DNA of 64,000 bases from Noviherbaspirillum cavernae. Its GTDB lineage: Bacteria; Pseudomonadota; Gammaproteobacteria; Burkholderiales; Burkholderiaceae_D. The notes under the pieces are model-generated. The model saw nothing but the letters and a program-made list of their open reading frames with translations. It was not told the origin of the DNA and searched no databases. Location of the stretch: contig NZ_QYUN01000003.1 of NCBI RefSeq assembly GCF_003590875.1, forward strand, positions 1-64,000. Direction: 5' to 3'. The translations under genes and the position numbers were made by a program. This document shows, one piece after another, positions 1 through 64,000 of the stretch; positions within the stretch are counted from its first letter, which is position 1; each line of letters begins with the position of its first letter.

Positions 1-2
1 GC

Positions 3-209
3 AACGATCTGAGCACGCCCGTGCCGGAATGGGGATTCCCGGGATTGAAGGAGGGCGATCAATGGTGTCTGTGCGCGCTGCGCTGGGCGGAAGCGGCGGA
101 CGCAGGCGTCGCGCCGCCGGTCGTGCTGGAAAGCACCAACCAGAGCGCGCTCGACATCATTCCGCTCGACGTGCTGGAGCAGTTCGATTACCGGCGCAAC
201 ATGCCTTGA
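3..209 (+). CDS. DUF2237 family protein, C-terminal part
   Basis: The reading frame is open from the window edge and ends at a TGA, so only the last 68 residues are visible. The segment PEWGFPGLKEGDQWCLCALRW followed by GVAPPVVLEST is characteristic of the DUF2237 family, small (about 120 residue) bacterial proteins of unknown function rich in conserved Cys and Trp. The true start lies upstream of the window; the first in-window GTG is inside the conserved domain and is not a start. A small membrane-protein gene follows 31 nt later on the same strand and may be co-transcribed. Confidence 0.85.
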   Translation, partial: NDLSTPVPEWGFPGLKEGDQWCLCALRWAEAADAGVAPPVVLESTNQSALDIIPLDVLEQFDYRRNMP

Positions 210-240
210 TCCGCCTTGCACTTTCGCTGCAGGAATGACG

Positions 241-339
241 ATGAAGAAAATGCCGGGTTGGATGCTTGCACTGCTCCTGATTCTGCTGCTTGGCGCGGCC
301 TTCTCCGCGCTGTACCTGACCTCGCTGTTCGAATCGTGA
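241..339 (+). CDS. Small single-pass membrane protein (32 aa)
   Basis: The ORF encodes a short basic N-terminus (MKKMPGW), one continuous hydrophobic helix rich in Leu and Ala, then a short polar tail ending in Glu-Ser. An AGGA sequence lies about seven bases before this ATG; an in-frame ATG six bases upstream is too close to it. No family is recognised. It follows the DUF2237 gene closely. The helix resembles a stretch at 3919-3990 (LAL...ALYLTSL), where differences fall mostly at third codon positions. A real small protein is likely but unproven. Confidence 0.5.
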   Translation: MKKMPGWMLALLLILLLGAAFSALYLTSLFES

Positions 340-399
340 CGCAGGATTTCCATGCGCCGCCGCTCTTGCAAACATGGGAGCGGCGGCGATATCACACGA

Positions 400-560
400 T
401 CATTTCCGCGTGTGAGCATCGACCCATGCCGCGTACGCGATCATGTACTTGTTGAGGAATTCGAGCGTGCTGTCGTTGCTCATCTTGCCCTCCGCATTGA
501 ACATCGCCGCAGCGGTCGAACTGGTCGGCCGCCATGCCGATGTCCTTCAGCGCGACCGGC
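400..560 (-). pseudogene. Remnant of NAD(P)H-dependent FMN reductase, C-terminus
   Basis: On the minus strand one frame reads FNAEGKMSNDSTLEFLNKYM then AYAAWVDAH and a stop at 400, which matches the usual end of SsuE/ChrR-type NADPH-dependent FMN reductases. Just upstream, in another frame, VALKDIGMAADQFD may be part of the same protein. There is no start and no flavodoxin core, so this is a decayed fragment. It abuts a TRAP transporter remnant, which suggests a deletion fused two dead genes. The family call rests on the tail motif only. Confidence 0.45.
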
Positions 561-561
561 G

Positions 562-735
562 CGCGACATGCGGCCGTGGCGCAGCGTCGCCGGCAGCTGG
601 AGAAAGACGATCATGATATGGAGCTCGCCACCATTTCCGACATGTCGTCGATTGGCTGGTTTGCCAGGTTGCGCAGCGCCACGTCGGCGCACATCAGCGC
701 CATCACGATGGTGATGATCACCGAGCCCGACGAAT
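562..735 (-). pseudogene. Remnant of TRAP transporter small permease (DctQ-like)
   Basis: The minus strand encodes SGSVIITIVMALMCADVALRN, LANQPIDDMSEMVASS and, after a frame change, VFLQLPATLRHGRMSRA. These are the first-helix and second-helix signatures of DctQ small permeases (normally about 170 residues): a helix ending in DVALRN, an amphipathic loop ending in SE, and LQLxxTLRxGRMSRAD. The frame is broken between helix 1 and helix 2 and the distal half is missing. No DctP or DctM gene is nearby. Confidence 0.55.
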
Positions 736-801
736 GGCCGTAGGCTTCGTTCGTGTTCAGGCATGCAATGCATGCCAACCAGTCGCCGCAACAGCCAACA
801 C

Positions 802-1009
802 GGTAGGTTGGGCTGCAAAGCCCAACATCCAGTGACATCAATCCGGCAGATATCGAAGATCGACTATCGCGGACACGTCAGTATTTCACTTTCAATTCGA
901 TGGATTCGAAAAACTTCTTTTCCTATCACATCCGGGAGCGCGACGGAGGGTACGAATTGTCCGGCTATCTCACTATTTGGGAACGTTGGGCTTTGCAGCC
1001 CAACCTACC
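802..1009. repeat. Palindrome-ended 208-bp repeat, copy 1
   Basis: The segment begins GGTAGGTTGGGCTGCAAAGC and ends with its reverse complement (GCTTTGCAGCCCAACCTACC). The interior carries phrases such as TGACATCAATCCGG, ATTTCACTTTCAATTCG and GGTACGAAT that recur in the same order in a second copy at 1671-1879. Terminal inverted repeats with a non-coding core suggest a miniature mobile element or intergenic repeat. The two copies are direct repeats flanking one lipoprotein gene. Confidence 0.75.
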
Positions 1010-1078
1010 TTGCTTAGCCAACGATTTCAGTCATGACAGTTCCTCGTTTTCAATTCTTGGATGTTGTTCGGTTGTCGT

Positions 1079-1651
1079 TCATTGCTGCGCGGGATCGGGG
1101 TAGATCTGTTGGATTCTTTGTCCGTCAAATCTCCTTTCACCGCTGGGCACCGGTTTGTACATGTCTTGCGGCTTTCCTTTTGTCCAAGGCTTCCCATCCC
1201 AAGGCCATATCACAAAGACATAGAGCTGCCGGTCATTGCAGACAAAATGGATATGCAGGTTCTCCAGGTTCTCGGGGAGCCGGTTGCGCAGATCAACCCG
1301 GTCTTCCAGGATTTCGCCGGTATCCTTGATCCGCCACTTGACGTAAAGAAATTCACCGCGTGGCAGGAAACCATTCAGGTTGCCACCTTTAAACGCTTGT
1401 CCCAGCCTGATCCGCTCACGCTCTGGCGCAAAAAAGACTTTCTCCAATTCGCCATATTGGTAATCAAGCACCTCGATATCAGGACTATCTTGGGAAGCAT
1501 TGAACTCGATTGAATAATGTAGAGCCACCTTATTTCCTCCTGTAGCACAAGCTGCCAAACACAAAATGCCTATGGCAAGAATTGCCTGTCGAATTTCAAT
1601 TAAAACAATTAAAAGGGTCAGCTTCGATTTACGTTTGCACTCACCACTCAT
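1079..1651 (-). CDS. Hypothetical lipoprotein (190 aa)
   Basis: The protein has a basic N-terminus, a hydrophobic stretch and a lipobox ending in LAAC near residue 35, so it should be exported and lipid-anchored. The rest is a soluble domain with a mixed pattern and a Trp/Pro-rich tail (VIWPWDGKPWTKGKPQDMYK). The start is supported by an AGGAGAGG ribosome binding site seven bases upstream. No family is recognised. Base composition is lower in GC than its neighbours, and the gene sits exactly between two copies of the 208-bp repeat, which suggests acquisition with them. Confidence 0.7.
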   Translation of the reverse strand: MSGECKRKSKLTLLIVLIEIRQAILAIGILCLAACATGGNKVALHYSIEFNASQDSPDIEVLDYQYGELEKVFFAPERERIRLGQAFKGGNLNGFLPRGEFLYVKWRIKDTGEILEDRVDLRNRLPENLENLHIHFVCNDRQLYVFVIWPWDGKPWTKGKPQDMYKPVPSGERRFDGQRIQQIYPDPAQQ

Positions 1652-1670
1652 TGCCTCTCCTCTTCAGCAC

Positions 1671-1879
1671 GGTAGGTTGGGCTGCAAAGCCCAACATTAA
1701 ATGACATCAATCCGGTAGGTATCGAAAATCGATCATCGTGGAGCCCGATGGTATTTCACTTTCAATTCGCCTGCTCCTAAAGGAGTTCTTGCCAATCGCA
1801 TACAAGCAATGCGACGGACGGTACGAATGGTCTCGCTGTTTCGATATTTGAGAATGTTGGGCTTTGCAGCCCAACCTGC
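1671..1879. repeat. Palindrome-ended repeat, copy 2
   Basis: Starts GGTAGGTTGGGCTGCAAAGC and ends GGGCTTTGCAGCCCAACCTG; the interior is diverged from copy 1 (802-1009) but collinear and in the same orientation. It lies just upstream of the lipoprotein gene transcribed from 1651 and immediately downstream of the repeat-lipoprotein gene ending at 1926. Confidence 0.75.
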
Positions 1880-1894
1880 GTTACTGCAGACGCA

Positions 1895-1917
1895 AGGGCA
1901 TGCCGATGGCATGCCCT
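1895..1917 (-). terminator. Hairpin downstream of repeat lipoprotein
   Basis: AGGGCATGCC and GGCATGCCCT form a perfect 10-bp stem with a three-base loop, nine bases past the stop of the gene ending at 1926. There is no clear U tract, so it may be a mRNA-stabilising hairpin rather than a true intrinsic terminator. Confidence 0.4.
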
Positions 1918-1925
1918 CCACACCG

Positions 1926-3605
1926 TCAATCGAACCGATTGACCCAGATGTTGTCCCGCGTTCCGTCATTCTGCTGCCACACCGCCAATGCATTGCCGCT
2001 GGCGTCGATGGCAATCTGCGTCAGGCCGGCGTGCTCGTCCTTGCGCGACTGGATCGGGCGAGCCGTCCTCCATCCCGTTGCCGTTGCGTAGCGGCTGCCC
2101 CAGATGTTGTTTCGCGTGCCGTCGTCCTGGGTCCACACCGCCAGTGCGTTGCCTGCGGCATCGAAGGCGATTTGCGGATTGCTGGCGTCGCCGCCGTTTT
2201 CGGTCTCGAGCAATTGCGCGGTACCCCATCCCTTCCCTGTCGTGTAGCGGTTGGCCCAAACGTTAACGCGTGTGCCATCGGATTGGGTCCACACTGCCAA
2301 CGCGTTGCCGCCGGCATCGATGGCGATTTGCGGATCGAATGCGTGATCGGCATTGTCGGTTTCCACCAATTGCGGCGTGCCCCAGCCGCTGCCTGCCGTG
2401 TAACGGTTACTCCAGATGCTGTATCGCGTACCGTCGGATTGCGTCCACACCGCCAGGGCGTTGCCTGAGGCATCGAATGCGATTTGCGGAAGGCGTGCGT
2501 CGCCCGCATTGCCGGTTTCAATCAATTGCGCCGTGCCCCATCCGGCCCCGACGGTGTATCGATTGGCGCGGATATCAATTTGCGCGCCGTCGGATTGCTG
2601 CCACACTGCCAGCGCATTGCCGCTGCCATCGATGGCAATGCGGGGGAACAGGGCATCACCTGCATTGTCTGTCTCGATCAATTGCGCCGCGCCCCATCCG
2701 GTTCCCACCGTGTAGCGGTTGGCCCAGACGTTGAAGCGGGTGCCGTCGGACTGGGTCCACACCACCAGGGCATTGCCTGCGGCATCGAAGGCAATCCGGG
2801 GATCGTACGCATCGCTTGCGTTGTCGCTTTCGATCAGTTGTGCGCTACCCCATCCCGAGCCTGCCGAATAGCGGTTGGCCCAGATGCTGAAGCGGGTGCC
2901 GTCGGTCTGGCACCACACGGCAATCGCATTGCCGCCCGCATCGATGGCAATGTGGGGAACAAAGGCACCGCTGGCGTTGCCTGTTTCGATCGCCTGCGCG
3001 CTACCCCAGCCGCTGCCTGCCGTGTAGCGGTTGGCCAGGATGTTGAATCGCGTGCCGTCGGACTGCGACCACACTGCCAGCGCGTTGCCGCCTGCATCGA
3101 CGGCGATTTGCGGATCGCGTGCGGTGTCGGCGTCATCGGTTTCGGTCAATTGCGCGGTCTTCCACGCGCCATCGCGCGTGGTGAAAGTGAGCGAGCGGGT
3201 GCCCGCGAGTTTCTCGCCGCCGGTGCCGGACAGCGCGGTGTTCACCTGCAACGTATAGCGCGTCAGCGGTAGCAGTTGCCGCGCCGGCGTGAGCGTGATC
3301 TGTGTCCCGGCCACGGCGAGCGTTGCCGGAACGTCGAGATTGGCGCCGCGCAAGCTCACGTTGGCCGCGGTGGCGGTGGCGCCGCCGAGTCCGGCCGAGA
3401 ACAGCAGTTGCGGCGCGACATCGCGCGCCACGTCGGTCGCGCCATCGGCCGGCGTGCTGGCGCTCACGCTCATGGTCTTCACGGTCGGGGCGATGTCTGT
3501 GTTGCTGCTGCCCGAGCCGCCGCATCCTGCCAGAAGAATGCTGGCCGCCAGGCCGATGAAAGTGGCGTGCCGCAAAGTAGCGGACACAGGGTGGAATGTC
3601 GTCAT
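1926..3605 (-). CDS. Lipoprotein with Big_5-like domain and eight ~52-residue repeats
   Basis: The 559-residue product has a signal peptide with lipobox LLAGC followed by Gly-Ser linker residues, then a bacterial Ig-like (SbsA/Big_5-type) domain around residues 40-140 with STPADGATDVARDVAPQLLF and the LTPARQLLPLTRYTLQV strand. From about residue 150 come eight tandem units of about 52 residues, each with a PQIAxDAxGNALAVW core followed by SDGTRxNIWANRY. The regular beta-strand pattern suggests a propeller-like fold exposed on the outer membrane. The ATG chosen has GAGG upstream; a TTG six codons earlier lacks support. No enzymatic motif is seen, so the function is unknown, probably binding or adhesion. 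Confidence 0.8.
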   Translation of the reverse strand: MTTFHPVSATLRHATFIGLAASILLAGCGGSGSSNTDIAPTVKTMSVSASTPADGATDVARDVAPQLLFSAGLGGATATAANVSLRGANLDVPATLAVAGTQITLTPARQLLPLTRYTLQVNTALSGTGGEKLAGTRSLTFTTRDGAWKTAQLTETDDADTARDPQIAVDAGGNALAVWSQSDGTRFNILANRYTAGSGWGSAQAIETGNASGAFVPHIAIDAGGNAIAVWCQTDGTRFSIWANRYSAGSGWGSAQLIESDNASDAYDPRIAFDAAGNALVVWTQSDGTRFNVWANRYTVGTGWGAAQLIETDNAGDALFPRIAIDGSGNALAVWQQSDGAQIDIRANRYTVGAGWGTAQLIETGNAGDARLPQIAFDASGNALAVWTQSDGTRYSIWSNRYTAGSGWGTPQLVETDNADHAFDPQIAIDAGGNALAVWTQSDGTRVNVWANRYTTGKGWGTAQLLETENGGDASNPQIAFDAAGNALAVWTQDDGTRNNIWGSRYATATGWRTARPIQSRKDEHAGLTQIAIDASGNALAVWQQNDGTRDNIWVNRFD

Positions 3606-4002
3606 GTGGGATCCTCGTTGCAAGAGGCCGTTTCAATATTTGCAATTTGCCTGGAACTCGTGAGGCGAGTTCCGAATTGCCGGCCTGCGCGGAGTGTGGG
3701 TGAATGGCACTTACAGATGGCTTACATATGACGAACTCTGCTTACGGATGGTGCGGCGAGCGCGGGCATGCCGCTGTGCGAGTAAGGCGGATGTGTTGTT
3801 GTCGATGCGTTGGCCGGGACCATGACCTGCATTGACCACGACACTGCAACGGCATGAATTTGACGAGTTCGTCACTCGAATTCATGAGTTCTGCATTGAA
3901 CAGCAGGTTCGGCCTGAACTTGCACTCGTACTTCTGTTCCTGAATGGCCCGCCATTCTGCGCGCTCTATCTGACATCGTTGCTTCAATTCCGAGCCGGCG
4001 CG
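3606..4002. other. Intergenic region, no confident gene
   Basis: About 400 bases between the repeat lipoprotein and the Hsp70 operon. The only notable content is a plus-strand stretch at 3919-3990 whose translation (LALVLLFLNGPPFCALYLTS) echoes the small membrane protein at 241-339. No start codon with a ribosome binding site is seen for it. Confidence 0.5.
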
Positions 4003-6831
4003 TCAGGCGATCAGCTTCAGTCCCGGCGGCAACGACTCTCCCAGCACCAGCCGTTCACTCGCTTCATCGAGCTGCATCGGTTCGCGCACCATGGCGATCC
4101 AGATTGCGGGCGCGCCCGCCGCTGCCAATCGCTGGATGACCTGTTCGCGCAATTCCAGCGGCAGGTCGCGCGCGCGGTCGCCTGTCATGCGCGCCAGATA
4201 GGCGGCGGCGAAGGCGGCAGCCTCATTGCGCTTCCAGTTCAGCGCGAGGATCGCGGTCAGCCATTCTGCGCCGACTTCGGGCGGCACGACATCGTGTGCG
4301 CTGCCGTAAAACGGCTGGCGCGCGCCGATCCGGCCGGTTGCCCACAGGATTCTGCCGGCGAGCGCATCCTTGTCCACCGATGGAGATTGCTGCAGGCGCT
4401 CGAACAGCCATGCGCCGATTTCGCTCTTGTATCCGGCGGGGATGCGTTCCAGCGAGGCGACGAGTCGCAGCATGTCGTCCTCGCTGCCGCTCGCCAGCGT
4501 GGTCGGGCGCGGTCCGCTGTCCTCTTCACTGCCTTGCACGTTGAAGGCGAAGTCGTTGAGCAGGCGCAGTTGCGCTTCTTGCTGCAAGCCGCCGGCGACG
4601 CGCCGCCACAGCGTCCACCATTCCGCATTGACGCGGCTGTCGTTGCCGTATTGCACGCCCGTTTCGTACAGCGGCCACAGTTGCGCGATGCGCCAGTCGT
4701 CGAGCGGATAGCCGAAGCCGGGACGCAGGCAATAGCCGATGAGATTGAGCCAGAGGCGTTCATGCTCGGCCGAGCGGCGTCGGCCTTTCGCGCGTTCCCA
4801 CAGCAGGTCGAACAGTTTGCGCAACAGCGGCGTATGCCAGCGTTCGCGGCTGCCGAGCAGTTTTTCCAGGCGCGTGCGGAGTTGCGTGACTTCCTTCGCC
4901 TGCACTTTCTGTGCGCGTGTGCCGAAGATGCGGTCGATTTGCGCCGCAGCGTCCGCGAAGCGTGGCGGCAATGCGTATTGCTGCTCGTCCTGCTCGGCCT
5001 GTGCATCGCGGTCGCGCAACTGGAATTCCAGCAGCCAGCGCCGGCTCGGATCTGTTGTGCTGACGCAATGCATTTCGAGCGTGCCGACTTCAGTCAGCGC
5101 GGTGGCCAGTTGCACCGGGATATCCTGTTTGCCGCCAGCGGTGTCCGCTTGCAGCGCGGTCGCGATCGGCGGCAGACGTGCAAAATCACCATGCGCGAGA
5201 TCGACGATATCGCCCAGCCTGGGCGCTGTCTGATTGATGGCATCGGCCGTCGATGAGATGAGGTGGAAGCGCACCGGTTGTCCGACGCGCAGCGCAAATA
5301 CGCGATCCGTGAGCAGGATTTCATGGCCTTCATCGCTGCCGCGCGGCAGGATGCAGATCGCGCGCTGCGGCACATCCTTTTCTGCATCGCTTGATGCTTC
5401 GAGCATGAGGAAATAGCTGCGCGGCGAGCCGCCGCCGATCCTCGGCGCGAGTCCCTTGCGGGCGAGGGTATAGGCGACCGCGCCGCGCGCCACCGCGACG
5501 TCCGGGTTGTCGTTGTGCAGCAGCCGCAGGGGCGCGCCGCGCCACTTCGCCAGTGTGTCCTGCAGGCGCCGCGCCAGTGCATCGGCGCGGAACACGCCGC
5601 CGTTCAGCAGCAGGGTGTCTGGCAGCGCGCCTTCGCTTGTCGCGTGCTGCATCAGGAAACCGGCAAGATGGCGCGTGACTGCCGCATCGCTCGCATAGGG
5701 CAGACCGAATTCGACGATGCCGCTGCGCCTTTGCCGCGCTGGCTCGTCCGCCGCAACCATGGGGAAAAAACCGTCGACGATGGTGCGCTCGACTTCATCG
5801 CGCGTCAGTTCCACCGAGCGTGCGCCGCCGATCACGCGCGCGCCCGCGCCGAGCAGCGTCACGGTCGTCTTGTCCGGCGCATTGGCGGCGAGCAATTGCT
5901 CCTTCGCGGCACGGCAGCGTTCCATCAATTGCGACAGCGCGCCGGCCGACAGGCGCGCCGCGCCTTCCTCTCCCGCCATGCGCGACTCGGCGATGTGCGC
6001 CAGCACCAGATCCATGTTGTCGCCGCCCAGCATCAGGTGCTTGCCGACGCCAATACGTGTCAATTCAGGTGTCAGTTCCGGTGTCAGCTGCGGTTCGCCA
6101 TCGCGCAATGCGACCGTGATCAGGCTGAAGTCGGTGGTGCCGCCGCCGACATCGCACACAAGGATCAGGCGCGTCTGCGCCAGCTCCGCATCGAGCGTCT
6201 GCCGATGGCGGAACAGCCAGTCGTAGAACGCCGCCTGCGGTTCCTCCAGCAGCCGCAGGGTCGGCAAGCCGGCCTGCGCCGCCGCCTTGACCGTCAATGC
6301 GCGCGCACCTTCGTCGAACGATGCCGGCACGGTCAGCACGATGTCCTGCAGTTCCAGCGGCGCGTGCGGAAAATGCATGTTCCACGCCGCGCGCACATGC
6401 GCGAGATAGCTCGCGCTGGCATCGACCGGCGAAATCTTCGCCACATCGTCCGCCGCGCCCCACGGCAGAATGGGCGCGAGCCGATCGACGGCGGCATGCG
6501 AGAGCCAGCTTTTCGCGCTCGCCACCAACCGGCCCGGCACCTGAGCACCGAGCTTGCGCGCCAGCCGACCGATCACGACATTCTCAGTGTCGCCGCCCGC
6601 GCTCCACGGCAGCCGCAAATCGTCGCTGACCAGCTCGCCGGATGCAGGGTGATAGCGCAGCGAGGGCAGCAGCGGCGCTGCCTTGACCTCGCCGAGCGCC
6701 ACCAGTTGCTCGATCTCGAACAGGCGAACCTCGTCGCTGCCGGCGTCGGCACCGTCGCTGGCCCTGGCGTCGGCATAGGCGACCACCGTATTGGTGGTGC
6801 CGAGATCGATGCCGACCGCGTAGCGCTTCAT
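4003..6831 (-). CDS. Hsp70-family protein with long C-terminal extension (DUF3731 type)
   Basis: The 942-residue protein starts with the Hsp70 phosphate-1 loop GIDLGTTNTVVAYAD and carries phosphate-2 (VCDVGGGTTDFSLI), LLGGDNMD and the adenosine-site NGGVF motif within an N-terminal ATPase domain of roughly 460 residues. A beta-rich region follows, then a long alpha-helical C-terminus of about 300 residues as in DUF3731-bearing Hsp70 relatives, well beyond the ~640 residues of DnaK and without the DnaK EEVD-like tail. It is the last gene of an operon, starting two bases after the stop of the second Hsp70 gene. No DnaJ or GrpE gene is adjacent. Presumably a cytoplasmic ATP-driven chaperone of unknown clientele. 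Confidence 0.9.
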   Translation of the reverse strand: MKRYAVGIDLGTTNTVVAYADARASDGADAGSDEVRLFEIEQLVALGEVKAAPLLPSLRYHPASGELVSDDLRLPWSAGGDTENVVIGRLARKLGAQVPGRLVASAKSWLSHAAVDRLAPILPWGAADDVAKISPVDASASYLAHVRAAWNMHFPHAPLELQDIVLTVPASFDEGARALTVKAAAQAGLPTLRLLEEPQAAFYDWLFRHRQTLDAELAQTRLILVCDVGGGTTDFSLITVALRDGEPQLTPELTPELTRIGVGKHLMLGGDNMDLVLAHIAESRMAGEEGAARLSAGALSQLMERCRAAKEQLLAANAPDKTTVTLLGAGARVIGGARSVELTRDEVERTIVDGFFPMVAADEPARQRRSGIVEFGLPYASDAAVTRHLAGFLMQHATSEGALPDTLLLNGGVFRADALARRLQDTLAKWRGAPLRLLHNDNPDVAVARGAVAYTLARKGLAPRIGGGSPRSYFLMLEASSDAEKDVPQRAICILPRGSDEGHEILLTDRVFALRVGQPVRFHLISSTADAINQTAPRLGDIVDLAHGDFARLPPIATALQADTAGGKQDIPVQLATALTEVGTLEMHCVSTTDPSRRWLLEFQLRDRDAQAEQDEQQYALPPRFADAAAQIDRIFGTRAQKVQAKEVTQLRTRLEKLLGSRERWHTPLLRKLFDLLWERAKGRRRSAEHERLWLNLIGYCLRPGFGYPLDDWRIAQLWPLYETGVQYGNDSRVNAEWWTLWRRVAGGLQQEAQLRLLNDFAFNVQGSEEDSGPRPTTLASGSEDDMLRLVASLERIPAGYKSEIGAWLFERLQQSPSVDKDALAGRILWATGRIGARQPFYGSAHDVVPPEVGAEWLTAILALNWKRNEAAAFAAAYLARMTGDRARDLPLELREQVIQRLAAAGAPAIWIAMVREPMQLDEASERLVLGESLPPGLKLIA

Positions 6832-6833
6832 TG

Positions 6834-8759
6834 CTATCCGGCCTGGCCGCGCACGTTGAATTCCACCTTCCAGCGTTCATGTCCGGTGCGCGGCACGGCC
6901 GACAATTCCAGCGTGCCGGCTTCCGTTACGCGCGCGTGCAATTGCACCTGCACCACTTCGCCCGCCTGTCTCCCTTCGGCCGGCAGGGTCGCCTGGATTT
7001 CATCCAGCTCCTGCAATTCATCCGCCTGCCACGATTCCAGCATCGTGCCGATCTGATCCTGACGCCGCACGGTCGAGCCGAAGAAGCGGAAGTGCACCGG
7101 CTCGCCCACCACGAGCCCGAACTCCTGCGCCTGCAATTCCGCCTCGGTGCCTTCCTCCATGCCGAAGGGCGCGACACACAGCGCCTGGATCGGTGGCTCG
7201 ATGCCGGGGATGGCCGGCATGGCCGACTCCACCGCGACGTAATAGGCGCTGGCGGTGCCGCCGCGTATGCGCACGCCCTTGCCGCGCCGCACATGGCCGT
7301 AGTACGACGCGCCGCGCGCCACCGCCAGGTCGAGGTCGGCGCCCGCCAGCATGCGCGCCGGCTGCGCGCCCTCGGCGGTAAGCCAGCGGTTCAGCGTGGC
7401 CAGCGTGCGGTCGGCGAGGATGGTCGATTTGAAGATGCCGCCGTTGAACAGCACGGCGGTCGGATGCAGAAAGCTCGCGCCCGGATCGGCCTGGCCGCCG
7501 AAGCCCTCCAGCTCCGCGATGGCGCTCACCTGCCGTCCGAGAAAGCCGGCGAGGTGGCGCGTGATCGCGGCATCCTGCGCGAACGGCAGACCCAGTTGCG
7601 TGAGACCGGCGCGCGGCCGCACGGCGGGCCGCGCCGATGCTTCCACCTGCGGGAAGAAACCTTCCAGGATCGTCGCCGTGACTTCCTCGCGCGTCAGCTC
7701 GGTGCGGATCGAACCGCCGATCAGTTTGGAACCGCGACTCGGCACGACGATGGGCATGGCCTGCATTTCGGATGCCGACAGCAGGCTCTCCTTCGCCGCG
7801 CGGCAGGCATAGGTCAGCGCGCGCATCTGCCACGGATCGAGCTGGGTGCCGGCGGCGGCGAGCTTGCGCGCCACCACGTGCGCCAGCGTCAGGTCCATGT
7901 TGTCGCCGCCCAGCAGGATGTGGTCGCCGACCGCGACGCGGTGCAGCTCCAGATTGCCCTCGCGCTCCACCACCGCGATCAGCGAAAAGTCGCTGGTGCC
8001 GCCGCCGACGTCGATCACGAGGATGATGTCGCCCGGTTTCGCTTCCTTGCGCCAGCCGCCCTCGCTGCTCAGGATCCAGTTGTACAGCGCGGCCTGCGGT
8101 TCCTCCAGCAGCGTGAGCGAGTCGAAACCGGCGGCGCGCGCCGCTTCCGCCGTCAGCTCGCGCGCCGCCGGATCGAACGAGGCGGGAATCGTCACCGTGA
8201 TGTCCTGTGCGCGAAAGGGCGCGTCCGGATACGCGTGGTCCCACGCATCGCGCAGGTGCGTCAGGTAGCGCACCGAGGCGTCGAGCGGCGACACGCGCGA
8301 CACATCCGGCGGCGCGTCGCTTGGCAGGATCGCCGCCCGCCGGTCCACACCGGGATGGCAGAGCCAGCTTTTCGCGCTCGACACCAGCCGGATCGGCGTG
8401 GTCGCGCCGCGGCTGCGCGCCAGGTCGCCGACGATGTGATGCTGCCCGCTGCCCCACGGCAAACTCAATTCGCCCGGCGCGAATTCATCCGCATGCGGCA
8501 GATACAGGAAGGAAGGCAACAGTGCCTGCACCGCGATTTCGCCCGGTGCCGACAATTGCGGCACTGTGAGCACGCCATGCACGCCATGCACGCCATGCAC
8601 GCCATGCACGCCATGCACGCCATGCACGCCATGCACGCCATGCACGCCATGCACGCCATGGCTGGCCGCCTCGTCGTCGTTGCCGGCAGTATCGACATAC
8701 GCCAGCGCGCAATGCGTCGTGCCCAGATCGACGCCGATGGAAAACCGCCGCCCGCTCAC
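6834..8759 (-). CDS. Hsp70-family protein with (His-Gly-Val)10 insertion
   Basis: The 641-residue protein has GVDLGTTHCALAYVD at the N-terminus, VIDVGGGTSDFSLI, LLGGDNMDLTLAH and FNGGIFKSTIL, so the nucleotide-binding fold is complete. The C-terminal ~130 residues form a beta-rich domain (VGEPVHFRFFGST) in place of a canonical DnaK substrate-binding domain with lid. Ten tandem HGV tripeptides sit after residue ~33, between the first beta strands of the ATPase domain, where DnaK has only a short loop. The start is GTG, overlapping the DUF2760 stop as GTGA, which indicates translational coupling. It differs greatly from its downstream paralogue, so the two may act as a pair. Confidence 0.9.
   Translation of the reverse strand: MSGRRFSIGVDLGTTHCALAYVDTAGNDDEAASHGVHGVHGVHGVHGVHGVHGVHGVHGVHGVLTVPQLSAPGEIAVQALLPSFLYLPHADEFAPGELSLPWGSGQHHIVGDLARSRGATTPIRLVSSAKSWLCHPGVDRRAAILPSDAPPDVSRVSPLDASVRYLTHLRDAWDHAYPDAPFRAQDITVTIPASFDPAARELTAEAARAAGFDSLTLLEEPQAALYNWILSSEGGWRKEAKPGDIILVIDVGGGTSDFSLIAVVEREGNLELHRVAVGDHILLGGDNMDLTLAHVVARKLAAAGTQLDPWQMRALTYACRAAKESLLSASEMQAMPIVVPSRGSKLIGGSIRTELTREEVTATILEGFFPQVEASARPAVRPRAGLTQLGLPFAQDAAITRHLAGFLGRQVSAIAELEGFGGQADPGASFLHPTAVLFNGGIFKSTILADRTLATLNRWLTAEGAQPARMLAGADLDLAVARGASYYGHVRRGKGVRIRGGTASAYYVAVESAMPAIPGIEPPIQALCVAPFGMEEGTEAELQAQEFGLVVGEPVHFRFFGSTVRRQDQIGTMLESWQADELQELDEIQATLPAEGRQAGEVVQVQLHARVTEAGTLELSAVPRTGHERWKVEFNVRGQAG
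8571..8660 (-). repeat. Ten perfect 9-bp tandem repeats inside Hsp70 gene
   Basis: CACGCCATG is repeated ten times without a mismatch on the plus strand, encoding (His-Gly-Val)10 on the minus strand. Because the unit is a multiple of three, copy-number changes would alter loop length without shifting the frame. The perfect identity implies recent expansion. Confidence 0.97.
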
Positions 8760-9349
8760 AGTTCCACCTCGGCCGGCGCCAACACGGACGCGTCGTGGCT
8801 CTCGACCAGCTTCGGCAGACGCACCTCGGTCACGCGCCAGCCGCGATGGCTGATGCTGCCGTGAAACGGCGGCTTGCCGGCGACATTGCCGGTCAGGCGG
8901 ATGGCGGCGGCGTCGAAGCCATCGTTGAGCGTGATGCGGCTGCCCTCGCTTTCCTGCCGCACCGGCGCGATGCTGAAGTGTTCCTGCAGCACCTTGCGGC
9001 AGCCGTCATGCACCAGCCGCGCCGCCGCGCCGATGTCCGCATCGGAATAGCTGGTCAGATTCTCCTGCGTGAAATCGATCAGGCGGCCGTCGCGCTGCAA
9101 CAGGCCGAGCAGTTGAAGCGCGGCGTCGGGCGAAGCCTCCTTCAATACCGATGGCGGCGCTTGCGGCGGCACTGGCGCTGGCGCTTGCGATGATGCAGCG
9201 GGCGGCGCTTCCTCCGCACGGCGCAAGCGCTCGACGCCGGCGGCGAATTCGCCGCTCGACAAGGTGCCGAAGAATGCGCCGAACGCCAGCCCGATGCGGC
9301 GCAGGAAGGAGGGCGTTTCATGGTTCGGATCGGGCCTGGAATTGTTCAT
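8756..9349 (-). CDS. DUF2760 domain-containing protein
   Basis: The 197-residue protein has an N-terminal amphipathic part (FLRRIGLAFGAFFGTLSSGEFAAGVERL), an Ala/Pro-rich linker around residues 45-70 and a C-terminal domain with ALQLLGLLQRDGRLIDFTQE and GSISHRGWRVTEVRLPKL, which I recognise as DUF2760. The family has no known function but repeatedly accompanies the two Hsp70 types found here. The ATG at 9349 has AGGAG nine bases upstream; the longer upstream frame is not needed. It is the first gene of the three-gene operon and overlaps the next start by four bases. Confidence 0.85.
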   Translation of the reverse strand: MNNSRPDPNHETPSFLRRIGLAFGAFFGTLSSGEFAAGVERLRRAEEAPPAASSQAPAPVPPQAPPSVLKEASPDAALQLLGLLQRDGRLIDFTQENLTSYSDADIGAAARLVHDGCRKVLQEHFSIAPVRQESEGSRITLNDGFDAAAIRLTGNVAGKPPFHGSISHRGWRVTEVRLPKLVESHDASVLAPAEVEL

Positions 9350-9384
9350 TGTCTGCTCCTGTGGTTCATTGTCTGCTCCTGTGG
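9345..9384 (-). repeat. Tandem duplication of ribosome binding site and start of DUF2760 gene
   Basis: A 20-bp unit (TTCATTGTCTGCTCCTGTGG on the plus strand) occurs twice head to tail. On the minus strand each copy supplies AGGAGCAGACAATGAA, a ribosome binding site plus ATG. The upstream copy opens a seven-codon ORF (MNHRSRQ) whose TGA overlaps the real ATG, a layout suited to translational reinitiation. Confidence 0.9.
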
Positions 9385-9616
9385 TGGTCCGCGCAGCGAT
9401 GCTGGCCGGCTCATTTTCTGACCGGGATTCAGGAACATTGGTTCGTGGCCGTATTGACAACGCTGGCGCGCAGGCCGTCAAAAAGATGTATTGACGGCAA
9501 TATCTTGCGAATTTGACTTGTCGTCACGCAAAGAAAAAATGACGCACGAACAAGATTCGAAGTACATCAACACGACTTTTGACGCTTTCCAAGCTTCACG
9601 ATTTTGTTTTCATTTA

Positions 9617-9636
9617 TACTGTACAACCATACAGTA
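9617..9636 (+). promoter_or_regulatory. LexA (SOS) box
   Basis: TACTGTACAACCATACAGTA contains CTGT-N8-ACAG, the full consensus of the gamma/betaproteobacterial LexA operator, with the usual flanking TA on both sides. It ends 24 bases before the ATG of the small gene at 9661, where it would block a promoter. The nearest gene the other way (DUF2760) starts 268 bases off and is a less likely target. Confidence 0.75.
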
Positions 9637-9660
9637 AATCGTTGTAAAAAGAGAATTTCG

Positions 9661-9978
9661 ATGAAAGGCTTCGACGGATACAAGCTCTACAAACTGCACG
9701 CCGTGAAGGAACGGCTCGCGCTCGCCGTGAACACGATCGTCGAGCGCCACCGTACCGCCGGCGACGTGCTGACGTGGCGGCTCGTGCATCAAATCGAGAG
9801 CGAGGCGCTCGACATGCTGATGCAATCGCGCGATCTCGACGTGGAATACATCCGCATGGTGCGCTCCTCGCGCTGGGGCTACGTGCCGCGCGTGGACGAG
9901 CCGGCCGACCTGGAAACCCACGACGAGCTGCCGGTCGCACTTACCCTGATACAGCACGCCTACCACACCTCCCATTAG
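9661..9978 (+). CDS. Hypothetical protein (105 aa), likely SOS-controlled
   Basis: A small soluble protein beginning [19 protein letters not shown], with predicted helices rich in charged residues and a central [21 protein letters not shown] segment; no signal peptide or membrane helix. No family is recognised. The ATG at 9661 is preferred over an upstream ATG at 9604 because the LexA-type operator lies between them and would overlap the promoter. pncB begins only 29 bases after the stop on the same strand, so the two are probably one transcript and pncB would share the SOS control. Confidence 0.7.
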
Positions 9979-10007
9979 CGACGCGCCAGCGAACGCAAGG
10001 ATCACGC

Positions 10008-11198
10008 ATGGAACCCGTCGTTCGCAGTCTGCTGGAAAACGACCTCTACAAATTCACCATGTGGCAGGCGCTGCTGCACAGCAATCCCGGTGCGCACGCC
10101 GAATACAGCTTTGTCTGCCGCAACACACCCGCCTTTCCGCTTGCCGAACTGGCCGCCGACGTCAGTCGCGAAATCGACGCGCTGTGCGCGATGCGCTTTC
10201 GCGAAGACGAACTCGACTACCTGCGCAGCCTGCGCTTCATCAAGAGTGACTTCGTCGATTTCCTCTCGATCTTCCGCTTCCAGCGCCGCTTCATCGAGGT
10301 CGAGGCGCAGGGCGACACGCTGGCGATCCGCGCGCTCGGGCCGCAGGTGCATGTCATGGCCTTCGAGATCTTCGTGCTCTACATCGTCAACGAACTCTAC
10401 TTCCGGCGGCTGACGACCGCCGGCACGCTCGACGAAGCGCGCCGCCGCCTGCAGGCCAAGATCGACGCGCTCGACGCTTTCGGCAAGGAACCGCCCCGGC
10501 GCAGCCCCTTCGATTTCTCCGACTTCGGCCTGCGCCGCAGGCACTCCGGCGCCTGGCACGACGAACTCGTGCGCACGCTGAAATCCAGGGTGCCGCACTA
10601 CTTCAAGGGCACCTCCAACGTCTATCTCGCGAGGAAATTCGATCTGGTGCCGATGGGCACGATGGCGCATGAGTATCTGCAATCCTTCCAGGCCTTCGGC
10701 GTGCGCCTGCGCGATTTCCAGAAGGCCGCGCTGGAAGCCTGGGTGCAGGAATATCGCGGCGACCTCGGCACCGCGCTGACCGACGTGGTCGGCATGGACG
10801 CCTTCCTCGCCGACTTCGACCTCTATTTCGCCAAGCTGTTCGACGGCCTGCGCCACGATTCCGGCGACCCGGTGGTATGGGGCGAAAAGGCGCTCGCGCA
10901 CTACGCGCGCCTGCGGATCGATCCGATGACCAAGCGGCTGGTGTTTTCCGACGGACTGGATTTTGCTACCGCGTTCCGCCTGTACCGCCATTTCGCCGAC
11001 CGCACGCTGACCGGCTTCGGCATCGGCACCAACCTCACCAACGACACCGGCATCGCGCCCCTGAACATCGTGATGAAACTCACGCGCTGCAACGGCCAGC
11101 CTGTGGCGAAACTGTCCGATTCTCCCGGCAAGATGCTGTGCACGGACGAGACGTTTCTGGCGTATCTGCGGCAGGTGTTCGGGGTCCGGAATTCATAG
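10008..11198 (+). CDS. pncB: Nicotinate phosphoribosyltransferase
   Basis: The 396-residue protein catalyses ATP-assisted transfer of phosphoribosyl from PRPP to nicotinate, the first step of the Preiss-Handler NAD salvage route, in the cytoplasm. Family hallmarks include [17 protein letters not shown] at the N-terminus, the [11 protein letters not shown] and GTMAHE segment (phosphoribosyl-binding and catalytic His), LRHDSGDP and [10 protein letters not shown] plus [10 protein letters not shown] near the C-terminus. The ATG has AAGGA seven bases upstream. Length is typical of PncB. It appears to be transcribed with the LexA-boxed gene upstream, an arrangement I do not know from E. coli. Confidence 0.95.
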
Positions 11199-11218
11199 GC
11201 GCGCTCGGCGTGTCTGAT

Positions 11219-11295
11219 CCCAACACGCATCGTAGTGGAAGGGACATTTGAACGGGTTAAGTAAGCTTGCATCAGGCAAAAGGCAAGTCCTGACC
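11219..11295. mobile_element. Solo IS3-family end
   Basis: The segment ...GTAGTGGAAGGGACATTTGAACG through CATCAGGCAAAAGGCAAGTCCTGACC matches, in reverse orientation, the left end of the IS3-type element at 15728, including its outer tip. The outer tip faces right, toward the sulfatase module. No transposase remains. Confidence 0.65.
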
Positions 11296-11349
11296 TCGTT
11301 CCTTTAACAAGCACGTGCGTGCGCCAACCGCAAAGACGACGCGATGTGC

Positions 11350-11508
11350 TTAAAGCTTGTCATAGCACGCGCTTAGTTGGGATGGGACGGCGGAGTACAT
11401 CGCCGCACAAAGATTGCGCTGTGTGCGAAGGTCGCGGTTCTCTTCAAGCTGGGGAGCGCTGGAACACCCGGCCAGCATAGTGAGAACAATCAAAATAGCT
11501 TTGCCCAT
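11350..11508 (-). CDS. Small lipoprotein (52 aa)
   Basis: The product starts MGKAILIVLTMLAGCSSAP: a short signal peptide with lipobox LAGC, then about 35 mature residues with two further Cys. ACAGGAG lies six to seven bases before the ATG, so the long upstream frame is not needed. It follows the arylsulfatase stop by 71 bases on the same strand and could be the last gene of that operon. It resembles the many small entericidin-sized lipoproteins but no specific family is recognised. Confidence 0.6.
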   Translation of the reverse strand: MGKAILIVLTMLAGCSSAPQLEENRDLRTQRNLCAAMYSAVPSQLSACYDKL

Positions 11509-11579
11509 GTCGACTCCTGTTGATTCCCATGCGTTGCGTTTCCCATGCCCGTATGTAGCGGGCATGGATAAACGGTACG

Positions 11580-13154
11580 TCAATTGCTGCTTCCGTGGGG
11601 ATTGGTCATTTTGCTCATTGCGTTTTCGATGGCCTTCTTCATGCTCAAGGTGTCGGCACCCTGTGACGGCGGGAACTCTTGCATGCTTTTTAAGTGTGCG
11701 GCAAGGAAAGGCCCGGCGGCCGTCGGTGCCCATAGCTTGGAGGCGAAGAACTTGCGACCGACGTAACCCCACTCGTGCGACTCCGGGTCCATCTTTTCCA
11801 TCGGGTCCATCCACAAGTTGAAGACGTAGGGCACGCTTGGGTACGCCTTTTCATTCCACCAGCTGCCCTCTTTCTTCACGCCGATATGCATCTTCCAGTG
11901 ATCCACGCGCACCGCCATCAGATCGGTTTCGTCGTAGTAGAAATATTCGCGGCGTGCGGACTTCTTCGACTCTCCGGTCCAGTGATCGATGTTGTTGTAG
12001 CCGTCGAGATGCACCTTGTAGGTCGTGTCGCCCATCTTGACGCCTTCGATAAGCTTTTCCTTCAAGTCGGGCAAGCCTGCGGCGGCAGCCAGCGATGCGT
12101 ACAGATCCTCGTGCGCCTGGATTTCATTGGACTTGCTCCCGGCCGGAATCTTGTCTGGCCAGCGTGCCAGACAAGGCACACGCACGCCGCCTTCCCACGT
12201 GGTGCCCTTCTCGCCGCGGAACGGCGCATAGCCGCCATCGGGCCACATCATTAATTCGTTGCCGTTATCCGTGGTGTAAATCACGATGGTGTTGTCAGCG
12301 ATGCCGAGATCGTCCAGTTTCTTCAGAATGGCACCGACATGCTCGTCGTGCTCGATCATCTTGGCGCGCACCACGTCTTCTTCCGCGCGCCCTTCGTCCA
12401 CGGCCATCTGCACATACCTGGGTTGCGGGTGTGACCAGATATGGATCGCCGTCGAGTTGAACCAGACGAAGAACGGCGCGTCGCCCTTGCCGACCTTGTC
12501 CATCCACGTCAGCGTTTCCGTCAGTACTTCCGAGTCGAAGGTCTTCATCCGTTCGCGCGTGAGCTTGCCGGTGTCTTCGATTTTCTGCTTGCCGACACGG
12601 CCGAACTTCGGATCTTCCGAGGGATCGTCCTCGTCCGTGGCCCAGGTGTGCAACACGCCGCGCGGGCCATAGGTCTTCAGATACTCCGGATTTTTCTGTC
12701 CCGGATAATCGAGCTCTTCCGGTTCTTCTTCCGCATTCAAGTGATACAGATTGCCGAACCATTCGTCGAAGCCATGCACGGTCGGCAGAAATTCATTGCG
12801 GTCGCCAAGATGGTTCTTGCCGAACTGCGCCGTCGCATAACCTTGCGTCTTCAACACCTCGGCCAAAGTCGGATCGACCTTTTGAATACCCCGTGTCGAA
12901 CCAGGAATGCCGATGGTGGTCATGCCGGTACGTACCGGCATTTGCCCCATGATGAACGCGGCGCGTCCCGCCGTGCAACTCGGCTGACCGTAATGATCGG
13001 TAAACAGGATGCCTTCTTCGGCGATGCGATCGATATTCGGCGTGCGTCCCATCATGCTGTTGGTATAGGCACCCACATTCCACATGCCGATGTCGTCGCC
13101 GAAGATGACAACAATGTTCGGCTTTCCTTGCGCTTGCTTGTTTTGCGTTGCCAT
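11580..13154 (-). CDS. Arylsulfatase (sulfatase family S1)
   Basis: The 524-residue enzyme should hydrolyse sulfate esters. It has the metal-binding FGDDIG motif (Asp20, Asp21), the formylglycine signature CTAGR starting at Cys60 (a CxAxR variant of the usual CxPxR), HxG-containing LG/KNHLGD, and TTDNGNE with GEKGTTWEGGVRVP toward the centre. The Cys must be converted to formylglycine, but no FGE or anSME gene is in the window. No signal peptide is seen (MATQNKQAQGKPNIVVIFG), suggesting a cytoplasmic enzyme. A GGAGG ribosome binding site supports the start. It lies between IS3-end remnants with two membrane-protein genes upstream. Confidence 0.9.
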   Translation of the reverse strand: MATQNKQAQGKPNIVVIFGDDIGMWNVGAYTNSMMGRTPNIDRIAEEGILFTDHYGQPSCTAGRAAFIMGQMPVRTGMTTIGIPGSTRGIQKVDPTLAEVLKTQGYATAQFGKNHLGDRNEFLPTVHGFDEWFGNLYHLNAEEEPEELDYPGQKNPEYLKTYGPRGVLHTWATDEDDPSEDPKFGRVGKQKIEDTGKLTRERMKTFDSEVLTETLTWMDKVGKGDAPFFVWFNSTAIHIWSHPQPRYVQMAVDEGRAEEDVVRAKMIEHDEHVGAILKKLDDLGIADNTIVIYTTDNGNELMMWPDGGYAPFRGEKGTTWEGGVRVPCLARWPDKIPAGSKSNEIQAHEDLYASLAAAAGLPDLKEKLIEGVKMGDTTYKVHLDGYNNIDHWTGESKKSARREYFYYDETDLMAVRVDHWKMHIGVKKEGSWWNEKAYPSVPYVFNLWMDPMEKMDPESHEWGYVGRKFFASKLWAPTAAGPFLAAHLKSMQEFPPSQGADTLSMKKAIENAMSKMTNPHGSSN

Positions 13155-13202
13155 GCTTCCTCCAATTGGACAATAGTGCTGCGGTAAAAGATCACTGCAC
13201 GA

Positions 13203-13466
13203 TCACCGGCGGAATAACCAATACAACCCCGTTGCTCCCAGCACGATGACAATTCCACTGATGAGATCAATTGCTAGCTCGGTGAGCAACTTCGACTGGA
13301 TCAGGTAAATGCTGAAGCGGTTGATGGTGATGCCGAAACTGATCATCGAAATCGCCGTGCGCAACTACGCCAGATAAGTGCGCTCGTTTGCCAATTGCTC
13401 GGAAACGTACGATTTGGCTTCGGCGACGGCCGTCGATCCGGCACTGTTCGACACGACATTCTCCAT
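13203..13466 (-). pseudogene. DUF202/YidH-like membrane protein with in-frame amber stop
   Basis: From the ATG at 13466 the frame encodes ...SYVSEQLANERTYLA, a TAG at codon 34 (13365-13367), then LRTAISMISFGITINRFSIY and two hydrophobic segments ending WLFRR-stop. DUF202 proteins conserve LANERTFLAWLRT, so the TAG stands exactly where a Trp (TGG) is expected; the rest is in frame. One G-to-A change would therefore have killed the gene. It starts six bases after the DUF1622 gene ends, in the same operon. Confidence 0.8.
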
Positions 13467-13472
13467 AGGCAC

Positions 13473-13865
13473 TCAATATTTTTGCTCTCGCAAACTTCGA
13501 TCATGCGTCCCGGCTTCAACAGGCGGCATGCGACGTTCCATGTATTTATCCAGATCGCGGTCCAGAAAATACGTAAGGAAAGTTCGAATCACCGCCACCG
13601 TGGCAAGCTTGCCAAGATCGTCCCAGGTCGGCGCCACCAGTGTGTCGACGATATCCGTGCCGAGCTGAAAAGTCAGTGCCGCAATCAGCCAACGGGCAAA
13701 CTTGATGAACACCTCGCGCAACCGGGCGCCTGACACATCTTTATTCACCACGGTGCCAACAATGGCAATCAACGCTTCGATGGCACCAAAAGCAATGAGC
13801 ACCAACGCGATTGCGCCGAGGCAAAGCGAGATGAAAGCCGCGGCTTGATGTACGAAATCTTCCAC
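13473..13865 (-). CDS. DUF1622 family membrane protein
   Basis: The 130-residue protein has a hydrophobic N-terminal helix (FISLCLGAIALVLIAFGAIEALIAIV), a second helix ending in FARWLIAALTFQLGTDIVDTLVAPTWDDLGKLA, a third in VIRTFLTYFLDRDLDKY. The LGADI-like motif (here LGTDIVDT) and the RTFLxYFLxxE-like end identify DUF1622, inner-membrane proteins of unknown role. It heads a likely operon with the DUF202 remnant and the sulfatase. Confidence 0.8.
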   Translation of the reverse strand: MEDFVHQAAAFISLCLGAIALVLIAFGAIEALIAIVGTVVNKDVSGARLREVFIKFARWLIAALTFQLGTDIVDTLVAPTWDDLGKLATVAVIRTFLTYFLDRDLDKYMERRMPPVEAGTHDRSLREQKY

Positions 13866-13904
13866 TCGTCGTCCGTCACATGGTTATCGGATGAGATACC
13901 AAAA

Positions 13905-13926
13905 CGGCTCGTTTGATCACGAGCCG
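13905..13926 (-). terminator. Hairpin upstream of DUF1622 gene
   Basis: CGGCTCGT and ACGAGCCG form an 8-bp stem with loop TTGATC; read leftward it is followed by TTTTGG. It could terminate transcription arriving from the hmp side or act as an attenuator or operator 40 bases upstream of the DUF1622 start. Confidence 0.35.
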
Positions 13927-14038
13927 CAATCGACGCTAAATCCAGATGTCTGTTTTATGTTACGGCTCGGAGTGAAAAACGCTATTGGACCTTAGGCCAA
14001 CTTGGCGGGTGGGATGGGAAGAAACTTGGGAACATAGG

Positions 14039-14106
14039 GTCAGGTCGTGCCTGATGCGAGCTTGACCTGTTCAAATGTCTCGTCCACTACGATGCGTGTT
14101 GGAATC
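14039..14106. mobile_element. Solo IS3-family end
   Basis: TCAGGTCGTGCCTGATGCGAGC and TTGACCTGTTCAAATGTCTCGTCC match the left end at 15728 with a short internal loss of CTTTTGC-like bases. Its outer tip faces left, so together with 11219-11295 it brackets the sulfatase module. Confidence 0.65.
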
Positions 14107-14186
14107 GGGCGCGCCGATCGCGTCTATGAACTACGGACCCCGCTGACCCCGGTCCCGCAATCCGAGCGCTTCCCACCGGCTTCCTG

Positions 14187-15443
<1,257 letters not shown>

Positions 15444-15468
15444 CTAGACGGCGGCCTACCTCGTCGCT

Positions 15469-15482
15469 TTGATCAATGTCAA
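15469..15482 (-). promoter_or_regulatory. FNR/Dnr-type operator upstream of hmp
   Basis: On the minus strand the site reads TTGACATTGATCAA, matching the FNR-family pattern TTGAY-N4-RTCAA with complete half sites. It is centred about 77 bases upstream of the hmp ATG, a position from which a CRP/FNR-family regulator (Fnr, Anr, Dnr or NnrR) could activate. No such regulator gene is in the window. Confidence 0.5.
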
Positions 15483-15551
15483 GTCTAAGCAGGTTGACAG
15501 AAGTTCTTTGACCCAAACTGACTTCATGGACTTCGGCAGGAGGAAGTTGCC

Positions 15552-15727
15552 ATGACAGGAACAAGCTTGACTGTGGCGGAGCAACGACGGCTTTCGGAAA
15601 CACTGCAGCATACGCACGATGTGCGCTTGTATCGGCGCACGCTTGCCGTACTGGAATGCGGTCACGGCAAGGGCGTGGTGGAAGTGGCGCAAACGCTGCG
15701 CGGGACGCGGCAAAGCGGTCGAGCGCG
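15552..15727 (+). pseudogene. IS630-family transposase, N-terminal fragment
   Basis: The ATG at 15552 follows an AGGAGG ribosome binding site and opens MTGTSLTVAEQRRLSETLQ, then RLYRRTLAVLECGHGKGVVEVAQTL, the helix-turn-helix N-terminus of IS630/winged-helix transposases. The frame is cut after about 55 codons where the IS3-type element begins at 15728. The catalytic DDE domain is absent. Confidence 0.65.
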
Positions 15728-16487
15728 GGGTCAGGTCTTGCCTTTTGCCTGATGCGAGCTTGACCGGTTCAAATGTCCCGTCCACTACGATGAGAGTTAG
15801 AAGGTGAAGTCACCGAACGAGGCCATCCGGTCGCCGAAGTGGCAAGCAGGCTGCCTTCCGTAATGGCACCGATCCATTTGCAGCAGCAATTCGATGTCGC
15901 CCAGCCGAACCGCGTTTTGGGAACCGATATTACGTACATTCGTACGCATGAAGGTCGGCTGTTCCTGGCTGCAGCGATCGATTTTTTTTCTCGTCAGGTC
16001 GTCGACTGGTCGATGCAGCCGCACATGGATCGTGAGCTGGCATTGAATGCCTTGCTCATGACAGTGTGGAGAAGACAGCCAACGGAAACGGTCATCGTGC
16101 ATTCGGATCAGGGCAGCCAGTTCAGTAGTTATGACTGGCAGGATTTCCTCAAGGCGCACAAGCTGAAAGCCAGTATGAGCCGGCGTGGGAACCACCATGA
16201 TAATGCGGTCGCGGAGAGCTTCTTCCAGTTGCTCAAGCGCGAGCGCATCCGGCGCAAAATCTGCAACAGCTGGGACGAAGTTCGACGGGACGTGTTCGAC
16301 TGCATCGAGATGTTCTACAACCCAAAACGTCGTCACGGTTACAACAACCGGCTTTCGCCGGTAGACTACGAGAAGCAGTACTTCGAGAAACTCGCTCGTG
16401 TCCAGGATACTGGGGGCGATTCAAATCGTGGTGGACGGGAAATTTGAACCGGTTAAGCTCGCATCAGGCAAAAGGCAAGACCTGCCC
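15728..16487 (+). mobile_element. Internally deleted IS3-family element
   Basis: The element begins GGTCAGGTCTTGCCTTTTGC and ends with the inverted counterpart GCAAAAGGCAAGACCTG near 16487. At about 760 bp it is far shorter than the 1.2-1.3 kb usual for IS3 members. The OrfA start (ATGAGAGTTAGAAG) runs into a late OrfA piece (TERGHPVAEVASRL) and that directly into OrfB, so two internal deletions are apparent. It has inserted into an IS630-type gene. Confidence 0.75.
15839..16447 (+). pseudogene. IS3-family transposase OrfB, deletion derivative
   Basis: The frame carries an OrfA tail fused to the rve-type integrase core: GTDITYIRTHEGRLFLAAAID with the first Asp, VIHSDQGSQFSSYDW with the second, and NAVAESFFQLLKRERI with the Glu, ending in YNPKRRHGYNNRLSPVDYE. 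The DDE triad is intact, but the N-terminal OrfB DNA-binding part and most of OrfA are deleted, so autonomous transposition is unlikely. Confidence 0.8.
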
Positions 16488-16541
16488 CCCGTTCCTTGCA
16501 TGCAGAATCGAACGCAATCTGGAAAGAGCAGTGTGAGCGAT

Positions 16542-17153
16542 ATGAAACAGAAGGAAGACGCTTCTTCCATAAATCATCAAAGGCGTGGAGCAGGAGAGAA
16601 ATCAACTCTAGCGTTTAAGTGGGCCGTCATCATTTTTGCGGCCCTATCTGTCATTGTGCATATCGCTGCAGAACTACTGGACGATACAAAAGGCGGCGCG
16701 GCAGTTGCTCACTTTTTTACAGAGTGGATGCCATTCCTCAAACGTGCAGCCATGAACAAGACTGAACACATTGTTTCGCATCAGATTTATTTTGGGGCAA
16801 TGATAGTCGTTGGCCTGTTGTCAATGGCATATCCGATATTCATTGAGTTTTTTCATCAAGTGAAAGTTCGCAAATTTACTAGGTTCTTCATGTTGAATTT
16901 CCTGATTGGTTTTTCAGCGATATGTTCCTTATTTCTGTTCACGTTTTTTCTGCTGATTTACTACCCAATTAGCTGGACCACTACGGGTATTAAAGGGAAT
17001 GTATTTCTCTCCCTCTATTGGCGTCCCATTTTCGGCGGCGGTGCGGTATGGAGTGTGGCAGTTTTCTTTTGGGTACTAGCTATTTATCTGATTAAAGCTA
17101 CGATTTCTCTGGTTGAGAAATCAGTCTTGCCGAGTAACCAAACTGAAGAGTAG
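16542..17153 (+). CDS. Hypothetical membrane protein, low GC (203 aa)
   Basis: The protein has a charged N-terminus (MKQKEDASSINHQRRGAGEK) and four hydrophobic helices (around FKWAVIIFAALSVIVHIAA, FGAMIVVGLLSMAYPIFI, LIGFSAICSLFLFTFFLLIYY and WSVAVFFWVLAIYLI). No family is recognised. Codon use and AT content differ clearly from the surroundings, and the gene starts 50 bases after an IS3 end, both signs of transfer. Possible alternative starts are the GTG at 16533, closer to GGAAAGAG, and the ATG at 16500. Confidence 0.6.
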   Translation: MKQKEDASSINHQRRGAGEKSTLAFKWAVIIFAALSVIVHIAAELLDDTKGGAAVAHFFTEWMPFLKRAAMNKTEHIVSHQIYFGAMIVVGLLSMAYPIFIEFFHQVKVRKFTRFFMLNFLIGFSAICSLFLFTFFLLIYYPISWTTTGIKGNVFLSLYWRPIFGGGAVWSVAVFFWVLAIYLIKATISLVEKSVLPSNQTEE

Positions 17154-17539
17154 CTATGACAACAATGGTAATTCCGCCGAAAAACGAGCGGCATTGAAAG
17201 TGGAACTTTCTCCCATCAGAAACGAGGAAGTTTTACATGAAGAAGGCGCGATTTTCGGAAAACCGGATGGTGCCAGGTTGATGTGAGCAACGCCGAGCAT
17301 GTCTTCGATTGCTGTGCGTTCGAGCGAGGTAGTGGAAGCTCTTGCGACGTTGTTCACGAGTCCGTAAAACAGTGCGGCTTGCGCCAGTTCGTCGATTGTC
17401 GAGCGTGCCATGGCGTGCTCGGCGAGGATGAAGATTCGGCGAAACGCGAATGCAGTTGCATGCACGCGATGGAAAATCGTCCGAATCTCGCCCTGCACCG
17501 GCGCCTGCCGACGCCGCTACTCAGTTACACGCCACCGCC
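17154..17539. other. Region without a confident gene
   Basis: A minus-strand frame spans 17154-17498 and contains FRRIFILAEHAMARSTIDEL and ALFYGLVNNVARASTTSLERTAIEDMLGVAHINL, which reads like protein, but no family or ribosome binding site is recognised and the C-terminal part degenerates. It may be a gene remnant carried next to the IS scar. Confidence 0.3.
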
Positions 17540-18232
17540 TCAGCTCAATCCCGTCACCGGAATCACCGCGCCGTGCACCGCCGATGCATCTTCCGATGCC
17601 AGAAAGCGCATCACGTTGCCAAGCTGCGCCGGCGTGACCCAGCGTTCGAAATCGGCGTTCGGCATGTCGCGGCGGTTGGCTTCGGTGTCGATGATGCTGG
17701 GCGCGACCGCGTTGACGTTGATGCCATGTTCGCGCAGTTCCAGCGCCATCGATTCGGTCAGGCGCGCGACGCCGCTCTTGGCCATCACGTAGGCGCCCAT
17801 ATTGGCCTTGCCTGAGTTTGCCGATGCCGCCGCGACGTTGATGAGCTTGCCGCGGCCGGCGGCGATCATGCCGGGCACGACGGCGCGTGATGCATTGATC
17901 AGGGTCGCGACATTCAAATCCATCATGTGCCGCCAGGTCTGGTCCGGCGTGGCGTGGACGTCGGTACCCATCGTGAAGCCGCCGGCGATGTTGCACAGCA
18001 CATGGGCGGGGCCGAGTTTTTGCAAGACCTCCGACAGCGCCTTTTCGGTGGCGTCGGCATTCACCAGATCGACCGCCACGCTGGTGCGGCGGTCGCCGGA
18101 CGGCGGCAGCGGCGCGCTGGGCACATCGACCAGCACGAGATGCGCGTCAGCGGACAGGAATGCATCGGCGACGACGCGGCCCAGGCCGCCGGCTGCGCCG
18201 GTGATGACAATGATGCGAGAGTTGTTGGACAT
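17540..18232 (-). CDS. SDR family oxidoreductase
   Basis: The 230-residue enzyme is a classical short-chain dehydrogenase/reductase using NAD(P)H. It has the cofactor motif TGAAGGLG, an acidic residue after strand 2 (LVLVDVP, suggesting NAD preference), NIAGG in place of NNAG, and the active-site YVMAK with a preceding Ser in AAASANSG. The C-terminus PVTG is typical. The ATG at 18232 has a weak AGGG upstream. The substrate cannot be told from sequence. It is divergent from the signalling genes at 18.5 kb, with a palindromic site between. Confidence 0.9.
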   Translation of the reverse strand: MSNNSRIIVITGAAGGLGRVVADAFLSADAHLVLVDVPSAPLPPSGDRRTSVAVDLVNADATEKALSEVLQKLGPAHVLCNIAGGFTMGTDVHATPDQTWRHMMDLNVATLINASRAVVPGMIAAGRGKLINVAAASANSGKANMGAYVMAKSGVARLTESMALELREHGINVNAVAPSIIDTEANRRDMPNADFERWVTPAQLGNVMRFLASEDASAVHGAVIPVTGLS

Positions 18233-18403
18233 GGTGACCCTGAGGGAAAAGGTTGGAATTGCCGCGCGGTGCATGGACGCCGGCGCGGGCCGTTCGAGTT
18301 TACCGCAGCAGGACGAACGGTTGACTGCGGTGTGTCGGTGTTGTTCTCGGGAGAGAATTTGTTGCTGCCGAAACGTATTGCGTTGCTCGACGGTATTCTT
18401 TGA

Positions 18404-18435
18404 TATTATGATAACAACCAAAAGTTACCATAATA
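18404..18435. promoter_or_regulatory. Operator-like palindrome between divergent genes
   Basis: TATTATGATAAC and GTTACCATAATA are inverted repeats matching at 11 of 12 positions, separated by eight bases. The AT-rich palindrome lies between the SDR gene (start 18232) and the HDOD kinase gene (start about 18547), just before an AGAAGGGGG ribosome binding site, so it may bind a dimeric regulator controlling one or both. Confidence 0.4.
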
Positions 18436-18452
18436 AGAGAAGGGGGATATCA

Positions 18453-18566
18453 ATGCTGCATACGACAGCCGATGAAGGCGCGCGTGCATGGCCTCGGCGT
18501 GCGCGCGCGCAAGTACGGGAGTCCGACAGGCCTGCAGCAGGTTGCCATGGCCGCTCATTCCGTTAG
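18453..18566 (+). CDS. Possible 37-codon leader peptide upstream of kinase
   Basis: An ATG preceded by AGAAGGGGG at good spacing opens MLHTTADEGARAWPRRARAQ and ends at TAG 18564-18566, overlapping the kinase start at 18547 in another frame. The strong ribosome binding site here, against weak ones for the kinase, suggests translation is loaded on this ORF and passed on by coupling. It could instead mean that a frameshift separates the true kinase N-terminus. Confidence 0.3.
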   Translation: MLHTTADEGARAWPRRARAQVRESDRPAAGCHGRSFR

Positions 18567-20691
18567 CGCGGACCTCCGCAGCCGGCTCGCGGTGTCTTTG
18601 CCCGCGCTGCCGCAGATGCTCCTGAAGCTGATGGAGTACTGCCAGTCCGACGACATCGGGATGGATGCATTCGCCGGACTGATCGCCAAGGATGCCGCGA
18701 TGACCGCCACGGTCCTGCGTGTCGCCAACAGCTCGGCCTATCATCGCGGCAGGCAGTCGTCGGCGAACCTGGAACAGGCGCTGATCGCCATCGGCAGCAA
18801 CATGGTCAAGACGATCCTGATCAGCGAATCGGTGTCGCAGGTATTCGCGAATTTTTCCCGGGCCGGCAGCACCGACCTGCGCGGTTTCTGGAAGCATGCG
18901 ATCACGGCGGGCGTCATGGCGCGCCTGATTGCCGCGAAGATGGACTATCCCTTCGTCGAGGAAGCCTATCTCGCCGGCCTGTTGCATGATGTCGGACGGC
19001 TGGCCCTGCTCGCAGCCGCGCCGGCGGACTATGCAGACAACTTTCATGCGCCGGAGGACGACAATCTGTGCGCGGTCGAGGAACGTGCGTTCGGCATCAC
19101 GCACGCGGAGGCCGGTGCGTGGATCATCGAAAGCTGGCAGCTCGATTCCTTCATGGCTGACAGCGTGCGGTATCACCACGAACCGGCGGTGCGTATCGAA
19201 GCCGCGCATCCCCTGATCCGCATCATCAGTCTGACGCATCATCTCTGCACTCAGGGCCAAACGGACCGCGTTGCCGCTGTCGCCGGCGCGCTGTGCGGCC
19301 TGCATGCCGGCGATCTCGACACCATCGCAGAGCGCGCGCAGGCGGAGGTGCGGGAAGCGGCCGAATATCTGGGTATCGACCTGAACGCAGCGGACGAGGC
19401 GCGGCCCGTTGCCGTGCCACCGCCGGACCCGGTGCAGTTGCAGCTCGGCCAGCACGTGCAAAGCCTGTCCATCATGTCCGAGGTCGCGCGCACCTTCGCC
19501 GAGCATCCGGAGCAATCGGCATTGCTCGATGCGATATCGCAGTCGGCGCGCATCCTGTTTTCCTTCAAGGACGTGGCCATTCTGCTGGTGGACAGCGCCG
19601 AGCAGGAGCTGCAGGCGGCAGCGACCGACGGCCACCGCCAGCGCCTCTCCAGTTTTGCGATTCCGCTGGGCGCGGGCGGGCGCATCGCCGACGCGGTGGC
19701 GCAGGAGCGGCTGGCATACATACGCCGCAGCCAGGATGCGCTCGGCATTTTCGAAGAGCAGTTGCTGCGCATTCTGGATGCCGGCTGCCTGCTGTGCCTG
19801 CCGCTGACGAATCGGCGGGGTTGTGTCGGCGTGCTGGTCGGCGCGCTCGATGAGCGGCAGCTGGATGATCTGCGCAAGCGCGAGACGCTGCTGCATGCAT
19901 TCGCCTCGCAGGCGACCGCGGCCCTCGTCAAGGGCATCGGTGCGCGCACCGCTGCAACAGACGGACTGGCCAGCCTCGCGCAGGAATACCGCGATGCCAC
20001 ACGACGGGTTGCGCACGAGGTGAACAATCCCTTGTCGATCATCCGCAACTATCTGAGCGTGCTGGACCGCAAGCTGTCGCGCCAGGAATCGATCGACACG
20101 GAAATATCCATTCTCAACGAGGAAATCGACCGCATAGGCCAACTCGTCGACGGCCTTGCCGACTTGCAGCCGGCGACGCAAGACGGGACGGCGGACATCA
20201 ATGCCGTCATCAACGCCATGGTTCGTCTGTTCAGGGATTCGGAGTTCGCGCCTGCATCGGTGACGATTGCGGCGCGCACGCCGGACGAGCGCTGCGAAGT
20301 CGCGGGCGGCATCGGCAGCTTGCGCCAGATCTTCATGAATTTGCTCAAGAATGCCGTCGAAGCGCTGCCAGATGGCGGCGAGATCGAGATCGTCAACAAC
20401 GGCTTGATCAACTGCGACGGACGTTTGTACGTCGAGGTGCTGGTGAGTGACACGGGAAGCGGCATGCCGGCGGAAGTGATGGCAAATCTGTTTCTGCCGA
20501 CCAGGAGCAGCAAGGGAAAAGGTCATCAAGGCCTCGGCCTCAGCATCGTCAAAGGCCTCGTCAAGCAGATCGACGGCCGGATCGGCTGCCGCAGCAGCGT
20601 GCTGGGCACGACTTTCGAAGTATGGCTTCCGGTACTCGGTCAGCCTGAGCGGGTGCAGGGCGCACTCATGCCGATCCAACATAAGGTCTAG
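18547..20691 (+). CDS. HDOD-GAF sensor histidine kinase
   Basis: The 714-residue protein has an N-terminal HDOD domain (about 1-215; LPALPQMLLKLMEYC, VLRVANSSAY, LLHDVGRLAL), a GAF-like domain (about 310-465), then a kinase core with H-box RRVAHEVNNPLSIIRNYL, N-box FMNLLKNAVEAL, G1 VSDTGSGMP and G2 GLGLSIVKGL. No membrane helix is present, so it is a cytoplasmic kinase; such HDOD kinases are uncommon. An alternative ATG at 18472 would add 25 residues without extending the domain. The adjacent response regulator seven bases downstream is the likely partner. Confidence 0.88.
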   Translation: MAAHSVSADLRSRLAVSLPALPQMLLKLMEYCQSDDIGMDAFAGLIAKDAAMTATVLRVANSSAYHRGRQSSANLEQALIAIGSNMVKTILISESVSQVFANFSRAGSTDLRGFWKHAITAGVMARLIAAKMDYPFVEEAYLAGLLHDVGRLALLAAAPADYADNFHAPEDDNLCAVEERAFGITHAEAGAWIIESWQLDSFMADSVRYHHEPAVRIEAAHPLIRIISLTHHLCTQGQTDRVAAVAGALCGLHAGDLDTIAERAQAEVREAAEYLGIDLNAADEARPVAVPPPDPVQLQLGQHVQSLSIMSEVARTFAEHPEQSALLDAISQSARILFSFKDVAILLVDSAEQELQAAATDGHRQRLSSFAIPLGAGGRIADAVAQERLAYIRRSQDALGIFEEQLLRILDAGCLLCLPLTNRRGCVGVLVGALDERQLDDLRKRETLLHAFASQATAALVKGIGARTAATDGLASLAQEYRDATRRVAHEVNNPLSIIRNYLSVLDRKLSRQESIDTEISILNEEIDRIGQLVDGLADLQPATQDGTADINAVINAMVRLFRDSEFAPASVTIAARTPDERCEVAGGIGSLRQIFMNLLKNAVEALPDGGEIEIVNNGLINCDGRLYVEVLVSDTGSGMPAEVMANLFLPTRSSKGKGHQGLGLSIVKGLVKQIDGRIGCRSSVLGTTFEVWLPVLGQPERVQGALMPIQHKV

Positions 20692-20697
20692 GTCACC

Positions 20698-22911
20698 ATG
20701 AGCCAACTGACGTCGCGCGATCACATGGCAATGAACGCGCTGCTGAATTCGCCGAGTGCCGCCGCAGGTGGCGAGGCACGCGGGAAAGCGCGCCTCCTGC
20801 TGGTGGACGACGAGCCGCGCCTGCTGCACAGCCTTGCCGGGTTGCTGAAGGAATTCAACTACGATCTGGCCACCGCGGCCGGCGGCAATGAGGCGATGGC
20901 GCAACTGTCCGCATCGCACTTCGATCTGGTGCTGCTGGACCTGCACATGCCCGACGCCGGCGGCAACGAGGTGATGGATTTCATCGCCGCCCGGCGCATC
21001 GACACCAACGTGATTGTTGTCAGCGGCGAGACCAGCATCGACGCCGCGATCGGCGCGTTGAAGCGCGGTGCGTACGGGTATCTGCGCAAGCCGTACAAGC
21101 CGGAAGAACTGCTCAATACGGTGTCCAATGCGCTGCAAAAACGCGCACTGGAAGCCGACAACCGCGCGATTGCCTGGCGTCTTGAATGTTCGGAGCGCTT
21201 GTACCGCTACCTGGTGGACAGCTCGCCCGACATCATCTACACGATCGATCCGGATGGGTGCTTCACCTATGTCAACGACAGGGCGCAGCAGCTGCTGGGC
21301 TTCCGGCGCGAAGAGCTGATCGGGCAGCATTATTCCGTGCTGGTCCATGACGACGATCTGGAGCGGGCGCGCTACGTCTTCAACGAGCGGCGCACCGGCG
21401 ACCGCGCCTCGCGCAACGTCGAGCTGCGCCTGAAGTGCCGTCACATGAACGACAGCAAGCGCGTGTTCCAGAACACCTTGCTGACGATTTCATTCAATTC
21501 GACCGCCATGTATTCGTTCGATGCGCAGCAGAACCGGAAGGAATTCTTCGGCACCTACGGCATCGCGCGCGACATTACCGACCGCAAGCAGGCCGAGATG
21601 CAGCTCTCGCACCAGGCGTATCACGACATCCTGACCGACCTGCCGAATCGCACCCTGTTCAGGGACCGGCTCGACCTTGCCATCATCCATGCGCAGCGCA
21701 ACAAGGCCGGACTGGCGGTGATGTTCGTCGATCTCGATCACTTCAAGTTCGTCAACGACACTTTAGGCCACTTGAAGGGCGACGAGCTGCTGCAGAAGGT
21801 GACGGCGCGCTTCAAGGAGGTGCTGCGGCGCGGCGATACGCTGGCGCGGCTGGGCGGCGACGAGTTCACGCTGCTGCTGCCGGACCTGCGCGACAGGCAG
21901 GATGCGGCGCTGGTGGCCGACAAGTTTCTGCGATGCCTGGAGCAGCCGTTCGAGCTGGACCGCCAGGAAGTCCATGTCTCGGCCAGCATCGGGATCGCGA
22001 TCTATCCCGAGGATGGCGAGACCATCGACGATCTGCTGCGTCATGCCGACATCGCGATGTACCAGGTCAAGGGCGCCGGCAAGAACGGCCACAGCTTCTA
22101 TCACAGTTCGATGCAGGAAGCGTCGTATCAGCGCATTGCGCTGGAGCACAGCCTGCGCCACGCGATCGAGCGCGGCGAGCTGGAAATGTACTACCAGCCA
22201 CAGGTCGATGCGCGCAGCGGCGCAATCATCGGCGCCGAGGGGCTCATGCGCTGGAACCACCCGGAGCGGGGCTTGCTGACGGCCGGAGAATTCCTGCCTT
22301 TTGCGGAGGAGAGCGGCCTGATGTTGCCGATCAGCGACTGGATGATCGGTGCCGTCTGTCGCGACCTGCACGAATGGAATGCGACAGGCTGTGAACCGGC
22401 AAGAATTTCGATCAACCTGTCGCCGCAATATCTCGAGCGCGGCGATTTTGTCAGAAAACTGGATCAGGCGCTGCAGCACTACGACATCGATGCCTCGCAG
22501 ATCGAGGTGGAGATCACGGAGAACATCTGCATACGCAATCCCGAGCATGCGATCGAGCAGTTGAACCAGCTGTGCGAACTGGGCGTCAGTGTCGCGATCG
22601 ACGATTTCGGCACCGGCTATTCATCGCTCGCGTATCTGCATCGCTTTCCGATCAGCACGATCAAGATCGACCAGTCTTTCATCAACGAGATTCAACGCGA
22701 CAACGGTCACTACCCGGTCGTGCTGGCCGTCATCTCCATCGCGCGCGGCCTCGATTTCAACGTGATCGCCGAAGGCGTGGAGACCGAGTGCCAGTCGCGC
22801 TACCTGGCGCAGGCGGGTTGCAGCATGATGCAGGGATATTTGTTCCACAAGCCGATGACACGCTCCGAACTGGCGCGCACGATGGGAAGGAAGGTGCCGC
22901 GCGTCGCCTGA
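20698..22911 (+). CDS. Response regulator with PAS, GGDEF and EAL domains
   Basis: The 737-residue protein combines a receiver domain (about 30-150; LLLVDDEPR, phospho-Asp in LVLLDLHMPD, Lys in LRKPYKP), a PAS domain with PAC-like end (GIARDITDRKQAE), a GGDEF domain with intact LGGDEFT signature, and an EAL domain. In the EAL domain the motif reads EGL rather than EAL but the catalytic Glu, QPQVD, DDFGTGYSSL and EGVET are present. It can potentially make and degrade c-di-GMP under control of the kinase encoded seven bases upstream. Confidence 0.92.
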   Translation: MSQLTSRDHMAMNALLNSPSAAAGGEARGKARLLLVDDEPRLLHSLAGLLKEFNYDLATAAGGNEAMAQLSASHFDLVLLDLHMPDAGGNEVMDFIAARRIDTNVIVVSGETSIDAAIGALKRGAYGYLRKPYKPEELLNTVSNALQKRALEADNRAIAWRLECSERLYRYLVDSSPDIIYTIDPDGCFTYVNDRAQQLLGFRREELIGQHYSVLVHDDDLERARYVFNERRTGDRASRNVELRLKCRHMNDSKRVFQNTLLTISFNSTAMYSFDAQQNRKEFFGTYGIARDITDRKQAEMQLSHQAYHDILTDLPNRTLFRDRLDLAIIHAQRNKAGLAVMFVDLDHFKFVNDTLGHLKGDELLQKVTARFKEVLRRGDTLARLGGDEFTLLLPDLRDRQDAALVADKFLRCLEQPFELDRQEVHVSASIGIAIYPEDGETIDDLLRHADIAMYQVKGAGKNGHSFYHSSMQEASYQRIALEHSLRHAIERGELEMYYQPQVDARSGAIIGAEGLMRWNHPERGLLTAGEFLPFAEESGLMLPISDWMIGAVCRDLHEWNATGCEPARISINLSPQYLERGDFVRKLDQALQHYDIDASQIEVEITENICIRNPEHAIEQLNQLCELGVSVAIDDFGTGYSSLAYLHRFPISTIKIDQSFINEIQRDNGHYPVVLAVISIARGLDFNVIAEGVETECQSRYLAQAGCSMMQGYLFHKPMTRSELARTMGRKVPRVA

Positions 22912-23014
22912 GCTTCGCGCAGCGTTTTCCTGCGATGGTCGGTGCTGTGCAAAACCCGGCACAGCGCAGGTGCCTGTGCTGTGCCCCGCGCCGAGCCATT
23001 GCGCAGACGAATGC

Positions 23015-24097
23015 TCACGCCGCCGGCTGATTCTGCTCCCCGATCAGTTTGGCTATGATGCGGCGCGCGCGATTCGCGCCGACGTCCACGTGTATGTCCA
23101 TCCATGTCGCGCGCTCGCCGAAGCGCTTCATGTTGGCGTACTGCTTCTCGATGATCACGCGGTCTTCGTCGAAGGTGAACTCGATCTGCTGCAAGACGGT
23201 CGCGATCGTTTCCGGCATGTCGGGATGCCTGTTGCTTGCCATGCTCCAGAAGTAATGCGTGGTCGTTTCGGTTTCCGGCGTGATGCCGTGCAGGCCGCGC
23301 AGATGGAATCCGCCGCGCTGCGGATCGTCCAGCGCGCCGGTGCCGGGCTCGATCGCGCCGGTCCAGATGCTCAGATGGTTGAGATTGAACTCGATCTCCT
23401 GCCAGCGGTCGCACGTCTCCTGGAAGGGCCATGCCATCTTGTACGACGGCGGCGGCGGCGTGCCAGGCATGAGGCGCACCACCCGCACCGTTTTCTCGTC
23501 GCTGCTCACCTGCATCTCGGCGGTCATGTGCTGACGCGCATTGCCGCCTATCGTTTTCAGATGCACGTAGCCAAGGTGGCTGAGGTCGAGCAGGTTGTCA
23601 TGGATCAGCTGGTAGGGCGCATCATAGTGATACACGCCGCCGCCGAACTTGTATTTCGGATCGTCGTGATGCGGATAGTCGGGCGCCTCATGCGTCGGTG
23701 CTCCGCCGGCCTCCTTCGGCATCCAGATCCAGAGAATGTGATTCTTCTCCGATATCGTGTATGACCTGACCTTTGCCTTCGACGGAATCTTCTCCTGTCC
23801 GGGAATCTCGATGCAGGCGCCATGCGTGTTGTACAGCAGACCGTGATAGCCGCAACGCACGCCGTTCTTCTCGACCGTTCCGCAGGACAAGGGCACCGAG
23901 CGATGGCAGCATCGGTCTTCGAGCGCGGCCGCCACGCCGTCGCCGGTGCGGAACAGCACCACAGGTTGATTCAGGAGGGTGCGCGCGATCGGCTGCTCCT
24001 TCAATTCCCACGAAAATCCTGCCACGTACCATTGGTCCAACGGGAACGAGGTTTCCTTCTTCAGGGCTGACAAGGGTACTTGGGTCACGGTATTCAT
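23015..24097 (-). CDS. Rieske non-haem iron oxygenase (VanA-like)
   Basis: The 360-residue oxygenase has the Rieske cluster ligands in CCHRSVPLSCG and CGYHG (Cys-x-His ... Cys-x2-His, residues about 62-85) and the mononuclear iron motif NLLDLSHLGYVH (Asp, two His), as in vanillate O-demethylase and related aromatic-acid monooxygenases. A GGAGA site supports the ATG at 24097. It follows its reductase gene by 35 bases. The reaction is probably O-demethylation or hydroxylation of an aromatic acid; VanA itself is not certain. Confidence 0.88.
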   Translation of the reverse strand: MNTVTQVPLSALKKETSFPLDQWYVAGFSWELKEQPIARTLLNQPVVLFRTGDGVAAALEDRCCHRSVPLSCGTVEKNGVRCGYHGLLYNTHGACIEIPGQEKIPSKAKVRSYTISEKNHILWIWMPKEAGGAPTHEAPDYPHHDDPKYKFGGGVYHYDAPYQLIHDNLLDLSHLGYVHLKTIGGNARQHMTAEMQVSSDEKTVRVVRLMPGTPPPPSYKMAWPFQETCDRWQEIEFNLNHLSIWTGAIEPGTGALDDPQRGGFHLRGLHGITPETETTTHYFWSMASNRHPDMPETIATVLQQIEFTFDEDRVIIEKQYANMKRFGERATWMDIHVDVGANRARRIIAKLIGEQNQPAA

Positions 24098-24132
24098 CGC
24101 TATCTCCTTGGTTGTCATGTTCGTGCGTCGTG

Positions 24133-25101
24133 TCAAAGATCGAGCACCAGCGTGGCGCTCCTGGCCCGCGAACAGCACGGGGTGAACTGGTCGTTCCTGG
24201 CGCGTTCGTCGTCGGTGAGGTAGACGTCGCGGTGATCCGGCGTGCCTTCGATCACGCGCGTGATGCAGGTGCCGCACACGCCTTGTTCGCAGGAGGTCGG
24301 GATCTCGATATCGTGCTCGGCGAGCACCTCGACCACCGTCTTGCCGGCCGGAATGCGGTAAGTCGTGCCGCTGCTGGCCAGCTTGATCTCGAAGCTGTCG
24401 TCGCGGGAGTTGTCTTGCGCCTGTGCGCCGAAATATTCCAGATGAATCCGCTCGCTCGGCCAGCCGCAATCCCGCGCGGTGTTGCGCACATGCTCGATGA
24501 ATCCGCCGGGGCCGCAGACATACAGATGGGTGCCATGCTCCGCTGCGGCGAACAGCGCGCGGAAATCCAGCTTCTGCTCCGGCGCATCGGTGTCGAAGTG
24601 GTAATGCACCTTGTCAGCGAAGCGCGAACGGGCGATGCGCGACCGGAATGCGGTGCGCTCGCTCGATCGGGTGCAGTAATGCATCGCGAAATCCGTCGCG
24701 GTGTGCGCAAGGCGTTCGGCCATGCAAAGGATGGGCGTGACGCCGATGCCGCCTGCCAGCAGCAGCACCCGTTCGGCAGGAACGAGCGGGAAATGGTTCT
24801 TCGGTTCGCTGACCTCGATGACATCGCCTTCGTTCACGCGCTCGTGCATCGCGATGGAGCCGCCGCGCGATTTGGCGTCGCGCAGGACCGCGATCAGATA
24901 GCGGTGCGATTCCGCCGGGTCGTTGCACAGCGAGTACTGGCGGACGATGCCGCCGGGAATGCGGACGTCGAGGTGCGAACCGGCGCTGAAGGGCGGCAGC
25001 GGCCTTCCATCGGCGCTGGCCAGCTCGAAGCTGACGATATCCTCGGCTTCGCGCGTTTTCTTGAGGACTCTGACGGAGAGTTGATTCATGGGTTGTTGCA
25101 T
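24133..25101 (-). CDS. Oxygenase reductase, FAD/[2Fe-2S] (VanB/PDR type)
   Basis: The 322-residue protein passes electrons from NAD(P)H to the Rieske oxygenase. Domains in order: flavin-binding (GSHLDVRIPGG, RQYSLCND), NAD-binding (LLAGGIGVTPILCM, YVCGPGGFI), and a C-terminal plant-type ferredoxin with CEQGVCGTC and a later Cys in FTPCCSRA. This FNR-plus-C-terminal-ferredoxin layout is the phthalate dioxygenase reductase/VanB class. Two ATGs, 25101 and 25089, are possible; neither has a strong ribosome binding site. Confidence 0.9.
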   Translation of the reverse strand: MQQPMNQLSVRVLKKTREAEDIVSFELASADGRPLPPFSAGSHLDVRIPGGIVRQYSLCNDPAESHRYLIAVLRDAKSRGGSIAMHERVNEGDVIEVSEPKNHFPLVPAERVLLLAGGIGVTPILCMAERLAHTATDFAMHYCTRSSERTAFRSRIARSRFADKVHYHFDTDAPEQKLDFRALFAAAEHGTHLYVCGPGGFIEHVRNTARDCGWPSERIHLEYFGAQAQDNSRDDSFEIKLASSGTTYRIPAGKTVVEVLAEHDIEIPTSCEQGVCGTCITRVIEGTPDHRDVYLTDDERARNDQFTPCCSRARSATLVLDL

Positions 25102-25204
25102 GGTTTTGCTGAAAATTTTTTGAAGGATGAGTTGCTTGCGGAGAATATCAACGCGGTCCAGGCGTAGTGCATGAACGATGGAAAGTGAGCAGGTCGTCGC
25201 ACAC

Positions 25205-25300
25205 GGAACCCCTTCCCCTTCAAGGGGAAGGCCGGGATGGGGATGGGTTTGATGCGCGGGACTCAACCCATCACCACCCTCCCCTTGAAGGGGAGGGGAT
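25205..25300. repeat. Inverted pair of REP-like palindromes
   Basis: Two near-perfect palindromes (TTCCCCTTCAAGGGGAA core at 25211-25231 and CTCCCCTTGAAGGGGAG core at 25277-25297) face each other, with GATGGGTTT and CAACCCATC also inverted between them. A related palindrome is at 42689-42723. This is the structure of a bacterial interspersed mosaic element and may also attenuate transcription between the binding-protein and reductase genes. Confidence 0.7.
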
Positions 25301-25421
25301 TATCAGGCATCACCTTGATAGACGGTCTTTGTGAAATGCCGAGGCTTCATCCCATTCACCTTCTCGCATTACCATCAAACGACAGTCGCGCAGATCCTCC
25401 TGCGGGTAATGCAGCCGCGTC

Positions 25422-26591
25422 CTACTTCCCCGGATCCTTCACCATCGAGAACGTGTCGAATTCCCGGTTGACGAGCTTGCCGCCCACCTTCTCGACCTTG
25501 CGCACGTAGACGTTCTGCACGATGTCGCGCGTGTCCTTGTCGATCAGTGCCGGGCCGCGCGGGCTTTCGAACTGCAGGCCTTTCGCGAGCGCCATCATCT
25601 GTTCCGCATCGACCTTGCCGTTCTGCTTCTTGATGCCTTCGTAGATCACGCGCATCGCATCGTAGGCGGCGACGCCGATGAAATTCGGCGCCAGCTTGCC
25701 GTCGCCCACGTTGGCGAAATTGGCGATGAACTGGCGATTGATCGCCGACGGATGGTCGGTCGAGTAGTAGCCGGTGGAGATCGCGCCGATCGCCGCATCG
25801 CCGACCGCGGCCAGCGTGTCGTCATCCGCCCATCCTTCGGTCGCCAGCACCTTGATGCCCGACTTCGCCAGCTCGCCGCCGGCGAAGCCTTTCATGAAGG
25901 AGACGATCGGCTCGCCTGCCGGCAGGAAGGTGAACACGGCGTCCGGTTTGGCATCCTTGATGCGGCGCAGGAAGGGCGAGAAATCGCGCGTCGCCACCGG
26001 CACCCGCACCTCGCCCACCAGCTCGCCGCCGCTGGCCGCGAAGCCCTTCTTGAACCAGGTTTCCGCATCGTGGCCTGGGCCGTAGTCGGATACCAGCATG
26101 AAGACGCGCTTGATGCCGTTCTTCGCGGCCCACGTACCCATCGGTTCCGCCACCTGCGGAATCGTGTAGGAAGTGCGGACGATGTACGGCGATTTCGTCG
26201 ACACCGAGGATGTCGCTGCCAGCATCACGTACATCGGCTTCTTCGCCTGCGTCGCGATCGGCGCGGCGGCCATTGCATCCGGCGTGAAGGCGAAGCCGGC
26301 CAGCAGGTCCACCTTGTCATTGGCGACCAGTTCCTGTGCCGCGCGCTTCGCGGCTTCCGGGTTGGGGCCGGCGTTGTCGCGGTAGACGATGCTGATCTTG
26401 CGGCCGGCGACGACGTCGCCGTTCTCGCGCAGGAACACGTTGATGCCGTTCTCGATCTGCTTGCCGTAGCTGGAGAACACGCCGCTCATCGGCGCGACGA
26501 CGCCGATCTTGATCGGGTCGGCGGCGGTGGCGTAGTGGGAAAGCAGTGCGAGCGAAACGGCCGCTGCACGCAGGACATTGCGAGTCGTCAT
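25422..26591 (-). CDS. ABC transporter substrate-binding protein (Liv type)
   Basis: The 389-residue protein has a signal peptide (MTTRNVLRAAAVSLALLSHYATAADP) and a type I periplasmic-binding fold: IKIGVVAPMSGVFSSYG, AAQELVANDKVDLLAGF, VFMLVSDYGPGHD. Such proteins deliver amino acids or aromatic acids to Liv-type importers, but no permease or ATPase gene is adjacent. Context with a Rieske oxygenase and a LysR regulator suggests an aromatic-acid ligand. AAGGAG supports the ATG. Confidence 0.88.
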   Translation of the reverse strand: MTTRNVLRAAAVSLALLSHYATAADPIKIGVVAPMSGVFSSYGKQIENGINVFLRENGDVVAGRKISIVYRDNAGPNPEAAKRAAQELVANDKVDLLAGFAFTPDAMAAAPIATQAKKPMYVMLAATSSVSTKSPYIVRTSYTIPQVAEPMGTWAAKNGIKRVFMLVSDYGPGHDAETWFKKGFAASGGELVGEVRVPVATRDFSPFLRRIKDAKPDAVFTFLPAGEPIVSFMKGFAGGELAKSGIKVLATEGWADDDTLAAVGDAAIGAISTGYYSTDHPSAINRQFIANFANVGDGKLAPNFIGVAAYDAMRVIYEGIKKQNGKVDAEQMMALAKGLQFESPRGPALIDKDTRDIVQNVYVRKVEKVGGKLVNREFDTFSMVKDPGK

Positions 26592-26647
26592 GGTTGTCTC
26601 CTTGGTGGTAATCGTTTTTTTTCTCATGATAGAGACGATGGAATATA

Positions 26648-26690
26648 ATTCAATCGAATTTGCCTTATAAACTCTATTTGGAATTCAAAT
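26648..26690. promoter_or_regulatory. Candidate LysR binding sites in divergent promoter
   Basis: ATTCAATCGAAT (26648-26659) and ATTTGGAATTCAAAT (26676-26690) are both dyads; the second has the T-N11-A form of LysR-type operators and ends just before the regulator's start. They lie between the regulator (26695, plus) and the binding-protein gene (26591, minus), the classic position for autoregulation and activation. Confidence 0.45.
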
Positions 26691-26694
26691 ACAA

Positions 26695-27621
26695 ATGACG
26701 CGCTTCGACCTCAATTTGCTGCCCGTGGCATTGGCGATCTATGAAGAGAAAAGCGTCAGCGGCGCGGGGAAGCGACTGGGCATGAGCCAGCCGGCGACCA
26801 GCGCGGCGCTCAACCGGCTGCGGCAGGCATTCGGCGATCAATTGTTTGTGCGCACCGCCAACGGCATGGAGCCGACGCCGCGCGCCATGACCCTGATCAA
26901 TCCGGCAAGGGAAATCCTCGCGCGGGTCGAGGACGATGTGCTGCAGGGTGAGGCCTTCGATCCGGCGACGACGAAGGCGGTCTTTTCCTTTGCGCTGTCG
27001 GACATCGGCGAGATGGTGTTCCTGCCTAAGCTGCTGGAGCGCATCCAGCGCGAAGCACCGCATGCCACCGTCGCGTCGGTGACCTTGCCGGTGCAGGAAA
27101 TCGCCGCCGCCATCGAGGCTGGACGCGTGGATCTCGCGATCGGCTACTTCCCCGACTTTCAGAAGAACAATTTCTTCCAGCAGCGCCTGTTCTCGCACGC
27201 GTTCACCTGCCTGCTGCGCAGGAACCACAAGATTCGCGGCAACCAGCTCACCATGCAGCAGTTCCTGAATCTGGGACACGCCGTGATCAGGGCCGAGGGT
27301 CGCAGCCAGGAAGTGTTCGAACGCTATCTGGAGAAGAAAAAGATAGAACGCCGCGTCGTGCTGTCGACACCGCACTTCATGTCGATCCCCTTCATCATCG
27401 GCACCAGCGACCTGGTGGCGACGGTGCCGTACGCGGTCGGTATCTCGTTTGCGGAGTTCGCAGGCATCAAGCTGGTGAAGCCGCCGCTGGAAATTCCGAG
27501 ATTCGATCTGAAGCAGCACTGGCACCGCAAGTACCACGAGGATGCGAAGAACAGGTGGCTGCGCTCGATCGTCGCAGACCTGTTCCACAACGATGCGCGC
27601 TGGCCGGGGAAGGCGGCCTGA
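26695..27621 (+). CDS. LysR family transcriptional regulator
   Basis: The 308-residue protein has an N-terminal winged helix-turn-helix (FDLNLLPVALAIYEEKSVSGAGKRLGMSQPATSAALNRLRQ) and a periplasmic-binding-like effector domain. The FDLNLL start and GMEPTPRA motif are typical of the NodD/PcaQ-like branch. It is transcribed away from the Liv-type binding protein and the reductase-oxygenase genes and most likely activates them in response to the aromatic substrate. Confidence 0.93.
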   Translation: MTRFDLNLLPVALAIYEEKSVSGAGKRLGMSQPATSAALNRLRQAFGDQLFVRTANGMEPTPRAMTLINPAREILARVEDDVLQGEAFDPATTKAVFSFALSDIGEMVFLPKLLERIQREAPHATVASVTLPVQEIAAAIEAGRVDLAIGYFPDFQKNNFFQQRLFSHAFTCLLRRNHKIRGNQLTMQQFLNLGHAVIRAEGRSQEVFERYLEKKKIERRVVLSTPHFMSIPFIIGTSDLVATVPYAVGISFAEFAGIKLVKPPLEIPRFDLKQHWHRKYHEDAKNRWLRSIVADLFHNDARWPGKAA

Positions 27622-27636
27622 TCGGGACGCTCGACG

Positions 27637-27715
27637 CATGCAAAGCGCGTCGATGCGCTGCCGGACGTGCCGACCTTCGCGCAAGCCGGCGTCGCTGTCG
27701 CGTCATTCATGTCAA
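27637..27715 (+). pseudogene. Remnant of Bug/TctC solute-binding protein
   Basis: A short frame reads AKRVDALPDVPTFAQAGVAV. LPDVPTFAEAG is the most conserved motif of Bug-family periplasmic binding proteins of tripartite tricarboxylate transporters, abundant in Burkholderiales. Nothing before or after it is conserved, so only a scrap of the gene survives. Confidence 0.5.
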
Positions 27716-27830
27716 CCGGATTGCGACATTCCTGATCACGCGGCAGCGCAGCGGATGCGAATCCGGATGATGGGCATCGTGCCCGGACTGGCGACCGAAT
27801 CGCCGGGGTTGCCTGCTCGTCGAACCAGCG

Positions 27831-28229
27831 CTACTTCTTCGCGTACTCGAACTTCGGCATTGCCTTGATGGCGTCCTTGGTCGCGCCGGCAAGCACGAAC
27901 CTGCCGCCATCCTGCTTGAACTGGCCGATCGGGATCGCCACGTCATGCCGACCGATGCCGACGAATCCACCGGCGCCGACGATCGCATAAGAGATCGCCT
28001 TGTCCGGCGCGACGATGACATCGTCGATGGTGCCGACCTTGTCCTTGTTTTCGTTGTATACCGTTTGACCTAGTATCTGCTTCTTCGCGCTCCAGCCCTC
28101 CTTGACGCTCACCAATTCCGTTACGCTCACGCCAAGCGTGGTCGAGCCTGCAACCTGGGCGGATGCATGTCCGGAGATTGCAAGCGCCGCGAAGATTGCG
28201 GGCAGGGTCATGATCACTTTGTTTTTCAT
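27831..28229 (-). CDS. PRC-barrel domain protein, exported
   Basis: The 132-residue protein has a signal peptide (MKNKVIMTLPAIFAALAISGHASAQ) and a PRC-barrel fold: KKQILGQTVYNENKDKVGTIDDVIV, then AISYAIVGAGGFVGIGRHDVAIP. Exported PRC-barrel proteins are common in Burkholderiales, and their role is unclear (envelope stress and surface attachment have been proposed). The start is supported by AAGGAGA. The DUF1269 gene lies 34 bases upstream on the same strand, suggesting an operon. Confidence 0.88.
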   Translation of the reverse strand: MKNKVIMTLPAIFAALAISGHASAQVAGSTTLGVSVTELVSVKEGWSAKKQILGQTVYNENKDKVGTIDDVIVAPDKAISYAIVGAGGFVGIGRHDVAIPIGQFKQDGGRFVLAGATKDAIKAMPKFEYAKK

Positions 28230-28263
28230 TGCTGTTTCTCCTTGGTCGGATAAATGACGCGAT

Positions 28264-29064
28264 TCAAATCGCCGCCGCTTCCTTGACGAGCTTCCATGCC
28301 TTGCTCAACTTGTCGACGCGCGAATCGTAGTCGATGCGCATCTCGGCAAGGCGTTCTTCGAGGCGCGCCTTTGCCTCGTCCTGCACCTTCGTTTCCTGTT
28401 CCTCGATCAATTTGACTTTCGCCTCGCCTTCACGCTTGATGGCGGCGATCTTCTCATTCAGCCGATCGCGCCGTGCCTTCATCCTGTCTTGCGCGGCATG
28501 GATCTTCTTCTCGATCCTGGTTTTGGCTTCGCCGACGGACTGGGTGTGCTCGGCTTTCAATCTGGTGATCTCCGCCTTGTCCGCAGCGATTCCATGTTCG
28601 ATCTGCGCATCGACGAAGGCACCGCGCGCCTGCCGGAACACCATGCCGCCAAGGGCATCCATGCGCGTATCCAGCGGGGTGATCCAGTCCTCTTCAACCT
28701 CCGCAACGATGGCCGTCTTGCCGGGAGAGAGATGCTGTGAAACTTCATTCAGGAAATCCGCGTCGACACCGGCCTGCGCCAGATCGTAGAGGGAGCCTGC
28801 CATGGTTCCGGTCACTGCGCCGGCGGCGATCCCCACCGGACCGCCGAGCAAGCCGATGAGGCTTCCTGTGGCCAATCCGAAAACAGTGCCGGTCACGCCT
28901 TGATCGGAGGCTTGCTTGATGGCGATCACGCCTTGTTTGTCCTTGGCGATGACGGCTGCCGAGTAGAGCGACAGGCTGCCTTCGGCGTGAAGTTCCTTGA
29001 GTGCCTTGATTCCTTCGTAAGCCTTTTTCTCATCATCGAACGCGACTACAAGCATCTTGTCCAT
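28264..29064 (-). CDS. DUF1269 membrane protein with long coiled-coil tail
   Basis: The 266-residue protein begins MDKMLVVAFDDEKKAYEGIKAL, has a Gly-rich hydrophobic hairpin (GVTGTVFGLATGSLIGLLGG with AAGAVTGTMAGSLYDL) and ends with a long charged coiled coil from about residue 155. The first ~150 residues match DUF1269. AAAGGAG precedes this ATG, whereas the longer frame from 29166 has no support. The coiled coil suggests oligomerisation or a membrane-cortex role; otherwise the function is unknown. Confidence 0.85.
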   Translation of the reverse strand: MDKMLVVAFDDEKKAYEGIKALKELHAEGSLSLYSAAVIAKDKQGVIAIKQASDQGVTGTVFGLATGSLIGLLGGPVGIAAGAVTGTMAGSLYDLAQAGVDADFLNEVSQHLSPGKTAIVAEVEEDWITPLDTRMDALGGMVFRQARGAFVDAQIEHGIAADKAEITRLKAEHTQSVGEAKTRIEKKIHAAQDRMKARRDRLNEKIAAIKREGEAKVKLIEEQETKVQDEAKARLEERLAEMRIDYDSRVDKLSKAWKLVKEAAAI

Positions 29065-29331
29065 TGGTAGCTCCTTTGTGTTGTCACGGAATGAATCGCG
29101 GTATGTGAATGCTGCGAATTCTTCGCCAGCGGAGATGAAAAACTCGTGACGTTCGACATTGCTCATATTTCAAGGTTCCCGCACGTGCGGAGAGTGAGTG
29201 TGTCGTGTCGGCACATGAAGGCAGCCTTGCTTCGTGTCCATGCATGGCAAGATGCTTTGACGCACACGTTCGCATCGCATGCGCTTGCGACGATGCGGAT
29301 GACGCGCACAACGCACGCACAATGCAATCAA

Positions 29332-29402
29332 ACTGCGCTGCGCGTCGCCATACTGTTTCACAACGACGCGTGCTGGTTTGGCCAGGTTCCGGATCGGGTT
29401 GT
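29332..29402 (+). pseudogene. Stray copy of LysR C-terminus
   Basis: The frame reads RVAILFHNDACWFGQVPDR, which mirrors the end of the LysR regulator at 27.6 kb (IVADLFHNDARWPGKAA) and is close at base level. No other part of a regulator gene is present. It suggests a decayed second regulator or a partial duplication enclosing the PRC-barrel and DUF1269 genes. Confidence 0.4.
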
Positions 29403-29442
29403 TAGCGTGGGTACGCAGTGTCCACGCGTTCGACATGCTTCG

Positions 29443-29871
29443 TCATGCCTGTCGTCGCGTGATGCGAAAGACCCATCTTGTGCCAACAAAGGCGACGCCA
29501 CATCCGATGCAGACGACAATGTAGCCCGGTTCTCTGCAGTATCCAAGCGACTCGACAAATCGCGCCACATGATTGCTCCTGTATGACCGGCTCGAAAGGA
29601 AAGTGTCGCAGGAAGCGGAAGACACTGCGCTTGTGCCAAGCATGGCGATAAAGACGCCTGCCGAAAAAAACAGCAAGGCAGTACCAAGCTCCTTGCCGTT
29701 TGAATCGATGACCATCTCTTCGAAGTAAGACGCATGCCATATCAATGCCAGTCCGACCAGTGCCACATCGACCGCGATCAGAGCGGGAATATGGATGGGG
29801 GAATTGCCAAGGATGATCAAGTTGAGTGCTGCGCCGAACAGCACAAGAAGCGCGAGGAAAAACCACTTCAT
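29443..29871 (-). CDS. Hypothetical inner-membrane protein (142 aa)
   Basis: Four hydrophobic segments are evident (MKWFFLALLVLFGAALNLII, IPALIAVDVALVGLALIWH, GTALLFFSAGVFIAMLG and YIVVCIGCGVAFVGT) with short polar loops. No family is recognised. The ATG is the first Met of the hydrophobic frame, without a strong ribosome binding site. It stands alone between non-coding stretches. Confidence 0.6.
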   Translation of the reverse strand: MKWFFLALLVLFGAALNLIILGNSPIHIPALIAVDVALVGLALIWHASYFEEMVIDSNGKELGTALLFFSAGVFIAMLGTSAVSSASCDTFLSSRSYRSNHVARFVESLGYCREPGYIVVCIGCGVAFVGTRWVFRITRRQA

Positions 29872-30207
29872 TCAGTCATCTCCATCTTTGGGCTTCAAGG
29901 CAGAAGGTTCATATGCAAGTGCAGTTCTTCGGTTTGCACGGAGGTCGGTGATTCAGCCGAGGATGGTCATGCGATTGCTGTCTTGAATTCGGACTGGTGA
30001 TCAACAGCGGCGCGAGATGTCATGACTCGGCATCGCCAACGCCGGGAATTGTAATTCGGGAAGATGTGGACTCTGACAATGATTGCCGACGGCGTGGCAT
30101 GCCGCCCATGATTGATGGAGCGCAACACCCTGCATTGGCAGCGGCGTCCGACTCCGAAAAGCCGCTACAGTGGAGCAACGGTCATCAAGGGCCGCTCAGG
30201 GGGAGCC

Positions 30208-30393
30208 ATGAAACATTGTTTTGTCTTTTTCATTCTCGCGGCATGTCTCGCCGGATGCGCAACCGAGCCATCCGAATGGTTTGGAATTTCGTCCACCAAA
30301 CGCGAAGGCAAGAGCGCCAACTATCGGGACGCGCCATATTCCACTCAGCCGCAGACAAGCAGAGCGGGTGAAGCGGCGCGATCCGCCCGGTGA
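30208..30393 (+). CDS. Small lipoprotein (61 aa)
   Basis: The product MKHCFVFFILAACLAGCATEP is a type II signal peptide with lipobox LAGC, followed by about 44 polar residues rich in Ser, Arg and Gln. AGGGGGAG lies five bases before the ATG, an unusually strong site, so the longer upstream frame is dismissed. No family is recognised. Confidence 0.65.
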   Translation: MKHCFVFFILAACLAGCATEPSEWFGISSTKREGKSANYRDAPYSTQPQTSRAGEAARSAR

Positions 30394-30615
30394 GTTCGCC
30401 CGATGCGCTGTACGTGCGCTGTACTAGGTGATCGCGGTTCGCACGCAGCCGCGACGTCGAGGAAATTGTTTGAGCTGCATCAATGTCGGCGCGTTCACAT
30501 GACATTTGACAGACGCAATTTCGCCTAACCTCAAATTGGGACAATGTGGCCCGTGCGTTGGCACAGAACAACAATCCTCATGCGGCGTGCGGGCTCTATC
30601 AAAAGGAGAACAACA

Positions 30616-31068
30616 ATGCGAATACTGAAGAAAAATGCGCGTGCGCCGCTGGCGATTGCGGTCGCGGTTGCAACCTTGCTGGGCACGGCTTGCTCCTCGA
30701 CGTACACGCCTGCCTGGGCCGGAAAGATGATGGGCTACGATCTGACCGGCAGCGCGGAAGTGCCTCCGGTATCGACCAAGGCGACCGGCAAGAGCACCAT
30801 CAAGGTCGGCGACGACAGAGCTGTCACCGGCGGGATCACCATCGAGGGCATGACCGCGACAGCGGCCCATATCCATCAAGGTGCGAAAGGCGCGAACGGC
30901 CCCGTCGTCATTCCGCTGACCAAGAGCTCGGACAATGCGTTCACCGTTCCGGCCAACACCAAAATGACGGATGCGCAATATGCGGCGTTCAAGGCGGGCA
31001 ACCTCTACATCAATGTGCATAGCGCGGCCAATCCGAATGGCGAAATCCGCATGCAGATGAAGCCGTGA
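30616..31068 (+). CDS. CHRD domain lipoprotein
   Basis: The 150-residue protein has a basic signal peptide with LLGTAC lipobox and a CHRD domain: YDLTGSAEVPPVSTKATG, ITIEGMTATAAHIHQGAKGANGPVVIPL and YINVHSAANPNGEIRMQ, the last being the signature of this family. CHRD domains were defined from chordin; in bacteria they are exported proteins of unknown function. AAGGAG supports the start. A hairpin at 31166-31199 could end the transcript. Confidence 0.88.
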   Translation: MRILKKNARAPLAIAVAVATLLGTACSSTYTPAWAGKMMGYDLTGSAEVPPVSTKATGKSTIKVGDDRAVTGGITIEGMTATAAHIHQGAKGANGPVVIPLTKSSDNAFTVPANTKMTDAQYAAFKAGNLYINVHSAANPNGEIRMQMKP

Positions 31069-31165
31069 TCGGCCTGTGATCTGCCTGTGATTGGCCTCAT
31101 TGCAAACGAAGGCCCTCGCGCGGTGATGCGTGCCGCATTCGCTTTCTGCACGATTCGCGACGGCG

Positions 31166-31199
31166 GCTTGTCATTCCGGCTTGCGCCGGAATGACAAGC
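31166..31199. terminator. Perfect 15-bp hairpin between convergent genes
   Basis: GCTTGTCATTCCGGC and GCCGGAATGACAAGC pair perfectly with a four-base loop (TTGC). It lies between the CHRD gene (plus) and the radical SAM gene (minus), which end toward each other, so it could serve both. The core GTCATTCCGGC is also a common dispersed repeat in proteobacteria. Confidence 0.55.
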
Positions 31200-31226
31200 G
31201 GATGCTTATGAAGCTTGCAGGCCTCG

Positions 31227-32375
31227 CTAAAACAGCGTCAGTTGTCCGTCTGCATTCTCGCTGCCAGTCGGCGGTGCATCCGGCCGTCGAAAGCGCGACG
31301 CATCGAGCATCCTGAAGTTGCGCGAGCGCTCGCCCAGGCCGAGCCTGTCGGCGGCTTTTGCAAAGCGCTGCCGGATCAGATCGGCCCATACCCCCTCGCC
31401 GCGCATGCGCTTGCCAAAAGTCGCGTCGTAATCCTTGCCGCCGCGCATGCCTCGTATCCGGTTCATCACGCGCTGCGCGCGATCGGGAAAATGCGCCTGC
31501 AGCCATTGCTGAAACAGCGGACTCACTTCCCATGGCAGGCGCAGCACGATATAGCCGGCATTGACGGCGCCTGCTTCCACCGCCGCCTCCAGCACGCGTT
31601 CGAGGTCGGGTTCGGTGACGAAGGGAATGACCGGCGCGATGCTGACGCTGACCGGAATGCCGGCCTCGGTCAGGGTGCGGATCGTGCGCAGCCGGCGCGC
31701 CGGTGCCGCCGCGCGCGGCTCCAGCGTGCGGGCGATTTCCGGATCGAGCGTGGTGATGGTGACCGCCGCCGCTGCCTGCCGTCTGGCCGCCATCGGTGCC
31801 AGCAGATCGATGTCGCGCTCGATCAGCGCGGACTTGGTGATCAAGGCCACCGGATGCTCGCATTCGTGCAGCACCTCCAGCACGCGGCGCGTCAGCCGCA
31901 GTTCGCGCTCGCATGGCTGATAGGCGTCGGTGATGATGCCCAGCGCAATCGGCTCCGGCACATAGGACGGCTTCGCCAGTTCCTGCCGCAGCAGTTGCGG
32001 GGCATTGACCTTGGCAAAAATCCGGCTCTCGAAATCCAGCCCCGGCGACAGGCCGAGATAGCTGTGCGTGGGCCGCGCGAAGCAGTAGATGCAGCCATGC
32101 TCGCAACCGCGATAGGGATTGAGTGACACGCCGAACGGGAGGTCGGGCGAGGCGTTGCGGCTCAGAATGCTCTTCGCGTGTTCTTCCGTGATGTGCGTCT
32201 TCCATGCCGCTGTCGATCCGCCATCCGCGTCATCGCCGACGGGCCAGCCGTCGTCGAATTCCTCGCGCGTCTGCACTTCGTAGCGCCCTTGCAAGTTGCT
32301 CACCGCGCCGCGTCCTTTGCGCGCTTGCAAGGGCTGTGGCCGCAACTCCATGCGGTAATCTTGTTCATCTGACAT
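31227..32375 (-). CDS. PA0069-family radical SAM protein (SplB-like)
   Basis: The 382-residue protein contains the radical SAM cluster motif CEHGCIYC (C-x3-C-x2-C) in SLNPYRGCEHGCIYCFARPTH, followed by GIITDAYQPCE and the TKSALIERDIDLL and VSIAPVIP strands of the TIM-barrel. It belongs to the group related to spore photoproduct lyase, usually labelled PA0069 family, whose substrate is unknown but for which DNA repair has been suspected. The ATG at 32375 lies only 11 bases from a LexA-type box, so induction by DNA damage is likely. It is divergent from the gene at 32436, which shares the box. Confidence 0.9.
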   Translation of the reverse strand: MSDEQDYRMELRPQPLQARKGRGAVSNLQGRYEVQTREEFDDGWPVGDDADGGSTAAWKTHITEEHAKSILSRNASPDLPFGVSLNPYRGCEHGCIYCFARPTHSYLGLSPGLDFESRIFAKVNAPQLLRQELAKPSYVPEPIALGIITDAYQPCERELRLTRRVLEVLHECEHPVALITKSALIERDIDLLAPMAARRQAAAAVTITTLDPEIARTLEPRAAAPARRLRTIRTLTEAGIPVSVSIAPVIPFVTEPDLERVLEAAVEAGAVNAGYIVLRLPWEVSPLFQQWLQAHFPDRAQRVMNRIRGMRGGKDYDATFGKRMRGEGVWADLIRQRFAKAADRLGLGERSRNFRMLDASRFRRPDAPPTGSENADGQLTLF

Positions 32376-32386
32376 GGCGCACCAAA

Positions 32387-32406
32387 TACTGTATATAAAC
32401 ACAGTA
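32387..32406. promoter_or_regulatory. LexA (SOS) box shared by divergent genes
   Basis: TACTGTATATAAACACAGTA has CTGT-N8-ACAG with flanking TA on both sides and an AT-rich centre, the canonical LexA operator. It lies 11 bases from the radical SAM start (minus strand) and 29 bases from the GTG of the gene at 32436 (plus strand), so one LexA dimer could repress both. Confidence 0.8.
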
Positions 32407-32435
32407 ATAGTAGTGCGGCTCCAAGGGAGATTCAA

Positions 32436-33086
32436 GTGAAGATTCCGGCGCAAGGAACAATTGCGCCGTCGCCGTCACTCATGTGTGTCAGCTGGATCGG
32501 CCGCAAGGCGATTCCACTGGCGGATTCGATCTTCAACCAGACACGATTGCTGAACACCATGTGGAATAACGACGCGCCATATCCCGATTTGTCATCGCTT
32601 GCCGGCATCGAGACACCGCCTCCTGCCAGCCTGCCGCAGCGCCTGAAGCAAAGCTTCAAGCTCGCATTCCATGTGAGCAATGTCGGCCTGATCAGCGTTA
32701 CCGTGCCGCCGCGCAATCGCGACGCCAATTTCCCTGGCGGCGTGAGCGATTATCACATCCTGTCCGCGCTGGCCTGCTTCCTGTCGCCGGACTACGTTGT
32801 CCAGATGGGACGCAATGCGCACGGATGGACTTTCACCGCGTCGCCGTTCCGCCATGGCCTGCCGCCGGTGGAAATCCAGACGGATCGCGCATACACGCTG
32901 CGCAGTTGCGTGGTGGGTGATAACGATCATGCCGGTCATGCCGGTCATGCCGATCATGCCGGTCATGCCGGTCATGCCGATCATGCCGATCATGCGTATA
33001 CCGCCGCCGCCTTTTTTCAGCGCAGTGACGCGTCATGCACCACTGCGGAAAGTTCGCTGTCGTGCGCGGTGCCGGAGCCGGCCTGA
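32436..33086 (+). CDS. Hypothetical protein with (Asp/Gly-His-Ala)8 repeat
   Basis: The 216-residue protein starts at GTG with AAGGGAGA upstream. The N-terminal ~160 residues look like a folded domain (LMCVSWIGRKAIPLADSIFNQ, FHVSNVGLISVTVPPRNRD, YHILSALACFLSPDYVVQMG); residues 164-187 are eight D/G-H-A tripeptides, and the tail is Ser/Cys-rich. No signal peptide and no recognised family. A LexA-type box 29 bases upstream implies SOS control together with the divergent radical SAM gene. The His-rich repeat could bind metal or act as a flexible linker. Confidence 0.7.
   Translation: MKIPAQGTIAPSPSLMCVSWIGRKAIPLADSIFNQTRLLNTMWNNDAPYPDLSSLAGIETPPPASLPQRLKQSFKLAFHVSNVGLISVTVPPRNRDANFPGGVSDYHILSALACFLSPDYVVQMGRNAHGWTFTASPFRHGLPPVEIQTDRAYTLRSCVVGDNDHAGHAGHADHAGHAGHADHADHAYTAAAFFQRSDASCTTAESSLSCAVPEPA
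32925..32996 (+). repeat. Eight 9-bp tandem repeats in hypothetical gene
   Basis: Units alternate GATCATGCC and GGTCATGCC in the order A-B-B-A-B-B-A-A (the last ends in G), giving D/G-H-A tripeptides. The A-B-B block is itself repeated, so expansion of a 27-bp unit is likely. It is the second in-frame 9-bp His repeat in this window. Confidence 0.95.
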
Positions 33087-33150
33087 GGATCATTTCAGTA
33101 CTGGCCGCGAAAGCGTGAAGCCGTCTTTTGAAATTTTTTCATATCGATCC

Positions 33151-33179
33151 TTGACTTTCAAAAAGTCGTTGCCTATATT
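33151..33179 (+). promoter_or_regulatory. Strong sigma-70 promoter
   Basis: TTGACT and TATATT are separated by exactly 17 bases, close to the consensus TTGACA-N17-TATAAT. No coding region follows; instead an intrinsic terminator ends about 100 bases downstream. Confidence 0.65.
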
Positions 33180-33186
33180 CATAACC

Positions 33187-33289
33187 AAGAGTTACAGCAC
33201 CGACATTCAATACAAATCGCCAGCGTTGCCGATTTTGTATTAGGCAAAAAAGCCCGAACGAATTCATATTCGTCCGGGCTTTTTTTTGC
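33187..33289 (+). ncRNA. Candidate trans-acting small RNA (~100 nt)
   Basis: Transcription from the promoter at 33151-33179 would begin near 33187 and stop at the terminator ending about 33289. The RNA would hold a first hairpin (ATACAAATCG with CGATTTTGTAT, 33210-33240, one bulge) and the terminator hairpin with a run of eight U residues, the layout of Hfq-binding sRNAs. No ORF with a ribosome binding site lies inside. No known sRNA family is recognised. Confidence 0.55.
33246..33289 (+). terminator. Intrinsic terminator
   Basis: AAAAAAGCCCG and CGGGCTTTTTTTT flank an inner ACGAA/TTCGT stem, giving a long GC stem with a single mismatch and an eight-T tail. It is the strongest intrinsic terminator in the window and would stop transcripts rightward before the amide operon. 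Confidence 0.85.
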
Positions 33290-33510
33290 TTTGTCAAAAC
33301 GCAGTCACCGCCGACCACGGCCACGACTGAACAAGTGCAGTCGCTCTCTGCAGTGCTGCGTAGTTCCATGAAGTGCCACATAGCTGTCTGTCGCCCCGCT
33401 CACCCGGGGAAGGGGAAGTTTTTTTCTGAAAAAAGCTGGTCACGGTCCGGCGGGGAAAGCAGCACGGGCATGTTCCGCCAAACCTGAAGATGTTGCGTCG
33501 CAAGTCTTTG

Positions 33511-33700
33511 GAGCGTCTAACAAAATGATTCTGAAAGTGTTGCCCTTGCAGGGCGCATCTGCGCTTGCAAGCGCAGACCGTTTCGCAGGCGGACGGCATG
33601 CCGTCCGAAATCCCTGCTACACCCGCCTTGCCGTACAGGTCGTACTGTCTGCGGCGGCGCGTCTACTCAGAACCGCTTCGCTTCATTTTGTTAGACGCTC
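33511..33700. mobile_element. MITE-like element with 18-bp terminal inverted repeats
   Basis: GAGCGTCTAACAAAATGA at 33511-33528 and its exact reverse complement at 33683-33700 bound a 190-bp non-coding segment. Inside are two perfect palindromes, TCTGCGCTTGCAAGCGCAGA (33558-33577) and CGGACGGCATGCCGTCCG (33590-33607). This is the architecture of a miniature inverted-repeat element. It stops 27 bases before the binding-protein ATG, so it forms the operon's leader and could influence expression. Confidence 0.65.
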
Positions 33701-33727
33701 TTACCTTAAAACCTTGAAGAGGATGAC

Positions 33728-34921
33728 ATGAGCAAAATAACCCGGCGTAAATTCATGCAGGCAAGCGGTTCGGTCGCAGCGGCAGGCGCTGCCACGACAT
33801 TGGGATTGTGGCCCATGCGTGCTTTCTCGCAGGAGACCGTGAAGCTCGGGCTGCTGCATTCGCTGACTGGGACGATCGCGATTGCGGAGGCTTCGCTGGT
33901 GGAGGCGGAGAAGCTGGCAATCGACGAGATCAATGCCGCGGGCGGCGTGATGGGACGCCAGATCACGCCGGTGGTCGAGGACGGCGCAAGCGACAATCCC
34001 GTGTTCGCCGAAAAGGCCAAGAAGCTGCTGGAACGCGACCAGGTCGCGGCCATCATCGGATGCTATACCTCGGCCTCGCGCAAGGCCGTGCTGCCGGTCC
34101 TCAACCGCGCCAAGGGCTTGCTGTACTACCCGACCTACTACGAAGGGCAGGAGCAGGACAAGTACGTGATCTATCCGTCGCAGGAAGCGACCCAGTCGGT
34201 CGTTGCGGCGATCGAGTGGATGGCGAAGGAAAAGGGCAAGACCTTCTTCCTGGTCGGCTCCGACTACATCTATCCGCGCACCTGCAACAAGATCGCCAAA
34301 CCGACGATTGCCCGTCTCGGCGGCAAGGTGCTTGGCGAAGAGTATGCGCCGCTCGGCCACACCGAGTTTTCTTCCATCATCAACAAGATCAAGGCCGCCA
34401 AGCCCGACTGCATCTACAGCACCGTGGTGGGCGGCTCCAACGTCGCGTTCTACAAGCAGCTGAAGGCAGCCGGCCTTGACGGCACGAAGCAGGTGCTGCT
34501 GTCGACGGTCGTGTCGGAGAACGAAATCGAAGGCATCGGCAAGGACAACGCGGTCGGCTATTACGCGTGCATGGGCTATTTCCAGTCGATCAAGAATCCG
34601 GTCAACGAAAAATTTGTCAAGGCATTCAAGGCGAAGTACGGCCAGGACAAGGTGATCGGCGACCCGATGCAGGTTGCCTACAACAGCGTCTACCTGTGGA
34701 AGCTGGCGGTGGAAAAGGCGAAGTCCTTCGATCCCGAAAAGGTCATCGCGGCATCATCGGGGCTGGAGTTCGACGCGGCCGAAGGAAAGATCCGCGTGCA
34801 TGCGACCAATCACCACGTCTGGAAAAAGGTGCGGGTTGGCCGCGCGCGTGCCGATGGGCAGTTCGACATCGTGTGGGAGTCGCCCAACCTGATCGAGCCG
34901 AATCCGTTCCCGAAACTCTAG
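33728..34921 (+). CDS. Amide/urea ABC transporter substrate-binding protein
   Basis: The 397-residue periplasmic protein has a twin-arginine-like signal (MSKITRRKFMQASGSVAAAG) and the UrtA/FmdD fold: GLLHSLTGTIAIAEASLVEAE, GCYTSASRKAVLPVLNR, YPTYYEGQEQDKYVIYPSQEA, FFLVGSDYIYPRTCNK. Urea and short-amide binding proteins share these segments. It is the first gene of a five-gene importer that leads directly into amiE, so the ligand is probably a short aliphatic amide, as in the formamide/urea system of Methylophilus. It is paralogous to the AmiC-like sensor at 42.9 kb. GAGG supports the ATG. Confidence 0.9.
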   Translation: MSKITRRKFMQASGSVAAAGAATTLGLWPMRAFSQETVKLGLLHSLTGTIAIAEASLVEAEKLAIDEINAAGGVMGRQITPVVEDGASDNPVFAEKAKKLLERDQVAAIIGCYTSASRKAVLPVLNRAKGLLYYPTYYEGQEQDKYVIYPSQEATQSVVAAIEWMAKEKGKTFFLVGSDYIYPRTCNKIAKPTIARLGGKVLGEEYAPLGHTEFSSIINKIKAAKPDCIYSTVVGGSNVAFYKQLKAAGLDGTKQVLLSTVVSENEIEGIGKDNAVGYYACMGYFQSIKNPVNEKFVKAFKAKYGQDKVIGDPMQVAYNSVYLWKLAVEKAKSFDPEKVIAASSGLEFDAAEGKIRVHATNHHVWKKVRVGRARADGQFDIVWESPNLIEPNPFPKL

Positions 34922-35048
34922 TGTCCATTCCCTGAGTTGTGACCAGGCCCGGCTGCGCTGCGTGCAGCTGGAGGGGAGCCTTCGCGCGTGCATGCGGGCG
35001 AATGCGTACGGATGCGTTCGATGCATACAGAAAACGGGAGGCCGCAAA

Positions 35049-35951
35049 GTGAATCTGGATATCGCATTCATGCAGGTGTTCAACGGCATCAGTCTGTTCA
35101 CCATCCTGCTGCTGATGGCGCTGGGGCTGGCCATCGTGTTCGGCCAGATGGGTGTGATCAACATGGCGCACGGCGAATTGATGGCGCTGGGCGCCTACGT
35201 GACCTACTTCACATCGCGCTTCTTCGCCAGCCATCTGCCCGGATGGATGGACATCTATCTGTTCGTCGCGATTCCGCTGGCCTTCGGCGTGACCTTCCTT
35301 GGCGGATACCTGCTGGAGCGCGGCTTCATCCGCTGGTTCTACAACCGGCCGCTCGATACCCTGCTCGCGACCTGGGGCCTGAGCCTGATCCTGCAGCAGG
35401 CCTACCGCACCTTCTTCGGCGCGCAGGAAGTGAATGTGCCATTGGCAAGCTGGCTTTCCGGCGCGTGGAACGTGACCGAGAACATACAGCTCCCGCTGAA
35501 CCGGATTTTCATCATCGGCCTGACGGCGGTCGTCGCCGTCGGCGTCTATCTGCTGCTCTACAAGACGCGCTGGGGCCTTGCGGTGCGTTCCGTCACGCAG
35601 AACCGCGCGATGAGCGAAGCGGTCGGCATCAACACGGCGCGTGTCGACGCTGTGACCTTTGCGCTCGGCTCTGGCCTGGCAGGGATCGCGGGCTGCGCGT
35701 TCACGATGATCGGCTCGACCAATCCCGGCACCGGGCAGATGTACATCGTCGATTCCTTCATCGTGGTGGTGTTCGGTGGCGTGCAAAGCCTGGTCGGCAC
35801 CGCGCTGTCCGGCTTCACCATCGCGCAGTCGCAGACCACGCTCGAATACCTGATGAGCGGCTCGATGGCGCGCGTCACGATTCTGCTGCTGGTCATCGTG
35901 GTGCTGTACTACCGGCCCAGCGGCCTGTTCTCGTCGAAAGTGAGGGCCTGA
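35049..35951 (+). CDS. Liv/Urt-type ABC permease, LivH family
   Basis: The 300-residue inner-membrane protein has about eight hydrophobic helices and the family motifs GLAIVFGQMGVINMAHGELMALGAY and LLLYKTRWGLAVRSVTQNRAMSEAVGIN. It forms one half of the membrane channel with the following gene. The GTG at 35049 is preceded by GGGAGG at good spacing, so the longer frame from 34962 is not needed. It is two bases from the next permease start. Confidence 0.92.
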   Translation: MNLDIAFMQVFNGISLFTILLLMALGLAIVFGQMGVINMAHGELMALGAYVTYFTSRFFASHLPGWMDIYLFVAIPLAFGVTFLGGYLLERGFIRWFYNRPLDTLLATWGLSLILQQAYRTFFGAQEVNVPLASWLSGAWNVTENIQLPLNRIFIIGLTAVVAVGVYLLLYKTRWGLAVRSVTQNRAMSEAVGINTARVDAVTFALGSGLAGIAGCAFTMIGSTNPGTGQMYIVDSFIVVVFGGVQSLVGTALSGFTIAQSQTTLEYLMSGSMARVTILLLVIVVLYYRPSGLFSSKVRA

Positions 35952-35953
35952 AC

Positions 35954-37012
35954 ATGGCGATGATCCGACAACAATCCGGCCTGCTTGCCTATGCCTTTCT
36001 GGGACTGCTGCTGTTCGTGATCTTTCCCCTCACGCTCGATCCGTTCCGGCTCAACCTGATGGGCAAGTATCTTGCCTTCGGTTTCGTCGCGATCGGCATC
36101 GTGCTCACCTGGGGATATACCGGCATTCTCAGCCTTGGTCAGGGCATCTTCTTCGGTCTCGGTGGATACATGATGGCGATGTTCCTGAAGCTCGAAGCCT
36201 CCGCGCCGGAACTGCCGGACTTCATGGTATGGAGCAGCGTGGAGCAGTTGCCGCTGTGGTGGCTGCCGTTCAAGAGCGCCGCCGCCACGCTGATCCTGAT
36301 CGTGGTGCTGCCCGTCGTGATTGCGCTGCCGTTTGCGTTCGCGATCTTCAAGAAGCGGGTCGGCGGCGTCTACTTCGCCATCGTCACCCTGTCGCTCGCG
36401 CTCACGATGACTGTCTTGATCGTCGGCCAGCAAGGCTATACCGGCGGCGCGAACGGCATCACCGATTTCAAGACCTTCCTTGGCTGGGACATCCTCGGCG
36501 ACCGCGCCAAGCTGGTTCTCTACTTCATCGAAATCACCCTGCTGGTGCTGGCCATGTTCCTGTGCGGTTTCATCATCCGTAGCCGGCTGGGAAAAATCCT
36601 CATTGCCATCCGCGACCGCGAAGACCGCGTCCGCTTCAGCGGCTATGACACGGCGGCAGTCAAGGCATTCGTGTTCTGCATCGCCGCCGTGCTTTCCTCG
36701 ATTGGTGGCGCGCTGTACGTGCTGCAGGTCGGCATGATCGCGCCCGGCGTGGTCGGCGTGGTGGCGTCGGTGGAAATGGTGATCTACGCGGCGGTCGGCG
36801 GCCGGCTGTCCATTCCCGGCGCCGTGTTCGGCGCGATCCTGATCGGCTTCAGCAAGTCGTATCTGTCGGAAACCTTTCCGGAAACATGGCTGTTCTTCCT
36901 GGGCGCGGTCTTCATCCTGGTGGTGCTGGCCATGCCGAACGGTCTTGCCAGTGTGGCGGACCGGTTCATGTTGCGTCTCATGTTGCGTAATCCGCCTTCG
37001 AGAAAACAATGA
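35954..37012 (+). CDS. Liv/Urt-type ABC permease, LivM family
   Basis: The 352-residue protein is the second channel subunit: multiple helices, YLAFGFVAIGIVLTWGYTGILSLGQGIFFGLGGY near the N-terminus, the IRSRLGKILIAIRDREDRVRFSGYDTAAVK loop that contacts the ATPase, and a C-terminal GAVFGAILIGFSKSYL. It starts two bases after the LivH-type gene and overlaps the next gene by four bases (ATGA). Confidence 0.92.
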   Translation: MAMIRQQSGLLAYAFLGLLLFVIFPLTLDPFRLNLMGKYLAFGFVAIGIVLTWGYTGILSLGQGIFFGLGGYMMAMFLKLEASAPELPDFMVWSSVEQLPLWWLPFKSAAATLILIVVLPVVIALPFAFAIFKKRVGGVYFAIVTLSLALTMTVLIVGQQGYTGGANGITDFKTFLGWDILGDRAKLVLYFIEITLLVLAMFLCGFIIRSRLGKILIAIRDREDRVRFSGYDTAAVKAFVFCIAAVLSSIGGALYVLQVGMIAPGVVGVVASVEMVIYAAVGGRLSIPGAVFGAILIGFSKSYLSETFPETWLFFLGAVFILVVLAMPNGLASVADRFMLRLMLRNPPSRKQ

Positions 37013-37833
37013 TGAACGGGATGACGATGAGCGAACAAAAACTGGCGATGGAAGCTTCCCAGCTGGAGCAAGCCCCGATGGCGGAAGTGCGTCGCGGACC
37101 GGACAGCATCCTGAGCATCGAGAACCTGACGGTGTCCTTCGACGGTGTCAAGGCGGTCGATAACCTGAGCCTCGACATCGAAACGGGGGAACTGCGCGTC
37201 ATCATCGGCCCCAACGGTGCGGGAAAAACCACCTTGCTCGACATGATCTGCGGCAAGACGAAGCCGACGCAGGGGCAGGTGCGCTTCATGGGCAAGGATC
37301 TCGCCAAACTGACCGAGCATGAAATCGTCCGCGCCGGGGTCGGGCGCAAGTTCCAGACGCCGTCTGTCTATGAGGACTTGTCGGTGCTGGAAAACTTCGA
37401 AGTGTCGATCCCGCGCGGGCGTGATGTGTTTGGTTCGTTGTTCTTCCGTCGCGACAAGGAGGCCAGCGACCGGATCGCGGAGATCGCGGCGCAGGTTTTT
37501 CTCGACCGGCACTTGCAGACCAAGGCGGGCCAGCTCAGTCACGGACAGAAGCAGTGGCTGGAGATCGGCATGCTGCTGATCCAGGACGCCGTACTGCTGC
37601 TGCTGGATGAACCGGTCGCCGGCATGAGCCCGCGCGAACGGGAGCAGACGGCGGACTTGCTCAAGCGCATCGCGCTCAGGAAGTCGCTGATCGTCATCGA
37701 GCACGACATGGATTTCGTCAAGAGCATTGCCAGGAAAGTGACGGTACTGCATCAGGGACGCTTGCTCAGTGAGGGAACCGTCGCGCAAGTGCAGAGCGAT
37801 GAGCGCGTCATTGACGTCTATCTCGGCCATTAG
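37009..37833 (+). CDS. Liv/Urt-type ABC ATPase, LivG family
   Basis: The 274-residue ATPase has Walker A GPNGAGKTT, the signature LSHGQKQWLEIGMLL, Walker B VLLLLDEPVAGMSP and the switch His in VIEHDMDFV. The HGQKQW signature is that of UrtD, matching the urea/amide branch rather than the amino-acid branch. About 30 extra N-terminal residues precede the domain. Its ATG overlaps the permease stop. Confidence 0.93.
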   Translation: MMNGMTMSEQKLAMEASQLEQAPMAEVRRGPDSILSIENLTVSFDGVKAVDNLSLDIETGELRVIIGPNGAGKTTLLDMICGKTKPTQGQVRFMGKDLAKLTEHEIVRAGVGRKFQTPSVYEDLSVLENFEVSIPRGRDVFGSLFFRRDKEASDRIAEIAAQVFLDRHLQTKAGQLSHGQKQWLEIGMLLIQDAVLLLLDEPVAGMSPREREQTADLLKRIALRKSLIVIEHDMDFVKSIARKVTVLHQGRLLSEGTVAQVQSDERVIDVYLGH

Positions 37834-37843
37834 GGGAAATGCG

Positions 37844-38533
<690 letters not shown>

Positions 38534-38557
38534 TTTCTTCCAACGAAAGGAGCTCAC

Positions 38558-39595
38558 ATGAGACACGGAGACATTTCCAGCAGCAACGATTGCGTAGGCG
38601 TGGCGGTGGTCAACTACAAGATGCCGCGCTTGCACACCAAGGCGGAAGTGCTCGACAACGCACGCAAGATCGCGGACATGCTGGTCGGCATGAAGCAGGG
38701 CTTGCCCGGCATGGACCTGGTGATCTTCCCCGAGTACTCCACCCACGGCATCATGTATGACGCGCAGGAGATGTACGACACCGCCGCCACCGTCCCCGGC
38801 GAGGAAACGGCGATCTTCTCCGCCGCGTGTCGCCAGGCCAACGTATGGGGCGTGTTCTCCCTCACCGGCGAGCGCCATGAAGAGCATCCCAACAAGGCGC
38901 CGTACAACACGCTGATCCTGATGAACAACAAGGGCGAGATCGTGCAGAAGTACCGCAAGATCATGCCGTGGGTGCCGATCGAGGGTTGGTATCCGGGCAA
39001 TTGCACCTATGTATCCGAAGGCCCGAAAGGCATGAAGATCAGCCTGATCATCTGCGACGACGGCAACTATCCGGAAATCTGGCGCGACTGCGCCATGCGC
39101 GGGGCCGAACTGATCGTGCGCTGCCAGGGCTACATGTATCCCGCCAAGGACCAGCAGGTGATGGTGTCGAAGGCGATGGCATGGATGAATAACGTGTATG
39201 TGGCGGTTGCCAATGCCGCCGGATTCGATGGCGTGTACTCATACTTCGGCCACTCGGCGATCATCGGCTTCGACGGCCGCACGCTGGGCGAATGCGGCGA
39301 GGAGGACATGGGCATCCAGTATGCGGAACTGTCGATGAACCTGATTCGCGATGCGCGCAAAAATTCGCAATCGCAGAACCATCTGTTCAAGCTGCTGCAT
39401 CGCGGCTACACCGGCAAGATCAATTCCGGCGAGGGCGCCACCGGCGTGGCGGAGTGCCCGTTCGACTTCTACGGCAAGTGGATCAACGATCCGGAAGGCA
39501 CGCGCAAGATGGTCGAGTCGTTCACGCGCTCCACCGTCGGCACACCGGAATGCCCGATCGACGGCTTGCCGAACGAGGCGACAAAGCACCGCTAG
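38558..39595 (+). CDS. amiE: Aliphatic amidase
   Basis: The 345-residue nitrilase-superfamily enzyme hydrolyses short aliphatic amides such as acetamide to the acid plus ammonia. The catalytic triad is visible: Glu in [10 protein letters not shown], Lys in [17 protein letters not shown], and Cys in [17 protein letters not shown], with the family-specific start [25 protein letters not shown]. Length equals that of Pseudomonas AmiE. AAAGGAG lies before the ATG, 24 bases after the importer genes, so uptake and hydrolysis are co-expressed. Confidence 0.97.
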
Positions 39596-39695
39596 GACTT
39601 GTTAGAAGTGCGAGGGCGAAGCCGGTATCCGCTTCACGATATCGGCTTTGCCATGACGACCGGCAGCGGACCCTCCATGATCTTTCTGACATTCC

Positions 39696-40502
39696 ATGAG
39701 CGACCATCTCCAGCAATACCTGATTCGCAACGCGCCTTACTATCGCCCGACGTCGAACGAGATCGCGCTGTATGAAGCGGCGTATGCACTGCGGCTGCCG
39801 CTGATCCTGAAGGGGCCGACCGGCTGCGGGAAGACGCGCTTCGTCGAATACATGGCATGGAAGCTGCGGAAGCCGCTGATCACGCTCGCCTGCAACGAGG
39901 ACATGACCGCATCGGACCTCGTGGGGCGCTATCTGCTGGATGCGGAAGGCACGGTCTGGCACGACGGACCGCTCACTTCGGCGGTGCGCCACGGCGGCAT
40001 CTGCTATCTGGACGAGGTGGTCGAAGCCAGGCAGGACACGACGGTGGTGATCCACCCCTTGACCGATGCGCGGCGCATTCTGCCGCTCGACAAGAAAGGC
40101 GAGCTGGTGCACGCGCATCCCGACTTCCAGCTGGTGATGTCCTACAACCCCGGCTATCAAAGCAGCGCGAAGGACCTCAAGCAGTCGACCAGGCAACGCT
40201 TCGGCGCGATGGAATTCGACTATCCCGACGCCGAGGTGGAAAGCGAAATCGTCGCCCACGAAGCCGGAATTTCCCGCGCGATTGCGGCCAGGCTGGTTGG
40301 CGTGGCGAAACGCTCCAGGGTGCTCAAGGGCAGAGGGCTCGATGAAGGCATATCGACCCGCATGCTGATCCACGCCGGCTCCCTGATCCGCGACGGCGTC
40401 AATCCTGTCGAGGCATGCCGGATGACGATGACGCTGCCCTTGACCGACGCCGCCGACATGCTGAATGCGCTGCAGGGATTCGTCGAAGCGCATTTCGGAT
40501 GA
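39696..40502 (+). CDS. MoxR-type AAA ATPase (CbbQ/NorQ/NirQ class)
   Basis: The 268-residue ATPase has Walker A GPTGCGKTRFVEYMAWKL, Walker B GGICYLDEVVEA, sensor SYNPGYQ and the RQRFGAMEFDYP region of CbbQ/NorQ proteins, which remodel or activate metal-containing enzymes with a VWA partner. In Pseudomonas the amidase operon also has an ATPase gene (amiB) in this place. The partner is the following gene. Its role in amidase function is unknown, perhaps assembly of the enzyme or transporter. Confidence 0.9.
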   Translation: MSDHLQQYLIRNAPYYRPTSNEIALYEAAYALRLPLILKGPTGCGKTRFVEYMAWKLRKPLITLACNEDMTASDLVGRYLLDAEGTVWHDGPLTSAVRHGGICYLDEVVEARQDTTVVIHPLTDARRILPLDKKGELVHAHPDFQLVMSYNPGYQSSAKDLKQSTRQRFGAMEFDYPDAEVESEIVAHEAGISRAIAARLVGVAKRSRVLKGRGLDEGISTRMLIHAGSLIRDGVNPVEACRMTMTLPLTDAADMLNALQGFVEAHFG

Positions 40503-40530
40503 ATCACAGTTGCCATCCGCGCATTCCGCC

Positions 40531-42612
40531 ATGACACCGAGCACGCCGGGCATCATGCGCAAGGACATTGACCGGATGGACCACGCGAATGACGGAAGTG
40601 CCGCGCTCGATCCGGCGTGGTCGCTCGCCAGAACGGCATGGATGGCCGACGGCGCGACGCAACTCGTGCCCCTCGTCGAACAGAAGCTGCACGCGCTCGG
40701 TCGCAGGCTGAATGCGGACGAGTTTGCGGCGCTGATCGAACTGCTCGACAGCCTCAAGGCCGTCACCGTGACGGGAGCGGCGCAGGTGATCAACCGTCTG
40801 GAGTTTCTGCTCGATCGGGTGAACGTAGACGGACTGGGGCGGTGGATACTCACCGGCCTGCGCATGCATCCTGCCGATCCGGGCTTTCAGGAAAGATATC
40901 TGTCGCTGGACGATGCGGCTTCGGTGGCCGCGCTCGCTGCCGAGGAAGGTGCACAGGCGCCGTCGGCATGCTTTCCCGCGCTGGCCTATTACCTGAACGG
41001 GCTGGCGGAATCGCCGCTCGATATCCAGGCGAGGCGACAGACCATATTGAACGGGCCGCCAGCGCGTCCGGTCATCACTGATACCGCGCTGCTGCTGCCG
41101 GACAGCTACACCATCCTCGATGGCGAGGACCGGGCAATGCTGTATCGCGCCGCCGTCGCCCATGCCGTTGCGCATATTCGGCATTCTCCGCGCAAGCTGC
41201 CGACAGCCGGCCTGAAGCCGCTGGGCATCGCGGTCGTCTCCACTATCGAGGATGCGCGGGCGGAGCGCCTGCTGCTGCGGGAATATCCGGGCCTCGCCAA
41301 TCTGTTCCTGCCGTTCTTGCGCAAGACCACACATGAACGGGATCTCGGCTTTGCGTGGCTGGCGGTGCGCCTGCATCACGCGCTGCTCGATCCGGGCTAT
41401 CAGGACGACAATTACTGGGTCAACAAGGGGCGCAGGCTGTTTGAAGAGAACGCCGGCGAACTGGACGACTACCAGCGCTTCCGCGAAATCGCCTCGATAC
41501 TGGCGAACGATCTGGGACAGATGCGGGTGCGCTTCAACGCGCAGCAGTATGCGGTCAGCCCCGCGTACTGCGACGATAACTCATGCCTGTGGGACTACGC
41601 CGGCAGCAGCGCGCCCGCGCCCATGGAGCAGGACATCGAGGTGAAAGGCGCGCGGCTGGAGCAAGCGGAAGCCGCGCCGGATGCCACGCCGGTTTCCGTC
41701 GAGGCGGCCACCAGCGCGACGTTTTCGTATCCGGAATGGGACTATCGGATCAATGCCTGCCGCGAAGGGTGGTGCACGGTGGTGGAGCGCGCGGATGGCC
41801 CGCGTCTCGCATCGGTACGCAGCGCGGGAGAATCGCCCGCTACGGCACCGCGCATCGCCATGCCGAAATCCGCCCGCAGCGGACAGATCGATCGCCACCG
41901 CCGCCTGCGTCGCCAATGGGAGGGCGAAGAGATCGACCTGAATGCCGCCATCGAATTTTTCGTCGATCGCCGCCGGCATGCATCGCCCGAATCGCGGGTC
42001 TTCATGCGGCCCGGGCGCAGAGAGCATCGAACCGCGATCCTGGTGCTGATGGACCTTTCGGAATCCGCCAACGACCGGATACCGGGACGCTTCGACTCGA
42101 TCCTCGACATGGAAAAGAAGGCCGCATGGATGCTGGCGCAAGCCGTGGCCGACAGCGACAACCGGCTGGCCATACACGGCTTCTGCTCCAACACCAGGCA
42201 CGAGGTCAACTACACCCGTTTCATCGAATTCGGTGAGGTCGTGGGCGCGCCGCAACAGAAAGCCATCGCACGCGCGTCCGCCGCGTACTCGACGCGAATG
42301 GGCGCGGCCCTGCGCCATGCCGCCGCACTGCTGGACGAGGAGGACAGCGAACGAAAGGTGGTGATCATGGTGACGGACGGCGCACCCAGCGATATCGACG
42401 TCTTCGATGACGAGTACCTGATCCTGGATGCGCAGGCCGGCGTGAATCATGCGCGACAGCATGGCGTCGATTGCTTCTGCCTGACGATCGACGCCGACGC
42501 CGAACGCTATGTGAAGCGCATCTTCGGCGCGAAAAACTACCGCATCGTCGACGATCCGCTGAGCTTGCCGGCGCAGCTGTCAGGCGTGTTCGCGCACATC
42601 AACGGATTGTAA
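40531..42612 (+). CDS. VWA domain protein (NorD/CbbO-like partner of the MoxR ATPase)
   Basis: The 693-residue protein has a large helical N-terminal region (about 1-400) and a C-terminal von Willebrand A domain with the MIDAS motif DLSESAND, VIMVTDGAPSDIDVFDDEYL and ending in a NorD-like YRIVDDP. It begins 28 bases after the ATPase gene. The first ATG after the ATPase stop (40531) is used here; ATGs at 40555 and 40576 are also plausible, the latter with AAGGAC upstream. Such pairs work as ATP-driven activators of other proteins. Confidence 0.85.
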   Translation: MTPSTPGIMRKDIDRMDHANDGSAALDPAWSLARTAWMADGATQLVPLVEQKLHALGRRLNADEFAALIELLDSLKAVTVTGAAQVINRLEFLLDRVNVDGLGRWILTGLRMHPADPGFQERYLSLDDAASVAALAAEEGAQAPSACFPALAYYLNGLAESPLDIQARRQTILNGPPARPVITDTALLLPDSYTILDGEDRAMLYRAAVAHAVAHIRHSPRKLPTAGLKPLGIAVVSTIEDARAERLLLREYPGLANLFLPFLRKTTHERDLGFAWLAVRLHHALLDPGYQDDNYWVNKGRRLFEENAGELDDYQRFREIASILANDLGQMRVRFNAQQYAVSPAYCDDNSCLWDYAGSSAPAPMEQDIEVKGARLEQAEAAPDATPVSVEAATSATFSYPEWDYRINACREGWCTVVERADGPRLASVRSAGESPATAPRIAMPKSARSGQIDRHRRLRRQWEGEEIDLNAAIEFFVDRRRHASPESRVFMRPGRREHRTAILVLMDLSESANDRIPGRFDSILDMEKKAAWMLAQAVADSDNRLAIHGFCSNTRHEVNYTRFIEFGEVVGAPQQKAIARASAAYSTRMGAALRHAAALLDEEDSERKVVIMVTDGAPSDIDVFDDEYLILDAQAGVNHARQHGVDCFCLTIDADAERYVKRIFGAKNYRIVDDPLSLPAQLSGVFAHINGL

Positions 42613-42688
42613 GAATTGTCGATCTGGATCAAGATGAGACGGCCGGTTGGCGTTGCTCAGGCAAGCCGGAAACCCGGGCGATGGCGTC

Positions 42689-42723
42689 GCACTCCGATTC
42701 CCTCCCCTTGAAGGGGAAGGAGT
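42689..42723. repeat. REP-like palindrome
   Basis: A palindrome with CACTCC/GGAGTG arms around a CTCCCCTTGAAGGGGA core, the same family as the pair at 25205-25300. It lies between the VWA gene and the AmiC-like gene and may weaken read-through. Confidence 0.6.
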
Positions 42724-42881
42724 GCCGGCAATGCGGTCGTCGCCGGAATGCCTGATCGTTGCGTCGGGATGGAACAATCGTGTCAGATATCAAAACGCCA
42801 ATGCCGGAATGGCGCATCATTCTCTCAACATGACAGCGTATGCCGTATCGAACTGTCATCCAACATAGCGAGGCGAACAAC

Positions 42882-44036
42882 GTGGCGAATGCGGATCCTG
42901 TCAGAATCGGTGTGCTCTTCTCGAAAACCGGAGCGACATCGACCATCGGCAACTCGCAATTGCAAGGAACATTGCTTGCAATTGACGAGATCAACGAAGC
43001 GGGCGGCATCGACGGCAGGGAAATCGTGCCTGTCTATTACGACCCGCAATCCAGTCCCGCCTTGTACGCGACGCTTGCGGAACAGCTCATCTCGCACGAC
43101 AAGGTGAACGTGATCTTCGGCTGCTACATGTCCAGCAGCAGGAAGAACGTGATCCCGGTGGTCGAGAAATGGAACAAGCTGCTCTTCTACCCGACCCTGT
43201 ACGAAGGCTTCGAGTATTCCAGCAACGTCATCTATACCGGCGCGGCACCGAACCAGAACAGCGTGCAGCTGGCCGAGTTCATGACCTCCAATTTCGGCGC
43301 GCGCGTCTATCTCGTCGGCTCGGACTACATCTATCCGTATGAGTCGAACCGGATCATGGCGGACCTCGTGCTGCAGCGGCAGGGCAGCGAAAAACTGGGC
43401 GAACGCTACGTCAAACTCGACGCTACCGAAAAGGACTATCACGACATCCTCGTCGATATCCGCAACAAGCGGCCGGACTTCATTTTCTCGACGGTGGTCG
43501 GCAACTCGACCACCTGCTTCTATCGCGCCTATGCCGAGGCGGGCTTCGATCCGAAGACCATGCCGATTGCGAGCCTCACCACATCGGAGGCGGAGATATC
43601 GCACATGAGCGCGGAAGCCGCAGCGGGCCATTTCACCGCGTCGCCGTATTTCCAGTCGATCGAATCGGAGACCAACAGGATCTGCCTCGAACGGCTCAGA
43701 AAAAAATTCGGCTCGGACAGTGTGCCCAATCTGTGCTGGGAAGCGGCGTATTTTCAGGTCCACCTCTTTGCCAACGCGATGCGGCAGTCGGGCAGCGACC
43801 GCATCGACGCCTTGCTTCCCCATGTCCTCGGCAGCGAATTCCTCGCGCCGCAAGGCCTCGTCAGGATCGATCCCGCGAACCATCACACCTGCCTGTATCC
43901 GCGGATCGGACGGGCCAACCTGAAAGGACAGTTCACGATCATTCGACAGGCGATGCGGCCGGTGCACCCGGACCCCTACCTGGTGACGCATTCGCTGGGT
44001 GACTGGACCACGAAGCTCAACGCTCTGGAGGTATAA
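42882..44036 (+). CDS. amiC: Amide-sensing negative regulator, AmiC-like
   Basis: The 384-residue protein has the same two-lobed binding fold as the importer's binding protein (GVLFSKTGATSTIGNSQLQGT, GCYMSSSRKNVIPVVEKWNKL, FYPTLYEGFEYSSNVIYTGAAPNQN, LVGSDYIYPYESNR) but no signal peptide, as in AmiC of Pseudomonas, which binds amides in the cytoplasm and holds AmiR inactive. The GTG at 42882 has GAGG eight bases upstream; the ATG at 42840 has none. It ends one base-pair step before the AmiR-like gene starts (TAAATG). Confidence 0.88.
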   Translation: MANADPVRIGVLFSKTGATSTIGNSQLQGTLLAIDEINEAGGIDGREIVPVYYDPQSSPALYATLAEQLISHDKVNVIFGCYMSSSRKNVIPVVEKWNKLLFYPTLYEGFEYSSNVIYTGAAPNQNSVQLAEFMTSNFGARVYLVGSDYIYPYESNRIMADLVLQRQGSEKLGERYVKLDATEKDYHDILVDIRNKRPDFIFSTVVGNSTTCFYRAYAEAGFDPKTMPIASLTTSEAEISHMSAEAAAGHFTASPYFQSIESETNRICLERLRKKFGSDSVPNLCWEAAYFQVHLFANAMRQSGSDRIDALLPHVLGSEFLAPQGLVRIDPANHHTCLYPRIGRANLKGQFTIIRQAMRPVHPDPYLVTHSLGDWTTKLNALEV

Positions 44037-44714
44037 ATGGAGACTTCCGGAACCAGAGCCGTTATCCGGGCGACTCCAGCCCTGTTGAAAGATCTCCGCA
44101 CGCTGAAAGTCATGGTGTTTCACCCGGAAGACCGCGACGGCGAGCAGCTGACGCAGCAGCTGCAGCGCATCGGCTGCCAGGTGCAGGGATTCTGGCCGCC
44201 GCTGCCCACCTTGCCGGAAGGCATCGACGTCGTCATCCTCGCGGTCCGGCCCGACATCATCTCCCTCGATTTTCCATGGTGTCGCGGCAGCCAGTCTCCC
44301 ACGGTCATCGCCGTCGTCACCTACGAGAACCCGACGATCGTCGAAACCGTGCTGCGCATCGGCGCGAAGGGCATTCTTCCCTCGCCGGTCCGCTCGTTCG
44401 GACTGCTGTCGTCGCTCGTGCTGGCTCGTCAGCTGAATGACGAAATCCAGACGCGCACGCGGCGGATACAGAAACTGGAAAACAAGCTGCTGGGCCAGCG
44501 AAAGATCCTCGAAGCGAAAGCGATCCTGATGGAAACGCGCCACATTTCCGAGAACGAGGCCTTCAACCTGATCCGTGAACAGGCGATGGAAAAACGAGTC
44601 ACCAACGAGGAAATCGCGACGGTGATCATCAATGCCAACGACATTCTGTCGTTCAAGAAGAGCGGCAGGGACAAGGAGGTGTCGGGTTTGCCGCTGGCGC
44701 GGGGCGGGTCATGA
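44037..44714 (+). CDS. amiR: ANTAR-domain antiterminator, AmiR-like
   Basis: The 225-residue protein has a pseudo-receiver N-terminus (LKVMVFHPEDRDGEQLTQQLQRIGCQV) lacking a clear phospho-acceptor, a coiled coil near residues 130-160 and a C-terminal ANTAR RNA-binding domain (KAILMETRHISENEAFNLIREQAME). In Pseudomonas AmiR binds the amiE leader RNA to prevent termination when AmiC releases it. Its ATG follows the AmiC-like TAA directly. Confidence 0.92.
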   Translation: METSGTRAVIRATPALLKDLRTLKVMVFHPEDRDGEQLTQQLQRIGCQVQGFWPPLPTLPEGIDVVILAVRPDIISLDFPWCRGSQSPTVIAVVTYENPTIVETVLRIGAKGILPSPVRSFGLLSSLVLARQLNDEIQTRTRRIQKLENKLLGQRKILEAKAILMETRHISENEAFNLIREQAMEKRVTNEEIATVIINANDILSFKKSGRDKEVSGLPLARGGS

Positions 44715-44887
44715 TGTGTCGTGCCTGGATCAGGCAAGATGTGGTCGAATGCAACCGGCGCAAAACGACCCAGTTAAGGCGGTCAGTCAGTCCCGATAAA
44801 CGTCCGCTATGCAAACGAAAGCCGCCGGACTGTATCTCGATCGGCGTGCCGCACCCGGCCAAAATCAGACATCTGACGCGGTGACAA

Positions 44888-45029
44888 ACCCCATAAATAT
44901 GGGGTCGGGCCGCATGAGGTTGTTAAGTCCAATGCCTGAATCATCAGCGATTTCTTCGAGCGGCAGCGACTCCATCTGTTCGACCGGAATTTGCGTTACA
45001 AAACGCCGGCTGACCTCGCCGGCGTTTTC
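44888..45029 (+). terminator. Two hairpins downstream of amiR
   Basis: ACCCCATA-AA-TATGGGGT (44888-44905) and AAAACGCCGGC/GCCGGCGTTTT (45001-45029) are perfect stems in the 385-base gap between amiR and the convergent DUF4394 gene. The second, with A and T tracts at its two ends, looks like a bidirectional intrinsic terminator. The rest of the gap shows no gene. Confidence 0.6.
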
Positions 45030-45099
45030 ATCTGATTTTCAGATTCGCCCGACCCTGTCGAAAATTGAAGCTCCAATCCAGAGTTGTTTGCGGAGCTCC

Positions 45100-46020
45100 T
45101 TACAGTTGATTTAACGGGATTGCAATGCCGATCACTTTATTTTGGCTCGAGAAACTGCCTCGCGCCGACGCTTTCCCGGTCGACAGGTTGATGCTGTACA
45201 GGCCGCTGGCGCTGTCTGCTGCATGCAACGATGCGAGGCCTTGCACGTTTACGGTTACTCCATCTCGCACGGTACTGTAGATATCGAACCCGACTGATGC
45301 AGTGACATCTGCACCCAATTTTCCGGTTGCCGCCAGCGTGCCATCGTTCGGGGGCGATTGCAGGGCAATCTGGTCCAGATTGGTATCAAGAGCGTACAGC
45401 GTCGTCGCTGTTGTCGCGTCAAGATCATTGTTGGTGTATGCCGACCCGGTCACGCCCGATGCGTTTGGGCCAGTGGCGTTCACCGGGGTGGCGGGCGGAT
45501 AGTCGAGCGGATCGTCTGTCAGCGTTACACCCCCTGCATTGACGTTATGGCGGAGGTTCTGGCCGCTATCGCTAACGATGCGCAGGCGGTCGGCAGCCGG
45601 ATTGAAATCAACGCCGAAAGAAGTGCCATCGAGTGCCACGGTGAACTGGCTAACCTTCGTTGCTGCGGCGTTGCGCGTATCCAGCAGGTAGACGCCGCCG
45701 GTTTTGCTAACGCCATAGAGTTTTCCGTCTTGTACACGGTAATCGATGCCAACCAGCGTATCGCCTGCCATCAAGCCGCTCACAGCACCAATATCGCGCG
45801 CTTTATCCGGCTTGTTTTCGTCAAAGCAAATCAGACGCATATCTTCGGTGAGTCCCACAACACTAAGCGTACCGTAGCGGCGGCTGTCATCGCTTTCGCA
45901 GCGGGCATTATTATCATTGCCAGATTGGCCCTTGTTGCGATTGCGGTCGTCGGCAGACTGGACCGGAAATGTCGAGACAATCAAGACCGCCAGAGCGGAC
46001 CAGCGTAGATATTTATTCAT
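45100..46020 (-). CDS. DUF4394 exported protein
   Basis: The 306-residue protein has a signal peptide (MNKYLRWSALAVLIVSTFPVQSAD), a polar Asn/Arg linker, and a DUF4394 beta-rich domain with LVGIDYRVQDGKLYGVSKTG, GVDFNPAADRLRIVSDSGQNLR and ALDTNLDQIALQSPPNDG. AAGGAGAAATAT supports the ATG. It lies downstream of, and in the same orientation as, an ECF sigma/anti-sigma pair, and may be one of its targets. The function of the family is unknown. Confidence 0.88.
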   Translation of the reverse strand: MNKYLRWSALAVLIVSTFPVQSADDRNRNKGQSGNDNNARCESDDSRRYGTLSVVGLTEDMRLICFDENKPDKARDIGAVSGLMAGDTLVGIDYRVQDGKLYGVSKTGGVYLLDTRNAAATKVSQFTVALDGTSFGVDFNPAADRLRIVSDSGQNLRHNVNAGGVTLTDDPLDYPPATPVNATGPNASGVTGSAYTNNDLDATTATTLYALDTNLDQIALQSPPNDGTLAATGKLGADVTASVGFDIYSTVRDGVTVNVQGLASLHAADSASGLYSINLSTGKASARGSFSSQNKVIGIAIPLNQL

Positions 46021-46307
46021 ATATTTCTCCTTGATAACGTCCTCATTTCTAAAAGCAGAGAGAGCGAGTAGAGAGAACGTTATTGATTCAAGCAAATAGA
46101 ATTGTTTAGCATCGTTAATGCGTGTGACACTCGAAAACCCTTGCCTTATAACCAGCGCAATTCGTCGGAGCAGTGATTGCCAAAGTGCAATCCCATTTCC
46201 CTTTGTCCGATAGAGGTACTACGCAGAAGTGCCGCGCTTAGATGCAGCGAATGATAAAAAAACCAGAAAATTAACCGAGAGGAATTATGTAATGCTGACC
46301 GTCTTGA

Positions 46308-46997
46308 TTAGAGGCGTACAGCTTTTCCGACGGCAAGAATCGGCCCCGTGGGGCGATCGATTGGGGATCCGGCCTGAGGTTCCAAGGTAACTTCGAACAA
46401 CTGGTTTTGACCCAGGCTTGGTAATCGATTGAGAGGAATGGTCGTAGGGCGGTCTGGAGAGACCAAGCCGAGCGAGGTTGGACCGGTAGCACCTTCTGCC
46501 TTGGTCCAGAATTGGAGTGATTTACCAGCGCCAACAGTTACCGGTGCCAATGGACGCAGATGCACAGCATCGGAGCTTATTTCCACCAGCCAGGCTGCGC
46601 CTTGGCTAGGCGCTTGAAGCACCGCCAGGTATTGCATTTCGCTTGGCTCCGGCTGCAAACTCACAAGGCGTATTGCCAGCACGATTGAAGCTGCGACACC
46701 AGCCAAGCCGCTCGCTCTCCAGAAAAACAGGTTGTTCCAAAAGCGGGTTGGTTGCCGGTCAATCGTCTTGCGAGGCAAGTCACGTTCAATGCGCTCCCAG
46801 GATCCGGCTGCAGGTTCAACGGCCATCGGTTCCGGGGCAACGTCCAGCAGGCGGTCATGCCACAAGGCGACGGCGACAGCCAGCTTGTGATTGCGCTCCA
46901 GTTCCCGTTCGAACTCGTCTATATCGGCAAGCGGCAGGACGCCTAGCACATACTCTCCGGCCAGCAAGTCCATCTCGCCTTGATCGATGAAGTTCAT
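46308..46997 (-). CDS. Anti-sigma factor (RskA/ChrR-like, zinc-free)
   Basis: The 229-residue protein has a cytoplasmic N-terminal region (DLLAGEYVLGVLPLADIDEFERELERN), one membrane helix (LAGVAASIVLAIRLVSL, about residues 98-115) and a periplasmic RskA C-terminal domain ending GPILAVGKAVRL. It should bind and silence the sigma factor whose gene it overlaps by four bases (ATGA). The upstream in-frame starts lie inside the sigma gene. Confidence 0.9.
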   Translation of the reverse strand: MNFIDQGEMDLLAGEYVLGVLPLADIDEFERELERNHKLAVAVALWHDRLLDVAPEPMAVEPAAGSWERIERDLPRKTIDRQPTRFWNNLFFWRASGLAGVAASIVLAIRLVSLQPEPSEMQYLAVLQAPSQGAAWLVEISSDAVHLRPLAPVTVGAGKSLQFWTKAEGATGPTSLGLVSPDRPTTIPLNRLPSLGQNQLFEVTLEPQAGSPIDRPTGPILAVGKAVRL

Positions 46998-47539
46998 GAC
47001 AGGCATTCCTTCAAAGCCATCAATCCGCGACGTGTCCAAGCCTTCACGGTGCCTAGCGGGCAAGCCAGGTGACGTGCGATTTGCGATTGCGAATAGCCAT
47101 CGACGTAGGCCAGTAGTATGCAGGCGCGCTTCTGTTCGTCAAGAAGTTCCAGGCATCGATGGAGCGCGCCGGCCTCTCGCACCTTTGAATAGGCTTCCAA
47201 TAGGCCCGGCCGATTGTCCGGTAAATTTTCCAGGTCGATGTCTGATTCTGACGCTTCACTGCGCTGGGCGCGTATCACATTGATTGCCTGATGGTGCACA
47301 ACGCTATAAATCCAGCCTCGCGCTGATCCTAGCGCCGGATTGTAGGTTGCCGATTTCTGCCAGATCTGAAGAAAGGCTTCATGCAGTACTTCATCAGCCA
47401 ACTCGCGCCGGTGAACAATGCGTAGCGCGACTCCTAGCAGCCAGCGCGATTCATGATCGTAGAGTCGACGCAATGCCGCCTGCTCGCCACGCGCGCACGC
47501 AAAAAGTTGTGCTTCGTAATCAAAGTCATGACTACGCAT
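46994..47539 (-). CDS. ECF RNA polymerase sigma factor (SigK-like)
   Basis: The 181-residue protein has region 2 (LYDHESRWLLGVALRIVHRRELADEVLHEAFLQIWQ) and region 4 (LLDEQKRACILLAYVDGYSQSQIARHLACPLGTVKAWTRRGLMALKECL) joined by a short linker, as in ECF sigma factors paired with RskA anti-sigmas. It probably directs its own operon and the DUF4394 gene under envelope or oxidative stress. Confidence 0.93.
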   Translation of the reverse strand: MRSHDFDYEAQLFACARGEQAALRRLYDHESRWLLGVALRIVHRRELADEVLHEAFLQIWQKSATYNPALGSARGWIYSVVHHQAINVIRAQRSEASESDIDLENLPDNRPGLLEAYSKVREAGALHRCLELLDEQKRACILLAYVDGYSQSQIARHLACPLGTVKAWTRRGLMALKECLS

Positions 47540-47970
47540 GTTGCGCTACATTTTATTGTTGATTTTCTCGATTAAACCACATCATTTTTCACGATGTAAG
47601 ATATTTTCCGGCTTCGGATTCAGCACCATGAATACTCGCCGCCATTTCCAGAAACTGTTGATTTACACGATCATTTGCTCACGGTTCTGACCTGCCGGGG
47701 ACGCAGTCACCTGCAGCAAAAACCGATACCGTGGATGCTTTTTGCGGAAAATGTTTGGGTCAATGTTTAGTGAAAAAGTTTGCTCATTTCACATGAAAAT
47801 CAACACGCTTTGTGGAATGTTGTACGGCCGGTTTGGATCGAGACTGCCAATCATTGCGTGAAACCTGAACGTCCGGTAAACAGTCTGAAGCTGCCGGTGA
47901 GGCGGCGCTGCCTCACCGACAGAAATTCGCCGGCAAGCGCCTGTTTCCTTGGACGCTTGCCGGCGCATTG
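47540..47970. other. Intergenic region with two stable hairpins
   Basis: No gene is seen. CGGTGAGGC/GCCTCACCG (47895-47918) and the 12-bp stem CGCCGGCAAGCG/CGCTTGCCGGCG (47928-47965) lie immediately downstream (minus-strand sense) of an integrase remnant and may be its terminator or part of the old element's end. Confidence 0.5.
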
Positions 47971-48141
47971 TCAGACTTCGACCTGTTCTGCGATTTCAGG
48001 CGCATCATCTACCTCAATGCCGAGGTATCTCACCGTACTCTCCAGCTTCGTATGGCCCGGCAGAAGCCGGACTGCGCGCAGGTTCCTGGTTTTCCGGTAG
48101 ATGAGCGTCGCCTGTGTCCGGCGCATGCTATGGGTGCCATA
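47971..48141 (-). pseudogene. C-terminal fragment of small tyrosine recombinase
   Basis: The minus strand encodes YGTHSMRRTQATLIYRKTRN, LRAVRLLPGHTKLESTVRYL and GIEVDDAPEIAEQ to a TGA at 47971. These contain the HxxR, GH and Tyr residues of the integrase catalytic domain. Upstream the frame breaks. It is closely related to the pseudogene at 52852-53491 in the same orientation. Confidence 0.75.
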
Positions 48142-48390
48142 CGGCCCCGGAGTCGGTCAGACGAATTCCATGAGCGACTGCTTTCTGGATAGTCAACGGG
48201 GCCGATTGTCAGTCCGCGCACCATTGTCCCAAGCCACAGCATCAACGACCAAGGCTGCTGCGATAGCTGCATTCCATTGCCAATGCCTGCCCGGTGATCA
48301 GCAGTAGCCAAACCGCCGAAGGAAAGGCGTACTTCCGCCTGGCAAGGCCAGATACGGGACGACAAGCGGGGTCTTTCGCTTGCGGATGAA

Positions 48391-48882
48391 TCAAGCTTGT
48401 GCAGACTTCGCCGCTTTACTCATCCGATCCAGTTTCGGTTTCATGTAAAAGGTCATAAACAATCCGATGAGTATCCCGGCTGGCAATGATCGGCTGAATG
48501 CAAGCCACCAGGATGGGCCGAATGTACTGCCCCATGGCGTATTGATCAATGTCACGACCAAAGCCAGCACACTCTCTATGATGAAAGCTGCCAGCAAAGC
48601 CACCACGAGCTTGCGCGCCACCCAATGCATTGAAGCGAACACTTTATCAACCACACGTTCCAGTGCACCGAGGCACATCAGAATCATGGGAAGTACCACC
48701 AGACTGGTGATGAAGCCTCGCCCCCATCTTGAGAGAAATTCGTCGCCGAACCCTACATTGGCCCATGTCATGACGGCGCTCAGCAGCAACGCGACAGAAG
48801 GCAGGAGGAGCACATGGGGAAGGGCTTGTCGCATCACGCGAAAAAAAGATTTGGGATTTGCGCTGGAACTCGGAGTTTGCAT
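48391..48882 (-). CDS. DUF2798 membrane protein
   Basis: The 163-residue protein has four hydrophobic helices in two related halves (ALPHVLLLPSVALLLSAVM ... FITSLVVLPMILMCLGALERVV; LVVALLAAFIIESVLALVVTLIN ... SLPAGILIGLFMTFYMKPKL), matching DUF2798, which repeats a two-helix unit. The function is unknown. It is divergent from a MarR gene 61 bases away, which likely represses it. Confidence 0.82.
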   Translation of the reverse strand: MQTPSSSANPKSFFRVMRQALPHVLLLPSVALLLSAVMTWANVGFGDEFLSRWGRGFITSLVVLPMILMCLGALERVVDKVFASMHWVARKLVVALLAAFIIESVLALVVTLINTPWGSTFGPSWWLAFSRSLPAGILIGLFMTFYMKPKLDRMSKAAKSAQA

Positions 48883-48943
48883 GGGTCATGAAATGGTTGA
48901 CAATAGCAACAGTATAGTTTTTATCGTTGATAATGTCAACTAC

Positions 48944-49429
48944 ATGCGAACCATGACCCAAACAACCCGCCAGGATGCCGACCGCGCCTCCACCCTTTCC
49001 ACCTTCGTGGCTTTCATGACCTTGTTCGGGAGCGCCCAACAGATCTTGAAAAAACGCATGGAGGATCAAGCAGAGCAAGGACTGGGACCGCTTCATTTGC
49101 GCGCCCTATGCTTGTGCCTGCGCAACCCGGGGGGTACGCAGCAGCAGGTGGTTCAATCCATGGGGCGGGACAAAGGACAGATCGCGCGGCTGGTGCGTGA
49201 TCTGGAGGAGCGCCATTTTCTCGTCCGCAGCCCGGACGCACATGACCGGCGGGTTTGGCGATTGACGGTTACTCCTGAAGGCGAGGAGAAATGCCAATGG
49301 TTCACTGCCATCGAGGCTCAATTGGCAACGGACATGCTCGGCGGGCTAGGCGCCAAAGAGTGCGTGCAGCTGGAACAATTGTTGAACGAACTGCGAGGAC
49401 GGATCAACGCGGTGGCCGAAGAAGAGTGA
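48944..49429 (+). CDS. MarR family transcriptional regulator
   Basis: The 161-residue protein has the MarR winged helix: LGPLHLRALCLCLRNPGGTQQQVVQSMGRDKGQIARLVRDLEERHFLVRSPDAHDRRVWRLTVTPEG. The DxRxxxLTxTxxG wing is clear. The ATG at 48944 or 48953 could be the start. TTGACAATA and TAATGTCAA in the short divergent spacer form an inverted pair suitable as its operator, controlling the DUF2798 gene and itself. Confidence 0.9.
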   Translation: MRTMTQTTRQDADRASTLSTFVAFMTLFGSAQQILKKRMEDQAEQGLGPLHLRALCLCLRNPGGTQQQVVQSMGRDKGQIARLVRDLEERHFLVRSPDAHDRRVWRLTVTPEGEEKCQWFTAIEAQLATDMLGGLGAKECVQLEQLLNELRGRINAVAEEE

Positions 49430-50058
49430 GTCGGTTTTCGCAGCAAGTCTTCAGTTTGCAGGCAATCGCCTCGCATCCCTATCGAATCGATGCTGGCTAA
49501 TCCACTTTTGATTCGAGGTTGAATGTCTGGATTCCTCGCTTGGGCGAAAACGTCAGGTAGGGTGCGACCAATTCCACAAGCTGTAACACCCGCCTTCAGT
49601 CTTGTGCGACCGTTCAAGCCGTGGAGCCGTGAGACCGCGCCTGGTCGAACGCGGATTTGGCTGATACTGAAATCGTCGCCATTGCAGACCTTCGATCCGC
49701 TGATTTGAAAGTCGGCTTTGGCGCGACCAGTTCCGAATGTGCTACAGCCACTTCCAGTCTGAAGTGGTCGGTTGGCTGCCGCCACCTATCCGACGTATTA
49801 CGACCCAAACCTGCCGTTTGCCTCTCTGTGCGCTCTACTGCAGCTAACAGAGTGAAGAGGTCATTCGGAAAACACGAAATTCCGGACACGCTCGCTTTAC
49901 AGTTGCCTAACTCCGTACCTTGATACATTTGCACAAGAAATCGTACACCCTCTTGATGCATTCTACGCGTCGCATCATTTCTTCGGCCCGAGCAGAGCTT
50001 CGCGAGTCATCCTGACACTTTACGGTGTGGCATAAAGCGCCCAAACGTTCATATGCGT
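49430..50058. other. Intergenic region without recognisable gene
   Basis: About 630 bases between the MarR gene and the AraC gene. Short open frames exist on both strands but none has a ribosome binding site or family match. It may hold decayed sequence. Confidence 0.5.
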
Positions 50059-51009
50059 TCATGCGTGTTTGCGCCAAGCCGCCGGCGTGGTCCCAAAAGC
50101 CCGTTTGAACGCCCGGTTGAACGCGGCCTCCGATTCATAGCCGACGTCGCTGGCCAGTTGTGCCGTCGAGGCGGCGCTTTCGCGCAGCCGGATGGCGGCC
50201 AACTGCAACCGCCAATTGGTCAGATAGCGCATTGGCGGTACACCGATCAGGCTGGTGAAGCGGTCGGCGAACGCGGAGCGCGACAGCCCCACTTCGTGCG
50301 CCAGTTTCTCGGTCGTCCACGGGTGGGCGAAACGGGTGTGCAGCAACACGAGTGCCCGCCCAACCATGCGGTCGCGTAGGCCGGCGAGCCAGCCAGTCTG
50401 GCCTTCGGGCAGCGTAGCCAAGTAGCGTCGCACTCCGTCCACGAACAGCAGTTCGGCCAGCTTGCCAAGCACGGCGGACGAGCCGATGCCGCTGTGCGCG
50501 AATTCCTCGACGGCATGCCGAACCGAACTTTCTACCCACTCGCCGCCGGTGCCGTCGCGCACCCCGATCTTGAGTACCTCAGGCAGGGTGCTCAACAGCG
50601 GGTTGTGCGGGATGTCGCAGCCGAGATAGCCACACACGATGTGCGTCGGCTCGCCACCACCACCGTAGCGCAATGAAGCAGGCGCCCGGTCGGTCGGCGC
50701 CTGCACCTGATCATCTATGACTACGGGCCGGAGCCCCGGGGCGCTGCCCAGCACGTGCCCGTCATTGCGTGGCAAAAGCACGATCTCGCCGGCGCGGACT
50801 TCCAGGGCCGGCGCATCGGCGACGCGTATGAACAGGTGACCGGCGACGATGTAATGATAAGCAATGAGGTGCGCGGGCATCTTGCCCTGATCGCGGAATT
50901 CTTCCGGCCCGACCTGCGACACCACGCACCATGGCGCCGTGAATTCGGCATCCAGAAAGACACCGCCCGAGAAACGCACGGCGGCAAACACTTCGGAAAG
51001 GGCGTCCAT
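50059..51009 (-). CDS. AraC family transcriptional regulator, cupin type
   Basis: The 316-residue protein has an N-terminal cupin-like ligand domain (HYIVAGHLFIRVADAPALEVRAGEIVLLPRNDGHVLGS) and a C-terminal double helix-turn-helix: WTTEKLAHEVGLSRSAFADRFTSLIGVPPMRYLTNWRLQLAAIRL followed by ASDVGYESEAAFNRAFKRAFGTTPAAWRK. GGAAGGAG lies before the ATG at 51009. It is transcribed away from the TPR gene and probably controls it. Confidence 0.93.
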   Translation of the reverse strand: MDALSEVFAAVRFSGGVFLDAEFTAPWCVVSQVGPEEFRDQGKMPAHLIAYHYIVAGHLFIRVADAPALEVRAGEIVLLPRNDGHVLGSAPGLRPVVIDDQVQAPTDRAPASLRYGGGGEPTHIVCGYLGCDIPHNPLLSTLPEVLKIGVRDGTGGEWVESSVRHAVEEFAHSGIGSSAVLGKLAELLFVDGVRRYLATLPEGQTGWLAGLRDRMVGRALVLLHTRFAHPWTTEKLAHEVGLSRSAFADRFTSLIGVPPMRYLTNWRLQLAAIRLRESAASTAQLASDVGYESEAAFNRAFKRAFGTTPAAWRKHA

Positions 51010-51186
51010 GATCTCCTTCCTTTCACAAGTCTCGGCGTCTTGGGCAATCCTTCCGGCGCCATGGGCATTCCCCGTCAATTCAGAGCGGATTATCGTGGCA
51101 TTGCGCGCTTGGACGGGCGCGTTGGTCCCGATACGACGCAGATTGACTGCAATTCGTTCCCATACTATGCCCATAGGAGAAACACC

Positions 51187-52515
51187 ATGATCCAGTATGA
51201 CGACCTGAACCTTGCCCATTCCGGTGCGGATGCCGATAGCCTGGCCCACTACTGGCGTGCGTTACGCCAGTTCCAGTGCTACATCGAAGACCCGGTGGCC
51301 AGCACCGATACAGCCATCGGCGTCCGTCCGGATTTTGTAATGGCCCACGTGCTCAAGGCCTACCTCCTTCTCCTCGGGACCGAGCCGGAGACCACCGCAA
51401 TCGCCCGTGACTGCCATGCAACGGCGGCACGTCTATCGGCCAACGCACGCGAGCGCGGCCACATCGAGGCCATCGGCCAGTTGCTCGACGGGAAATGGCA
51501 TCGCGCCGCCCGGGTACTCGAAGATGTCAGCATCGACAACCCGTGCGACGCGCTCGCGCTGCAAGCCGGGCATGTGATCGACTTCTACGTGGGCAATTCG
51601 CGCATGTTGCGAGACCGGATCGCCCGCGCCATGCCGGCGTGGTCGAAGACAATGCCTGGCTACCATGCAGTACTCGGCATGCACGCTTTTGGCCTTGAAG
51701 AATGTGCTGATTATGCCCGCGCCGAGGCCATGGGCCGCACAGCGGTCGAACTTGAGCCGCGCGACGGTTGGGCACAGCATGCGGTGGCGCACGTGATGGA
51801 AATGCAGTGCCGTCAGGCCGACGGAATCGCCTGGATGCGCGCCGACCCGGATGTCTGGTCGACCGACAGCTTCTTCAAGGTGCACCTGTGGTGGCATCTG
51901 GCGCTCTACCACCTCGAACTGGGTGAGATCGACGAGGTGCTGGCCTTGTTCGACGAACACATTTACGGTGATCAATCCCCCTTGGTACTGAACATGATCG
52001 ATGCCTCTGCCATGTTGTGGCGCCTTCACCTACGCGGTATCGATGTCGGCCAGCGCTGGGAGGCGGTGGCCGACGGCTGGCGGCCATTTACCCGTGCCGG
52101 CAACTACGCCTTCAACGATGTGCACGCGGTGATGGCTTTCGTTGGTGCGCGGCGCGCTGATGCCGTCGAAGAGGTGCTCGATTCGCAGCAGGCGGTGATG
52201 CGCGGCGCTGGCGACAACGCAAGCTTCACCCGCGAGGTCGGTCATCCGCTGACGCTGGCGCTAAAGGCCTTCGGCGAGGAGCGCTACAACGAAGCGGTGC
52301 ACCTGATCCGCCCGTTGCGCGAAATCGCCCACCGCTTCGGCGGCAGCCACGCCCAGCGCGATCTGCTTGACCTGACCCTGATCGAGGCTGCGCTGCGGGC
52401 TGGGCAGCGCAATCTGGCCGCGGCGCTGTGTGCCGAGCGCCTTGCCTTGCGTACGTACAGCCCGCTGACGCGGCAACTCTTCGCCCGCGTGGACCCGTTG
52501 CGCACTGCGGCCTGA
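51187..52515 (+). CDS. Tetratricopeptide-repeat protein (TTC38-like)
   Basis: The 442-residue protein is all-helical with TPR-like pairs (VMAHVLKAYLLLLGTEPETTAIA, HVIDFYVGNSRMLRDRIARAMPAW, WAQHAVAHVMEMQ, WHLALYHLELGEIDEVLALFDEHIYG). The HxxAHxxE-like and WWHLAL stretches match the TTC38-type family, often found beside AraC regulators in proteobacteria. It has no signal peptide. GGAGA precedes the ATG. Its molecular role is not known. A terminator follows at 52526. Confidence 0.85.
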   Translation: MIQYDDLNLAHSGADADSLAHYWRALRQFQCYIEDPVASTDTAIGVRPDFVMAHVLKAYLLLLGTEPETTAIARDCHATAARLSANARERGHIEAIGQLLDGKWHRAARVLEDVSIDNPCDALALQAGHVIDFYVGNSRMLRDRIARAMPAWSKTMPGYHAVLGMHAFGLEECADYARAEAMGRTAVELEPRDGWAQHAVAHVMEMQCRQADGIAWMRADPDVWSTDSFFKVHLWWHLALYHLELGEIDEVLALFDEHIYGDQSPLVLNMIDASAMLWRLHLRGIDVGQRWEAVADGWRPFTRAGNYAFNDVHAVMAFVGARRADAVEEVLDSQQAVMRGAGDNASFTREVGHPLTLALKAFGEERYNEAVHLIRPLREIAHRFGGSHAQRDLLDLTLIEAALRAGQRNLAAALCAERLALRTYSPLTRQLFARVDPLRTAA

Positions 52516-52525
52516 AAGAGTTCAA

Positions 52526-52559
52526 ACGGAGCTGCCTTTGCGGCAGCCTCCGTTTTTTT
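52526..52559 (+). terminator. Intrinsic terminator after TPR gene
   Basis: ACGGAGCTGCC and GGCAGCCTCCGT form a stem with one bulge and a TTTGC loop, followed by seven T residues, eleven bases past the TGA of the TPR gene. Confidence 0.85.
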
Positions 52560-52851
52560 GTTGCCGGCCCGGGGATTGAAATCAAGGACTAACTCTTCGC
52601 CGACCTTCATTACCTGTGATAGTCACCAACTTGGTCAAGGCGGTCACTCAAAGCACATATTTCTTTCAGGTAATGGTCTGGATTGTGACCAGTGATGCGT
52701 AGCGCCTCAGTGTCGGCTTTGGCCGATCAGCAGGCGAGTGTCTTGATGGCGTCGCCGGCAGGAAACGGAGTGGAGCGGCCGTTCACATGACCGCTTTGAG
52801 TACCAAGTCAATGGCCGTTGATGGCCGGTAAGTGCCCGTTTTCGGGGACAC

Positions 52852-53491
52852 CTACCGACCTGGACGTTGCGCATCCGTCCGCTCTGCGATCTCCAATGCA
52901 TCATCAACTTCGCTGCCGAGGTATCGCACGGTATTTGCGAGCTGGGCATGGCCAGGCAAGAGCTGGACAGCACGCAGGTTCCTGGTTCGTCGATAGATCA
53001 GCGTCGGTTTTGTTCGCCGCATGGTATGCGTACCATGCGCGGCGGAATGCAGTCCAATAGACTCTACCCAGGACCCGACAATACGGGCGTCCTGTCGGGT
53101 CGACAGGTGCGGAGATGCTGTTATCCGACTGGGGAACAGATATTGGCTGGGGGTTGGATGTGCCTGTTCGATCCAGGCGGCGACCGAAGCTCGCGTTTGC
53201 TCCGTGATCTCAAACTGGACAGGCTGATGCGTCTTTTGCTGCATGACAATCGCTCTGAAAAAACGTGATTTCCTTGGGCAACATCCGTCACACGCAAACG
53301 AACGAGATCGCAACCAGGCAGCTTGCTGTCAATTGCAGAATCAAACAATGCGAGATTCCTCGTGTGGGGTGCAAGTTGTAGTCGGATACGAATGGCCCGG
53401 ATTTCCTTCAGTTTCAAAGGCAGCTTCCGGCCAACCACTGTCCATTGTTCCAAGGCATCAGTGTGCCGAAAGTCATTTGGTTCGCATTCAT
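52852..53491 (-). pseudogene. Small tyrosine recombinase, frameshifted
   Basis: Starting near 53491 (MNANQMTFGTLMPWNNGQ), the minus strand passes through three frames: PWNNGQ, then LVGRKLPLKLKEIRAIRIRL to LRVTDVAQGNHV, then AIVMQQKTHQPVQFEITEQT to the catalytic YGTH-equivalent THTMRRTKPTLIYRRTRN, LLPGHAQLANTVRYL and EVDDALEIAERT. One shift lies in a T6 run near 53258-53263, the other near 53440. The total fits the ~210-residue length of this short integrase family common in proteobacteria. Several catalytic-region substitutions also suggest decay. Confidence 0.8.
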
Positions 53492-53734
53492 GAGAGTCAT
53501 CTTCAAAAACGAAGAATGGATTCTCGGTTTGTGCACACCACAAGGGACGACTACCTACCCGGGCCGCCGTCGCGCGATTTGGACTCGACTGCCAAACGCA
53601 GACGCTCAATGTCTCTATTGCGGGTGAAGCCGGGGCTGCATGTTCAACGCCGATCCGATCCCTGGCCGCGCCCACCAGCGCACGGAAAGTTGCAAGCGCG
53701 GCGCTGCATCAACGCGACGGTGTAGGCTATCGTC

Positions 53735-54964
53735 ATGGACTCCCTGATTACCGCCTCCGCACGCGCGCTTGCCGCCGGCGACGCGCTCGGCGCGCTCAAG
53801 CGGGTCGCCCTGCGCGACGACCCGCCGGCGCTGGCCCTGCGCGGCATCGCCATGGCCCAGCTCGGCGAGCATCCGCGCGCCCGCGAACTCTTGCGGCGCG
53901 CCGCCCGTGGCTTCGGCGCTCACGAGGAGCTGGCGCGCGCTCGCTGCGTCGTTGCGGAGGCCGAGGTGGCGCTGGCCATGCGCGATCTCGGCGGCTCTCT
54001 TCATTCCCTGCGCGCGCTGGCGGCAGCCTCGGCCACGCTCGAGGCGCATGGCGATCGCGCCAACGCGCTGCAGGCGCGGCTCATCGCGGCGCGCCGGCTC
54101 TTGCTGCTCGGTCGCCTCGACGAGGCCGCGGCTGCGCTGGCGCGGCTCGATGCGAGTGGCCTGCCGCCATCGCTGGTGGCGGTGGCCGAACTGACTGCGG
54201 CCGAGCTCGCGCTGCGCTCGCTGCATATCGGCGCGGCGCGCAACGCGCTCGCACGTGCGCACGATGCGGCCGATCGCGCATGCGTGCCGGCGCTCCTGGC
54301 CGAGGTGGCGGAGGCGCGGGCCGCGCTCGATCGTCCCGCCGCCCGACGTCTCGTCGCCGGCGGCGAGCAGGCGCTGCGCCTCGATGAGGTCGCAGCGCTC
54401 CTGGCCTCGGACGCGCTGGTGGTCGACGCCTGCCGTCGCGGGCTGGGCGTTGGCACCGCGTGGCGGCCGCTGGCGCGCCGACCGGTGCTGTTCGCGTTGG
54501 CGCGCGCGCTCGCCGAGGCGTGGCCTGGCGATGTAGATCGGGAAGCCTTGATCGCGTGCGCATTCCGCACCCGACATCCCAACGAGTCGCATCGGGCGCG
54601 CCTGCGGGTCGAGATCGGCCGTCTGCGCGCGCTCGTCACAACGCTGGCGCACATCGAGGCCACTGCGGGAGGCTTCATTCTCAGGCCGTGCGGCGAGTGT
54701 GCCGTCGTCGTGCTGGAGCCGCCCATCGACGGCGATCAGGCATCGCTGGTGGCGCTGCTTTCCGATGGCGCGGCCTGGTCGACCTCGGCTCTGGCGCTTG
54801 CCCTGGGGGCAAGTCAGCGCACCGTCCAGCGCGCGCTCGTCGAGCTTGAGGCCGCTGGACGGGCGCGCTCGATCGGGCGGGCGCGGTCGCGTCGCTGGCT
54901 GTCGCCGCCGTTGGCAGGATTCACGACGATCTTGTTACTCCCCGCTGCGCTCCCGATTGGTTAG
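53735..54964 (+). CDS. Helix-turn-helix transcriptional regulator, TPR-like N-terminus
   Basis: The 409-residue protein is Ala- and Arg-rich with helical repeats over the first ~230 residues, a segment resembling a winged-helix of the OmpR/SARP sort (EALIACAFRTRHPNESHRARLRVEIGRLRAL) around 265-300, and a C-terminal helix-turn-helix (AWSTSALALALGASQRTVQRALVELEAAGRARSIGRARSRRW). It begins the unit that continues with the propeller protein and DUF899 genes 60 bases later, and probably controls them. No ribosome binding site is seen, so translation may be leaderless. Confidence 0.75.
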   Translation: MDSLITASARALAAGDALGALKRVALRDDPPALALRGIAMAQLGEHPRARELLRRAARGFGAHEELARARCVVAEAEVALAMRDLGGSLHSLRALAAASATLEAHGDRANALQARLIAARRLLLLGRLDEAAAALARLDASGLPPSLVAVAELTAAELALRSLHIGAARNALARAHDAADRACVPALLAEVAEARAALDRPAARRLVAGGEQALRLDEVAALLASDALVVDACRRGLGVGTAWRPLARRPVLFALARALAEAWPGDVDREALIACAFRTRHPNESHRARLRVEIGRLRALVTTLAHIEATAGGFILRPCGECAVVVLEPPIDGDQASLVALLSDGAAWSTSALALALGASQRTVQRALVELEAAGRARSIGRARSRRWLSPPLAGFTTILLLPAALPIG

Positions 54965-55024
54965 AGTTGTCTTGCGGCGCCAATCCAGGGCGCACAAGGC
55001 GAGGCAAACCACAAGGAGCCAGTG

Positions 55025-55711
55025 ATGACAGGCAAGACAAGCAAAGACAGACCCCAGGCAAGGGCGGCGCGTGAAGCGGAAATCGTGCGCGAGTACGGCC
55101 CCTTCCCCGGTGCCGACCGGATACATGGCATTACCCACGATGGCCAGCGTGTGTGGGCCGCGACCGGCGCCAGGCTGGTCGCCTTCGATCCCGAAAGCGG
55201 CGAGCCCACGCGGACGCTCGACCGCGCCTGCGACGCCGGCACCGCCTTCGACGGCAAGTACCTCTATCAGATTGCCGAGACCCGCATCGACAAGATCGAT
55301 CCCGTCACCGGCGACGTGCTGGCATCGATCCCGGCGCCCGGCAGTGGGAGCGACTCGGGACTCGCCTGGGCCGAGGGCAGTCTGTGGGTCGGTCAGTACC
55401 GCGATCGCAAGATCCACCAGATCGATCCGGCGACTGGCGCTGTCATCCGCAGCATCGAATCCAACCGCTTCGTCACCGGCGTGACCTGGGTCGACGGCGA
55501 GTTGTGGCACGGCACCTGGGAAGGGGGCGACAGCGACATCCGCCGAATCGATCCGCAGAGCGGCACCGTGCTCGAGCGGATCGAGATGCCGCACGGCACC
55601 GGCGTCAGCGGACTCGAGTCCGACGGCGCGGATCTCTTTTATTGCGGCGGCGGAGCGAGCGGAAAGGTCCGCGCCGTGAAGCGTCCGAAAGGCGCATCGA
55701 CGAAACGCTAA
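55025..55711 (+). CDS. Beta-propeller-like protein (glutaminyl cyclase/YncE-like)
   Basis: The 228-residue protein carries repeated blades: GADRIHGITHDGQRVWAATGARLVAFDPESGE, GSDSGLAWAEGSLWVGQYRDRKIHQIDPATG, VTGVTWVDGELWHGTWEGGDSDIRRIDPQSG. This pattern occurs in glutamine-cyclotransferase-like and SMP-30-like proteins. No signal peptide. AAGGAG precedes ATG 55025. It lies between the regulator and the DUF899 gene, 26 bases from the latter; the substrate is unknown. Confidence 0.8.
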   Translation: MTGKTSKDRPQARAAREAEIVREYGPFPGADRIHGITHDGQRVWAATGARLVAFDPESGEPTRTLDRACDAGTAFDGKYLYQIAETRIDKIDPVTGDVLASIPAPGSGSDSGLAWAEGSLWVGQYRDRKIHQIDPATGAVIRSIESNRFVTGVTWVDGELWHGTWEGGDSDIRRIDPQSGTVLERIEMPHGTGVSGLESDGADLFYCGGGASGKVRAVKRPKGASTKR

Positions 55712-55737
55712 CGGCTCTTCGAGCCAAGGAGTACACC

Positions 55738-56523
55738 ATGAACACCCCCACTTCCGAAGTGAGCGCCGTCAACCATCCTGTCGTGTCGAGTGAGCGATGG
55801 GTGAGCGAGCGCAAGGCGCTGCTGGCGCGCGAAAAGGAGCTGATGCGCCTGCATGACCAGATTGCCCGCGAGCGCCGCGCGCTGCCGTGGGAGCGCGTCG
55901 AGAAGGACTATGTCTTCGACGCACCGGAGGGCCGGCGCACACTCTCCGACCTGTTCGAAGGCCGCCGCCAACTGCTGGTGCAGCACTTCATGTTCGGCCC
56001 GGGTTGGGAGCAGGGTTGCCCGAGCTGCTCTTTCATGGCGGACCACACCGACGGCATGAACGTGCATCTGGAGCATCGCGACATCACACTCGTGGCCATT
56101 TCGCGCGCACCGCTGGCCGACATCGAGCGATTTCGCCGGCGCATGGGCTGGCAGTTCAGGTGGGTGTCCTCGCATGACAGCGATTTCAACCACGACTTCT
56201 GCGTCAGCTTCACGCCGGAAGAACAGGCCAAGGGCGAGGTCTGCTACAACTATGACATGCGGCCCTTCCCGAGCGAAGAGGCGCCCGGCATCAGCGTGTT
56301 CTACAAGGACAAGGACGGTGAGGGCGAAGTCTTCCACACCTACTCGACCTATGGCCGCGGCGTGGAGGTCATGATGGGCGCGTACAAGCTGATGGACCTC
56401 ACGCCCAGGGGCCGCGACGAGAACGACGTGCCGAACAAAATGGAGTGGGTGCGCCACCACGACCGCTACGAGCCGGCGCCGGCGGCCGGTTCGTGCTGTC
56501 ATTCACGCGACATGCATTCCTGA
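55738..56523 (+). CDS. DUF899 family thioredoxin-like protein
   Basis: The 261-residue protein shows ERWVSERKALLAREKELMRLHDQIARERRALPWERVEKDYVF, LFEGRRQLLVQHFMFGPGWEQGCPSCSFMAD and VFYKDKDGEGEVFHTYSTYGRGVE, all diagnostic of DUF899, which adopts a thioredoxin-like fold. The CPSC motif is a potential redox pair. The C-terminus ends with adjacent Cys in AAGSCCHS. A strong AAGGAG precedes the ATG. The enzymatic role is unknown. Confidence 0.92.
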   Translation: MNTPTSEVSAVNHPVVSSERWVSERKALLAREKELMRLHDQIARERRALPWERVEKDYVFDAPEGRRTLSDLFEGRRQLLVQHFMFGPGWEQGCPSCSFMADHTDGMNVHLEHRDITLVAISRAPLADIERFRRRMGWQFRWVSSHDSDFNHDFCVSFTPEEQAKGEVCYNYDMRPFPSEEAPGISVFYKDKDGEGEVFHTYSTYGRGVEVMMGAYKLMDLTPRGRDENDVPNKMEWVRHHDRYEPAPAAGSCCHSRDMHS

Positions 56524-56554
56524 AGCGCGAGCGGCCTGAACGGGTGAGTACATC

Positions 56555-57133
56555 ATGTCGAGTTTCTGGCCATGGCTGGCGGTCGCAGGGGTCGGCGCAC
56601 TTCACGGGCTGAACCCTGCCACCGGTTGGATGTTTGCCGCTGCCTGGGGCGTGCGTTCGCGCGATCGGGCGCAGGCGTTGCGGGCCTTGGTGCCGATCGC
56701 GGTCGGGCATGCCGCATCGATCACGCTCGTGGCCGCCGCGATGGCATTCGGCCTGTCGATGGATCGCGGAGTGCTGCAAATTCTGGCAGGCGGGTTGCTC
56801 CTCGTCGTCGCGATGATTCACCTGTCAGGCCGCACACCCAAGGGGGCGCGCGCGCCGGCCGGGCACGCCGGTCTGGCGCTCTGGTCCTTCATGATGTCCA
56901 CCGCGCACGGTGCCGGATTGATGCTGGTGCCGGCACTGATTCCGCTTTGCATGGGAAACGTCCCGGCCCGCGAGATCACCACATCGGACTCGCTGACGCT
57001 GGCGCTGGCGGCTGTGGGAGTTCACACCGCGGCGATGCTCGCCGTTACCGGCGTGATCGCCACCGGGGTATGCCGCAGCCTTGATGCCGGCATCCGTTTG
57101 CTTCGAGGCCACGCCCAACGAGAATGCGGGTGA
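56555..57133 (+). CDS. Inner-membrane protein, DUF899-associated
   Basis: The 192-residue protein has five or six hydrophobic segments (FWPWLAVAGVGALHGLNPATGWMFAAAWG, LVPIAVGHAASITLVAAAMAFGL, GLALWSFMMSTAHGAGLMLVPALIPL and others). The GALHGLNP and STAHGAGLM motifs recall the HAxxPDH/HGxG helices of NicO- and TauE-type exporters, but I cannot assign it. It follows the DUF899 gene by 31 bases and probably belongs to the same operon. Confidence 0.7.
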   Translation: MSSFWPWLAVAGVGALHGLNPATGWMFAAAWGVRSRDRAQALRALVPIAVGHAASITLVAAAMAFGLSMDRGVLQILAGGLLLVVAMIHLSGRTPKGARAPAGHAGLALWSFMMSTAHGAGLMLVPALIPLCMGNVPAREITTSDSLTLALAAVGVHTAAMLAVTGVIATGVCRSLDAGIRLLRGHAQRECG

Positions 57134-57261
57134 TGACTGCCGGCGGCCCGCGCATCGAGAGCGGGCAAGGGCGCGCATCATTCGAGCCGGACGGCAAGCA
57201 GCGCCTCGAGTCGATGTGATAACCAGTCCCCGAGGGCCGAGCCGTACAACATTCGCTGCTG

Positions 57262-57618
57262 CTACGGCGACATGATCGTGAAGCCATTGCCATCCGGGAT
57301 GAGAGATACCGGCTGGCCGACTGTGAACGGTCCGGCCGCTTGCTTGATGGCATATCTGCCTTGCGTGCCATCAGCAAATTGCACGGTGATGATGGGCGGC
57401 GCACTGCTGGCCGTCGTCACCACTGCACTGCTGCCGGAGCTTGATGTCACCGCCGATTGGTTGATGACAGCAACGTTTTCGATGGCGGACACTTGCCCTT
57501 TTTGGATGTTCTTCGGGGCGGATGCGACTGTTGGCGATGGCGCTTTTGACGCACACCCGGCCATCACAATGGCGCCAAGGACACAGATGGCGAGGGATTT
57601 ATTTGCTGGGACGTTCAT
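57262..57618 (-). CDS. Outer-membrane lipoprotein (118 aa)
   Basis: The product has a signal peptide with lipobox VMAGC, a Ser/Thr-rich linker (SAVTSSSGSSAVVTTASSAPP) and a small beta domain (ITVQFADGTQGRYAIKQAAGPFTVGQPVSLIPDGNGFTI) resembling the C-terminal part of SlyB/Pcp-like lipoproteins, without their glycine zipper. AAAGGAGAACATC supports the ATG. The function is unknown. Confidence 0.75.
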   Translation of the reverse strand: MNVPANKSLAICVLGAIVMAGCASKAPSPTVASAPKNIQKGQVSAIENVAVINQSAVTSSSGSSAVVTTASSAPPIITVQFADGTQGRYAIKQAAGPFTVGQPVSLIPDGNGFTIMSP

Positions 57619-57805
57619 GATGTTCTCCTTTTTGGTCGGCCAACGCTGAATTCACTCTTGTCATCAATGCGTTTCTGATGCAGATGTGTGACGTCAACGA
57701 TGTGCCTAAGTTCATCACGGCAAAGCCCGGCACCGTTTGATTCGGATCAGTGCATCGAACCGGATGGCTGGTGCCGGTACTGTCCCGGCGTTCTGCGGCC
57801 GGAGA

Positions 57806-57930
57806 TCAAAGAATCCCGCGTTCCCGATACAGTGCATTCTCTTCGACGCGTCGATCACAGAGGCGCGCAAGATCAATCGTCTCGAAACGCCTCGCCGTGA
57901 TCAGTTCCGCAATGCCGCTGGAGTTGCTCA
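57806..57930 (-). pseudogene. Stray C-terminal copy of FAD oxidoreductase gene
   Basis: The frame reads GIAELITARRFETIDLARLC then RRVEENALYRERGIL-stop, nearly identical to the last 36 residues of the oxidoreductase encoded at 58742-59923. Upstream of it similarity ends abruptly. It is about 0.9 kb from, and in the same orientation as, the intact gene, so a tandem duplication followed by deletion is likely. Confidence 0.75.
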
Positions 57931-58046
57931 GGTCGACACGAAAGTGATGCGGCATGATCTGCATTAAAGGCGATAGCGTGCGATAGGTTCAAGATACTTC
58001 GTTGACTGCCTGAGAATTCCAATCGTCATGGTCGGGAGGAAATGCA

Positions 58047-58232
58047 GTGGATCGGCGCACTCTTCTGGCAGGTGCCGCAGCGTTTGCCGCAGGCTTGGCG
58101 ACGGTTCTCCACAGGGCGGAGAACCGCTTCGGCGTCATGCACGAGCTGATCGACCCGCTCGCGGAGTTCGACTGCACGAGGGGCAGGAACGAAACCGCGG
58201 CCGACTCACTTGCCGCTCTCGAAGATTTCTGA
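58047..58232 (+). CDS. Possible small exported protein (61 aa)
   Basis: A GTG with GGAGGAAA upstream opens MDRRTLLAGAAAFAAGLATV, which resembles a twin-arginine-type signal (DRRTLLAG), followed by about 40 residues. Its end overlaps the 3' end of the convergent LEA2 gene by 27 bases. It may be a truncated remnant of a longer exported protein. Confidence 0.35.
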   Translation: MDRRTLLAGAAAFAAGLATVLHRAENRFGVMHELIDPLAEFDCTRGRNETAADSLAALEDF

Positions 58233-58691
58233 GGGCAACGTAAACTCCCCGGACGACTTGAATTGCAGACTATTGAACGCGGGTCCGGCGAGTTTTCCGG
58301 TCATCTCGTACGCAAGCTTCCCACGGTATTCGTTGGTCACGACGCCCATGACCTGACGCGCGATGCGGAATACCGAAATGCTTACCGGAACGGCAACGAT
58401 GGTCTCGCCAAAGCGCGGCACGCTGCCACCGGCGTCGCTCACGCCAGTAGCGAAGCGCTTGCCTTGCACATCCATCACGACTGACACACCGTTGAAGTCC
58501 AGCGGTACATCATTCGGATTTTGAATGCGCAGCTTGACCAGCATTCGCAACTCCAATCCCTCACCTTGAAGCGGCTCGACGCCCACCATGATGACTTCAA
58601 TCGGTTCGTGACGCTGAAGACTGGCACAGCCACCAAATAGAAGCATTCCGAAGACAAGGAGTAGGAGCAGCGCGTTCCGAGCAATTGACAT
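58206..58691 (-). CDS. LEA type 2 / WHy domain lipoprotein
   Basis: The 161-residue protein has a lipobox (LFGGC) and a single WHy/LEA-2 immunoglobulin-like domain: IEVIMVGVEPLQGEGLELRMLVKLRIQNPNDVPLDFNGVSVVMDVQGKRFATGVSD. The IQNPNDxPL motif is typical. Such periplasmic lipoproteins are linked to desiccation or envelope stress. It lies 50 bases downstream of the FAD oxidoreductase gene on the same strand. Confidence 0.88.
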   Translation of the reverse strand: MSIARNALLLLLVFGMLLFGGCASLQRHEPIEVIMVGVEPLQGEGLELRMLVKLRIQNPNDVPLDFNGVSVVMDVQGKRFATGVSDAGGSVPRFGETIVAVPVSISVFRIARQVMGVVTNEYRGKLAYEMTGKLAGPAFNSLQFKSSGEFTLPSEIFESGK

Positions 58692-58741
58692 GACAATCTC
58701 CGTCGCGATTGGCAGGTGTTCGAGAAGGTGTTCGTGCCTCG

Positions 58742-59923
58742 TTAGAGAATGCCACGCTCACGATACGGCACGTTCTCTTCCACACGGCGATAGCCGAAGC
58801 GCGCAAGATCAATCGTCTCGAAACGTCCCGCCGTGATCAGTTCCGCGATGCCGCGCCCGGCTGCCGGCGCATGCATCATGCCGTGCCCGGAAAATCCGCT
58901 CACAACGTAAAAGTTCTCCAGCCGGCCCTGCCAGTTGCCGATGATCGGATTGCCGTCGAGTTCGCATTGCTCGTACAGGCCGGACCAGGTGCGATGGCAT
59001 TTGACGCCTTCGAAGGCGGCGGGGAAGCGGTGCGCCAGCGCGGGCCAGACGACGCGCTCGAAGTAGTCGTGGTCGACGTCGAAGTTGAAGCCGCGCGGCT
59101 CGTCGGAATTCACGAGGCCGCCGGAGTAGCCTTGTCCCTCGGGACGGAAGGCGAGGCGGGCGAGGTCTTTCACATACGGCAGAGGCTCGATCTTGCGATG
59201 GCCGGTGAAGTAGTGTTCGAAGCGGCGCAAGGGGCTGATCGGCAGCGGCATGCCGGCCATCGCGCTGATGCCGCTCGACCACGCGCCGGCGGCGTTGACG
59301 AAGGTCTCGGCCGACAGCGTGCGGCCTGATTCCAGCGACGCGCTCCTGACCGCTGTCTTGTCATGCGCAAGCGACACGACCTTGTCGCGAATGGTTTCGA
59401 CGCCGAGCGACTTCGCCTTCTTGCGCATGCCTTGCAGAAAGCTGTTCGGATCGCACCAGCCATCGCCCGGAGACCATGCGCCGCCCGCGAGGTCGTCGAC
59501 GAACATCGACGGGAATTGCTGGCGCAATCCATCGCGGTCGAGCAGGCGGATTTCCGCGCCGAGTGCGGTTTGCGTCTTCGCGTTGTCTTCCAGCATCGGC
59601 ATGTTCGCGTCATTGACGATGAACAGATAGCCTTGCTCGATCCAGCCGATGTGCGCGGGCTCGCTGTCGATTGCCATGTCTTGCGGAAAGCGTTTGATGA
59701 AGTCGATGCTGAAGTTCGACATCTCGATGTTTTCCGGGCAGGAAAACAGGCGACGCGCGCCGCCGGAAGCGCGCAGCGTGGAGGCGAATTCGTAGGTCGG
59801 ATCGGGCTCGATGACCGCCACTTCCAGCGCCGGGTCGCGCTGCTTGAGGAAGTACGCCACGCTGGAGCCCATGATCGCACCGCCGATGATGACGACGTCG
59901 AAACGGTTTCGGGAAGTGTTCAT
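58742..59923 (-). CDS. FAD-dependent oxidoreductase (DAO family)
   Basis: The 393-residue protein has an N-terminal dinucleotide fold (FDVVIIGGAIMGSSVAYFLKQ), ASGGARRLFSCPENIEMS, a GAWSPGDGWCDPNSFLQG substrate-binding stretch, VNAAGAWSSGI and the C-terminal NFYVVSGFSGHGMMHAPAAGRGIAELI typical of sarcosine-oxidase-like amine oxidoreductases. GGAGGAGG supports ATG 59923. It likely oxidises an amino acid or amine; the substrate is not evident. A copy of its 3' end is at 57806. Confidence 0.9.
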   Translation of the reverse strand: MNTSRNRFDVVIIGGAIMGSSVAYFLKQRDPALEVAVIEPDPTYEFASTLRASGGARRLFSCPENIEMSNFSIDFIKRFPQDMAIDSEPAHIGWIEQGYLFIVNDANMPMLEDNAKTQTALGAEIRLLDRDGLRQQFPSMFVDDLAGGAWSPGDGWCDPNSFLQGMRKKAKSLGVETIRDKVVSLAHDKTAVRSASLESGRTLSAETFVNAAGAWSSGISAMAGMPLPISPLRRFEHYFTGHRKIEPLPYVKDLARLAFRPEGQGYSGGLVNSDEPRGFNFDVDHDYFERVVWPALAHRFPAAFEGVKCHRTWSGLYEQCELDGNPIIGNWQGRLENFYVVSGFSGHGMMHAPAAGRGIAELITAGRFETIDLARFGYRRVEENVPYRERGIL

Positions 59924-60072
59924 CGCCTCCTCCTTGCTCGTATCCGCTGCGGACCGGGACGGCACGGCGGGGTCCTGCGAGTGTCGCAGATTCACACCGG
60001 GCTGTCTTGCCGACATCCGGGATGCAACGAAAGGTGCGACGCGATTGTCGATTTACGTCAAGCTGGCGACCT

Positions 60073-61341
60073 TCACTCCATCCCGTGCATGGTGCTTTGG
60101 TACGTTGCCGGATTGAAGCGCAGCGTGATGCACAGCAGTGCCACTACCGAGCAGGCGAGCATGATCCATGCGGCAACGAAGCTGCCGGTGAGGTCGCGAA
60201 TGAATCCCGTCACGATCGGGCCGGCGGCGGAGATGAGATAGCCGATGGCCTGCACGAATGCGGCCAGCGCGCCGGCCCTGCGAGGGTCTTTCAGATGGTC
60301 GAGCGCGAGGATCAGGCACAGCGCGAAGAGGCCGCCCAGGCCGAAGCCGAGCACCGATACCCAGACGAACGCGAAGCGGTCCGCGCCGGCGATCAATCCG
60401 GCGAAGCCCGCGAACTGCGCCAGGAAGCCGGCCGCCAGCCAGGGGCGGCGGTCGGTGCCTCTCGCGGCGAGCAGCGGCAGGACGATGCTCGCGACCATCT
60501 GTGCCGCGGTCATCGCGCCCAGCAGCGCGCCGCTGCTCTGCATGCTCCAGCCGCGCTCGACATAGAACGGCGGCAGCCATGCAATGAGGCTGGTGTAGGC
60601 GCAATTCATCCAGCCGAAATAGATCGCGAGCAACCATGCGCGGGCATTCCTGTACATGGGCCGCATCGGCCTCGGGTTCGCGGTGGCGCTGCCTGTGCCG
60701 ACTTTGCCGAAGGGCGGCATGGGAACGCGCACGGCGGTCCACAGCAGCAGCGTGAACGCGGCCGGTATCGCCCACATGCCGAGGCCGAGATGCCAGTCGC
60801 CCGATAGTTGCGCGCTCCACGGGCCGACAATTGCGCCCAGCAAGCCGCCGCCCATCATCGCGGCGGAATACAGCCCCATCACGGCGGATATGCGCGTCGC
60901 ATGGTTGTGCTTGATCACGCCCGGAATCAGGGCTTGGATCAGCGCGATGCCGACACCCGCCAGCGCGGCGCTGAAGACGAGCGTGGCGGCACTGCCGGCG
61001 AACCAGCGGCAGGCACACGCGATGGCGATCGCGAGCAGGCCCGCCGATATGCCATGGCGGTCGCCGATCCGGCTGCCGATCCGGGCACCGGCCAGACCGA
61101 CGATGCCCATCGCCACCATCGGCAGCACCGTCAGCATCGAGGCTGTCTGAAAGCCCATGCCGGTGGCGCTGCGGATATCGGGCAGCAGCGGACTGACCGA
61201 GGTCAGCAGCGGCCGCAGATTCAGGCTCACAAGCACCAGAAGCAGCAGCCAGACGCCGCTGCGCTCGACTGTCCGCTGCGCGAACTTTCGAGCGGACGCC
61301 GGAGCCGCGAGCGTGTCCCCGCCGGGTGCGGACAAGGCCAT
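60073..61341 (-). CDS. MFS transporter, CynX/NimT family
   Basis: The 422-residue protein has twelve hydrophobic segments with NLRPLLTSVSPLLPDIRSATGM after helix 1 and GARIGSRIGDRHGI at the helix 2-3 loop, the pattern of the cyanate/nitroimidazole (CynX/NimT) family. It should export or import a small anion or drug. Its ATG overlaps the ankyrin gene stop by one base (TGATG), so the two are translationally coupled. Confidence 0.9.
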   Translation of the reverse strand: MALSAPGGDTLAAPASARKFAQRTVERSGVWLLLLVLVSLNLRPLLTSVSPLLPDIRSATGMGFQTASMLTVLPMVAMGIVGLAGARIGSRIGDRHGISAGLLAIAIACACRWFAGSAATLVFSAALAGVGIALIQALIPGVIKHNHATRISAVMGLYSAAMMGGGLLGAIVGPWSAQLSGDWHLGLGMWAIPAAFTLLLWTAVRVPMPPFGKVGTGSATANPRPMRPMYRNARAWLLAIYFGWMNCAYTSLIAWLPPFYVERGWSMQSSGALLGAMTAAQMVASIVLPLLAARGTDRRPWLAAGFLAQFAGFAGLIAGADRFAFVWVSVLGFGLGGLFALCLILALDHLKDPRRAGALAAFVQAIGYLISAAGPIVTGFIRDLTGSFVAAWIMLACSVVALLCITLRFNPATYQSTMHGME

Positions 61342-62027
61342 CAACGCGCTCCCGCGTTGATCAGCATTTGCGCGATGTCGTGATAGCCGCGCTGGCGCGC
61401 GTGCTGCAGCGGCGTGACGCCATCCTTGTCGGCGAGAGCAGGATTGGCACCGGCGTCGAGCAGCATGCGGACGATCTTCGTCTGCGCATCGCCGCGCGTG
61501 CCGAGAATGATCGCTTCCAGCAGGCCGGTCCAGCCGAGGTTGTTGACATGATCGACTTTGACTCCGGCCGCGATCAGGGTGCGCACGGTTTCCACGTGTC
61601 CACGTTCGCAGGCCGGGATCAGTGCCGTGCCGCCGTAGCGGTTGGTGCTTTTCAGATCGGCACCATGCGCTAGCGTCAGACGCAGGATGCCGAGATAGCC
61701 ACGCGCGCCGGCCAGCAGGTAGGCGCTGTCGCGCTGCCTGTCCTGCGCGTTGACGTCGGCGCCGGCCTTGATCAGCGCCTCGGCGACGGCTTCGTGATTG
61801 TGCTGCGTCGCTGCCAGCAGGGCCGTGCGGCCGCTCCGGTCGCGCGCCTCGATGTCGCGGCCTGCGCGCAGCAGACCTTGCACGGTCGGCAGGTCACCCT
61901 GTTCTGCGGCTTGAATCAGTTCCTGGTCCATTGCGGGAGTGCTTGCATGAGTGAAAGAGGGAAGGACAAACAGCAGAGTCAGCATCAATGTGCCGAACTG
62001 CCGGGCAAGGCGGGTGGAGAAGTCCAT
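61341..62027 (-). CDS. Exported ankyrin-repeat protein
   Basis: The 228-residue protein has a signal peptide (LMLTLLFVLPSFTHAS) and about six ankyrin units, such as GRTALLAATQHNHEAVAEALIKAGADVNAQD and GGTALIPACERGHVETVRTLIAAGVKVDHVN. Periplasmic ankyrin proteins of this length are usual in Burkholderiales; in Pseudomonas a similar protein (AnkB) supports catalase. The ATG at 62027 is used; 62045 would also work. It is divergent from a LysR gene and coupled to the MFS gene. Confidence 0.88.
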   Translation of the reverse strand: MDFSTRLARQFGTLMLTLLFVLPSFTHASTPAMDQELIQAAEQGDLPTVQGLLRAGRDIEARDRSGRTALLAATQHNHEAVAEALIKAGADVNAQDRQRDSAYLLAGARGYLGILRLTLAHGADLKSTNRYGGTALIPACERGHVETVRTLIAAGVKVDHVNNLGWTGLLEAIILGTRGDAQTKIVRMLLDAGANPALADKDGVTPLQHARQRGYHDIAQMLINAGAR

Positions 62028-62136
62028 GGATATGCTGTCTGGCATGTTGTCGGTTGGGTACAGGATAGGCGGGATTCCTTCGATTGTGAAATTAAATGAT
62101 AGGATCGAAACCATCTGATTCATGAATAGTTTGCAC

Positions 62137-62994
62137 ATGGCCAATCTGGACCTCGATCTGTTGCGCACCTTCATTGCGGTTGCCGAAAGCGGCGGATTCA
62201 CGAGTGCGGCGCGGCGGCTGCACCGGACGCAGTCCACGGTCAGCCAGCAGATTCTGCGTCTGGAGGACAGCGCGGGCGCGGTCCTGTTCGACCGCAGCAG
62301 CCGGCTCGTGGTGCTGACGGAGGAGGGCGAGCGCCTGCTGGGTTTTGCGCGGCGCATCCTCAAGCTGAATGATGAGGCATTCGAGGTGCTGGCAAACGGC
62401 CTCGCCGAGGGCGTCCTGCGGCTGGGCGTGCCGGAGGACTTTACGACGCAGATGCTGACGCGGGTGCTGGCCGGCTTCGCGCGCCGGCACCCGCAGTTGC
62501 GGCTGGATGTGACGAGCGATCTGAGCGCGCGTCTGCTGCACGCCTACGACATGCAGGAACTGGACATCGTGCTGGTGAAGCAGCTGGTCGGCAGCCGCAC
62601 AGCCATCGCCTCGTGGCCGGAGCGGCTGCGCTGGATCGACAGCCGCGTGCATCCGGCATTTGCGCGCGACCCGGTGCCGCTCGCGGTCTTTCCGCAGCGC
62701 GGCATGTACCGCGACGACATGATCGAGGCGCTGAATGCGAGCGGCCGCCGCTGGCGGATCAGCTATTGCAGCACCAGCCTGACGAGCCTGCAGGCGGCGG
62801 TGGCCGATGGTCTCGGCATCAGCCTGCTGCCGGCGCGGGCAGTGACACGCCGGCACCGCATCATCGGTCCCCGCAGCGGCCTGCCGGTGGTCAACACCGT
62901 GGAACTCGCGCTGCATTGCCGTCCGGATGCGAGTCCGGCGGTGCGGCAGCTGGCCGATTGCCTGATCGCGCTGTGTCAATCGATTCAGGATTGA
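62137..62994 (+). CDS. LysR family transcriptional regulator
   Basis: The 285-residue protein has the LysR helix-turn-helix (LDLDLLRTFIAVAESGGFTSAARRLHRTQSTVSQQILRLED) and an effector domain with LRLGVPEDFTTQML and LQAAVADGLGISLLPARAV. It belongs to the LrhA/HexA-like branch by its RTQSTVSQQ and GVPEDF motifs. It is divergent from the ankyrin-MFS operon, which it probably controls. The ATG at 62122 would add five residues. Confidence 0.93.
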   Translation: MANLDLDLLRTFIAVAESGGFTSAARRLHRTQSTVSQQILRLEDSAGAVLFDRSSRLVVLTEEGERLLGFARRILKLNDEAFEVLANGLAEGVLRLGVPEDFTTQMLTRVLAGFARRHPQLRLDVTSDLSARLLHAYDMQELDIVLVKQLVGSRTAIASWPERLRWIDSRVHPAFARDPVPLAVFPQRGMYRDDMIEALNASGRRWRISYCSTSLTSLQAAVADGLGISLLPARAVTRRHRIIGPRSGLPVVNTVELALHCRPDASPAVRQLADCLIALCQSIQD

Positions 62995-63238
62995 CGCCAA
63001 GGCAGTAGCTTTCGCTGCAATGCCTTGCGGAATGGCGGCCTGCCTATCCACCGCCTGCATGTTTCGCAAAACACGGTAGACGCCACGCAAACCCTTTCCT
63101 GCCCATGCTTGCTACATTCGATTGCAGCAATCGCTCGCGCACGGCAGCGCGGGCCGGATTGCCTCTGTTCCGTCGAATGACATCGAGGACATGCGCATGA
63201 CGATGATCGCAGGGCAGTGATCATATGGGAGTGACCAT

Positions 63239-64000
63239 ATGACAGTGATACACAGCGACATCCCTGCCCGGCTCGACCGCCTTCCGTGGTCGCGCTGGCA
63301 TTGGCGCGTGGTCATCGCGCTCGGCGTGGCGTGGGTGCTCGACGGACTGGAAGTGACGCTGGTGGGTTCCATCGGCGGCGTGCTGGAAAGGCCCGACACG
63401 CTCGCGCTCACTGCTGCCCAGATCGGCTGGGCGGGCTCGCTCTACGTCGGCGGCGCGGTGGTCGGGGCGCTGGTGTTCGGTCGGCTCACCGACCGGCTGG
63501 GCCGCAAGCGGCTGTTTCTTGCCACGCTGTCGGTCTACATGCTGGCCACGCTGGCGACGGCGTTCTCGCCGGATTTCGCGTTCTTCGCGGCATGCCGCTT
63601 CATCACCGGGCTCGGCATCGGCGGCGAGTATGCGGCGATCAATTCCGCGATTGACGAATTGATCCCGGCGCGGGTGCGCGGCCGGGTCAATCTGGCCATC
63701 AACGGCAGCTTCTGGATCGGCACGGCGCTCGGCGCGGCGCTGAGTCTGGTGCTGCTGGACCCGCGCGTGCTTGGTCCGGTCGTCGGCTGGCGTGCCGGTT
63801 TCGTGCTCGGTGCGCTGCTGGCGGTGGCAATTGTGCTGGTGCGGCGCAACGTACCGGAAAGCCCGCGCTGGCTGCTCACGCATGGCCGTGCCGCGGAGGC
63901 GCAACGCATCATCGAGCGCATCGAGGCCGAGGTCGCGCAACAATGCGGCACGCTGCCCGCCGTCACCGGCAGCATCGCCTTCCCGGCGCATGCCGCGCCA
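63239..64000 (+). CDS. MFS transporter, N-terminal part
   Basis: The frame runs off the window after 254 residues, about half the usual length. It shows helix 1 (WRVVIALGVAWVLDGLEVTLVGSI), the MFS motif A FGRLTDRLGRKRLF between helices 2 and 3, and RFITGLGIGGEYAAINSAIDELIPARVRGR at helix 4, typical of the metabolite:H+ symporter and sugar-porter groups. A GGGAG lies before the ATG at 63239. Substrate unknown. Confidence 0.88.
   Translation, partial: MTVIHSDIPARLDRLPWSRWHWRVVIALGVAWVLDGLEVTLVGSIGGVLERPDTLALTAAQIGWAGSLYVGGAVVGALVFGRLTDRLGRKRLFLATLSVYMLATLATAFSPDFAFFAACRFITGLGIGGEYAAINSAIDELIPARVRGRVNLAINGSFWIGTALGAALSLVLLDPRVLGPVVGWRAGFVLGALLAVAIVLVRRNVPESPRWLLTHGRAAEAQRIIERIEAEVAQQCGTLPAVTGSIAFPAHAAP

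Follow-up and report, generated by a model that had tools for sequence, protein, structure and literature searches.

A conserved operon of DUF2760 and two divergent Hsp70s as a possible membrane-tethered chaperone triad

The 64,000-nucleotide stretch of Noviherbaspirillum cavernae DNA analyzed here (the window) carries on its minus strand a tight operon in the order DUF2760, HspB, and HspC, in which a small protein is followed by two unusual Hsp70s; this is a real unit, since the synteny counts in relatives show that the arrangement does not reflect chance. By analogy with known chaperones, we tentatively read the operon as encoding a dedicated membrane-tethered Hsp70 triad in which DUF2760 would serve as the tether or co-chaperone, a reading to which we give a probability of about 0.45. 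Few proteins are as well studied as Hsp70s; even so, the literature searches made here found no function for this pair, and DUF2760, although found in nearly every genome of the genus that includes Vibrio cholerae, is still functionally unstudied as far as searched. Several bacterial groups carry the linked trio of two unusual Hsp70s and a small, probably membrane-attached partner, and the tight linkage of the three genes makes it directly testable.

Table 1. Features of the operon region, in positions of the window
Feature	Positions	Strand	Description and source
DUF2760 gene	8756..9349	-	197 aa, ATG start at 9349; ORF list and Pfam
HspB	6834..8759	-	Hsp70, 641 aa, GTG start; NBD and SBD-beta-like part, lidless; ORFs, Pfam, alignment
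HspC	4003..6831	-	Hsp70, 942 aa, ATG start; NBD, SBD-beta-like part, and C-terminal all-helical DUF3731; ORFs, Pfam, model
DUF3731 domain (PF12531) of HspC	4012..4773	-	occupies the Hsp70 lid position; Pfam
Perfect 9-bp tandem repeat	8570..8660	-	10.1 copies, in frame, encoding His-Gly-Val repeats near the HspB start
Duplicated 20-bp RBS/start-codon segment before DUF2760	9344..9385	-	repeat analysis

The GTG start of HspB overlaps the DUF2760 stop by 4 bases, and a gap of 2 bases separates HspB from HspC (Table 1). These ORF coordinates confirm the coupling described in a sequence-only reading of the same DNA, as well as its estimate that one Hsp70 is longer by about 300 residues (HspC exceeds HspB by 301); its remark that neither DnaJ nor GrpE adjoins the trio is likewise borne out among the seven flanking ORFs scanned with Pfam, which encode a Big_5 repeat protein, a nicotinate phosphoribosyltransferase (NAPRTase), a sulfatase, DUF2471, DUF1622, and two proteins without a match, and among which no iron-sulfur gene was recognized either. 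For DUF2760, the longest frame in the ORF list begins upstream of the tabulated ATG, at TTG 9481. Read by eye, the upstream ATG of the duplicated segment (9369) starts a frame of seven codons, the TGA of which overlaps the ATG of DUF2760. The ten-copy HGV run in HspB looks like slippage, because in the first 120 residues of HspB from 80 relatives this triplet is seen once (50 proteins) or is absent (30 proteins). The contig from which the window is taken is probably a circular replicon, some 722.6 kb in length, as its end exactly repeats bases 1-4550.

A species-genome search with DUF2760 yielded 172 relatives; the analysis kept the best 80, which judging by record titles are nearly all from Burkholderiales. 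Relatives overall run into the thousands, with at least 7,999 scored. Among these best 80, HspB lies directly downstream of DUF2760 on the same strand in every case, the spacing ranging from -4 to 26 bases and matching the 4-base overlap seen here in 71; HspC is next on the same strand in 77, at most 30 bases away in 74, and the remaining three reach the end of the locus after 0, 335, and 842 bases, a partial HspC being present in one. In a phylum sample of 299 genomes, 26 have DUF2760 and 25 of these 26, but no other genome, have DUF3731; in the one left over (G026), HspB adjoins DUF2760 and the contig ends where HspC would come. Within the window's order the corresponding counts are 9 and 8 of 180 genomes, the ninth DUF2760 being on a 3,078-base contig (G540) that also carries HspB, and in the class of genome G018 they are 5 and 4 of 30, in genomes already counted. 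The proposal of a conserved Hsp70-based unit with DUF2760 as obligate neighbor, which routine scattering of the three genes would have undermined, is thus supported by their linkage in relatives. Some loci nevertheless tell against a strict triad: 2.9 kb separates HspB and HspC in genome G082, HspC lies on a different contig as a 738-residue frame in the draft genome G053, and the Thiodictyon plasmid pTs485 has DUF2760 and HspB, with DUF3731 absent from the whole plasmid. A natural DUF2760-HspB fusion was ruled out in 105 loci, where the two are always separate frames. No fourth conserved gene emerged from the 24 neighborhoods searched, a coarse comparison in that gene calls were misplaced where the DNA is GC-rich; the sole flanking family spanning two loci of different families was, by eye, a sigma-70-like factor, which adjoins DUF2760 in locus L141 and lies about 2 kb off in another orientation in L151, and the other shared neighbors were each confined to one genus or were frames antisense to the trio.

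Across 72,556 plasmid records, HspB was found in 11, DUF2760 in the same 11, and full-length HspC in 10 of them. These plasmid occurrences, together with the patchy presence in the window's order, would fit an anti-phage or other defense system on an accessory island, and of five plasmid regions viewed, one lies beside annotated anti-phage genes and two are on predicted conjugative plasmids. We nevertheless consider a defense role very improbable. DUF2760, counted alone, is present in 218 of 223 genomes of a Vibrio-type genus (the five misses being two genomes of 1.0-1.1 Mb and three others), and this near-universality, which makes it core there, argues against a defense island. Moreover, PADLOC gave weak and partial matches (PDC-M61B, 18 and 25 bits) and no strong one, and the trio had no match in phages or, in a close-relative search, in viral contigs.

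The same genus connects the trio to published expression data. An excerpt of PMC10328515 places a HapR site between VC1375 and VC1376 of V. cholerae and reports that HapR activates the VC1375 promoter in vivo and in vitro. Among 227 genomes of the Vibrio-type genus, one contains this site exactly, roughly 330 bases ahead of a DUF2760 gene that is followed by an HspB start. Because the published site precedes these two genes, VC1375 is, by sequence comparison, the DUF2760 gene; the same match indicates that the genus is presumably Vibrio, and from gene order and their DnaK-related names in excerpts of PMC9201469 and PMC5816637, VC1374 and VC1373 would be HspB and HspC. The earlier description of an uncharacterized trio therefore stands in that a function is apparently unpublished, but not as regards expression, on which data have been published for VC1373-1375, the orthologues in V. 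cholerae. In the relevant excerpts, VC1374, assigned to operon VC1373-1375, is listed with one hit among biofilm-repressed genes (PMC9201469) and has a log2 change of -2.68 in a polymyxin B/vc1639 study (PMC5636140), and VC1373 is listed at -1.039 in a riboflavin/iron study (PMC5816637). Along with the HapR activation, these responses favor a lifestyle-regulated envelope chaperone for a membrane process switched by cell density or biofilm state. We regard this alternative as quite unlikely: of 40 upstream regions fetched from Vibrio-type genomes to see whether the HapR site is kept across the genus, 32 were scored (8 were dropped as the start was not found), with a mean best score of 8.1 versus 7.4 for shuffled sequence, and the HapR site stood out in 5 of the 32, beating all but 3 of 60 shuffles, in a scan of little power whose V. 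cholerae-type positive control was itself reached by 5 of 60 shuffles. VC1373 in PMC4159263 and VC1374 in PMC9608740 are strain names and not these genes. The PMC papers searched, a set without subscription literature, contained no mention of DUF2760, DUF3731, PF10816, or PF12531; among the papers listed for a named bacterial Hsp70 without a lid, none treats the trio, and the survey in PMC11019930, as excerpted, counted DnaK-type paralogs only.

Both HspB and HspC belong to the Hsp70 superfamily, scoring above the PF00012 cut-off with 63 and 62 bits, respectively; HspC also matches PF12531 with 325 bits, and DUF2760 matches PF10816 with 189 bits. We aligned 10 HspB and 10 HspC rows with the DnaKs and the HscA that NCBIfam identifies in the same genome. 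Both window proteins have the ATPase motifs G-I/V-DLGTT, SAKSWL with its equivalent of K70, EEP, and DVGGGT, and Lys70, Glu171, and the GGGT motif are retained in all 20 rows. The full ATPase motifs ascribed to both proteins from the sequence are thereby confirmed, and what had been described as divergent C-terminal halves can be put more sharply: both have an SBD-beta-like part, with HspB ending lidless and DUF3731 replacing the lid in HspC. The SBD-beta assignment comes from sequence alignment for HspB and for HspC from a model (pLDDT 81) in which about residues 2-607 match DnaK and BiP, with Hsp110/Sse1 chains also among the fold matches, and residues 610-942 are all helices; this comparison covered residues 2-607, so that DUF3731 (residues 687-940 by Pfam) lies outside it.

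In other respects the two depart from DnaK. The hydrophobic interdomain linker (LLLD) is absent in all 20 rows, being replaced by a Gly-containing stretch, often R-I-x-G-G; Asn170 is Glu in all 20, and Arg167 is retained in 1 of 10 HspB and 6 of 10 HspC rows. We take Arg167 and Asn170 to be J-domain contact residues of DnaK. Since no row has either the linker of DnaK or, at the J-domain interface, its Asn170, DnaJ-type partnering of HspB and HspC looks unlikely from these alignments. The NBDs of HspB and HspC here are 46% identical to each other, versus 22-25% to one DnaK of the genome and 29-32% to HscA. Against the NCBIfam DnaK and HscA models they score 37-83 bits, under cut-offs of 620-1019, and their best match, HscA, is far under its cut-off, whereas the two DnaKs and the HscA of this genome each exceed one or more of these cut-offs; a YegD-like gene in the same genome scores 256 bits against a cut-off of 331. 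In a tree of 44 rows over the first 560 residues, spanning HspB, HspC, DnaK, and HscA and flagged by the program for long branches, HspB and HspC are separated from DnaK and HscA with support of 100/100; HspB is one clade (99/99), and HspC is unresolved as one clade, for which 2 changes on the tree are needed. Should HspB and HspC instead be ordinary divergent Hsp70s that use the cell's DnaJ and GrpE, DUF2760 would be a minor accessory. The DnaK/BiP fold of the first 607 residues of HspC speaks for this, as does the fact that extra Hsp70s are common, given that the genome already has two DnaKs, HscA, and the YegD-like gene. The altered linker and Asn170, the tight linkage to DUF2760, and, with the long-branch warning, the split in the tree make it improbable.

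The DUF2760 protein of the window begins with a helix pair (residues about 14-47) whose Arg-flanked first helix is hydrophobic; a Pro/Ala-rich linker (about 48-72) then leads to the conserved C-terminal domain (74-197), which has APAEVEL at its end. Across 27 diverse aligned members the N-terminus is variable and the C-terminal domain conserved. Members from the Vibrio-type genus, from Bradyrhizobium plasmids, and from G018-type genomes have one or two hydrophobic segments at the N-terminus and then Lys/Arg, with a best 19-residue hydropathy of 1.9 to 2.9 (1.03 in L101/L147, from one genome); in the Vibrio-type and Bradyrhizobium proteins these segments look transmembrane-like. This organization suggests that DUF2760 is an adaptor attached to the membrane, its conserved domain being cytosolic. 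Against membrane binding, the N-terminal helix here has no more than moderate amphipathicity (118 of 2000 segment shuffles were as high), and it may not bind the membrane; two of nine relatives scored at the same segment peaked elsewhere. The helix pair is modeled at pLDDT 84-87 (residues 11-40), but the overall model is of low confidence (pTM 0.36) and gave no usable fold match in structure comparison, so that it offers the triad reading no co-chaperone fold. With Pfam neither a J-domain nor GrpE was detected in DUF2760, PF10816 being the sole match up to E 0.01. The last seven residues fit A-x-A-E-V/I-E-L/V/I in all 106 rows judged complete, out of 131 of which 25 were dropped as incomplete and in which some genomes are counted twice; the dropped rows inspected had tails APAEVELR or APAQVELK.

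Such a conserved tail could also serve as a recognition tag if DUF2760 were a client doing the work itself, with both Hsp70s dedicated to holding, inserting, or remodeling it. Dedicated chaperones are often encoded beside their client, and of the three genes DUF2760 comes first and is coupled most tightly. We hold this to be unlikely, as two ATP-dependent Hsp70s would be unusual for one 197-residue protein and the lack of a match to any other Pfam family suggests no activity of its own.

The membrane-tethered triad that we prefer is built on the operon, the domain layouts, the hydrophobic N-termini, the ATPase motifs, and the loss of the linker and Asn170; from these we infer membrane attachment, topology, complex formation, a division of labor, and clients. 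The N-terminus of DUF2760 would anchor in the inner membrane, with the flexible linker holding the C-terminal domain in the cytosol, where it may bind one or both Hsp70s and substitute for a J-protein. Lidless HspB could then be a scaffold or regulatory partner, comparable to Ssz1 or to Hsp110 in its action on Hsp70, and HspC, with DUF3731 instead of a lid, would cycle with ATP on clients, probably membrane-associated proteins. Should DUF2760 indeed stand in for a J-protein, the Hsp70s here would form a system that no J-domain drives. It is rather doubtful that the system goes further, as a J-domain-independent inner-membrane machine in which DUF2760 represents a new class of co-chaperone, its C-terminal domain and AxAEVEL tail gating both Hsp70s, and DUF3731 a new type of lid.

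Set beside known chaperones, the trio resembles the DnaK-DnaJ-GrpE system in the NBD and SBD-beta fold of HspC and the ATPase motifs of both Hsp70s, but differs in the changed linker and Asn170, in the missing lid of HspB and its replacement by DUF3731 in HspC, and in having no DnaJ or GrpE among the flanking ORFs scanned. The NBDs are slightly closer to HscA than to DnaK, yet the genome's HscA, unlike HspB and HspC, retains Asn170 and a DnaK-like linker, and no iron-sulfur gene was recognized among the ORFs beside the trio. With the Hsp110/Sse1-Hsp70 system it shares an unequal Hsp70 pair and the match of Hsp110/Sse1 chains to the HspC model, whereas the DUF3731 domain of HspC forms its own Pfam family. 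A parallel in organization may be drawn with Ssb/Ssz1/Zuo1, which, according to an excerpt of PMC8476630, likewise comprises a longer Hsp70, a lidless Hsp70 with an SBD-beta-like end, and a tethering non-Hsp70. The same excerpt describes Ssz1 as having little or no ATP hydrolysis, whereas HspB and HspC both keep their ATPase motifs; moreover, the tether there is to the ribosome, and here it would be to the membrane. The trio thus resembles the Ssz1-Zuo1-Ssb triad as an analogue and is not a member of it, because DUF2760 lacks, by Pfam, the J-domain of a Zuo1-type tether, which in that triad is stably bound to the lidless Hsp70. If DUF2760 takes the role of a J-protein, the operon would represent a bacterial parallel to this eukaryotic three-part ribosome chaperone.

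The in-frame array in HspB, the lidless Hsp70, has probably arisen by recent slippage expansion, because the tripeptide that it encodes occurs once or never in the first 120 residues of HspB across 80 relatives (the best 80 of 172 species-genome matches to DUF2760, HspB adjoining in each). A further array, of the unit TCATGCCGG, encodes His-Ala-Gly/Asp repeats. Ahead of DUF2760, a short duplication generates an upstream frame of seven codons, the stop of which falls on the real DUF2760 ATG. The repeat protein beyond HspC contains about seven repeats, each of 156 bp (52 residues).

Repetitive features of the window
Feature	Position	Description
9-bp tandem array	8570-8660	Inside HspB; ten perfect copies, in frame, encoding His-Gly-Val
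9-bp tandem array	32924-32995	About 7.7 copies, within ORF 32436-33086
Big_5-domain repeat protein	1926-3623	Downstream of HspC
20-bp duplication	9344-9385	Ribosome-binding site and start codon, ahead of DUF2760

Bases 1-4550 recur exactly at the end of the same contig (G000:C3:722566-727115). Since its end is thus an exact 4,550-base copy of its start, the contig probably represents a replicon that is circular, measures about 722.6 kb and is redundant at its end.

The Thiodictyon plasmid pTs485 (L153) carries a DUF2760-HspB duo without HspC, near a TIR-domain gene and genes with anti-phage annotation. In one genome, DUF2760 is separated from HspB by a small aspartyl-protease-like gene (L149:7870-8280), which matches Pfam Asp_protease_2 with a score barely above the cut-off. 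On a plasmid of Bradyrhizobium sp. CB82 (L155), groES-groEL lies ~1 kb downstream of the trio.
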